A program made the position numbers and the translations under genes. Under the pieces are notes generated by a model. It made no database searches. It saw only the letters and a program-made list of their open reading frames with translations, and was not told the DNA's origin. From Dehalococcoidia bacterium (GTDB lineage Bacteria; Chloroflexota; Dehalococcoidia; Dehalococcoidales; JAUWYK01): a stretch of DNA of 28,335 bases. The stretch's first letter is position 1, and each line of letters opens with the position of its first letter. This document shows positions 1-28,335 of the stretch, in pieces. The stretch is taken from positions 1-28,335 of the forward strand of contig JAUWYK010000015.1 in NCBI GenBank assembly GCA_030615865.1. Reading direction: 5' to 3'.

Positions 1-1
1 A

Positions 2-280
2 ATAAAGGAAAAGGCTGGCCACCGTTGCGAGCGATGCCGGCACCTGGATGATAAGGAACGTGGCTATATGTTAACTGTCCACCACCTCGATGGGAATAAG
101 GCCAATTGCGAGGACTGGAATCTGGCAGCTCTATGTCAGCGATGTCATTTACGCATACAGGCGAAGGTTAATATGTTTCAGGTCTGGATGTTTCAGCATT
201 CAGATTGGATGAAGCCCCACATTGAGGGCATGGAAAAGGCATTGGCATCAGTTCAAGACCATTCAGTCTGTGGTGAGTAG
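2..280 (+). CDS. HNH endonuclease, 5'-truncated by the window edge
   Basis: The reading frame is open from base 2, so the N-terminus lies outside the window. The visible part begins with a CERC zinc knuckle and continues through LTVHHLDGNKANCEDWNL and LCQRCH. This is the classic HNH layout: two CxxC pairs holding a structural zinc around a beta-beta-alpha metal nuclease fold, with the His-His pair as catalytic/metal ligands and the downstream Asn as the middle residue. Such small HNH proteins are often free-standing nucleases of phages and mobile elements, in some cases packaging-associated. The gene ends tail-to-tail with the MerR-like gene, overlapping it by 18 bases on the opposite strand. 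The fold is clear; the biological target is not. Confidence 0.85.
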   Translation: MKEKAGHRCERCRHLDDKERGYMLTVHHLDGNKANCEDWNLAALCQRCHLRIQAKVNMFQVWMFQHSDWMKPHIEGMEKALASVQDHSVCGE

Positions 281-577
281 TTTAACCTGGTCCTCCAGGG
301 TTCGGATTCGCTCGGTCGCTGCGCCGAGCTCCACTGCGAGCTGTAGGTTCTTATCCTGTAATTCTCTAATGATGTCTATAGTCTGGATAGGCTGCTTGTC
401 AATGTTTCTTTGCTTGGTCAATTCTTCCGGGATGGTTGCGATCCTGAATTCCTTTCCGTGACCCCCGGGGATGACCTGCGCGGAGATCCTACCAGTTTTA
501 ATATAACGTCGGATTGTCTTGGTGGATAGTCCTGTGGTCCTGGCTGCTTGGGCAATGGTTAAGCCTTGATTTGTCAT
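263..577 (-). CDS. MerR-like helix-turn-helix regulator with C-terminal coiled coil
   Basis: The 104-residue protein has an N-terminal helix-turn-helix (LTIAQAARTTGLSTKTIRRYI) followed by a short wing (GRISAQVIPGGHGKEFRI), the pattern of MerR/excisionase-type DNA-binding domains. The C-terminal half is rich in Leu, Glu and Gln and should form a dimerising coiled coil. I chose ATG at 577 rather than TTG at 601: the extra eight codons would consist of the operator-like repeat, and the -10 box of a good promoter lies only 13 bases before ATG. No SD is visible, so the mRNA is probably leaderless or nearly so. It may regulate itself or the end of the structural operon. An excisionase-like role is also possible. 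Confidence 0.75.
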   Translation of the reverse strand: MTNQGLTIAQAARTTGLSTKTIRRYIKTGRISAQVIPGGHGKEFRIATIPEELTKQRNIDKQPIQTIDIIRELQDKNLQLAVELGAATERIRTLEDQVKLLTTD

Positions 578-618
578 TAGACTAGACAAGTCTATAGACA
601 AAGTGCTGTTTTTGTCAA
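578..618 (-). promoter_or_regulatory. Promoter and operator-like repeat of the MerR-like gene
   Basis: On the - strand, TTGACA (613-618) and TATAGA (591-596) are separated by 16 bases, a sigma70-type promoter. An inverted repeat TAGAC-AA-GTCTA (583-594) overlaps the -10 box and is flanked on both sides by further TAGAC copies (578-582 and 595-599). Predicted transcription start is only a few bases before ATG at 577. Repeat and promoter are seen directly; autoregulation by the MerR-like product is inferred. Confidence 0.6.
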
Positions 619-710
619 GGGTTGTTAGCTATGGGAATGGTGATTTTAAGGGATATCGGTTCGCAAAACTAGCGTTCTCGGAATCTAAACCTTCCTTCTT
701 AGCCTATGGA

Positions 711-1811
711 TTAGAAGTCAATCGTGCCTATCCGGTAAATCTTGTAGTTGTAGCAGTCCAGTGGCAGCACCACCTTACGGCCATCATAGCCAGTATAGAT
801 ATTGCAAATGCTCAGGACAAACGCAGCCAGCACAACCCAGCTACCGGGCTCCAGGTCAAGAAGGCCGTTAACGCTAAACTCGTAGTCCATACTTGTTAGA
901 TTGCAACCTTGCCAGCCTCCATGTGTTTCCTCGCGGTGTATAAATTTGCAGTCATAGTCTCTACCACATATTGAAGCACGTGAAGGGTAACCCTGAGAAT
1001 CCAGAGGAATCGGTCCAGAAACCTCAAGACGGAATCCTAAGCCATATACCCCTGCGCCGAGTCTTCCTGGATGTCCCCATTTAATAAACTTGATATCGTT
1101 CAGCCAACTTTGGTATTCGGTGGCTCTAACTGCTATCAGGGTGGCTCCAAGATTCCAGCCCGAATATCCGCCCAAGTCGAGGCCGATTATACAATTGAGG
1201 TTTGCGTTGGGGGGAATCACAGCAGTAGGGTCGAATGTGAAGTATGTCTCTCTTAATTCACTGGCACCGCTCAGGAATGGTCCAGAAAAGTCGCCTTGAG
1301 TTCTCATATATGCTTCTCTAACTTCGTCAGGGAACTCAAGCGCACTCTTTACTAGCTCTGGCGGTGTATTCACAAAAACCTCAGTTACAGCCGTAAAGCT
1401 ACCTGTTAAGCCATCTATCTCTACGCGGTAGGTTCTGGTGCTTCCTGGGGTGAACTCAAACTCTACCCGTGTCTCTGCGCATAGGAACGTACGCACTAAT
1501 GTGACTTCTCGAGTAGATACTGGAGTATTGTTTATGTAGAGCGTAACCGGATGAGTGATGGGTCTGCCAACAGGGGAAATACATAGCATCACCCGGCAGC
1601 TAATGGTAACTGGATAGCCTACTATGACTGGAGCGCTTATCCTTAAATCCCGGAAAGAAAAGGGATATTCTTCCACAGGGAGTATAGCCTTGAAACTTCC
1701 TGATAGCCCATTTATTGCCACGTGATAAGTCTTAGCTTCCTGTGGTGTATAGACAAAGGCCACTTCCTGGGACTCGCCTGGATCCAGCGTTATCTTTTTC
1801 GTTGGTGTCAT
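711..1811 (-). CDS. CARDB/Ig-domain surface protein starting with a half domain
   Basis: The 366-residue protein starts with the C-terminal half of a CARDB/Ig-like domain (residues 1-43: KKITLDPGESQEVAFVY, ending INGLSGSF), then has one complete copy (about 48-137, ending EIDGLTGSF), then a beta-rich C-terminal region of about 230 residues that I do not recognise. CARDB domains are cell-adhesion-like beta sandwiches found in secreted proteins. Its ATG overlaps the stop of the previous gene as ATGA, so translation is coupled. The missing N-terminal half of the first domain is present at the end of the previous protein (1808-2080). No signal peptide is visible. Likely a particle-surface or fibre-tip protein; last gene of the block. 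Confidence 0.7.
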   Translation of the reverse strand: MTPTKKITLDPGESQEVAFVYTPQEAKTYHVAINGLSGSFKAILPVEEYPFSFRDLRISAPVIVGYPVTISCRVMLCISPVGRPITHPVTLYINNTPVSTREVTLVRTFLCAETRVEFEFTPGSTRTYRVEIDGLTGSFTAVTEVFVNTPPELVKSALEFPDEVREAYMRTQGDFSGPFLSGASELRETYFTFDPTAVIPPNANLNCIIGLDLGGYSGWNLGATLIAVRATEYQSWLNDIKFIKWGHPGRLGAGVYGLGFRLEVSGPIPLDSQGYPSRASICGRDYDCKFIHREETHGGWQGCNLTSMDYEFSVNGLLDLEPGSWVVLAAFVLSICNIYTGYDGRKVVLPLDCYNYKIYRIGTIDF

Positions 1812-2080
1812 GCTACCTCTAGGGTTATCGTTTTAGTCCCCCTGACTCCGCCGACATTCGTAACCATTACGCTTATGGTTACTGGTTCACCAACATAGAC
1901 TTCCGATGGGCTAATTACAAGGCCGGTGACTACAAACTCTGCTACTGGAAGCTCAAGAACATTAAAGCTGCCGGTAAGCCCATCAATGCTGACCTGATGG
2001 ACTTTAGCCATAGTTGGAGTGACAGTAAAGGTTACCTCTCTGGATTCGCCCGGGTCTAAGGTTACGGTTTTTGTGGCCAT
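1808..2080 (-). CDS. Split CARDB connector: C-half of one domain plus N-half of the next
   Basis: This 90-residue protein is made almost wholly of two complementary CARDB pieces: residues 1-41 are a C-terminal half (MATKTVTLDPGESREV through IDGLTGSF) and residues 47-90 an N-terminal half (FVVTGLVISPSEVYVGEP through TKTITLEVA). Neither half is a full beta sandwich. A strong SD (GGAGGTG) lies before ATG, and the stop overlaps the next start as ATGA. The order of halves would let it bridge a neighbour on each side by strand complementation. That mechanism is inference; the half-domain composition is seen directly by comparison with the complete copy in the 366-residue protein. Confidence 0.7.
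   Translation of the reverse strand: MATKTVTLDPGESREVTFTVTPTMAKVHQVSIDGLTGSFNVLELPVAEFVVTGLVISPSEVYVGEPVTISVMVTNVGGVRGTKTITLEVA
1964..1990. repeat. 27-bp exact direct repeat, copy 1
   Basis: It encodes, on -, the conserved SIDGLTGSF end of a CARDB domain. It is identical to 2568-2594, which suggests recent duplication or conversion between adjacent half-domain genes. Confidence 0.9.
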
Positions 2081-2096
2081 AATTCACCTCCTGTGT

Positions 2097-2684
2097 TTAA
2101 TATCCTCCCCATCCACCTGTATACCAAGTTCCTATATCTTTTCCTTTACAGGTAACCTCGCAATAGACATAGCACCATCGCCTCCCCCAAGTGGCGGGAA
2201 CGGCAATAAATCCCCTTTGCCCTGGCTGAAGAATATCGCCTGGCAATAGTTTCTTATCTGCTTGATATTCTCCTCCTGCCATGGGAATTGGTGCTGCGAC
2301 TGTGGGGATAAGGTCATAGTTTTCATAGTTATTCGGTGGAACCCACTGACGCTGCCGCAGTAAGAAATTAAAAGGTAAGGCTATGCTTGAGTTATTGACT
2401 AGGACAAAGCCAAAGTAAGTATCTTTGGAAGCACACTGTGCTAGATCCGCATGAACATCATTCAGTGATAAGTGGCAATAGCCATTCCAATAAGGGGTAG
2501 TATCAGCGTATTTGTCATAGACATAGGCATCGGTTATCGCTGCCGCAATTTCGACAGCTACAGCCTCAAAGCTGCCGGTAAGCCCATCAATGCTAACCAA
2601 GTGAATCTTAGCCACAGTTGGGGTAAAAGTGAAAGCTACCTTCTGGCTTTGCCCAGGGTCTAAAGTAACCGTTTTTGTTGCCAT
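2097..2684 (-). CDS. CARDB C-half fused to an unrecognised beta domain
   Basis: The 195-residue protein starts with a CARDB C-terminal half (MATKTVTLDPGQSQKVAF through IDGLTGSF, residues 1-42). A separate domain of about 150 residues follows, rich in aromatic residues, Gly and Cys (YWNGYCHLSLND; WCYVYCEVTCKGKDIG), ending in a Gly/Trp/Tyr tail. The second domain looks like a stable beta fold for an outside environment, but I cannot name it. Start: the previous gene ends TAA two bases before ATG, and the SD (GAGGT) lies in the last codons of that gene. Its missing N-half is the C-terminus of the 118-residue protein upstream. Probable surface/fibre component. Confidence 0.65.
   Translation of the reverse strand: MATKTVTLDPGQSQKVAFTFTPTVAKIHLVSIDGLTGSFEAVAVEIAAAITDAYVYDKYADTTPYWNGYCHLSLNDVHADLAQCASKDTYFGFVLVNNSSIALPFNFLLRQRQWVPPNNYENYDLIPTVAAPIPMAGGEYQADKKLLPGDILQPGQRGFIAVPATWGRRWCYVYCEVTCKGKDIGTWYTGGWGGY
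2568..2594. repeat. 27-bp exact direct repeat, copy 2
   Basis: Identical to 1964-1990; both encode the end strand of a CARDB half domain on the - strand. Confidence 0.9.
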
Positions 2685-2686
2685 TA

Positions 2687-3043
2687 TTAGCTTACCTCTA
2701 GCGTGACGGTCTTGGGTCCCCTTTTGCCACCGACATTCGTGACGAGTACGCTTATCGCCACTGGTTCGCCCACGTAGACTTCCGATGGGCTAATTATAAG
2801 GTCTGTAACCTGAAACTCTGCCTCTCCTGGCTCCCAGCCACAGGCGGGGGAGTTCGCCTCAATAAGCACCCATTCGCACTCCGGGCTGCATTCATATAGG
2901 TCAAAGCCCACGCACTTGGTTTCTCCAGGGATACAGACCACTGGTGGCGCCGCCTTAGCTTTAATGGCGGCAACTACGGCCGTTATCAGCCCAAATAGGC
3001 CGAGTCCCGTTCCTACCTTTTGCTTTTTTGTTAGCTTGGCCAT
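2687..3043 (-). CDS. Membrane-anchored Cys-rich protein ending in a CARDB N-half
   Basis: The 118-residue protein has a basic N-terminus and one hydrophobic segment (about residues 10-30, GLGLFGLITAVVAAIKAKA), then a five-cysteine mini-domain (CIPGETKC, YECSPECEW, SPACGW), then the N-terminal half of a CARDB domain (about 78-118, VTDLIISPSEVYVGEP to TVTLEVS) where it stops. The hydrophobic segment could be an anchor or signal. The matching C-half begins the next gene. The protein would sit at the membrane and present an incomplete beta sandwich outward, a possible base for a non-covalently assembled chain (inference). Confidence 0.65.
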   Translation of the reverse strand: MAKLTKKQKVGTGLGLFGLITAVVAAIKAKAAPPVVCIPGETKCVGFDLYECSPECEWVLIEANSPACGWEPGEAEFQVTDLIISPSEVYVGEPVAISVLVTNVGGKRGPKTVTLEVS

Positions 3044-3046
3044 CTG

Positions 3047-3211
3047 CTATTTCTTACCTCCCTTTTTGATTTCTACGTAGCTTGCTCCAAACAACCACCC
3101 GGCAGCCACGGTAAGTATAGACTTCACCTCGCTATCGCGGCCGGTGAAGATCAGGACCAGGCAGCCGACCACCAGGATCAGCGCGGTGACTTTATCCGGC
3201 GACCATTTCAT
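3047..3211 (-). CDS. Small two-helix membrane protein, holin-like
   Basis: The 54-residue protein starts MKWSPDKVTALILVVGCLVL, has a short polar turn (TGRDSEVK), a second hydrophobic helix (SILTVAAGWLFGASYV) and a lysine-rich tail. SD AAAGGAGGTGA is ideally placed and the start overlaps the previous stop as ATGA. Size, two membrane spans and charged C-terminus fit phage holins, but also small virion membrane proteins. No lysin gene is next to it, so holin is a weak call. Confidence 0.6.
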   Translation of the reverse strand: MKWSPDKVTALILVVGCLVLIFTGRDSEVKSILTVAAGWLFGASYVEIKKGGKK

Positions 3212-3423
3212 AGTATCACCTCCTTTGCTAGTTTAATTACCCCGACTAAAATAAGCAACAGAGATATAAAGCCACAACCCCTACCAGCTAGGTAGTAATG
3301 GTACTCTCCCTTCAAGGGAGAGGGATCGCCGGGGCATATGCCTCGGCGTGGCTCCCAGGGACAGAAGGTCTCAGCAAAGCCTATCACGAAGGAGTGGATC
3401 TCGTCTGAAGTTAGTTTCATCAT
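3208..3423 (-). CDS. Small single-pass membrane protein containing a palindromic repeat
   Basis: The 71-residue protein has an amphipathic N-terminus (MMKLTSDEIHSFVIGF), a Cys/Pro middle (CPWEPRRGICPGDPSPLKGE) and one C-terminal membrane segment (GFISLLLILVGVIKLA). The PSPLKGE stretch is encoded by a 20-base palindromic element that recurs at the end of the integrase gene at 22408, so the middle may be an insertion. Translation is coupled to the next gene by ATGA. Function unknown. ATG at 3420 is an equally good start. Confidence 0.55.
   Translation of the reverse strand: MMKLTSDEIHSFVIGFAETFCPWEPRRGICPGDPSPLKGEYHYYLAGRGCGFISLLLILVGVIKLAKEVIL
3304..3323. repeat. Interspersed palindrome, copy 1
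   Basis: On -, CCTCTCCCTTGAAGGGAGAG, nearly a perfect palindrome, inside the coding sequence of the 71-residue protein. The same 20 bases occur on + at 22408-22427. This resembles the REP-like palindromes scattered through many bacterial chromosomes (from memory). Confidence 0.8.
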
Positions 3424-3458
3424 GCTGTTATTTCCTTAACCCCTTGAGGACTGCGTGT

Positions 3459-3842
3459 TCACCAACTTTTATACACCTTTGCCGTTACTATCTGCTCTCC
3501 AATATCATCAAAGTGGACAATCACATAATCGCCCACCTTCACATTTCCAGCTACATACTGGTCTTTTACCGACTCAGTGACAAGACAGTCATAGAAATAG
3601 TACTTGGCTTCCCAGACTCGCTTTATCCTCACTGGCTTTGCCATGCTTGGGTCTATGGCTTCTATGGTGGAGAGGTGAGTTGAGTGAGGCGGTTCAGGTT
3701 CAGGTTCAATCACCGGTAGGGAAGCAATATAGTTATCGTACTCAGCCTTTGTTGCCTTGGTGAAATTCGGGCTGGCAACATCAATGCTCTTGGCTTCTAC
3801 GCTTACTATTTCACCATCGCTGACTCGCTTATAATAGTGCAT
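3459..3842 (-). CDS. Hypothetical protein with C-terminal OB/SH3-like segment
   Basis: The 127-residue protein starts MHYYKRVSDGEIVSVEAK, has a proline/glutamate linker (PVIEPEPEPPHS) near the middle, and ends in a beta-type region (VKVGDYVIVHFDDIGEQIVT) suggestive of a small barrel. A clear AGGAG SD precedes ATG. It lies between the fibre-like genes and the small membrane proteins. I do not recognise the family; the opening resembles short accessory proteins next to phage tail-fibre genes, a weak hint. Confidence 0.55.
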   Translation of the reverse strand: MHYYKRVSDGEIVSVEAKSIDVASPNFTKATKAEYDNYIASLPVIEPEPEPPHSTHLSTIEAIDPSMAKPVRIKRVWEAKYYFYDCLVTESVKDQYVAGNVKVGDYVIVHFDDIGEQIVTAKVYKSW

Positions 3843-3851
3843 CTTTTACTC

Positions 3852-4277
3852 CTATTCTGAGATTGCCCAGTAGTAATATGTATCACCACTGTCATTCAAA
3901 CTATCAGTAGTTGAATAGACAACAAAACCATCACTAGCGTGAAGGTTAGTGCCACCAGCTAACCCAGCAGCATCATATCTTGCAGGCGCATTAGGGATAA
4001 GTTGTGCATTTTTTGAAGTCGAGCCCCATATTAGAACTAAGGAACATTTGAATCCAACGGTTATCTGCCTGTCATCTGAGTTGTCCCCAGCATAGCTCCC
4101 TGTGGATATTGATTTGGCAGCAGGCACATCTATCTCATCAGGGTCAGCACCAGCACCAGCACCCTTGAGGAGCTTATTCAGCGTAATCCCCATTGCGTCT
4201 TTTTCTATACGGCTATTGTCATTAGCGTCGTAGACCGCTTTGGTCATATCGCCGGCTACTACGCCTAGTTCACCCAT
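3852..4277 (-). CDS. Fibre-like/receptor-binding C-terminal domain protein
   Basis: The 141-residue protein is rich in Gly, Ala, Ser and Asp. The segments TGSYAGDNSDDRQITVGF, then LVLIWGS, and the ending SDGFVVYSTTDSLNDSGDTY-YYWAI match a beta-structured module I know from many phage fibre/adhesin proteins: a TGsYtGnG..dRqI.vGF opening, then DGF.v....N..G..Y.W.A. Start and previous stop share one base (TAATG), so it is coupled to the 557-residue protein, perhaps its partner on the same fibre. Family name not assigned; the fibre role is inferred. Confidence 0.55.
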   Translation of the reverse strand: MGELGVVAGDMTKAVYDANDNSRIEKDAMGITLNKLLKGAGAGADPDEIDVPAAKSISTGSYAGDNSDDRQITVGFKCSLVLIWGSTSKNAQLIPNAPARYDAAGLAGGTNLHASDGFVVYSTTDSLNDSGDTYYYWAISE

Positions 4278-5950
4278 TACTCCATCACCTTTGTGATAAC
4301 ATTGTATTCTATGTCCCTATCGGCAGTCTCATCTACAGCCTCTTGATAGGTAACCTTAAATGCCTGATTGGTTACTGCCTCGGAGACTGTCCAGACCTTC
4401 TCAGCTCCGGCAGCACTAAACGAGTGCTCAATCCAAGTCCGGTAGTTTGCCCCATCAACCTTCCTCTTAACCCTAATAGTCCCATCCTGGGTCATGGCAT
4501 TGAGGTCAAGCTCTATTGAGATTTTACGCCTGGTGGTAGCGGCGTCCACATAGACATCCTGTTCACCACCGGCATCCAGGTAGCTGAAAGGTCCGACGCT
4601 CTCGGCTGCGAGTAGTAAAGTAACGAGCTGCTTGAGATAAGCCATCAGCTTGTCAGTGGTTGTTACATCACCAGCGGCAGCGGGGGTGGCTCTATTACCT
4701 ATGATAGCAGCAAGGTTTCCCACTTCCCCAGATAAGAGGACAGCGAGACCCGCTGTGCTGCTGTGGAGGAGTTTTTCTACTAACAGGTGGAGTACTGCCT
4801 TTCCAAGCGTGTTTAATCCATTCATTGAATAAGCAGGGCCATAGAAGGCCAGAGTTCCGGGAACATCGGCGCCGTCTAAGTCTTTGCCAGGCGTCGAGTC
4901 TGGCATCGTCTTGCGTATCTCCCCGAGAACAACATCGGTATTGGCATTAACTGACTCATACGCATACCATATCTCTGTTATGTCTGCATCGCTCATATCA
5001 AGAGTGGAAAAAGTAACACCTGCATCCGCAACGGTGTTTGCTCCAGCAGCAAGCCCAGCGGTATCATCTATTCCCGCTCCGAGGATTGACGCCTCTATGT
5101 TTGCTATTGCGTTTAAGTCTGTCTTATCAGCAGCGTTCCCTCCGTCGGTGCCCATCTTCAGGTAGACGGCAGTCAGAGCATCCACACATATTACAGGTAA
5201 ACCAAATATAGCTTTAATATGAGCAAGATTGGCTGTATTCCACGCAGTTCCTGCAAGCGGAGAGCCCAATACAGTCAGCGTGATACTCTCATAGTCCGGG
5301 TATGTTAGAGCATCAGCCTGGGTAATTGTTATAACCAGCCCCATCTTAGCCAGCTCGTCCTTAATTGCTACGTTATGAACTGTATTAGGTTCCCCGCCCG
5401 CTAGGGCTTCGGGGACTACAAACAGGATTAGCCGAATCATGTGGAAGCCGTGCAGCCAGCCGGCAACCGTTGCCTTTGTATAGTCGTAGCTATGCGGAGC
5501 AGAGCCATCCAAGGCAAGGCCTGTAACCAGCTCTTTGAGGTAAGCCATCGCAGCCTTTACGTCACTGACTGCGCCAGTGGCAGCAGCAGTAGCTTGAGTA
5601 CCCAGGACAGCCGCCATAGCAGCTACTTCAGCGGGAACAAACCTAAAGGTGACTATCTTATAGGGGACTCCGGCAATTACCTGTCCACCTTTGAAGACGC
5701 TGGCTACTGTGACTTCACCAGTGCCATTATCGAAGGCGGTGATGTCTTTGGAGTCAATTTTCTGCGGGTCGCCAGGGTGTATTATGGCCATCATCGAAAC
5801 GAAGGAATCGGCGCCGGCACCTTTTAGGGCAGCATCTTCCAGGCTCAGGCCAGAGCCTTCGCCAGCTCCAGTAGTTACACCCTCGGCAGCAATAGTGGCT
5901 TCATAAAGAGCCTTATTTTCATCGAATGGCGGGCGTTTCCCAGAATCCAT
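4277..5950 (-). CDS. Large Ala/Gly-rich structural protein with internal repeats
   Basis: The longest protein here (557 residues). Two similar modules occur at about residues 112-150 (AAVLGTQATAAATGAVSDVKAAMAYLKELVTGL) and about 408-445 (AAIIGNRATPAAAGDVTTTDKLMAYLKQLVTLL), each followed by a hydrophobic beta region. The last ~100 residues look like an independent beta domain (ISIELDLNAMTQDGTIRVKR). The N-terminus (IHPGDPQKIDSKDITAFDNG) looks like a virion attachment region. Composition and repeats suit a fibre or baseplate-like protein. No enzyme motif is seen. ATG with a weak SD (TGGAG) follows the 153-residue gene. Confidence 0.6.
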   Translation of the reverse strand: MDSGKRPPFDENKALYEATIAAEGVTTGAGEGSGLSLEDAALKGAGADSFVSMMAIIHPGDPQKIDSKDITAFDNGTGEVTVASVFKGGQVIAGVPYKIVTFRFVPAEVAAMAAVLGTQATAAATGAVSDVKAAMAYLKELVTGLALDGSAPHSYDYTKATVAGWLHGFHMIRLILFVVPEALAGGEPNTVHNVAIKDELAKMGLVITITQADALTYPDYESITLTVLGSPLAGTAWNTANLAHIKAIFGLPVICVDALTAVYLKMGTDGGNAADKTDLNAIANIEASILGAGIDDTAGLAAGANTVADAGVTFSTLDMSDADITEIWYAYESVNANTDVVLGEIRKTMPDSTPGKDLDGADVPGTLAFYGPAYSMNGLNTLGKAVLHLLVEKLLHSSTAGLAVLLSGEVGNLAAIIGNRATPAAAGDVTTTDKLMAYLKQLVTLLLAAESVGPFSYLDAGGEQDVYVDAATTRRKISIELDLNAMTQDGTIRVKRKVDGANYRTWIEHSFSAAGAEKVWTVSEAVTNQAFKVTYQEAVDETADRDIEYNVITKVME

Positions 5951-5962
5951 ATATTTTCTCCA

Positions 5963-6424
5963 TTAGGGACCGGTTACGGCAATAATCTTTACCGCGGTCA
6001 CCGACTCAGCAAGATCCAGATTCTCAACCAAAACTTTAATCGCATAAGGGGAAACATCATAGTGTTTAGTCTGTCTTATCGTTGCTCCGATGGTAAATGA
6101 GGGCGTCCAGCTATCCCAGTCTATAGTGTCCCAATTCGTGCCGTCGTAAGAAGTGCGCACATGAATCTTGATACCCTGGGTAGCAGCACCGTTATAAGTG
6201 GCCTCTACCGTGATTGTCAGCGTGCGGTCGCCATCGCTTAAATCAATGGCATCGCAATCACCAAGAACAGTAGTGGCTCCAGCAATTATTTCCGCCTCAT
6301 CAAGTATCTCAGCAGTCGCCTTCGCGCCAGCGGTGGTATCAACCGGCAGTGGATTGGCCGCGCTTATATCAGCACCGCCACCAAATACAAACCGTAATGC
6401 CTTTCTAAGGGTTTCTTCTAACAA
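5963..6424 (-). CDS. Small beta-rich structural protein
   Basis: The 153-residue protein starts with TTG, read as Met, behind an excellent SD (GAGGAGGTG) that lies inside the end of the GDPD gene; the two overlap by seven bases. A short helix (LEETLRKALRFVFGG) leads into a beta domain (DRTLTITVEATYNGAATQ, IKIHVRTSYDGTNWDTID) resembling carbohydrate-binding or neck/fibre modules of virions. The pattern SYDGTNWDTIDWDSW is common in phage structural proteins. Position between GDPD and the large fibre-like gene supports a particle role. Confidence 0.55.
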   Translation of the reverse strand: MLEETLRKALRFVFGGGADISAANPLPVDTTAGAKATAEILDEAEIIAGATTVLGDCDAIDLSDGDRTLTITVEATYNGAATQGIKIHVRTSYDGTNWDTIDWDSWTPSFTIGATIRQTKHYDVSPYAIKVLVENLDLAESVTAVKIIAVTGP

Positions 6425-7299
6425 GCCACCTCCTCTAGCACTTTGCTCAGGCGACCTGGGTAATCAGTAATGATCCCGTCCACCCCCATCTCCAGTAGCC
6501 TTCGCATACTATCTTCTTCATTCACTGTCCAGACGTGCACTTTGATGTTTTTTGAATGTGCTGCTTTGAGAAAAGCTTCCGTGACAATAGGCTGATCATC
6601 ATACCACTCAGGCACTTGGAAGGCGTCAGCCTTGGGCTTATAAAAGGGTACTGCCTTGAGCTTCAAATAGATCATGAAGTCTCTCAGCTCGTTTTCGCTA
6701 GCACCGGTGGCGATATCGCCGGCGGACACCCTAAACCTCTCCATCACCGCACCATACTGGGAAACAACCAAGGTTTTATTTACCATCTCTGCTTGCTGGA
6801 TCAATTTCAATACTTTTAATTCGATAGGAGGATCGAGCTGTTTGATCTCTATGTTGATGCGGCAATCAGGGAATTGAGTGAAGACCTCTTTTAGCGTAGG
6901 AATGGTAATGCCTTGGCCACGGTAAGGGTAGGTTTTCCCTCCATCAAGGGTAAAGCAATAGCCCGCATCGAGCTTCTTCAGATCAGCCAATGTTAAGTCC
7001 TTCACCATACCTGTTCCATTAGTTGTGCGGTCGACGGTCTGGTCGTGAATAACCACTATCTCGCCATCCTTGGTGGCATGGATATCCAACTCGAGCACAT
7101 CGGCACCCAGCTCTAGGGCCTGGTGAAAAGAAACTAAAGTGTTCTCCGGTGCAAGCCCCGATGCCCCTCGATGAGCGATATTGAGGGGCTCTTCAAAATA
7201 GACCTTGGTGGATCTCGGCTGGGCTGTGGCTAGCTGGAAGGCAGCCAATAGAGCTAGCACTAACAGTACAACGACGACAATGCTTACCTTTTTGCTCAT
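6418..7299 (-). CDS. Secreted glycerophosphodiester phosphodiesterase (GDPD)
   Basis: The 293-residue protein opens with a signal peptide or anchor (residues 1-26, MSKKVSIVVVVLLVLALL) and a full GDPD TIM barrel: HRGASGLAPENT (His43, Arg44, Glu52), ELDIHATKDG (Glu70, Asp72), VIHD with catalytic His85, NIEIK (Glu151, Lys153), VHVWTVN and GVDGIITDYP near the end. The family hydrolyses glycerophosphodiesters to sn-glycerol-3-phosphate and an alcohol, using Ca or Mg. All key residues are present, so it is probably active outside the cytoplasm or on the particle. It overlaps both neighbours (ATGA at 7296) and is thus part of the structural operon, perhaps modifying host envelope lipids or teichoic-acid-like polymers (inference). 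Confidence 0.92.
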   Translation of the reverse strand: MSKKVSIVVVVLLVLALLAAFQLATAQPRSTKVYFEEPLNIAHRGASGLAPENTLVSFHQALELGADVLELDIHATKDGEIVVIHDQTVDRTTNGTGMVKDLTLADLKKLDAGYCFTLDGGKTYPYRGQGITIPTLKEVFTQFPDCRINIEIKQLDPPIELKVLKLIQQAEMVNKTLVVSQYGAVMERFRVSAGDIATGASENELRDFMIYLKLKAVPFYKPKADAFQVPEWYDDQPIVTEAFLKAAHSKNIKVHVWTVNEEDSMRRLLEMGVDGIITDYPGRLSKVLEEVAC

Positions 7300-7973
7300 G
7301 GCGTTCCCCTGATTCTCGTTAAGTCATATACTCCATATTCACGACTACAATTCTTGCACTTAATTTTAGTAGCATGGACTGACTCAACCTGTTTGTTAGC
7401 ACAATATGGACACGTACACTCCTTGGTTGTTGGTAACGGTGAGGTTCCCACTGCTTCAAGAATGCAAACAGCCACTGCTTGACCAAATAATGGGTCTGTC
7501 CCTATATTATACAGCTTCATATCGAGTTCATGTGGGTCACTAGCATCTGCGTCAATCCATTCAGTTGACCAGCCTAGCACTCTATTCTGGTATTCTGCTA
7601 GTCCCCCAGCTACTGCTGCCATGCATTCGACATGTACGCCTAAATCTAAATAAGCGTATATTTGGGCATCTTGGCTAAGCGTAAAGCCAATCGAAATCAG
7701 TGTTAAATGATAGCCAACGGGAATTGTAACTGGCATAGGTGTAAGCGTTTCAAAATCAGTAAAGTGTGTATCAGCACCAGCGGCAAGTGGTGTTGATGGA
7801 ATCCCAGGATACTCGGCATCGCCGCCCAGATTAAGGCTCCGCCCATACATTCTGAGTTGCTGGTTAGCTTTCAATCTAATACCAGCACGCTCTAAGGCAG
7901 ACGATACGGTTTTGGAGAAGTCGGGTTTACCGGTTCCCAATACTTCCTGCTTTCCAACAACTTTTGTAATCAT
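7296..7973 (-). CDS. Beta-rich structural protein with C-terminal zinc ribbon
   Basis: The 225-residue protein has a beta-type core (TPMPVTIPVGYHLTLISIGF, AQIYAYLDLGVHVECMAA) and a C-terminal zinc ribbon (CTCPYCANK, then IKCKNCSREYGVYD, about residues 187-217). The core resembles a jelly-roll-like virion protein and is similar in style to the 167-residue protein before it (VSISWPDGCDFIVLVAFGH). The ATGA overlap with that gene suggests they act together. A zinc ribbon on a structural protein is unusual and might bind nucleic acid or simply stabilise the tail. Family unknown. Confidence 0.55.
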   Translation of the reverse strand: MITKVVGKQEVLGTGKPDFSKTVSSALERAGIRLKANQQLRMYGRSLNLGGDAEYPGIPSTPLAAGADTHFTDFETLTPMPVTIPVGYHLTLISIGFTLSQDAQIYAYLDLGVHVECMAAVAGGLAEYQNRVLGWSTEWIDADASDPHELDMKLYNIGTDPLFGQAVAVCILEAVGTSPLPTTKECTCPYCANKQVESVHATKIKCKNCSREYGVYDLTRIRGTP

Positions 7974-8473
7974 TCCACTATCACCACTGTAACGCTGATT
8001 TGATGCGGATTCGTGTTATCACCATTCCCGATTCTTAACCAAAGCTCTTCACCTTCATACACAGGCTCATCAAGAGGATATGTCACAGTAGTGTCATTAT
8101 TTCGCTCATAATGGTCTGTGAATCCTGGAATAACCCACTGGTCACTATGGCCAAATGCCACTAAAACTATAAAGTCGCATCCATCTGGCCAAGATATGCT
8201 AACTTGTTTTATCCTTCCAGCTATAGGGGCATCTTCAGTTACTAGAACTATGTCCAGGGGGTCAACTTCAGCATGGAGGGGGATGCTTCTACCTTTGGTT
8301 GGAACTACTGGCATAGGCTCACCCTTGGCTAGGGCAACAATCATGTTCTGGACTATTCCCACTCCTCCAGCAACACCCAGTAGCTCTTTATGAACAGCAT
8401 TAACTCTTTCATCAGTGCTTACCATCCAATCCAGAATTCCACTTGGTATATCTTTGTATTCACCGTTTGGCAT
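7970..8473 (-). CDS. Beta-rich structural protein
   Basis: The 167-residue protein has a helical N-terminal part (GILDWMVSTDERVNAVHKEL, VQNMIVALAKGEP) and a beta C-terminal half (RIKQVSISWPDGCDFIVLVA, PLDEPVYEGEELWLRIGN, ISVTVVIVE) with the look of a jelly-roll or carbohydrate-binding-like domain. The SD is GAGGGG. It overlaps the next gene by ATGA. I do not recognise it; the structural role rests on position and composition. Confidence 0.5.
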   Translation of the reverse strand: MPNGEYKDIPSGILDWMVSTDERVNAVHKELLGVAGGVGIVQNMIVALAKGEPMPVVPTKGRSIPLHAEVDPLDIVLVTEDAPIAGRIKQVSISWPDGCDFIVLVAFGHSDQWVIPGFTDHYERNNDTTVTYPLDEPVYEGEELWLRIGNGDNTNPHQISVTVVIVE

Positions 8474-8509
8474 AATTTCCCCTCAGACACATAGATTGCA
8501 ATATAATCC

Positions 8510-9685
8510 TCAAACAATGCCTCCCTTTACGCGCTTCCAAAGGTCAAGATTATTCTCTTTTGCCATGATACCAAAGCGCATCCTCAAAAGATTCGATAAT
8601 TTCATCACGGAGTAGGTGTACCTCATTTTATATGCCGTCTGCAACGCCCCTGCCTCAAGCCACAAATTTATTTCTCTGAGCGCAGGAATAAAACAGGGAA
8701 TATCAAAGCTCAACGCCATAGAATAGCAGTTTAACGTCAGAAGCGGACTGGCTCGGCTACCGTCGTCATCCCTGGCAATCGTCAGCTTTACTGCATCCCC
8801 GACCGCAGTAGTATCGCATGATACTTTTTCTAAGACAATAAATTGGTCTCCAATTCTTCGGGGCCGGATAGTATCAACCAAAATTCCCGTTGCAGGAACA
8901 TCCTTATAGATAGTGCGGGTTTCTTTGTAAAGCACCCTATACTCGTAAAGTTTGTAGCGTTCGAAATCCCATATTGGCAGCGTGCCACGGTCAACGGTTT
9001 TGCTTATCCCGAGTTCCTCATTGATAGACTTTTCCTCGGCGGTGAGAGGAATGCCCAACGCAATTTTATCTGCGATAGTCGCCTTCGTGACAAGCAAATT
9101 GTGCCACACTTTATAATTGGTCAAAGCTGCTACACCATACACTTGTAGCCTGGCAGACTTTGTGGCCAGGAGGTCATATTGAGTGGGTTCTGTCTTGATC
9201 ACAGCAGGCTCAATTACATAGTCCTCGTCACCATCTGGGAAGAGATCTAGGTCAGCACCAGCAGCATCCATAATTGAAAGTGTGTCATCATCATCTCTAG
9301 CTTTAACCCAACCCCAGGTGCCGTCGGTTACATTAAACACTCGCCTGCCCACCACCCAAATAGCACCTGATAAAAACTCCCCTGTATCATGGAGTTTATT
9401 AGCAGCATCGAAATCTGCTGTGCCAGTCTTCTTCTCGGTATCAACGAGTGCAGGAAGTGCAGCAGCGGGGACATTAAAGGTCTCTGAGTCTGCCTTGAGC
9501 CTGAGTTCAGCATCAACACTACGCTGTGCCCCCACATCCTGCAAGCGGACAAGCAAATTTGGTGGTAAACGGGTGAGGTTCATCACCTCTGCCGTTGCTC
9601 CAAGCCCCGGAGACACATACTCCGCACTAGGGAGAAGACAGGGCCAAAATTTTGTAGCCTCTAATGTCGCGTAGTTTATTGTCAT
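8510..9685 (-). CDS. Candidate particle structural protein, 391 aa
   Basis: No enzyme motif is visible. The protein mixes beta regions (DEDYVIEPAVIKTEPTQYDL, YEYRVLYKETRTIYKDVPAT, GDAVKLTIARDDDGS) with a helical middle (KATIADKIALGIPLTAEEKS). The C-terminus is basic (LLRMRFGIMAKENNLDLWKR). Size and an intact AGGAGGT SD fit a well-expressed structural protein, one of three capsid-size candidates in the block, with the proteins at 9974 and 10755. No signal peptide or membrane span. Capsid protein is only one option. Confidence 0.5.
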   Translation of the reverse strand: MTINYATLEATKFWPCLLPSAEYVSPGLGATAEVMNLTRLPPNLLVRLQDVGAQRSVDAELRLKADSETFNVPAAALPALVDTEKKTGTADFDAANKLHDTGEFLSGAIWVVGRRVFNVTDGTWGWVKARDDDDTLSIMDAAGADLDLFPDGDEDYVIEPAVIKTEPTQYDLLATKSARLQVYGVAALTNYKVWHNLLVTKATIADKIALGIPLTAEEKSINEELGISKTVDRGTLPIWDFERYKLYEYRVLYKETRTIYKDVPATGILVDTIRPRRIGDQFIVLEKVSCDTTAVGDAVKLTIARDDDGSRASPLLTLNCYSMALSFDIPCFIPALREINLWLEAGALQTAYKMRYTYSVMKLSNLLRMRFGIMAKENNLDLWKRVKGGIV

Positions 9686-9800
9686 AATGACCTCCTAACC
9701 ATTTACTATTCTACCGCAATAAAAAATTGCCTACCCAGCTTTTTGCCGAGCAGACAATCCTTTTTCTTCTACCCGGCAAAGCTCCGAGCTCCAATTAAAG

Positions 9801-9956
9801 CTACTTACACGGACCTTTGGCGCCACCAGTTTTCGGGCCTTGTCCTGGCGCGTTACTCCTTTGTCCTTGCCCCCCAAAGACTCTACCGCGACCATCCTTT
9901 GGCCCGAAGCCTCCTCCAGTTTTAGGAGGGCCAGTTCCGTTACCTTTAGGTGACAT
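9801..9956 (-). CDS. 51-residue Gly/Pro/Lys-rich peptide
   Basis: A short open frame with SD (AGGAAGGTG) four bases before ATG. It reads MSPKGNGTGPPKTGGGFGPK followed by a second half with the same flavour (GQGPKTGGAKGPCK). The repeated G-P-K-TGG motif, strong positive charge and lack of hydrophobic residues suggest a disordered basic peptide that may bind nucleic acid or cement structural proteins. It sits between two structural genes. The GTGP wording recalls small Gly-rich archaeal/bacterial proteins, but no firm family. A real gene is likely because of the SD and spacing. Confidence 0.55.
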   Translation of the reverse strand: MSPKGNGTGPPKTGGGFGPKDGRGRVFGGQGQRSNAPGQGPKTGGAKGPCK

Positions 9957-9973
9957 TAAACACCTTCCTAAGT

Positions 9974-10687
9974 TTAGTGGTCTATGTTGAACATGATAAA
10001 GGGAGTGCCCCTTGCATTACCAGCAGGGTTAGGAGTAATAACCATTCCTGCACGCTGCTCTCCCGGTATCGCAACCCTACGCAACGTGAGAGACCCATTG
10101 GCAGCAAAGACTGCCTCAAGAGCATTAGCAGCTCCTCCGATATCCACATCACCAGCACATTGACCAGGTCCTTCAACCTGAAGCCATAGATACTGCCCTT
10201 CAACAACTCTTATCATTGGCATCCCCATAACAGGAGTAAACCCGTTATTCTCATTTATAACGCTAGCGTAAGGATTAATTATCGCCTCACACCATACTAA
10301 TCCAACAGCAACTGGTACAGGAGCGTCTAAAACGATTGTTAGAATGCCACCCGCGGCTAATGCACTATTGCTGACTATACCACGGGTGAAGGTATTGTCG
10401 CCAGCAGGGAATGCTACAAACTGACCACCAGCAAGCTCATTGAGTAAAATAGGGCTATTAACAGTAGCGCCTGCAGTTATGGTGACGGTTACCGTTGTTG
10501 CTCCTGCGAGAACAGCAGCTGCGATATTAGACTCTATAAACTTCTGGTTATTACCCTGCTTGGCTCCTAAGGCCGGATCTAATGCACCTCCAGCTCTAGC
10601 ATAGATAAAGCCCTTTCCGCCCTTACGCACATACGTGCCAAAGGGATATTGCTTCGTATCACTAAGTTCATAAACACCTTGTTTCAT
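9974..10687 (-). CDS. Candidate capsid/decoration protein
   Basis: The 237-residue protein opens MKQGVYELSDTKQYPFGTYV followed by GGKGFIYARAGGAL, then Ala/Val/Thr-rich beta repeats (ATTVTVTITAGATVNSPILL, GILTIVLDAPVPVAVG), NPYASVI and a late YLWLQVEGPGQCAGDV. This order matches a phage virion protein family I remember from metagenomes (opening with a metabolite-independent YARAGGAL-type region, ending with a Y.WLQ.wGP motif); no function is firmly known for it. I chose ATG at 10687 over GTG at 10693 because the SD AAGGAGGC is well spaced only to the ATG. Likely abundant in the particle. Confidence 0.6.
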   Translation of the reverse strand: MKQGVYELSDTKQYPFGTYVRKGGKGFIYARAGGALDPALGAKQGNNQKFIESNIAAAVLAGATTVTVTITAGATVNSPILLNELAGGQFVAFPAGDNTFTRGIVSNSALAAGGILTIVLDAPVPVAVGLVWCEAIINPYASVINENNGFTPVMGMPMIRVVEGQYLWLQVEGPGQCAGDVDIGGAANALEAVFAANGSLTLRRVAIPGEQRAGMVITPNPAGNARGTPFIMFNIDH

Positions 10688-10714
10688 AATCACGCCTCCT
10701 TAGCGTTAGTTTTT

Positions 10715-10740
10715 GTCGCGGGGCATTGCCCTTTCGCGAC
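10715..10740. other. Intergenic hairpin between two capsid-size genes
   Basis: GTCGCG (715-720) pairs with CGCGAC (735-740), extended by GGG/CCC around a CATTG loop with a TTT bulge. On the transcribed - strand it is followed by an A-run, not a T-run, so it is more likely an RNA stability or processing hairpin than a simple terminator. Confidence 0.5.
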
Positions 10741-10754
10741 GCCTTTAGAGCTAA

Positions 10755-11810
10755 TTAAACTTTCTCAATCAGTACACCCGATAAAGCCACAGTCACCGCA
10801 CCTGCCAGTACCGCTACCCCATCATCCCGAATCACAACCTCGCCGATCTCATCATAGATGATATACGGTTTGTCGAATTTCGGAATGGCGACGAAGTAGT
10901 TTGAGCCAATGCCATCAAAGGGATACATGTGCCCGAAGTGGATAACATTGTCGTCCAGCTCCGTGAACAGGCGGCCCTTGGGGTGGTAGTCCCCGGCAAT
11001 CAGCAATGCTGTGTCCTTCAGGTTCCCAGCAGGATCCGCTCTGACACCAAGCCCGCCTATCAGCAAGATCCGCTCGCCTGGTTCGTAGTCGAAGTGGAGC
11101 TCCTGCCAGTCCTTCGTTGGGTCAACATTGCCCAGGATGACTCTGAAAGCGTAATCGGTGTTTGGAGTGGTTGCAACGTAATTTGTGGCCCACCTCATAA
11201 ATGGATCAATTCTGGGCATTGATTGGTCCATGCCACCAGGAAGGTCATCCCACAAGTCGTAGGTCAAGGGTATACTGGGTTTGCCCACTGTGATTGTCCT
11301 TCTGCGAGCCACATCTCTTAACGAGGCAAGCCCGGGAATGCTGGCAGCGATTGCTGGCAGCTCCTCTTTGCGGTAGACATATAAGTGCAGCCTTATGCGG
11401 TAGTCAGCGGTTATTCCGCCCACTCCAGCCCAAGTCTCAACTGAGACCTTTGACTTGAACTTGGGGCATCTGGCTTCCAGCATGGGAACTGCTTTCTTAA
11501 CCGCTTCGACCACTGGCGTTCCGAATGCCAGTATGTTGCCGAGGGTGTTGAGCTGGCGAGGGTTCATAAGTGGCGAAAAGACGCCGTTAAGAGCCAAGTA
11601 GTCGCTATACTTTGAACCATCGAGGACTGGATACCACCGCTCAAGTGGCTCTTCCGCACCGCCGCCGGTAACAGGCGAGTCTACCTCAGCAAAGACTATT
11701 TCCCCCATCTCATCAGCCTCAAGCTCGAAGGCTGTCGGCTGCCAGGGGGTTGATGCAGCCTGTACTCCTGTGTGCTCGAATTCAATTACCCTGTGCTCGT
11801 AATGCTTCAT
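10755..11810 (-). CDS. Candidate major capsid or coat protein, 351 aa
   Basis: This beta-rich protein has no signal peptide and no enzyme motif. It contains segments such as ITADYRIRLHLYVYRKEELP, GERILLIGGLGVRADPAG and VTVALSGVLIEKV at the C-terminus. SD is very strong (GGGAGGTAACAC before ATG) and the gene is second in the operon led by the copy-1 leader, behind a small membrane protein. That position, high expected translation and size make it my first choice for the major coat protein. I do not recognise an HK97 or double-jelly-roll signature from sequence alone, so this is inference. Confidence 0.45.
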   Translation of the reverse strand: MKHYEHRVIEFEHTGVQAASTPWQPTAFELEADEMGEIVFAEVDSPVTGGGAEEPLERWYPVLDGSKYSDYLALNGVFSPLMNPRQLNTLGNILAFGTPVVEAVKKAVPMLEARCPKFKSKVSVETWAGVGGITADYRIRLHLYVYRKEELPAIAASIPGLASLRDVARRRTITVGKPSIPLTYDLWDDLPGGMDQSMPRIDPFMRWATNYVATTPNTDYAFRVILGNVDPTKDWQELHFDYEPGERILLIGGLGVRADPAGNLKDTALLIAGDYHPKGRLFTELDDNVIHFGHMYPFDGIGSNYFVAIPKFDKPYIIYDEIGEVVIRDDGVAVLAGAVTVALSGVLIEKV

Positions 11811-11852
11811 GTGTTACCTCCCTTTTTTCTTTTCCTAAGAGGAAAATCCGAA

Positions 11853-12245
11853 TTAAATCTCAGCAATCACGCCACCTGCTCCACCTCCACCTCCGCCTCC
11901 GCCACGTCTCCTGGCTTCCTCCAGTCTCTGCCTTCTAAGCTCATCATCCTTGGTCCACCTGCGCTTGTAGCCAGCAGGGGCAGCAGCCTTTATCTGCTTG
12001 TATGCCTTGCCACCGGTCAGCGTTGCCCCGGCGGTGATCAGCCTGGTCTCCCAGTCGCCCCTGATTATGCCGAAGGCAGCCAGCAGAATTGAGATGATGG
12101 GGAAGCCATAGTTGTAGTAGGTGCCGTACTCCTCATACCACTTTGGCGGTGTAGTTCTCTCAGCGTCCTTATCAGCGATGAATTGACCTAGAGCGCCGGC
12201 ACCACCACCTACGGCTACATCGGTCCCGACTTTTACCCATTTCAT
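11853..12245 (-). CDS. Small membrane protein with poly-Gly tail
   Basis: The 130-residue protein has a Gly/Ala-rich hydrophobic segment near residues 8-24 (VAVGGGAGALGQFIA), a clear membrane span near 46-63 (YGFPIISILLAAFGIIRG), a third weakly hydrophobic stretch (LITAGATLTGG), then a strongly basic helix (KRRWTKDDELRRQRLEEARR) and a run of eight glycines before VIAEI. SD TGGAGGTG. It is the first gene after the copy-1 leader and just ahead of the capsid-size genes. The layout fits a virion membrane protein whose basic tail contacts the nucleic acid or coat; holin-like is an alternative. Confidence 0.6.
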   Translation of the reverse strand: MKWVKVGTDVAVGGGAGALGQFIADKDAERTTPPKWYEEYGTYYNYGFPIISILLAAFGIIRGDWETRLITAGATLTGGKAYKQIKAAAPAGYKRRWTKDDELRRQRLEEARRRGGGGGGGGAGGVIAEI

Positions 12246-12258
12246 AAAACACCTCCAT

Positions 12259-12374
12259 TAGGTCGGGCGCTCCCAAGCTAGAAAGAGAAGGGGTCGGACA
12301 ACCCCGCTTTCTACCTTTAGAAAGCGTCCGACCCCTTCTAGAATTAGTATAAGATTACTTTAAACGGAAATCAA
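12259..12374 (-). promoter_or_regulatory. Promoter and structured leader, copy 1
   Basis: On -, TTGATT (12369-12374) and TATACT (12346-12351) are 17 bases apart. Transcription should begin just before a hairpin: GTCCGACCCCTTCT at 12326-12339 (+ strand) pairs over 14 bp with 12286-12299, with an inner 8-bp stem (12306-12313 with 12318-12325). On - it is followed by CTTCTCTTTCT, terminator-like. A third segment, GGTCGGGCGCT at 12261-12271, next to the SD of the 130-residue gene, repeats the first arm and could pair with it instead. The element may also end the upstream operon. See copy 2 at 14646. Confidence 0.6.
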
Positions 12375-12381
12375 AATTCTG

Positions 12382-12897
12382 TCAAGTTTTTTCTTTTGGC
12401 TTCGCCAATAATGTCAAACCTAGAAATCCAGCACCAATTCCGACCCAGAGCCAGGGGAACTTTGCTTCCGGAGGCTTTACTCCGGGAGTGGCCACTGCAT
12501 CCCAAGTTTTCTCGTCAAAAACGCCGGCATTTTCAAGCTTCACGTGAAACTTCCAGATTCCTTCTTTGTCAATCTTCACGTTTGTTGTTACTAAGTAGAT
12601 ATAGTGAGACGGTAGTATTAAGTCCCTCCAGTTGTTATAGCCGCGGCTGATGCCATCGGGGTCGATAATATCCACGCTGATCTGCATCTCCTGGTTATAG
12701 TCCGCGGTATTCTGGCCTACTCCCGTTCCATAGACCTCATGCTGTAAGGGAATCTCAACAGGGAACTCCGATACGTGGTACTGTTTATCAAGTTCCATGT
12801 CAGTGAGGAGGCATTCTTGCTCGACAATCCTACCCCCGGGTATTGGGCCACCAAGGCCTATAGCATCCCACGTTTTTTCATCTAAAATTGTAGCCAT
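12382..12897 (-). CDS. Ig-like ectodomain protein with C-terminal membrane anchor
   Basis: The 171-residue protein starts MATILDEKTWDAIGLGG, has an Ig-like beta domain (about 40-125: FPVEIPLQHEVY, MQISVDIIDPDGISRG, VKIDKEGIWKFHVKLENA), a second short motif (VFDEKTWDAV), a proline linker (KPPEAKFPW), one membrane span (LWVGIGAGFLGLTLLA) and a basic end (KPKEKT). It should stand on a membrane with its C-terminus inside. Start overlaps the previous stop (TAATG). It is clearly paralogous to the 153-residue protein before it (DPDG, KEGtW). Probable membrane-anchored particle surface protein. Confidence 0.65.
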   Translation of the reverse strand: MATILDEKTWDAIGLGGPIPGGRIVEQECLLTDMELDKQYHVSEFPVEIPLQHEVYGTGVGQNTADYNQEMQISVDIIDPDGISRGYNNWRDLILPSHYIYLVTTNVKIDKEGIWKFHVKLENAGVFDEKTWDAVATPGVKPPEAKFPWLWVGIGAGFLGLTLLAKPKEKT

Positions 12898-13358
12898 TAT
12901 GCAGTCTCTAGCAGTGCATGAAGTTCCCAGGTTCCTTCCTTGTTAATCGTTACTCTGGGAGTAGCCGTATAAATTGCGCCGTATGGGTCTAAGTAAAATG
13001 TCTCGGAGTGACTCCCTTTTGTATAACCGTCTGGGTCTTCAAACCACACTGTGCATTTCATACGCTGGCGACTTCCAGTGTTCATGCTCATAACTTCAGC
13101 AGTAACTTCATTGCCTAAAGGAATTGGCACTGCGAAATCCCCTTCGTCATATCGCACCTCTCCGCTTGGTCCCGCAGTCCAGTCAAGAATAAGGGGATCT
13201 CGGAGTTCTCCCTCCGCAGCGGCAGCAACTCCTATAGCATTCCAAGTTTCCTCATCCAATACTGCTGGTGAGGCGAAACCAACAATCGCACTGTTTGGAT
13301 ATTCCCTAGCTAATATCCTTTCCATTGCTCTCCTTACTGCTGGACTTATAGTCTCCAT
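12897..13358 (-). CDS. Ig-like protein, paralogue of the next gene, without anchor
   Basis: From ATG at 13358, which has the strong SD AAAGGAGGTGA, the protein is 153 residues; a longer in-frame start at 13427 lies inside the previous gene and lacks support. It has a helical N-terminus (ISPAVRRAMERILAREYP), the motif LDEETWNAIG, and an Ig-like beta domain (FAVPIPLGNEVTAEV, VWFEDPDGYTKG, PRVTINKEGTWELHALLE) aligning with the next protein. It ends right after ALLETA, where the next protein continues with LDEKTWDAIG. No membrane span, so it probably needs a partner. Confidence 0.65.
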   Translation of the reverse strand: METISPAVRRAMERILAREYPNSAIVGFASPAVLDEETWNAIGVAAAAEGELRDPLILDWTAGPSGEVRYDEGDFAVPIPLGNEVTAEVMSMNTGSRQRMKCTVWFEDPDGYTKGSHSETFYLDPYGAIYTATPRVTINKEGTWELHALLETA

Positions 13359-13360
13359 AT

Positions 13361-13906
13361 TCACCTCCTTTTGCCGATTAGTATAGCTGTAAATAGAATG
13401 CCTCCGCCAGCTGCTATCCATCCCCAAGGGACTTTCTCTTCCGGCGGTGGCACTTCACCTTCAAGCGGGATATAAAAATCCTTCCTATCTAATTCTACTA
13501 CTGTCAGTGTTAAATCATACCAATGCTCTTTATAGCTAGCCTTGAGCACGAAATAACCTTCTATGGACTCATCAGGCATGGAGCCGAGAGATATATTAGC
13601 TGAGTCACTCCATTCCTTGCTGGTGTCCCAAAAACCAGTCCAAAAACTCTTTATTCTCTGGTTAATTGCTATTGGAGTTCCATCCTCAGCGAATATATCA
13701 CAAAGAACGTCAAACGTGGCCATATCATACCAAGCTCTGGTCATTGCCACGCGGTAGGCAACATGCAATATTGCTTCCTCTCCAGGGGCATACCCGGTAT
13801 ATATCCGGGGGCCAATTTGAGTAATTTCACCTGTTACGACAAGCATGTTTTCTTCAAGCAGAGGCATGCTTCTTTGAGCAATAGGGTTAAACTCTATATC
13901 GTTCAT
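13361..13906 (-). CDS. Beta ectodomain protein with C-terminal membrane anchor
   Basis: The 181-residue protein has a beta-rich body (MLVVTGEITQIGPRIYTGYA, EEAILHVAYRVAM, IEGYFVLKASYKEHWYDLTL), a proline-rich linker (EGEVPPPEEKVPWGW), one membrane span (IAAGGGILFTAILIG) and a KRR end. The tail layout (PPxEaK-PW-membrane-basic) matches the 171-residue protein at 12382, so these are related anchors. SD GGGAGG; start overlaps the previous stop by ATGA. Two bases separate it from the next gene start region. Likely particle-membrane protein. Confidence 0.65.
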   Translation of the reverse strand: MNDIEFNPIAQRSMPLLEENMLVVTGEITQIGPRIYTGYAPGEEAILHVAYRVAMTRAWYDMATFDVLCDIFAEDGTPIAINQRIKSFWTGFWDTSKEWSDSANISLGSMPDESIEGYFVLKASYKEHWYDLTLTVVELDRKDFYIPLEGEVPPPEEKVPWGWIAAGGGILFTAILIGKRR

Positions 13907-14364
13907 ACCTTTTCCTCCCTTTTAGTCAGTGCTCTGGTTAAAAGCCCGACTATTGTGGCCACTGCCACGGATGCTACTCCAATACTTATCCATTTGGCTG
14001 CTTTCGATATTTCAGGCCAATGTATATCTACGATACTCAGTATCTGATAAGCAATAATACCTAAAACTGCAAGGCAGGCGGTAATAATTGCCGCGATAGC
14101 CCAAACTGGGAGCGGGCTAGAGGTGATAGTGAACTCAGCAACAAACCTTGTCACTAAGATCGGCTGATGGTCCTCCCATACCCGCAACCTTAATATATCT
14201 TCCCCCTGATTACGAACCTCGTCTTTGAAGCTCTCTACCATCCGGGCAGCATACCATGCTGTTCCTACAGGTGGGGCATCGAAGCTAAAACTAATCCTTT
14301 CGGCAGCCCCATCATATATAGCAGCCATGGAATAGTAAAAGTCTTGTGTCAGCTGGTATGCCAT
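13903..14364 (-). CDS. Membrane protein with N-terminal beta domain and two spans
   Basis: The 153-residue protein has an N-terminal beta region of about 85 residues (MAAIYDGAAERISFSFDAPP, ILRLRVWEDHQPILVTRFVA) and two membrane spans: VWAIAAIITACLAVLGIIAY and WISIGVASVAVATIVGLLT, joined by a short polar loop, ending KREEKV. Its last codons contain the SD of the next gene. It is in the same operon as the other anchored beta proteins. I do not recognise the family; a particle-membrane role is inferred from the neighbours. Confidence 0.6.
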   Translation of the reverse strand: MAYQLTQDFYYSMAAIYDGAAERISFSFDAPPVGTAWYAARMVESFKDEVRNQGEDILRLRVWEDHQPILVTRFVAEFTITSSPLPVWAIAAIITACLAVLGIIAYQILSIVDIHWPEISKAAKWISIGVASVAVATIVGLLTRALTKREEKV

Positions 14365-14379
14365 TTTAGCCCTTATGAT

Positions 14380-14631
14380 TTATTTCCCGGCTACATACCG
14401 CCTGCTTAGTTCCGCCAGCCTCTCGCTTCCTGCCGCGGTCGTTGCCATGATCGACGGTCCTACGATCATTCCGGTGACAAGGCCGATAAAGCCAGCGAAT
14501 AGCCAGGTGGGGATGACAACCTCAGGATCAGGATATGCCACCATATCTCTTTCATCAACCTTGTGCCAGTTGCGAGCTGGCTCTACCTTTGTGACCTCGT
14601 GCGAGCGTGCAATTACTCCATAATCTACCAT
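14380..14631 (-). CDS. Small single-pass membrane protein, first gene after leader copy 2
   Basis: The 83-residue protein has a polar N-terminal 40 residues (VDYGVIARSHEVTKVEPARN), a proline-marked entry into one long hydrophobic span (PTWLFAGFIGLVTGMIVGPS) and a short helical tail (AAGSERLAELSRRYVAGK). SD AAGGAGGTGA is ideal. It is the first gene behind the copy-2 leader, just as the 130-residue membrane protein is first behind copy 1. Function unknown. Confidence 0.6.
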   Translation of the reverse strand: MVDYGVIARSHEVTKVEPARNWHKVDERDMVAYPDPEVVIPTWLFAGFIGLVTGMIVGPSIMATTAAGSERLAELSRRYVAGK

Positions 14632-14645
14632 AATTCACCTCCTTC

Positions 14646-14747
14646 AGTTCGGGTGCTCTCTGAGAAAGAAAAAGGGTCGAGCTTTCCATCTCAGAAAGCG
14701 CCCGACCCCTTCTTTATAAACTATAGCTTATTTTGCTCTTAAATCAA
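14646..14747 (-). promoter_or_regulatory. Promoter and structured leader, copy 2
   Basis: On -, TTGATT (14742-14747) and TATAGT (14720-14725) are 16 bases apart. The leader folds as GGGTCG-GGC-GCTTTC paired with GAAAGC-T-CGACCC (+ strand 14674-14708), followed by TTTTTCTTTCTC: a good rho-independent terminator upstream of the first gene. A third segment (+ 14646-14664) repeats the first arm (TCGGGyGCTyTCTGAG) and could pair with it over about 18 bp with G-U pairs, breaking the terminator. This suggests attenuation or antitermination. Sequence and promoter resemble copy 1 (12259-12374). Confidence 0.6.
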
Positions 14748-14756
14748 AACCTATTT

Positions 14757-15104
14757 TTACCTTATTCCCAGGCCAAAACCGATAACCGCTCCTAAAGTAG
14801 CACAAAGGGCTTGGAGGGGCAAAGAACTGTGGTTGCCCTGGTATATCTTGCGAAAGTTCTCCGCGTAGCCTTCTGAGAGGTTATTGCTATAAAAGTGTCC
14901 GTGCCGGTGCCCTAACTCATGTAACACGCAAGTTTCATTGCCATCGGGGGCGATGACTATCGTCCCAGAATCGGAGAAATACGCCCCCATGTTTGGGATT
15001 CCTAATATAGATGGAGGCTCGTCAATAACAAAGGTAACGCTCTCAAAAGCTGGGTCATCAATCTCCAAATCTTTTATTAAAGCGTGGATGTGTTCGATGT
15101 CCAT
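14757..15104 (-). CDS. ImmA/IrrE-like minimal zinc peptidase with C-terminal membrane segment
   Basis: The 115-residue protein contains LHELGHRHGH (His62, Glu63, His66) and, 12 residues later, SEGYAENF (Glu78), the HExxH...ExxAxxF pattern of gluzincin-like peptidases such as ImmA/IrrE. In that family the enzyme cuts a partner repressor. The C-terminal 20 residues (LPLQALCATLGAVIGFGLGI) look like a membrane segment, which is not typical. The start codon lies six bases after a TATAAT box, so the mRNA is probably leaderless. No repressor partner is adjacent. A simple membrane-linked protease acting on particle proteins is an alternative. Confidence 0.6.
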   Translation of the reverse strand: MDIEHIHALIKDLEIDDPAFESVTFVIDEPPSILGIPNMGAYFSDSGTIVIAPDGNETCVLHELGHRHGHFYSNNLSEGYAENFRKIYQGNHSSLPLQALCATLGAVIGFGLGIR

Positions 15105-15138
15105 GCTTTTATTATAAGCATGGACTGCGGAATGTCAA
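15101..15138 (-). promoter_or_regulatory. Promoter with palindrome over the start of the peptidase gene
   Basis: On -, TTGACA (15133-15138), 16 bases, TATAAT (15111-15116), then only six bases to ATG at 15104. An inverted repeat CCATGCTT / AAGCATGG (15101-15108 and 15116-15123) encloses the -10 box and includes the start codon, a good operator position. Confidence 0.65.
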
Positions 15139-15488
15139 ACTCCTAACTTTTCTTTGGCTTTATCAAGCTCTGATTCAAGCCAGGCACACCCACCCTCGGA
15201 GTTTAAGATAATTGATGCCAGGTCAACCCGCTCCTTCTTCAAGACATCAAGAATCTGTTCCGCACCTGGCACCTTAAGGTTGAGGTCCTGGGCATAGTGG
15301 CGAAAGCTCTCCCAATCTTCTTCTGGTAATTCATCTATCCTGGAAGTGCCGCTTTTAATATAGCGGTAGGCTTCATCTACACTTATCTCCTCGAGAAGCC
15401 CCAAAAATATCCCAATAGCTACTCTGTCACCAAAACCCAGGGTAAGAATTTTCCCTGCCCTGGTGAGTTTTTCTGCAAACTGGCTCAT
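15135..15488 (-). CDS. Hypothetical helical cytoplasmic protein
   Basis: The 117-residue protein is mostly helical and charged (SQFAEKLTRAGKILTLGFGD, ISVDEAYRYIKSG, LPEEDWESFRHYAQDLN, QILDVLKKERVDLASIILN). No membrane span, cysteines or known motif. Its start overlaps the stop of the 50-residue gene as ATGA. The last codons carry the -35 box of the peptidase promoter. Not recognised. Confidence 0.55.
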   Translation of the reverse strand: MSQFAEKLTRAGKILTLGFGDRVAIGIFLGLLEEISVDEAYRYIKSGTSRIDELPEEDWESFRHYAQDLNLKVPGAEQILDVLKKERVDLASIILNSEGGCAWLESELDKAKEKLGV

Positions 15489-15637
15489 TTTAATATTCGA
15501 CCTAGTCGATAGAATTCGTAGATAATTCTGGAGGGAACTCGTTGGCGTTTACCCATGACTTTGGAAATCCTGTTAACCGTCTTGAGCACTAACCCGCTGA
15601 TATATGCTCCCTCACGGAGTTTCTTCCTGTTTCCCAT
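15485..15637 (-). CDS. Small basic protein, possible DNA-binding
   Basis: The 50-residue protein starts MGNRKKLREGAYISGLVLKT and continues NRISKVMGKRQRVPSRIIYE to a basic end. It is strongly basic and probably helical, like a short helix-turn-helix or nucleic-acid-binding peptide. A longer form from ATG at 15673 would overlap the upstream gene by 32 bases; I prefer 15637, four bases after that stop, with a GAGTGAG SD. Coupled to the 117-residue gene by ATGA. Family unknown. Confidence 0.45.
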   Translation of the reverse strand: MGNRKKLREGAYISGLVLKTVNRISKVMGKRQRVPSRIIYEFYRLGRILK

Positions 15638-15641
15638 GTTC

Positions 15642-16781
15642 TCACTCGCTCTCACTTCGATAGGTCGTCCCACAATGAGGGCAGGTCAGTATTCCCTGTT
15701 TTTCAGCTTCGGGTGATATAGGAAATTCCTTATGGCATCCCTCACAAGTAAAGCGCGGTAGAGTGCTGCTGCCTGGGCTTCTTTCTTTGCCTCTACCACG
15801 GCGTATATCCTCTCCTATACCCATGCCTACCTTTTCGGGAATACCACTAGCAAGATCGATTAATCTTTCGTTATGTTCCCTACCAGCCCTGAGCTCATCC
15901 ATTCTTTCCTCATGGCGATACTCTTCTTTGGTTTGCTCAACGGTCTTTCCACCGGTGCTTGGCTCAGGAATGAACCCCGCTCCCTTAAGGGAGTCATATA
16001 CCTCCCGAACCCGCCTGGCAGATTCCACAGGATCAGTGGCTGTTCTGAGTTCTTGCCTTAAAGTTCCCATCTCTGATCTCAAGGCTTCTACGGCATCTGC
16101 TGAAGAAGAGCCAGACTTATTGCCAACGAGACTCTCCACCGATCTCTGAGCCAGCTCAGCCGTGAATTGGCTCATAAAATCATCGCCTTTAGAGCCAGTC
16201 AAAAGCCCTTGTTCTTTCATCCATTTGAAAACAGCAAGTGGGTCATCACTGCCCTTTGCTTTTTCTATGCCAGCTACCTTTAACGCCTGACTGAAGGTAT
16301 ACTCCCCTTCAGGATCCTTTACCGGTTTGCCATCAATAACAGACCAGCCTTTCTTTCCTTCGTCTGCCGATCCACCACCATCCCCACCAGGCTTGATTAC
16401 TACTACCTTGCTTTTACCTGTGCCCAGGGCTGTGGCATCTTCGGGATTAACGCCGGCAGTAGCAGCCTCAGCAGCAACCTCAGCAGCGTCCTGGACCTTT
16501 TTCTCTGTATCTTCCATATCTCCCTCCTTACTTCTAGGGCTAACTTTACCTCTCTGTAATAGCTCTCTTTCCTTACGTGAACGTTCAGCCTCCGTTTTTT
16601 CATCTTCGGCGACGTGCTCGAGCTCGGCTAATTTTACTTCATCGAGGACCCTCTTTCTTCTATCGCTAAGGTAGGTGTCGATTTGCTCGTCCACCGATTC
16701 GTCGTCGTTGGTATTGACGTTAGAAATTGTCCCGATTTCTATGGGTGTATTGAATTTTTGAAGGCCAGGCTTAACTTTCAA
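15642..16781 (-). CDS. Coiled-coil protein with C-terminal zinc ribbon
   Basis: The 379-residue protein starts with TTG behind AGGAGGA. An acidic/basic helical N-terminus (SDRRKRVLDEVKLAELEHVA) is followed by an Ala/Gly linker (about 97-150), a globular segment (YTFSQALKVAGIEKAKG, LAVFKWMKEQGLL), a coiled coil (ADAVEALRSEMGTLRQELRT) and a helical charged region, then a zinc ribbon (FTCEGCHKEF, LTCPHCGTTY). It could be a scaffold or a nucleic-acid-binding packaging protein. GTGKS at about residue 120 is not a full Walker A motif. Overlaps the previous gene by 11 bases. Confidence 0.55.
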   Translation of the reverse strand: MKVKPGLQKFNTPIEIGTISNVNTNDDESVDEQIDTYLSDRRKRVLDEVKLAELEHVAEDEKTEAERSRKERELLQRGKVSPRSKEGDMEDTEKKVQDAAEVAAEAATAGVNPEDATALGTGKSKVVVIKPGGDGGGSADEGKKGWSVIDGKPVKDPEGEYTFSQALKVAGIEKAKGSDDPLAVFKWMKEQGLLTGSKGDDFMSQFTAELAQRSVESLVGNKSGSSSADAVEALRSEMGTLRQELRTATDPVESARRVREVYDSLKGAGFIPEPSTGGKTVEQTKEEYRHEERMDELRAGREHNERLIDLASGIPEKVGMGIGEDIRRGRGKERSPGSSTLPRFTCEGCHKEFPISPEAEKQGILTCPHCGTTYRSESE

Positions 16782-17202
16782 CTTTCTTTCCTCCTACCGG
16801 CACGAGCATGAGCTTCAGACCGTAATCAAGCTCAAATGTCCTTTGCACACAGTAGAAAAGCCAAGAATCAATGTTTTCCTTCCTATCAACAAGTTCTGCG
16901 GCCTTGGCGGCATCAAACATGGTGAAAACTACGGGCGGGAGGGTAATTGGAAAGGTGATGCCTTCCTCGGTGAGCTCCATCACATCTCCACCAGCCTCCG
17001 GCTTGCCGCTGGTCATATTAATCCCTTTGGAGCGCGCCTCTTTTACCGAGGCAGCCACTATCTCACCGGTGATTTTATTCACCAGGCGGACATGATGCCC
17101 CTTCTGGTGCCTCAATAACCTCATGTAATCATAGGCGGTTGGTGGACCAGCTGCCTCACACTCGGAGCATCTCCACTCAAGATCATGAAGACTATTTGCC
17201 AT
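16771..17202 (-). CDS. Zinc-finger protein, first gene of the - strand block
   Basis: The 143-residue protein has an N-terminal C2H2-type finger (WRCSECEAAGPPTAYDYMRL, then RHQKGHH), and a C-terminal alpha/beta part (MELTEEGITFPITLPPVVFT, FDAAKAAELVDRKENIDSWL). ATG lies eight bases from a CATAAT box, so translation is probably leaderless; no SD is seen. As the head of the - strand transcription unit and a likely DNA-binding protein it may influence the switch between the divergent operons (inference). Confidence 0.6.
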   Translation of the reverse strand: MANSLHDLEWRCSECEAAGPPTAYDYMRLLRHQKGHHVRLVNKITGEIVAASVKEARSKGINMTSGKPEAGGDVMELTEEGITFPITLPPVVFTMFDAAKAAELVDRKENIDSWLFYCVQRTFELDYGLKLMLVPVGGKKVES

Positions 17203-17210
17203 TAAGGGAA

Positions 17211-17240
17211 ATTATGGGAGGTATGATGGGAAGTTGTCAA
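17211..17240 (-). promoter_or_regulatory. Promoter of the - strand block
   Basis: On -, TTGACA (17235-17240), 18 bases, CATAAT (17211-17216); ATG at 17202 follows after eight bases, predicting a leaderless or nearly leaderless transcript. Confidence 0.55.
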
Positions 17241-17287
17241 GTTTTGTGGTTTACCCTAAAAGACTTCCTATAATCATTCACCTCGGT

Positions 17288-17347
17288 ATTACCTAATTTA
17301 CCACAGTGAAATTACCTATAACTATTTCCCAAGCATTATGGGGAAAT
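17288..17347. promoter_or_regulatory. Candidate operator repeats in the divergent intergenic region
   Basis: Two direct copies of ATTACCTA (17288-17295 and 17311-17318) lie 23 bases apart, about two helical turns. A 7-bp inverted repeat ATTTCCC / GGGAAAT (17324-17330 and 17341-17347) follows. They lie between the divergent promoters, where a switch regulator would bind. Confidence 0.4.
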
Positions 17348-17364
17348 GCCCTTTGCTTTATAAT

Positions 17365-17393
17365 TTGACTTAGAAAACAATAAGCACGATAAT
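17365..17393 (+). promoter_or_regulatory. Promoter of the rightward operon
   Basis: TTGACT (17365-17370), 17 bases, GATAAT (17388-17393), then six bases to ATG at 17400. No SD; a leaderless mRNA is predicted. Confidence 0.6.
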
Positions 17394-17399
17394 GAAATC

Positions 17400-18077
17400 A
17401 TGGATACAGAAACCCGAGCCAGAATAGTTGAAGAAGGCGGTAAACTGGTGGGTGATCTCATCAAGGCCGTCGCCCTGAGGCCTAGGAAACCACCGGAAGG
17501 CTCAACTCCCCCTTCAGAAATCGCCCAGACAGCCCCTCAAAGGGAAGATGTGGGTAAAACCTCACAAGAGCCTGCCAGACCCCCCACTTTGAAATCCGCA
17601 ACGGAGAGCCACCCTAAGCCACCCCTGGCGGTGATGGAACGCAAGGGCTTGGACCCCGAGACCATGACATGGCAGCTCAGGCAAACGCGATCTGATTTAT
17701 GGGAGTTGGAAGGCCACCTCAAAAATAAGTGCCGGGGATGTGGCGGAGATTTATCATGTTGCTTCAAACACGGCCTAAATCTCATCGATATCGCCAGTGA
17801 AACTAAATCTATGACCTCAGACTCACTATGGGATGATATAATCAACCTGGGTGAGGAAGTTAAAGTGAAAGCTCACCCGGAGAATATTAAGACGGGGAAA
17901 TATTTCGATGAATTCCCGGAGCTCGTGTTGAGGACCAGTGCCCTGAGAACGAAGGTAGATACAAAGCTTATTGAACTGGAAAAGCCAGCACCTACCCTGG
18001 AAGAGGTAAAGGCCGAGGCAGCTAAATTAGCACAACAGGAGGTAGAGAAATTATGGCAATCTCAAGCGAAGAAATAG
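17400..18077 (+). CDS. Cys/His-motif protein heading the rightward operon
   Basis: The 225-residue protein has a helical start (TETRARIVEEGGKLVGDLIK), a proline/serine-rich disordered region (about 28-75), and a conserved-looking core with CRGCGGDLSCCFKHGLNLID (about 110-129), a probable zinc site of CxxC-CC-H type. The C-terminal half is helical and charged (LEEVKAEAAKLAQQEVEKLW). I recall similar CGG-CC-KH proteins in mobile elements of Chloroflexota, with no known function. ATG is six bases from the -10 box. Its end overlaps the next gene by 25 bases. Confidence 0.6.
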   Translation: MDTETRARIVEEGGKLVGDLIKAVALRPRKPPEGSTPPSEIAQTAPQREDVGKTSQEPARPPTLKSATESHPKPPLAVMERKGLDPETMTWQLRQTRSDLWELEGHLKNKCRGCGGDLSCCFKHGLNLIDIASETKSMTSDSLWDDIINLGEEVKVKAHPENIKTGKYFDEFPELVLRTSALRTKVDTKLIELEKPAPTLEEVKAEAAKLAQQEVEKLWQSQAKK

Positions 18078-18445
18078 GTGATATAGCCCAGAGAGCAGCT
18101 AACAAGGTTATGGAAGGTCAAGAAACATGTGTCAGTGCTGGAATGTTGTTTCTTCGGGAACATGACTCCTTCAAGAAGGCTACAGCGGTAATATTCCGAG
18201 TTAATTTGAAAGGTTTAGTATCCGTGGATGACTTAAAGATCCCACATTCAGAACTTGCGATACACGTGGACGCAGCCGGCAAGGATATCATTGCCCTTGC
18301 TCTTACCGGAAGTCACTCAGGTATGGCTACCTACGATAAGGGTGAAGGGGCTTGTGGTCATATCATCGGTTCGGAAGGGGAGGTCTTTAGTCCGCGCTTG
18401 CTTGAAAAGGTGAAGCAGATGTGGGAGAAAAGAGGGCCAGATTAA
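18053..18445 (+). CDS. Hypothetical protein of the rightward operon
   Basis: The 130-residue protein starts inside the end of the previous gene with SD AGGAGGT. A helical N-terminus (SSEEIGDIAQRAANKVMEGQ) precedes an alpha/beta region (TAVIFRVNLKGLVSVDDLKI, LAIHVDAAGKDIIALALTGS) and SHSGMATYDKGEGACGHIIG. Its opening EEIGDIAQRAANKVMEG resembles SAGDIKRIAKRTAEEVMD in the protein at 18754, so the two may share a helical N-terminal module. Function unknown. Confidence 0.55.
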   Translation: MAISSEEIGDIAQRAANKVMEGQETCVSAGMLFLREHDSFKKATAVIFRVNLKGLVSVDDLKIPHSELAIHVDAAGKDIIALALTGSHSGMATYDKGEGACGHIIGSEGEVFSPRLLEKVKQMWEKRGPD

Positions 18446-18482
18446 ACTCTAAATAAAGGATCAATAGAGGAGGGGACTTAAT

Positions 18483-18743
18483 ATGCCATCGACCACTGGA
18501 GAAACAGAGGGGCTGCAAAGAGAGTATGAGGAATGCATGGAAGAGGTAGCAAAATGGCTCGTGAAGCATAGAAAGTTGATACGTGCCAGGAATCTGCGTC
18601 CTATACAAGCTAAATACTTTGCTACACACGAGGAGCGTGATAAATTCAATAGGTATATAAGTTCACCTGAAGGCGGGGCAGAATTCGTCAAGATATTAAA
18701 GCTCGAGGGTTGGAAAGCGGGAATTTTGGGCCCCGAGCGATAG
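18483..18743 (+). CDS. Small charged helical protein
   Basis: The 86-residue protein has SD GGAGGGG and reads TEGLQREYEECMEEVAKWLV, then HRKLIRARNLRPIQAKYFAT and SSPEGGAEFVKILKLEGW. It is mixed-charge and helical, without membrane span or zinc motif. Between two genes of the same operon. Not recognised. Confidence 0.55.
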   Translation: MPSTTGETEGLQREYEECMEEVAKWLVKHRKLIRARNLRPIQAKYFATHEERDKFNRYISSPEGGAEFVKILKLEGWKAGILGPER

Positions 18744-18753
18744 GAGGCGTGAA

Positions 18754-19416
18754 GTGTTATCAGAAGAAGCAGCCACCAATCTTACAGAACTGTGTGAGGA
18801 ATTGGGGGTTTGCCCCGAGGGAGCGGTGCTGAGTGCAGGAGACATAAAGCGTATTGCCAAGAGAACCGCTGAAGAGGTCATGGACCGGGTTTACGGGGTA
18901 CCCGAGCTCGCCTTCCATGTGGCGGAGCATGAAGCCACTGGGCATGGCATAGTTGTTGACAGAGCTTTAGCAGAGCGAACACCCTGCAAGTGTTTCAGCT
19001 ACGACACGGACGAATATGCCTGGAGTCCGGGAGTTGTCGGTTTAATTTCCTCTCGGAAAACCCCGGAGGATTTTGAGAAGTTCTGCGCTATGGGTAAAGA
19101 ACCTGCCAGGCCGGGCACGGCTGAACGCTTCACAAAACTAAAGGGCGCGATTGGTGAGGCACATGAGGAGTGGAAAAAGAAAGGTGGAGGTTTGCCTGAC
19201 TGGTGGGAAGAGGTAGGGAAGAGGCTCGCTGCAAAAGGAATAGAACTATCATCTTCTAAAGCTTCCCCTGAAGTAGCAACGAGCAAAGAAAAGATGCCTA
19301 GAATAAACCCTCATGCTACAGCAATACAACAGGATAAACAGCTTGTTGAACAAATGAAATGGTTGAAGGCACACGGTTTCAAAACTCCTAGAGAGGCACA
19401 GGAAGCAGGATATTAA
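18754..19416 (+). CDS. Hypothetical protein, GTG start
   Basis: The 220-residue protein begins at GTG with TAGGAGG six bases before it. An N-terminal region with LCEELGVCPEGAVLSAGDIK and IAKRTAEEVMDRVYG is followed by a Cys/His-containing segment (AFHVAEHEATGHGIVVDRAL, TPCKCFSYDTDE), a helical lysine-rich linker and a C-terminal helix (DKQLVEQMKWLKAHGFKTPR). The His/Cys residues might bind a metal. The helical module is shared with the protein at 18053. No family recognised. Confidence 0.55.
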   Translation: MLSEEAATNLTELCEELGVCPEGAVLSAGDIKRIAKRTAEEVMDRVYGVPELAFHVAEHEATGHGIVVDRALAERTPCKCFSYDTDEYAWSPGVVGLISSRKTPEDFEKFCAMGKEPARPGTAERFTKLKGAIGEAHEEWKKKGGGLPDWWEEVGKRLAAKGIELSSSKASPEVATSKEKMPRINPHATAIQQDKQLVEQMKWLKAHGFKTPREAQEAGY

Positions 19417-19515
19417 ATGGCTGATAAGAAGCCATGCCCTAATTGTGGTGGCCCCCTGGATAAACATGGCTGCTGCCCAAAATGTGGCGCATGTGTGTTA
19501 AAAAGGAGGAAATAA
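19417..19515 (+). CDS. 32-residue zinc-ribbon microprotein
   Basis: ATG follows directly on the previous TAA. The product starts MADKKPCPNCGGPLDKHGCC and continues PKCGACVLKRRK. Two CxxC-type knuckles (CPNC, CPKC) with extra cysteines make a minimal zinc ribbon with a basic tail, suited to nucleic-acid or protein contact. Its last codons (AAA AGG AGG AAA) form the SD of the next gene, so it is also a coupling element. Too short for ordinary gene calling, but the cysteine pattern is convincing. Confidence 0.65.
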   Translation: MADKKPCPNCGGPLDKHGCCPKCGACVLKRRK

Positions 19516-19516
19516 T

Positions 19517-19864
19517 ATGGCTATAAAAGCAGTGATCTTTACCGACCCGGAATGTGAAAAGGTGTGTGATGATGCTGTCGCGTCCATGGAGGAATACATT
19601 GCCAAGGGCGAGATGGAAGTCATGGAGGCTGGGGAAGCCCTCGAGCAAGGCTATGATTTGGGCGATCCGGAGGGAGTTCCCTTCATCGGCTTTATAGCAG
19701 AATCAACAAAAAAATGCATCAATAAAGCTATGTTTCATGATGAAGAGGGTAAAATAATTCTTCAACGTTATGTATCCGAGCTGGAAGGAGAGCCTAAAAA
19801 GCTCAGTGAGCAGATAAGCCATATCAACCCCGAAACAGGTGAAGAGACACTTGAAACTGAGTAG
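19517..19864 (+). CDS. Thioredoxin-fold-like small protein
   Basis: The 115-residue protein begins AIKAVIFTDPECEKVCDDAV, a beta strand then a CxxxC helix start, followed by a helix, a strand (EMEVMEAGEALEQG) and GVPFIGFIAESTKKCIN, which resembles the strand with cis-proline of thioredoxin/glutaredoxin folds (VP before a beta strand). The CxxxC spacing is not the classic CxxC, so redox function is uncertain; a metal or structural role is possible. The SD is in the previous gene. The C-terminal 30 residues are a charged tail. Confidence 0.5.
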   Translation: MAIKAVIFTDPECEKVCDDAVASMEEYIAKGEMEVMEAGEALEQGYDLGDPEGVPFIGFIAESTKKCINKAMFHDEEGKIILQRYVSELEGEPKKLSEQISHINPETGEETLETE

Positions 19865-20039
19865 AGAGGAACTGGAGAACATAAAAGGTGAGGAGCTCGA
19901 GTCCTTCCTTAAACAGCGAAGATTTCGCCTATCCACCAGCCCGTTCGGGGCAGCACCAGGTAAAGTTATCGCTTTTGTTGGGAGAGCGGTCCCTTGGAAG
20001 AAGAAGGGGAGGATTCCGAAGAACCTTCCCTGCTGCTAA
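19839..20039 (+). CDS. Small protein with PFGA-PG-VGR-WK motif
   Basis: The 66-residue protein would start at GTG inside the end of the previous gene, without a strong SD. A basic helix (KLSREELENIKGEELESFLK) is followed by SPFGAAPGKVIAFVGRAVPW and KKKGRIPKN. The second part matches TPFGALPGRIQRYVGRSVSW-KRHKERMP in the 103-residue protein at 20346, so it is a shorter paralogue. The shared motif is basic and Gly/Pro-rich. Its end overlaps an antisense gene (19966-20253). Function unknown. Confidence 0.5.
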   Translation: MKRHLKLSREELENIKGEELESFLKQRRFRLSTSPFGAAPGKVIAFVGRAVPWKKKGRIPKNLPCC

Positions 20040-20253
20040 CATACCGTAATAAAGACTTTCTACTGCCACAATCAGGGCAAAAAAGTTCCAGCCCCCGTAG
20101 AGCATAAGTAGCCAAAGAGCCAGATGAAAGAATAGCCAAATACGCTCCCCAACTGAGGTTAACATTCGCTACTCTCTCAAGGACCTTCTTAGAGTGGTCT
20201 AAAATCTTATATTCCGCTTCTGATACGAAGATCCCCTTTTGCCCCTTAGCCAT
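19966..20253 (-). CDS. Antisense small protein with CxxC motif
   Basis: The 95-residue protein begins AKGQKGIFVSEAEYKILDHS, a helical region, followed by a hydrophobic stretch (LSWGAYLAILSSGSLATYAL), then FCPDCGSRKSLLRYV and a Ser-rich tail. It has one CxxC pair only. A TATAAT box lies nine bases before ATG, with TTGCAA 19 bases further upstream, so it could be leaderless. It overlaps the 3' part of the 66-residue gene on +, so one of the two reading frames may be incidental; I cannot settle which. Confidence 0.4.
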   Translation of the reverse strand: MAKGQKGIFVSEAEYKILDHSKKVLERVANVNLSWGAYLAILSSGSLATYALRGLELFCPDCGSRKSLLRYVSSREGSSESSPSSSKGPLSQQKR

Positions 20254-20345
20254 ACTAGTTTTATTATAGTCTCATAACTAGGGGTGTTTGCAAATTTTTA
20301 AGGTCCCGATTAGGCTATAAGTAATAAAAATAAAGGAGGTGTTTC

Positions 20346-20657
20346 GTGGCTATATTAGCACCTGAAGAAGTAACTCTCCTGGACGTGGCGGAAATAGCTG
20401 CCGACCCTGACCACAGGACGGCTCGAACGCCGTTCGGCGCGCTCCCTGGAAGGATTCAAAGGTATGTAGGCCGATCTGTGTCCTGGAAGAGGCACAAGGA
20501 GAGGATGCCTAGCGCGGTAAGAGCCGGTCTGGACAAAGCTATCAAGATCTCTCAGGGCTGCCGCGGCGTTCTTGGTGTAGGGGTTAATCCTCTCACCGGC
20601 GAAGTCGTGCCAGCCAAGGTGGTCTGCCAGCTAAAGGCTGCTGGCAAGGTTAAATAA
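20346..20657 (+). CDS. Basic protein with PFGA-PG-VGR-WK motif
   Basis: The 103-residue protein starts at GTG behind GGAGGTG. After an acidic N-terminus (LAPEEVTLLDVAEIAADPDH) it carries TPFGALPGRIQRYVGRSVSW, KRHKERMPSAV, then GLDKAIKISQGCRGVLGVGV and a basic C-terminus. The motif is shared with the 66-residue protein at 19839. The positive charge suggests nucleic-acid binding. No named family. A long hairpin terminator follows at 20682. Confidence 0.6.
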   Translation: MAILAPEEVTLLDVAEIAADPDHRTARTPFGALPGRIQRYVGRSVSWKRHKERMPSAVRAGLDKAIKISQGCRGVLGVGVNPLTGEVVPAKVVCQLKAAGKVK

Positions 20658-20681
20658 GCTACAGAAATCCACAGAGAGGTA

Positions 20682-20722
20682 ATTAAGGGATGCCCTGGAT
20701 AAACCCCAGGGCATCCCTTAAT
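20682..20722. terminator. Bidirectional hairpin terminator between convergent genes
   Basis: A perfect 17-bp stem (20682-20698 with 20706-20722) with a 7-base loop, followed on + by ACTTTCT. It separates the + gene ending at 20657 from the - gene whose stop (20718-20720) lies inside the right arm. Confidence 0.8.
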
Positions 20723-21050
20723 ACTTTCTCCGTCTGAATCTAGATGTGACTACTCGTGCTCTATGTTCTAATACCTTAATCCTGCTGGCGATGCAGGCTG
20801 GACAAGCCTTCCTATGATCCGTAAAGCCATAAGTCAGCAACCTGGTTGTTGGGTTGCCGCACTTTGGGCAAGTAGCAGCTGCCTTCTCCCACTCCTCTTC
20901 AGTTATAGGTTGTGGTTTATAAGGCCCCGGTGACGGGGCAGCTGCCTCAGCAAGGGTCTTGGCCTTTTTCTTACCTCTCCTCCCCTTCTCTATAACAGTG
21001 AGCCCTGGGTCCACCGGGCCAAAGATCTCAGAGGCTTTCTTTTTTCTCAT
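20718..21050 (-). CDS. Basic zinc-finger protein
   Basis: The 110-residue protein has a Lys/Arg-rich N-terminus (RKKKASEIFGP, KGRRGKKKAKTLAEAAA), a proline linker, and a C-terminal four-cysteine module: CPKCGNPTTRLLTYGFTDHR followed by ACPACIASRIKVLEHRARVV and a very basic end (SRFRRRKY). The two CxxC pairs, 17 residues apart, should bind one zinc. Probably a nucleic-acid-binding regulator. It is divergent from the + operon that starts with the 96-residue gene, whose promoter lies just upstream. Confidence 0.65.
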   Translation of the reverse strand: MRKKKASEIFGPVDPGLTVIEKGRRGKKKAKTLAEAAAPSPGPYKPQPITEEEWEKAAATCPKCGNPTTRLLTYGFTDHRKACPACIASRIKVLEHRARVVTSRFRRRKY

Positions 21051-21066
21051 TTAACTTTCCTTGTGC

Positions 21067-21095
21067 TTGACAGCATTCAAACTTTACTGTATAAT
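21067..21095 (+). promoter_or_regulatory. Consensus sigma70 promoter of the integrase operon
   Basis: TTGACA (21067-21072), 17 bases, TATAAT (21090-21095). Both boxes match the consensus exactly. It drives the 96-residue gene and integrase after a leader of about 35 bases with SD GGAGGAG. Confidence 0.85.
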
Positions 21096-21136
21096 TCTAC
21101 AGGAAAGATAATTAAGAGTCAACTTGGAGGAGAAAA

Positions 21137-21427
21137 ATGGAACGCGGTCAAAGTGCCACAGTAAGACAGTTTCGACGGATCCTGATTCAAACCCCACAGC
21201 TCGTTGCCTTAGATGGTAGAACCAAAGAAGCGAAAAGAAAAGAGGCGCAGCGGCGCCTCCTCATCAGCGTGGCCACCGATGAGGAGCTGGAGCAAATGGC
21301 TAAAATTAGTGTCGAGGTCTTCCCTTACCCTGTGGACCAAATGCTTAAGGACCTAAAAGCAGCCAGAGAGGAATACAGGAAAACAAAGGAATCCTGGCGG
21401 AAATATTTAGGCAAGGTGCAAAAATGA
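21137..21427 (+). CDS. Small basic protein preceding the integrase
   Basis: The 96-residue protein is helical and charged (SATVRQFRRILIQTPQLVAL, GRTKEAKRKEAQRRLLISVA, MLKDLKAAREEYRKTKESWR). The SD is GGAGGAG and it overlaps the integrase start by ATGA, so it is translated together with the recombinase. It may be an excisionase-like or accessory DNA-binding factor, or a regulator. No clear helix-turn-helix is recognised. Confidence 0.55.
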   Translation: MERGQSATVRQFRRILIQTPQLVALDGRTKEAKRKEAQRRLLISVATDEELEQMAKISVEVFPYPVDQMLKDLKAAREEYRKTKESWRKYLGKVQK

Positions 21428-22419
21428 GCCGACGGAAAAAACAAAAGGCAAAAGTTGAGATTACATTACCACCCCCGGTGGAAAATCTCCTTCTCGCCCT
21501 TTCTTCACCCAGGGAGAGAGCCAGGGGAACTATTGATTCCTACCTTTTGACAGCCACAAGCTACTTTCGCTTCGCCGGCAATGACAATATCCCTGGTGAA
21601 GAGGGTCTACGCAAATATTTCCTCAAGCGCAGGAAGGAAGGAATAAAGGAGAGAACGCTGCGGAAAGAGTTTGTCCAGCTAAAGAAGCTCTACCTTTCCA
21701 ACCACTTGCTTGAGCTCCCCATCGGTGGCCACGCTTGGGACTGGCCTTTTACCCGCGATGATCAGCCTCAACCTAAAGAGGCGGCCAATGCTCCCGCCTT
21801 CACCCTGGAAGAGATAGCCACACTTATTAGAGCCAGGGATGAGTACTCCAGGGCAGAGAGTTTTTACCTTGCTGTCTCAACTACTTGGGGGCCAAGACGA
21901 GAGGAGATACTGAACATAAAGAGAAGGGATTACGACTCTGAAGTGATCACAATCAGGCTAGCCAAGGTAAGGACAGGGGAAAAACTTCTTCGTCATATCA
22001 TCCCGGAGGAAATCAAGCCGATACTTTTTAACTATCATCCCAGGCTCAAGTCCGCTGTCTCTCTGTCCTATGCCTTCCGGGCGATTGTGCTTAAAGCCGG
22101 CCTGGGGAGAATGGAGGGCTATGGCTTTCATAGTGTGCGCAGGAGTTTAAGAACTCTGCTGGAATGGAATCTTGCTAAAGAGAGGTTACCGCTATCCCTG
22201 GTAGCAGACTTTATGGGCTGGTCCGCCACTACTAAAGGAATAGTTTACGGTGGAGCTCCGATGCTGGGAGTATATTCTCACCCCGAGATCCTATCAAGCG
22301 ACCCCCTTGGTATAGACAAATTGTTGTTGAAACATCACCCATTCTTACCCTACTGGGTAAAGGGTTCTGTCCCTAATGTCCCTGATGCTGGCAATGTTCT
22401 AGCAGAGCCTCTCCCTTGA
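21424..22419 (+). CDS. Tyrosine recombinase / integrase
   Basis: The 331-residue protein has a SAM-like core-binding domain (about 25-110) and a catalytic domain with the expected residues: Arg158 in GPRREEIL, Lys181 in LAKVRTGEK, His236 and Arg239 in FHSVRR, Trp266 in MGWSA (taking the usual second His/Trp position) and nucleophile candidate Tyr284 in GVYSHPE. It would cut and rejoin DNA at attachment sites with a covalent 3'-phosphotyrosine intermediate. It ends in a palindrome-derived terminator that overlaps its stop codon. Coupled to the 96-residue gene by ATGA. Possibly the element's integrase, with the second recombinase at 27340 as partner or resolvase. Confidence 0.9.
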   Translation: MSRRKKQKAKVEITLPPPVENLLLALSSPRERARGTIDSYLLTATSYFRFAGNDNIPGEEGLRKYFLKRRKEGIKERTLRKEFVQLKKLYLSNHLLELPIGGHAWDWPFTRDDQPQPKEAANAPAFTLEEIATLIRARDEYSRAESFYLAVSTTWGPRREEILNIKRRDYDSEVITIRLAKVRTGEKLLRHIIPEEIKPILFNYHPRLKSAVSLSYAFRAIVLKAGLGRMEGYGFHSVRRSLRTLLEWNLAKERLPLSLVADFMGWSATTKGIVYGGAPMLGVYSHPEILSSDPLGIDKLLLKHHPFLPYWVKGSVPNVPDAGNVLAEPLP

Positions 22420-22438
22420 AGGGAGAGGTATTCTTTTT
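22408..22438 (+). terminator. Integrase terminator built from an interspersed palindrome (copy 2)
   Basis: CCTCTCCC / GGGAGAGG with a TTGAA loop, then TATTCTTTTT. The first 20 bases are identical to the reverse complement of 3304-3323. The integrase stop (22417-22419) lies in the loop. Confidence 0.75.
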
Positions 22439-22741
22439 GCGTCAAGGCTGCATAGAATTTGTGGCTAAAATTTGCTCAATATATCAGCTACAAATGTCGT
22501 TCAGCTATATTCACCGAATAAAATTGAAAAAAATAGCTACAAACTTAAAAAAAATTTGACAGGGTAGGGAAAACAATATAGTATATTTGTAGCTAGATTT
22601 GACAGTATTATGATACTGTTAAGCCTACCAGCACCTTAAAAATTGAATATGTAGCCCGGTAGTTTTTGTAAAATTTTTGTAAAATTTTTTATAGCTATCA
22701 TCTGAATGTTTGCCCAATCTAATTATAAGGGGGTGATGATA
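22439..22741. promoter_or_regulatory. AT-rich non-coding region with repeats: candidate origin or control region
   Basis: I see no gene here. AGCTACAAA occurs at 22486-22494 and 22535-22543, inverted at 22586-22594, with a degenerate inverted copy at 22457-22467. TTGACA at 22556-22561 with TAGTAT at 22579-22584 (17 bases) is a promoter candidate on +. A 24-base near-palindrome, TTGACAGTAT-tatg-ATACTGTTAA (22599-22622), looks like a dimer-binding site. Two copies of TTTTTGTAAAAT follow near 22664-22687. AT-rich DNA plus iteron-like repeats next to a clamp gene fits an origin, but operators of the sigma-like gene explain it equally well. Confidence 0.45.
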
Positions 22742-23212
22742 ATGTTAGATTGGCAAGCGTATACAAAGGTTGCCGATAAGTTCCAGAAGAAGGCAAGGTT
22801 TGAGGATAGAGAAGATTTGAGGCAAGACATCATCGTGAGGCTCGCATCGCTAGCCGATAACAGCGATGGCAAAGCTCTCACCAAGCCTTCAATGCTACGC
22901 ATAGCTAGCTATGTCGCTATGGAGTATTGGCGAGACCTTAAGAGGCAGCCGACCCTGTTAAGCCTCAATGAGGAAGTAACCGATACCGAAGGCGACAGCA
23001 TAGAGCTATACCAAACACTAGCCGATGATAAGGCCATAAACCTAGATGATTGGCTTGACTGTAAAACTTGGCTCACAGGTTGCCCCAGGCGGTTAGTCAA
23101 GGTTGCCTGGAAAAGAGCAATCGGCAAACCACTAAACCACAAAGAGCAACTTTACCTGTCCCGATACCGTCAAAAAGAGCTAGCCAAACATCAAAAATCC
23201 CTTCTACTATGA
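22742..23212 (+). CDS. Sigma-70 region 2-like protein
   Basis: From ATG at 22742 (SD GGGGGTG six bases upstream) the protein is 156 residues. FEDREDLRQDIIVRLASLAD and MLRIASYVAMEYWRDLKRQP resemble sigma-factor region 2 (the DLxQEixlrL helix and the -10-binding helix with YWR/K). LNEEVTDTEGDSIEL then resembles the region 2/4 linker, and KVAWKRAIGKPLNHKEQLYL could be a degenerate region 4. It may be an alternative sigma factor or sigma-like regulator for element genes. Codon use is unlike the neighbours: CTA dominates leucine and CTG is rare. Confidence 0.65.
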   Translation: MLDWQAYTKVADKFQKKARFEDREDLRQDIIVRLASLADNSDGKALTKPSMLRIASYVAMEYWRDLKRQPTLLSLNEEVTDTEGDSIELYQTLADDKAINLDDWLDCKTWLTGCPRRLVKVAWKRAIGKPLNHKEQLYLSRYRQKELAKHQKSLLL

Positions 23213-23365
23213 GACTTTTTACCCTAGTTTTGGCATTTAATAGTAGAGGGGAAAGAGAGGCTAGCGGTTAGCAGCTCTCAAGTAACCTCACAGCTTCAAA
23301 AACTGTCTCGCTCTAATCAATGCCTAGCAAGGCTCGCTAGGTAAATATGAAAAGGGGGTGAGAGA

Positions 23366-24784
23366 TTGGAGCAAGTGAATATGGCGGGCAAGCGTTCAGG
23401 TGATGGCTTTGTAGCTCACAAGGACACTCTAGTTAATGCTCTATCAAGGGTATTAGCAGAGAGGGTAACACTCTTTGACGAAGATGTTACCATTGGGCGA
23501 AAAGGCTTCCTAGGTTACCTCAAGGCTTTAGCAGGTAGCAATATCGTGAAGATAGTACCTGCTAACGGTAATGCTAGCGGTGAGCAGGTTACCGATAAAG
23601 GCGTGAAGGTAGTATGTGGTAGCCATCAAAGCAATATCCCTAATGGAGCGTGGCTTAAGGAAAAGATGCCTTTTACCTTTAGCCAAATCCGAATATCTCC
23701 ATCAAACGCTATTATGCCAAACCTTGGCGGTGCAGAGCTAGCCGAAGCCTTATCAAGGGTAGTACCTTTTGCGTCTACCGATGAGGCAAGACCTAGCCTT
23801 CAAACGGTTAGGTTTTACCGAAAGGATAGTAACCTAACCTTGACGGCTTCTGATGGCTTTGTGCTAGGGGAAGTTAGCCTTGACTTTGAAGATGGGGAAG
23901 GTGAAGCCTTGATTTATGCAAGTGAATTAAGAGCTTTACTACCAGCTTTGAGGAAAGCCAAAAGGGCAAAGGTTAGCTTTGAGCAAAAGTCCGATGATGA
24001 AGGCGGTTTGCTAGCCAAATCGCTAATCATCGATACTGAGCTAGTCAGGTATAAATACCAAAGCCAAGAGGGAAAGTACCCTGATTATGGCAAGGTTATA
24101 CCTGGTGAGTTCAACGCTCAAGCTAGCTTTGACACTAAAGAGGCAATCAAGGCAATCCGAAGCCTAGTTGCGGTTTGGTATGATGACAGCCTAAAACCTC
24201 TATATCGTGCTTTAATTCTAACAGTTGCCGATGGCAAGGTAACGATAGAGGCAAAAGAGGATAGAGGCAAGGCGGAGATACCAGCGGAGACCAGCGGGGA
24301 AGTCAAGATAGCGGTTCAAGGTAAATACCTTATACAAGCCTTGAAAGCCTGTGGGGGTATAGCCGATATGAGGCTAGTAAACGCCCAATCGCCTATGCTC
24401 TTTACCGTTGACGGTTACCGATGTCTGGTAATGCCTTTGAACATAGAGGCAAGGAAAGCAGAGGTTACAGCCGAAGCCGAAGCAAAACCAGAAGCGAAAG
24501 CCGAAGGGGTAGCCGAAGCTAAAGCTAGCCTAGAGGTAGCCAAGGCTAACCTAAAGCAAGCCGAAGCCGAAGGCAAGCCAAAAGTGAAAGCCAAGGCTAA
24601 AAAGGCGGTAAAGGTAGCCAAGGCTAACCTAAAGCAAGCCGAAGCGGTAGCCGAAGCCGAAGCCGAAGCCGAAGCGGTAACCGAAGCGGTAGCCGAAGCC
24701 GAAGCCGAAGCCGAAGCGGTAACCGAAGAGGTAGCCGAAGCCGAAGCCGAAGCCGATATGAGCACAGCCCAAGTCGTAGCCTGA
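23366..24784 (+). CDS. DnaN-like sliding clamp with long Ala/Glu-rich tail
   Basis: The 472-residue protein starts at TTG behind GGGGGTGAG. Residues 1-358 form a clamp: ALSRVVPFASTDEARPSLQT, LTLTASDGFVLGEV, ASELRALLPALRKAKR, GKYPDYGKVIPGEF, and the C-terminal MLFTVDGYRCLVMPL, which matches the DnaN end (dgy..yLvMPm). Sliding clamps encircle DNA and tether polymerase. Unlike normal DnaN, the LVMPL end is followed by a 114-residue low-complexity tail rich in Ala, Glu and Lys with VAKANLKQAEA twice. Only one of about 40 leucine codons is CTG and about half are CTA. It may support replication or late transcription of the element. Confidence 0.85.
   Translation: MEQVNMAGKRSGDGFVAHKDTLVNALSRVLAERVTLFDEDVTIGRKGFLGYLKALAGSNIVKIVPANGNASGEQVTDKGVKVVCGSHQSNIPNGAWLKEKMPFTFSQIRISPSNAIMPNLGGAELAEALSRVVPFASTDEARPSLQTVRFYRKDSNLTLTASDGFVLGEVSLDFEDGEGEALIYASELRALLPALRKAKRAKVSFEQKSDDEGGLLAKSLIIDTELVRYKYQSQEGKYPDYGKVIPGEFNAQASFDTKEAIKAIRSLVAVWYDDSLKPLYRALILTVADGKVTIEAKEDRGKAEIPAETSGEVKIAVQGKYLIQALKACGGIADMRLVNAQSPMLFTVDGYRCLVMPLNIEARKAEVTAEAEAKPEAKAEGVAEAKASLEVAKANLKQAEAEGKPKVKAKAKKAVKVAKANLKQAEAVAEAEAEAEAVTEAVAEAEAEAEAVTEEVAEAEAEADMSTAQVVA
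24638..24755 (+). repeat. GCCGAA simple repeat in the clamp tail
   Basis: Tandem GCCGAA units interrupted by GCGGTAGCC / GCGGTAACC blocks encode the EAEAEAEAV repeats at the clamp C-terminus. Such DNA is prone to length change by slippage. Confidence 0.85.
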
Positions 24785-24819
24785 ATATAACGCTTAAGCC
24801 AAAAAAGAGCCACGCAAAG

Positions 24820-24847
24820 ATAGGGGTTCGTGGGAGCCCCTATTTTT
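24820..24847 (+). terminator. First terminator after the clamp gene
   Basis: ATAGGGG / CCCCTAT stem (24820-24826 with 24837-24843), then TTTTT. It follows the clamp stop by about 36 bases. Confidence 0.75.
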
Positions 24848-24857
24848 GCTATTTTTA

Positions 24858-24902
24858 GGGGGTATTCGCTCCCAAGCGTGGGAACGGATACCCCCCCCTT
24901 TT
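24858..24902 (+). terminator. Second, larger hairpin after the clamp gene
   Basis: GGGGGTAT / ATACCCCC outer stem (24858-24865 with 24888-24895) and TCCCA / TGGGA inner stem with AGCG loop, then extra Cs and TTTT. With the first terminator it isolates the clamp gene from the downstream small genes. Confidence 0.7.
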
Positions 24903-24931
24903 GCCCAAATACCCCCCGAAGGAGGTGAGTT

Positions 24932-25123
24932 ATGCTGAAAGGTGTTCTTGTGGCTGGCTTGACCATAGAGCAAAGGAAACGAGGCTTTAGCCTTGACGAA
25001 CCTAATGACCACATCTTGCGATTGCTCTATCAAGGCGAGCCAGTAGCCCGCTTTAGCTCAAGCGGTGCTACGGTAGCAGAGATAAGAGCCGAAGCCCTGC
25101 GTATAGCGAAGAAAGATAACTGA
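24932..25123 (+). CDS. 63-residue protein of the small-gene run
   Basis: SD AAGGAGGTGA precedes ATG. It reads LKGVLVAGLTIEQRKRGFSL, then NDHILRLLYQGEPVARFSSS and GATVAEIRAEALRIAKKDN. The order (D-H.L.L...G..vArFs..gat...i...a) is one I recall as a tiny conserved protein of mobile elements; no function is known to me. First of the small genes downstream of the two clamp terminators, so it probably has its own promoter or relies on read-through. Confidence 0.6.
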   Translation: MLKGVLVAGLTIEQRKRGFSLDEPNDHILRLLYQGEPVARFSSSGATVAEIRAEALRIAKKDN

Positions 25124-25166
25124 ATAAGCCCGAAATCGGTTTGAGGTCGAAACCGGTAGGCGAACT

Positions 25167-25241
25167 ATGCCCAAAAAAGGAGGTGAAAAATCAACCAGCT
25201 CGGACTATTTGAGAAGGGAGAGGAGCAAAACTACCAGATAG
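25167..25241 (+). CDS. Candidate leader peptide, cassette copy b
   Basis: ATG CCC AAA AAA preceded by TAGGCGAACT. The 24-residue frame starts MPKKGGEKSTSSDYLRRERS and runs through the SD of the following gene. Same AACTATGCC opening as the copies at 25716, 26166 and 26572. A weak case as a functional peptide on its own; stronger as one of a repeated set. Confidence 0.35.
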   Translation: MPKKGGEKSTSSDYLRRERSKTTR

Positions 25242-25684
25242 AGGAGAAAACCACGGTAAGGCTGGGGACGCACTCCGCCCAGGTGTCTCTTAAAAAGAGG
25301 CGAAGGGAAGCCTGGCAAAAGCTCAAAGAAATCCTTACCCAGCTTGAGGGGAAAGATGTATTAGTGTCCTATTGCGGCGGGGCACGCAGCCACTTTTGGA
25401 TTGATGACTTGTTGCTTCGCCGCCTAAAGGTAGAGTCCCAATGGTTTTTGCAGAAGGAAGGTGTGCCTGGTGTTGTGGTTCTGTGGAGCGGAGCTAGAGC
25501 CAAAGGAATGGAGCAGCAAATACGCATATTCCTTGACCAGCTCTCGAATGTGCGGACAAATGACTATGGTAGCTATGCCGACTACCTCATAGATTTCTGG
25601 AATGGCTGGGGGGAGTACCCCCTCAACCAGTTTAAGCCGAAGGGCTGTGTCAGCTTGGTGCTGAGCCTTGGTCGGAAGAAATAA
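25190..25684 (+). CDS. Hypothetical protein, possible ATC start
   Basis: The frame has its first usual start (GTG) at 25283, giving 133 residues, but no SD precedes it. The same frame is open back to 25190, where ATC AAC CAG CTC follows AAGGAGGTG at ideal spacing, adding 31 residues (NQLGLFEKGEEQNYQIEEKT...). I therefore give 25190 as start, with GTG 25283 as the conservative alternative. The body is alpha/beta (VLVSYCGGARSHFWIDDLLL, PGVVVLWSGARAKGMEQQIR, GCVSLVLSLGRKK). Not recognised. Confidence 0.55.
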   Translation: MNQLGLFEKGEEQNYQIEEKTTVRLGTHSAQVSLKKRRREAWQKLKEILTQLEGKDVLVSYCGGARSHFWIDDLLLRRLKVESQWFLQKEGVPGVVVLWSGARAKGMEQQIRIFLDQLSNVRTNDYGSYADYLIDFWNGWGEYPLNQFKPKGCVSLVLSLGRKK

Positions 25685-25715
25685 GGGCCTGGGCCCCTAT
25701 TTCGAAGGGTAACTA

Positions 25716-25745
25716 TTGCCCAAAAATCTCAAAGAAAGGAGGTGA
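25716..25745 (+). CDS. Candidate leader peptide, cassette copy c
   Basis: TTG CCC AAA AAT CTC AAA GAA AGG AGG TGA would give MPKNLKERR, with the SD of the next gene encoded in its last codons. GAAGGGTAACT precedes it. It aligns with copy d at 26166 (MAKNLKRKEV). Confidence 0.35.
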   Translation: MPKNLKERR

Positions 25746-25747
25746 TT

Positions 25748-26131
25748 ATGGGACAACGCTATCCTACACCACCACCTGGCTTCCTCCCCTTCAAGTGGAA
25801 GACGAGGCGCGATAAAGACATAAGTATATCCCTTTGCCCGGTTTGTGGTAAGAGTGGTTTTGTCTGGTTGGGTGGAGGTTTACAGGATGCTGGTGCGCAG
25901 AGATTCCTTGACAAGCTACGCAAGGCCGATGGGCGGAGCAATACCTACGAAATCTGGTGCCAGAAATACGAAGGGGTAATGCTGAAAGAGCATTGGAGCC
26001 GATACGGAACGGGGAAGTGTACGACCTGTGAGGTGGAGTTTTGGCACGACTTCATAGGCTATCCCTGGCATTACTACTACAACCCCGCCTCAGCCAAGAT
26101 TAGCCACTCATACACACCGGCATTACTCTAG
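25748..26131 (+). CDS. Zinc-binding small protein
   Basis: ATG at 25748 follows AAAGGAGGTGATT; an in-frame GTG two codons earlier is part of the SD. The 127-residue protein has PTPPPGFLPFKWKTRRDKD, then SLCPVCGKSGFVWLGGGLQD, and near the C-terminus GKCTTCEVEFWHDFIGYPWH. Two CxxC pairs about 65 residues apart should hold one zinc. Many aromatic residues. Not recognised, probably a nucleic-acid or protein adaptor. Confidence 0.6.
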   Translation: MGQRYPTPPPGFLPFKWKTRRDKDISISLCPVCGKSGFVWLGGGLQDAGAQRFLDKLRKADGRSNTYEIWCQKYEGVMLKEHWSRYGTGKCTTCEVEFWHDFIGYPWHYYYNPASAKISHSYTPALL

Positions 26132-26165
26132 GTGAGGGTGTGCCAGCTACTTTGAAGGGGTAACT

Positions 26166-26225
26166 ATGGCCAAAAATCTCAAAAGAAAGGAGGTGAACTA
26201 TGCCGATCAGATGGAGTGCTCTTGA
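26166..26225 (+). CDS. Candidate leader peptide, cassette copy d
   Basis: ATG GCC AAA AAT CTC AAA after AAGGGGTAACT gives MAKNLKRKEVNYADQMECS. It runs through the SD and start of the 95-residue gene in another frame and stops 26 bases inside it. Confidence 0.35.
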   Translation: MAKNLKRKEVNYADQMECS

Positions 26226-26487
26226 AGTCACTGAGGCTATGGATGAGATCCAAGAACTGCTTAACCAGGCAGAGCCTTTCCTTGCTGAGGCGGAAGCTAA
26301 GGCAGCGAAGGCTACGGGAATAACTAATCTGCCTGAGTATATGAGCCAGCGCGTTCATCGGCTCATATACACCATTGAAGCCAGAGAACGAATAAGAGAT
26401 TCCATAAGCGGAATCCGCAACTGCATCCCACAGGATGCGATCGCATCGGACAAGCAAGCTGGTAAGCAACAAGGCTTAGAACTGTAG
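26200..26487 (+). CDS. Helical small protein
   Basis: The 95-residue protein behind AAAGGAGGTGAACT is helical and acidic in its first half (VTEAMDEIQELLNQAEPFLA, EAEAKAAKATGI), then EYMSQRVHRLIYTIEARERI. It resembles short coiled-coil accessory proteins. No metal site or membrane span. Its leader is almost identical to that of the zinc protein at 25748. Confidence 0.6.
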   Translation: MPIRWSALEVTEAMDEIQELLNQAEPFLAEAEAKAAKATGITNLPEYMSQRVHRLIYTIEARERIRDSISGIRNCIPQDAIASDKQAGKQQGLEL

Positions 26488-26571
26488 AGCGGGGATAAAC
26501 CCCGCCATAGATAGAAGGACGCTGGCTAGTGCGTTAATCTAGCCGATGAGGTCGAGTTTGATAGGACAACT

Positions 26572-26598
26572 ATGCCTGAGAAAGGAGGTGAGCTATGA
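26572..26598 (+). CDS. Candidate leader peptide, cassette copy e
   Basis: ATG CCT GAG AAA GGA GGT GAG CTA TGA gives MPEKGGEL. Its TGA overlaps the ATG of the zinc-finger gene (ATGA), a textbook coupling geometry, and TAGGACAACT precedes it as a possible SD. Confidence 0.4.
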   Translation: MPEKGGEL

Positions 26599-26771
26599 AA
26601 TGCTGGGAATGTAAGAGGCAGGTAACTAAGGCTACTCGTGTTCCCTATACCGATGGGATTCAAGAGAAGAGCCGTGACGTATGTCACGACTGCCTTAAGC
26701 TCCTTAATTTTAACATGTGCCATTTCGTTGAGGTAGAGAGAATAACCCAAAGGCAAATAAAAAGGAGGTGA
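26595..26771 (+). CDS. 58-residue zinc-finger protein
   Basis: The product starts MKCWECKRQVTKATRVPYTD and continues GIQEKSRDVCHDCLKLLNFN to a basic end (ITQRQIKRR). CWEC and CHDC form a four-cysteine zinc site, with CH further on as possible extra ligands. SD AAAGGAGGTGAGCT. The last codons, AGG AGG TGA, form the SD of the next gene. Probably a small nucleic-acid-binding or adaptor protein. Confidence 0.65.
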   Translation: MKCWECKRQVTKATRVPYTDGIQEKSRDVCHDCLKLLNFNMCHFVEVERITQRQIKRR

Positions 26772-26774
26772 TGA

Positions 26775-27254
26775 TTGCGCAACCGAATAGACAAGCAGAT
26801 AGACGACCTGGTTGGTGCCTTAACGGATCCTATCATCGTGTGGCCTGGTCCCTGGCAAGATACCTTACCAGAGTGGATTAAGCCAGCGATAACAATGGAA
26901 AGGCTGATCGAGAACATGAAAGCCTTGAAGGGAGAGGCACCAACAGCGACCGATGCTGAAGTTCTGGCTTATATGTATCCTCTTGCACTGGAAGCTCCCC
27001 TGGATAGGGATTGGACTCAAATTTACCTTTACATCGCCACGAAGGTAATGGCTCGACATAAGGAAGCTGAGATCCCGGAAGATATTAAGGTGGAGTCGCT
27101 CAGGGATGACCAAATGAGGGACCTGCAGCAGCTGAAGGATTGGATATATCAGCGAAGGCTCAAGGCGAGGCAGGAGAGGCGAAGAGCAGGGAAAGCACAA
27201 GCCAGGGCAGAGGCGGCAGCCAAAGCTCCGGTCCAGCTCGGGCTAGGAGTTTGA
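26775..27254 (+). CDS. Conserved hypothetical protein, TTG start
   Basis: The 159-residue protein starts at TTG after AGGAGGTGATGA. It reads DDLVGALTDPIIVWPGPWQD, then TLPEWIKPAITMERLIENMK, ATDAEVLAYMYPLALEAPLD, DWTQIYLYIATKVMARHK and a C-terminal basic helix (YQRRLKARQERRRAGKAQAR). I remember very similar proteins (DDLVG.LTDPIIV.PG.W.DTLP.W) from mobile elements and viruses of sediment Chloroflexota, function unknown. It is the last gene of the rightward run, ended by a strong terminator. Confidence 0.7.
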   Translation: MRNRIDKQIDDLVGALTDPIIVWPGPWQDTLPEWIKPAITMERLIENMKALKGEAPTATDAEVLAYMYPLALEAPLDRDWTQIYLYIATKVMARHKEAEIPEDIKVESLRDDQMRDLQQLKDWIYQRRLKARQERRRAGKAQARAEAAAKAPVQLGLGV

Positions 27255-27295
27255 CCTTCAGTAATATACTACAAGTAATATAGTATGCGGTGGCA

Positions 27296-27329
27296 GGGGG
27301 GCGGGGATAATCCCCGCCCCCCTTTTTTT
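27296..27329 (+). terminator. Strong rho-independent terminator
   Basis: A perfect 12-bp GC-rich stem (27296-27307 with 27311-27322), TAA loop, then seven Ts. It ends the rightward operon and stands between convergent genes. Confidence 0.95.
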
Positions 27330-27339
27330 GTGTCCAGCA

Positions 27340-27951
27340 TCACCGTTCTTGTCTGAAGGGTGATGGAAACTGCATCCGCTCTATAGCCTGCCGCGAGCTA
27401 CTCTTGGCCAACCGGAGATAGACCTTCACCATTTCCATATCGGCCCATCCGCCAATATCCTGCAGGGCAAAAGGATCTCCGGTCTGCCGCAGAAAGTTAA
27501 TGGCGAAGCTGTGCCGGAAAAGATGGGGGTGAATGCGCTTGCCTAATCCTATCTTACGGGCATACCTGCGCATCATGTAGAGTGCACCTGGCTCTGTAGT
27601 TATTTTCTGGAATATCCGCTCCAGTTTATGAGTTTCCCGGTAGCGAAGCAGCTCGCCCAGTATCGGTGCCTGGCAGGGCACAAACCTCTGTTTATCACCC
27701 TTGCCATTGAGGATATTGATCCCATCAGGATAGATATTCCCATAGGTCAGTTTCAGAGCCTCCATGATCCTCAACCCCGTCTCCCACAGCAGCCTCATCA
27801 GCAACCTGTGCTCGGTGAACCTCGCTGCCTCGAGCAGGGCCACATACTCTGCCTCAGTAAGATACTCGACTTTGGCGACCGTCCTGGCCAGCTCAGACCT
27901 GGGCCGCCTCCAGGGGACCTTCCGCTTATATGGGACCAGCGACCGTTTCAT
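27340..27951 (-). CDS. Catalytic-domain-only tyrosine recombinase
   Basis: The 203-residue protein has Arg61 in TGLRIMEALKL, Lys84 in NGKGDKQRFV, His143 and Arg146 in HPHLFRHSF, Trp169 in DIGGWADMEM and Tyr178 in KVYLRLA: the full R-K-H-R-W-Y set. The usual N-terminal core-binding domain of about 100 residues is missing; only about 28 residues precede the catalytic domain. It could be a naturally short recombinase (as in some integrons, inversion systems and resolvases) or need a partner. It differs clearly from the integrase at 21424. A possible inverting or dimer-resolving role is inference. Confidence 0.88.
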   Translation of the reverse strand: MKRSLVPYKRKVPWRRPRSELARTVAKVEYLTEAEYVALLEAARFTEHRLLMRLLWETGLRIMEALKLTYGNIYPDGINILNGKGDKQRFVPCQAPILGELLRYRETHKLERIFQKITTEPGALYMMRRYARKIGLGKRIHPHLFRHSFAINFLRQTGDPFALQDIGGWADMEMVKVYLRLAKSSSRQAIERMQFPSPFRQER

Positions 27952-27969
27952 TGTTTAGCCTGCCCCCGT

Positions 27970-27999
27970 ACTTTACTAAATTTTGAGCAGCCTTGTCAA
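27970..27999 (-). promoter_or_regulatory. Weak promoter candidate for the short recombinase
   Basis: On -, TTGACA (27994-27999), 18 bases, TAAAGT (27970-27975). The start codon is 18 bases further. Between 28000 and 28196 I see no convincing gene; ATTACCA occurs twice near 28090-28110. Confidence 0.4.
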
Positions 28000-28196
28000 G
28001 TTTTTCTCTTCCTGGCGGGAGCCCTCGAGCGGACCAAATTTTAACAAATGCCCCCCTTTTGCTAAAGACATGGACAATGGCACTGGCATAATTACCAAAA
28101 ATATTACCATTACACATGAGCAACCTGGGGGGCCTTTTTTGTGCTAAATTCCCCAGATTGGAGATCTCCTTGGGACACAACAGCGTTAGGAATGAC

Positions 28197-28233
28197 TTGA
28201 CACCTCCAGTTGTCTTTGGTAGACTTTGGTAGA
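28197..28233 (+). promoter_or_regulatory. Promoter with tandem operator of the ribbon-helix-helix gene
   Basis: TTGACA (28197-28202), 17 bases, TAGACT (28220-28225). CTTTGGTAGA is repeated exactly twice head-to-tail (28214-28223 and 28224-28233), overlapping the -10 box at one-helical-turn spacing, typical for ribbon-helix-helix operators. Confidence 0.65.
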
Positions 28234-28245
28234 AAGGAGGACACT

Positions 28246-28335
28246 ATGGCAAGCATATCTATCAAGATAAGCCCGGAGACAAAAAAGAAGCTAGACGAGC
28301 TTCGCCACCCAGGGCAAACCTACGATGGGATTATA
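28246..28335 (+). CDS. Ribbon-helix-helix regulator, 3'-truncated
   Basis: After AGAAAGGAGG the frame reads MASISIKISPETKKKLDELR, then HPGQTYDGII, to the window end. The beta strand (SISIKIS) followed by a helix and the turn HPGQTYDG is typical of CopG/NikR-type ribbon-helix-helix DNA-binding domains, often antitoxins or autoregulators. A tandem repeat in its promoter is a fitting operator. A toxin partner, if any, would be outside the window. Confidence 0.75.
   Translation, partial: MASISIKISPETKKKLDELRHPGQTYDGII

Follow-up and report, generated by a model that had tools for sequence, protein, structure and literature searches.

Four adjacent genes on the minus strand (711–3043) of the window, by which we mean the whole 28,335-nucleotide stretch analysed, encode proteins that carry halves of a CARDB/FnIII-like domain. 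The first, the base (118 aa; 2687–3043), has a hydrophobic N-terminal stretch (hydropathy 1.81 across 19 residues), a Cys-rich part and a C-terminal N-half of the domain with strands A, B and C (2690–2818). Head 1 (195 aa; 2097–2684) opens with a C-half (residues 1–41; 2562–2684) and continues into a domain of unknown function. The link (90 aa; 1808–2080) consists of a C-half (residues 1–41) followed by an N-half (residues 48–90), and head 2 (366 aa; 711–1811) of a C-half (residues 1–42), an intact CARDB-like copy and another domain of unknown function. One turn of the domain marks the end of the base, the starts of the 195-, 90- and 366-aa proteins and also the end of the link, which confirms the earlier description of four consecutive minus-strand genes with CARDB-domain halves cut at a single turn.

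Each half measures about 41–43 residues on either side of the cut, and together the halves are predicted to supply the seven strands of the CARDB-family sandwich (PF07705). The N-halves of the base and the link are 79% identical (34/43 residues), the C-half of head 1 matches that of the link at 31 of 41 positions (76%), and identity among the three C-halves is 59–76%. In Pfam, the link scores 21.0 bits against PF07705 (cut-off 22.7), and the base, 195- and 366-aa proteins have no CARDB match at E ≤ 0.1. Shine-Dalgarno-like sites belong to all three downstream genes: AGAGGTA for the 195-aa gene (2693–2699, minus strand; −7.1 kcal/mol) and AGAGGT for the 366-aa gene (1815–1820, minus strand; −6.4 kcal/mol), which overlap the Glu-Val codons ending the base and the link, respectively, and a strong site, AGGAGGTG, for the link itself (2085–2092, minus strand; −11.6 kcal/mol). 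The turn of the intact copy in head 2, VTLYINNTPVSTREVTL (1497–1547, minus strand), has neither a Met nor a Shine-Dalgarno site and serves as an internal control. That the genes are separate, that the cut is fixed and where the start sites lie can be read directly from the DNA and its translations.

The split is the rule among homologues. A search with the base, which accepted proteins of 0.55–1.75 times the query length only, so that longer fusions could not appear, returned 47 proteins (two of them the window's own): 22 bases, 21 links and four base+link fusions. All 47 end at the same turn, the four fusions terminating at the same column as the bases. A TN.G motif lies 17 residues from the C-terminus in 22/22 bases and 20/21 links and 18 residues from it in the one other link. 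All 21 links, that of the window among them, are 89–91 aa long, and 42 of the 43 bases and links retain Glu-Val or Glu-Ile near their end. Hydropathy reaches at least 1.6, a simple cut, in 19 of the 22 base-like proteins, and at least one of the remaining three is a partial sequence. A precomputed PF07705 label is attached to the four fusions and to 5/21 links. The fused versions that the earlier note proposed to look for in related genomes were seen, as a minority.

The heads occur on more than one kind of stalk. Among 18 matches of the 366-aa protein, sorted into start types by reading the sequences, eight open with a C-half (seven with the same head, P0018 with another), three have the same head but a different start (P0006, P0008 and P0012), five are single-gene proteins that combine the same head with an uninterrupted stalk and an apparent N-terminal anchor (P0009, P0011 and P0013–P0015), and two are other CARDB-containing proteins (P0016 and P0017). 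The 195-aa protein has six matches, four of which open with a C-half (the window's own and relatives P0020, P0022 and P0024); in P0021 and P0023 its head sits on other stalks. That the same heads are found on both continuous and split stalks is an argument for base, link and head working as a single chain. By eye, the start of P0006, P0008 and P0012 is similar to the final hairpin of a CarboxypepD_reg domain such as that in P0009 and P0015, and P0006 and P0008 have no Pfam match at E ≤ 0.01; from these starts, a second domain type besides the CARDB-like one may be split in this family. P0023 has a stalk whose N-terminus is hydrophobic and which, according to precomputed labels, contains two C2H2 zinc-finger motifs.

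Three other viral contigs from IMG/VR (L006, L011 and L012) carry the cut, giving four loci with DNA together with the window; L008–L010 and L013–L015 are duplicate contigs of these three, and a haloarchaeal locus (L007) with a 45% match across 47 residues was left out. The link has no match in the five virus contigs (fragments, L001–L005) found through a 391-aa window protein encoded by a common structural gene, and neither the 366-aa head nor the link has a tblastn match in named phages. Some other queries of viral contigs also found no relative. Among plasmids, the link has nine haloarchaeal matches, all below 40% identity, five of them annotated as CARDB or PKD-domain proteins.

Structure prediction points to an incomplete link. 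AlphaFold folded the link alone, the one of the four window proteins that the structure model covers, into two unpaired halves (one of the five models was poor, 57.7), and the naturally fused L011 protein into one complete domain plus an open half. The link is thus predicted to be incomplete by itself, and an N-half and a C-half are predicted to make one domain. Complete, stable domains in each single protein had been named as the outcome that would speak against the shared-domain idea, and the modelled link does not have that form. A Foldseek search with the link model gave no match at E ≤ 0.001; the absence of PDB 8dot, discussed below, among its 33 matches settles nothing.

We consider, at a probability of roughly three in four, that these genes encode a viral chain built via split immunoglobulin-like domains. 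The base would end in strands A-B-C as a socket, the link would supply the missing strands C'/D-E-F-G and end in a fresh A-B-C, and the heads would open with C'/D-E-F-G. Each N-half would take the C-half of the next protein to form one full sandwich, giving base-(link)n-head, in which one socket would be common to different heads and links would be able to chain. The identity of the base and link N-halves and of the C-halves suggests that different heads could share a socket and that links could chain. That neighbours complete each other's sandwich, as the earlier note had put forward, is the best-supported reading of the conserved split, the unpaired link model and the complete domain plus open half of the L011 fusion. 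Pairing between chains, polymerisation, the value of n and a site on the virion or the infected cell are what we infer from it.

The location of assembly is constrained by the lack of export signals. Hydropathy reveals an N-terminal hydrophobic stretch in 0/21 links and in none of the heads of the window, L006, L011 and L012, which suggests that assembly would take place in the cytoplasm, on the virion or after lysis. Should the base face the outside of the cell, links and heads could meet it only after lysis. By the same measure, the base ORF of L006 has no anchor.

Half-domain exchange could also be real but closed, in the form of swapped link dimers or one fixed link per chain, without a polymer. 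This is a rather unlikely but serious alternative, as CD2 forms a swapped dimer by exchange of its DE-FG half and CD19 interleaves its halves (PMC8470474, in part). However, a link dimer would leave the base and the heads unpaired, and all four loci have both a gene ending in an N-half and a gene starting with a C-half; the two halves of the link are also connected by a short joint, which may favour the open form. It is improbable that the halves instead bind other partners, such as a host or virion protein, or fold otherwise alone, with no mutual complementation. Our predictions are of single chains, which leaves room for such partners, but the two kinds of half can be aligned to the two portions of a domain that occurs fused in nature, the genes lie next to each other or overlap, and AlphaFold predicts a regular domain for the fused form.

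The fused genes suggest how the half-domain chain could be kept in either gene form. Base and link are a single ORF in L006 and L011, where the joining turn reads Leu-Gly-Gly-Asp-Phe-Met and GGAGGTG lies five bases ahead of the in-frame ATG (−11.5 kcal/mol); the predicted product from this ATG has 90 aa in both. The two contigs use identical codons for Leu-Gly-Gly-Asp (4/4) and different ones for the next shared residue (Phe), with codon identity over the whole protein at 31 of 83 shared degenerate residues. A Met stands at or near the turn in all six fusions, four of which are known as proteins only, with internal products of 90, 90, 89, 89, 93 and 98 aa, compared with 0/20 intact turns of other CARDB-like copies (Fisher 4e-6, the sequences being related). 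In a control scan of long ORFs, 17 of 404 internal in-frame ATGs, those of L006 and L011 included, had a Shine-Dalgarno site of ≤ −9 kcal/mol. A Shine-Dalgarno site before an internal ATG is thus by itself a weak signal, uncommon but not rare, and what carries weight is that position, product length and conservation coincide; the two internal starts for which DNA is available, those of L006 and L011, are homologous to each other. Read from these sequences, an internal start in the fused gene suggests how a gene could pass between the fused and the split form with its 90-aa product unchanged.

Independent starts are also seen at the junctions of the separate genes. The six junctions between an N-half and a C-half in the window, L006, L011 and L012 use all three frames: the −1 frame at window 118/195, window 90/366, L012 78/89 and L006 187/250, the +1 frame at L011 173/305, and an in-frame stop with an ATG directly after it at L012 89/401. 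A start codon and a Shine-Dalgarno-like site are present at every one of them. The GAG GTN (Glu-Val) codons ending the N-half overlap the next gene's Shine-Dalgarno-like site at five of the six; at the L011 junction, the site follows the stop. The double role of these codons may explain why Glu-Val or Glu-Ile is retained near the protein ends. We do not claim that the link is made in excess through a stronger Shine-Dalgarno site: its site is stronger than those of the heads in the window, L006 and L011 and equal in L012, and the site of the window base nearly matches that of the link (−10.6 vs −11.6 kcal/mol). Promoter-like and terminator-like sites in 600–4300 are not above shuffled sequences (3 vs a mean of 4.4, and 2 vs 2.8).

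The separate ORFs would be merely apparent if programmed frameshifting or stop readthrough yielded ordinary continuous proteins, and −1 frameshifting had been offered earlier as the alternative to a shared domain. Phage Ig-like domains are often frameshift-added in either direction (PMC5009743, in part), so varied frames alone are not decisive, and four of the six junctions are in the −1 frame. However, −1 is equally expected from ordinary ATGA and TAGTG overlaps, all three frames are used, one junction is an in-frame stop followed by an ATG, and each has its own start. No X_XXY_YYZ heptamer, the kind of shift site that the scan covered, lies in frame in the 45 bases before the stop at any of the six, extending to all of them the absence of a classic slippery heptamer that the earlier note had remarked on. 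In addition, the protein before the window link lacks a terminal N-half, which leaves the link's C-half without an N-half ahead of it in cis, so that no frameshift could complete the first half of the link. We regard continuous translation as very improbable and −1 frameshifting as unsupported. The division of one gene by sequencing or assembly errors has practically no chance of being correct, as the same limits recur in 47/47 base-search matches, which come from many contigs and from several sources, as well as in the three independent IMG/VR contigs, and homologues are not always one gene.

The split-domain chain has precedents in its parts. In chaperone-usher pili, one strand donated from an N-terminal extension completes an Ig-like subunit (PMC4654587, in part), and strand donation between Ig-like subunits also occurs in archaeal threads (PMC9715654, in part). 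By analogy, an incomplete Ig-like subunit, as which the link is predicted in isolation, would be completed by its neighbour into a non-covalent head-to-tail chain. The likeness to donor-strand pili that had been suggested for this locus stands in principle, but half a domain of about 41–43 residues on each side of a hairpin cut would be shared rather than a single donor strand, and base, link and head are separate genes. Pfam recognised no chaperone or usher in the 28 window proteins scanned, on a contig that may be a fragment. The Ig fold can separate into AB-CC' and DE-FG halves able to pair with a partner, as in CD2 and CD19 (PMC8470474, in part); these carry both halves in one chain, whereas here the halves are on different gene products in a conserved gene architecture. 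Tailed-phage Ig-like extensions (PMC5009743, in part) are similar as viral Ig-like domains at gene ends with the downstream part in another frame, and differ in that the present cut is inside the domain, with varied frames and independent starts. CARDB (PF07705; PDB 3idu) and the FnIII-like domains of GH3 enzymes have the whole domain within one chain.

Literature searches for split CARDB/Ig genes, half-domain fibres and nested viral starts, in which subscription papers were poorly covered, gave no account of the arrangement. No case came up in them of a fixed-turn domain split as a conserved gene architecture that includes a dedicated two-half link. If the proposed pairing is correct, it would be a natural half-domain plug-and-socket on separate genes, conserved across a virus group, and would represent a new way of building modular appendages and a ready-made split-protein tool.

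PDB 8dot, a "methane clathrate binding protein" of 458 aa, matches the link profile at E = 7e-13 over residues 1–51 of both, residue 1 aligning to residue 1, and the L011 head at E = 1.5e-11. The window 195- and 366-aa heads and those of L011, L012 and P0018 match 8dot across its first 39 to 57 residues, and none of these five has a significant match in 8dot beyond them. Judged from these alignments, 8dot begins at the same Met and the same cut, with an orphan C-half. The protein is reportedly extended and non-globular, with an exposed hydrophobic surface. If the assignment holds, the first ~40 residues of 8dot would be a half domain, expected to bind an N-half encoded by a neighbouring gene. 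More tentatively, and at somewhat short of even odds, the fibre would self-assemble to any length from the 90-aa link with its two half-Ig domains, made from its own gene or from an internal start in a fused gene, and would be capped by exchangeable heads, 8dot being a head of this system that was studied without the partner filling its open half-domain.

The split-domain proteins belong to a group of little-known sediment viruses, in which neighbouring proteins probably complete one another and so build a modular stalk. The window has ordered gene blocks in common with each of three IMG/VR virus contigs and contains an integrase gene. No terminase, portal or capsid match was found in the proteins scanned, those of the window included, Terminase_3 (PF04466) matched none of three contigs (0/3), and none of nine proteins searched in NCBIfam is above its cut-off.

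Several other genes have features of their own. A glycerophosphodiester phosphodiesterase (GDPD, PF03009, E = 7e-55) with a hydrophobic N-terminus by eye is encoded at 6418–7299 (minus strand) in the same gene block. At L011:7553–8314, downstream of the head and a small gene, a protein contains a GGDSGSLV motif that is reminiscent, by eye, of trypsin-like proteases; its match in Pfam is a sub-threshold one to Nal1_C. The interval 12382–14364 (minus strand) holds consecutive genes of ~150–180 aa, at least three of which (171, 181 and 153 aa) encode a hydrophobic stretch close to the C-terminal end, as judged by eye; their proteins, each scanned in one library only, have no match, and L020 contains a relative of one of the genes. 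The gene at 23366–24784 (plus strand) encodes a DNA polymerase sliding-clamp-like protein (PF00712) that ends in a long Ala-Glu-rich repetitive tail and is 52% identical across 366 residues to one in the L012 contig.
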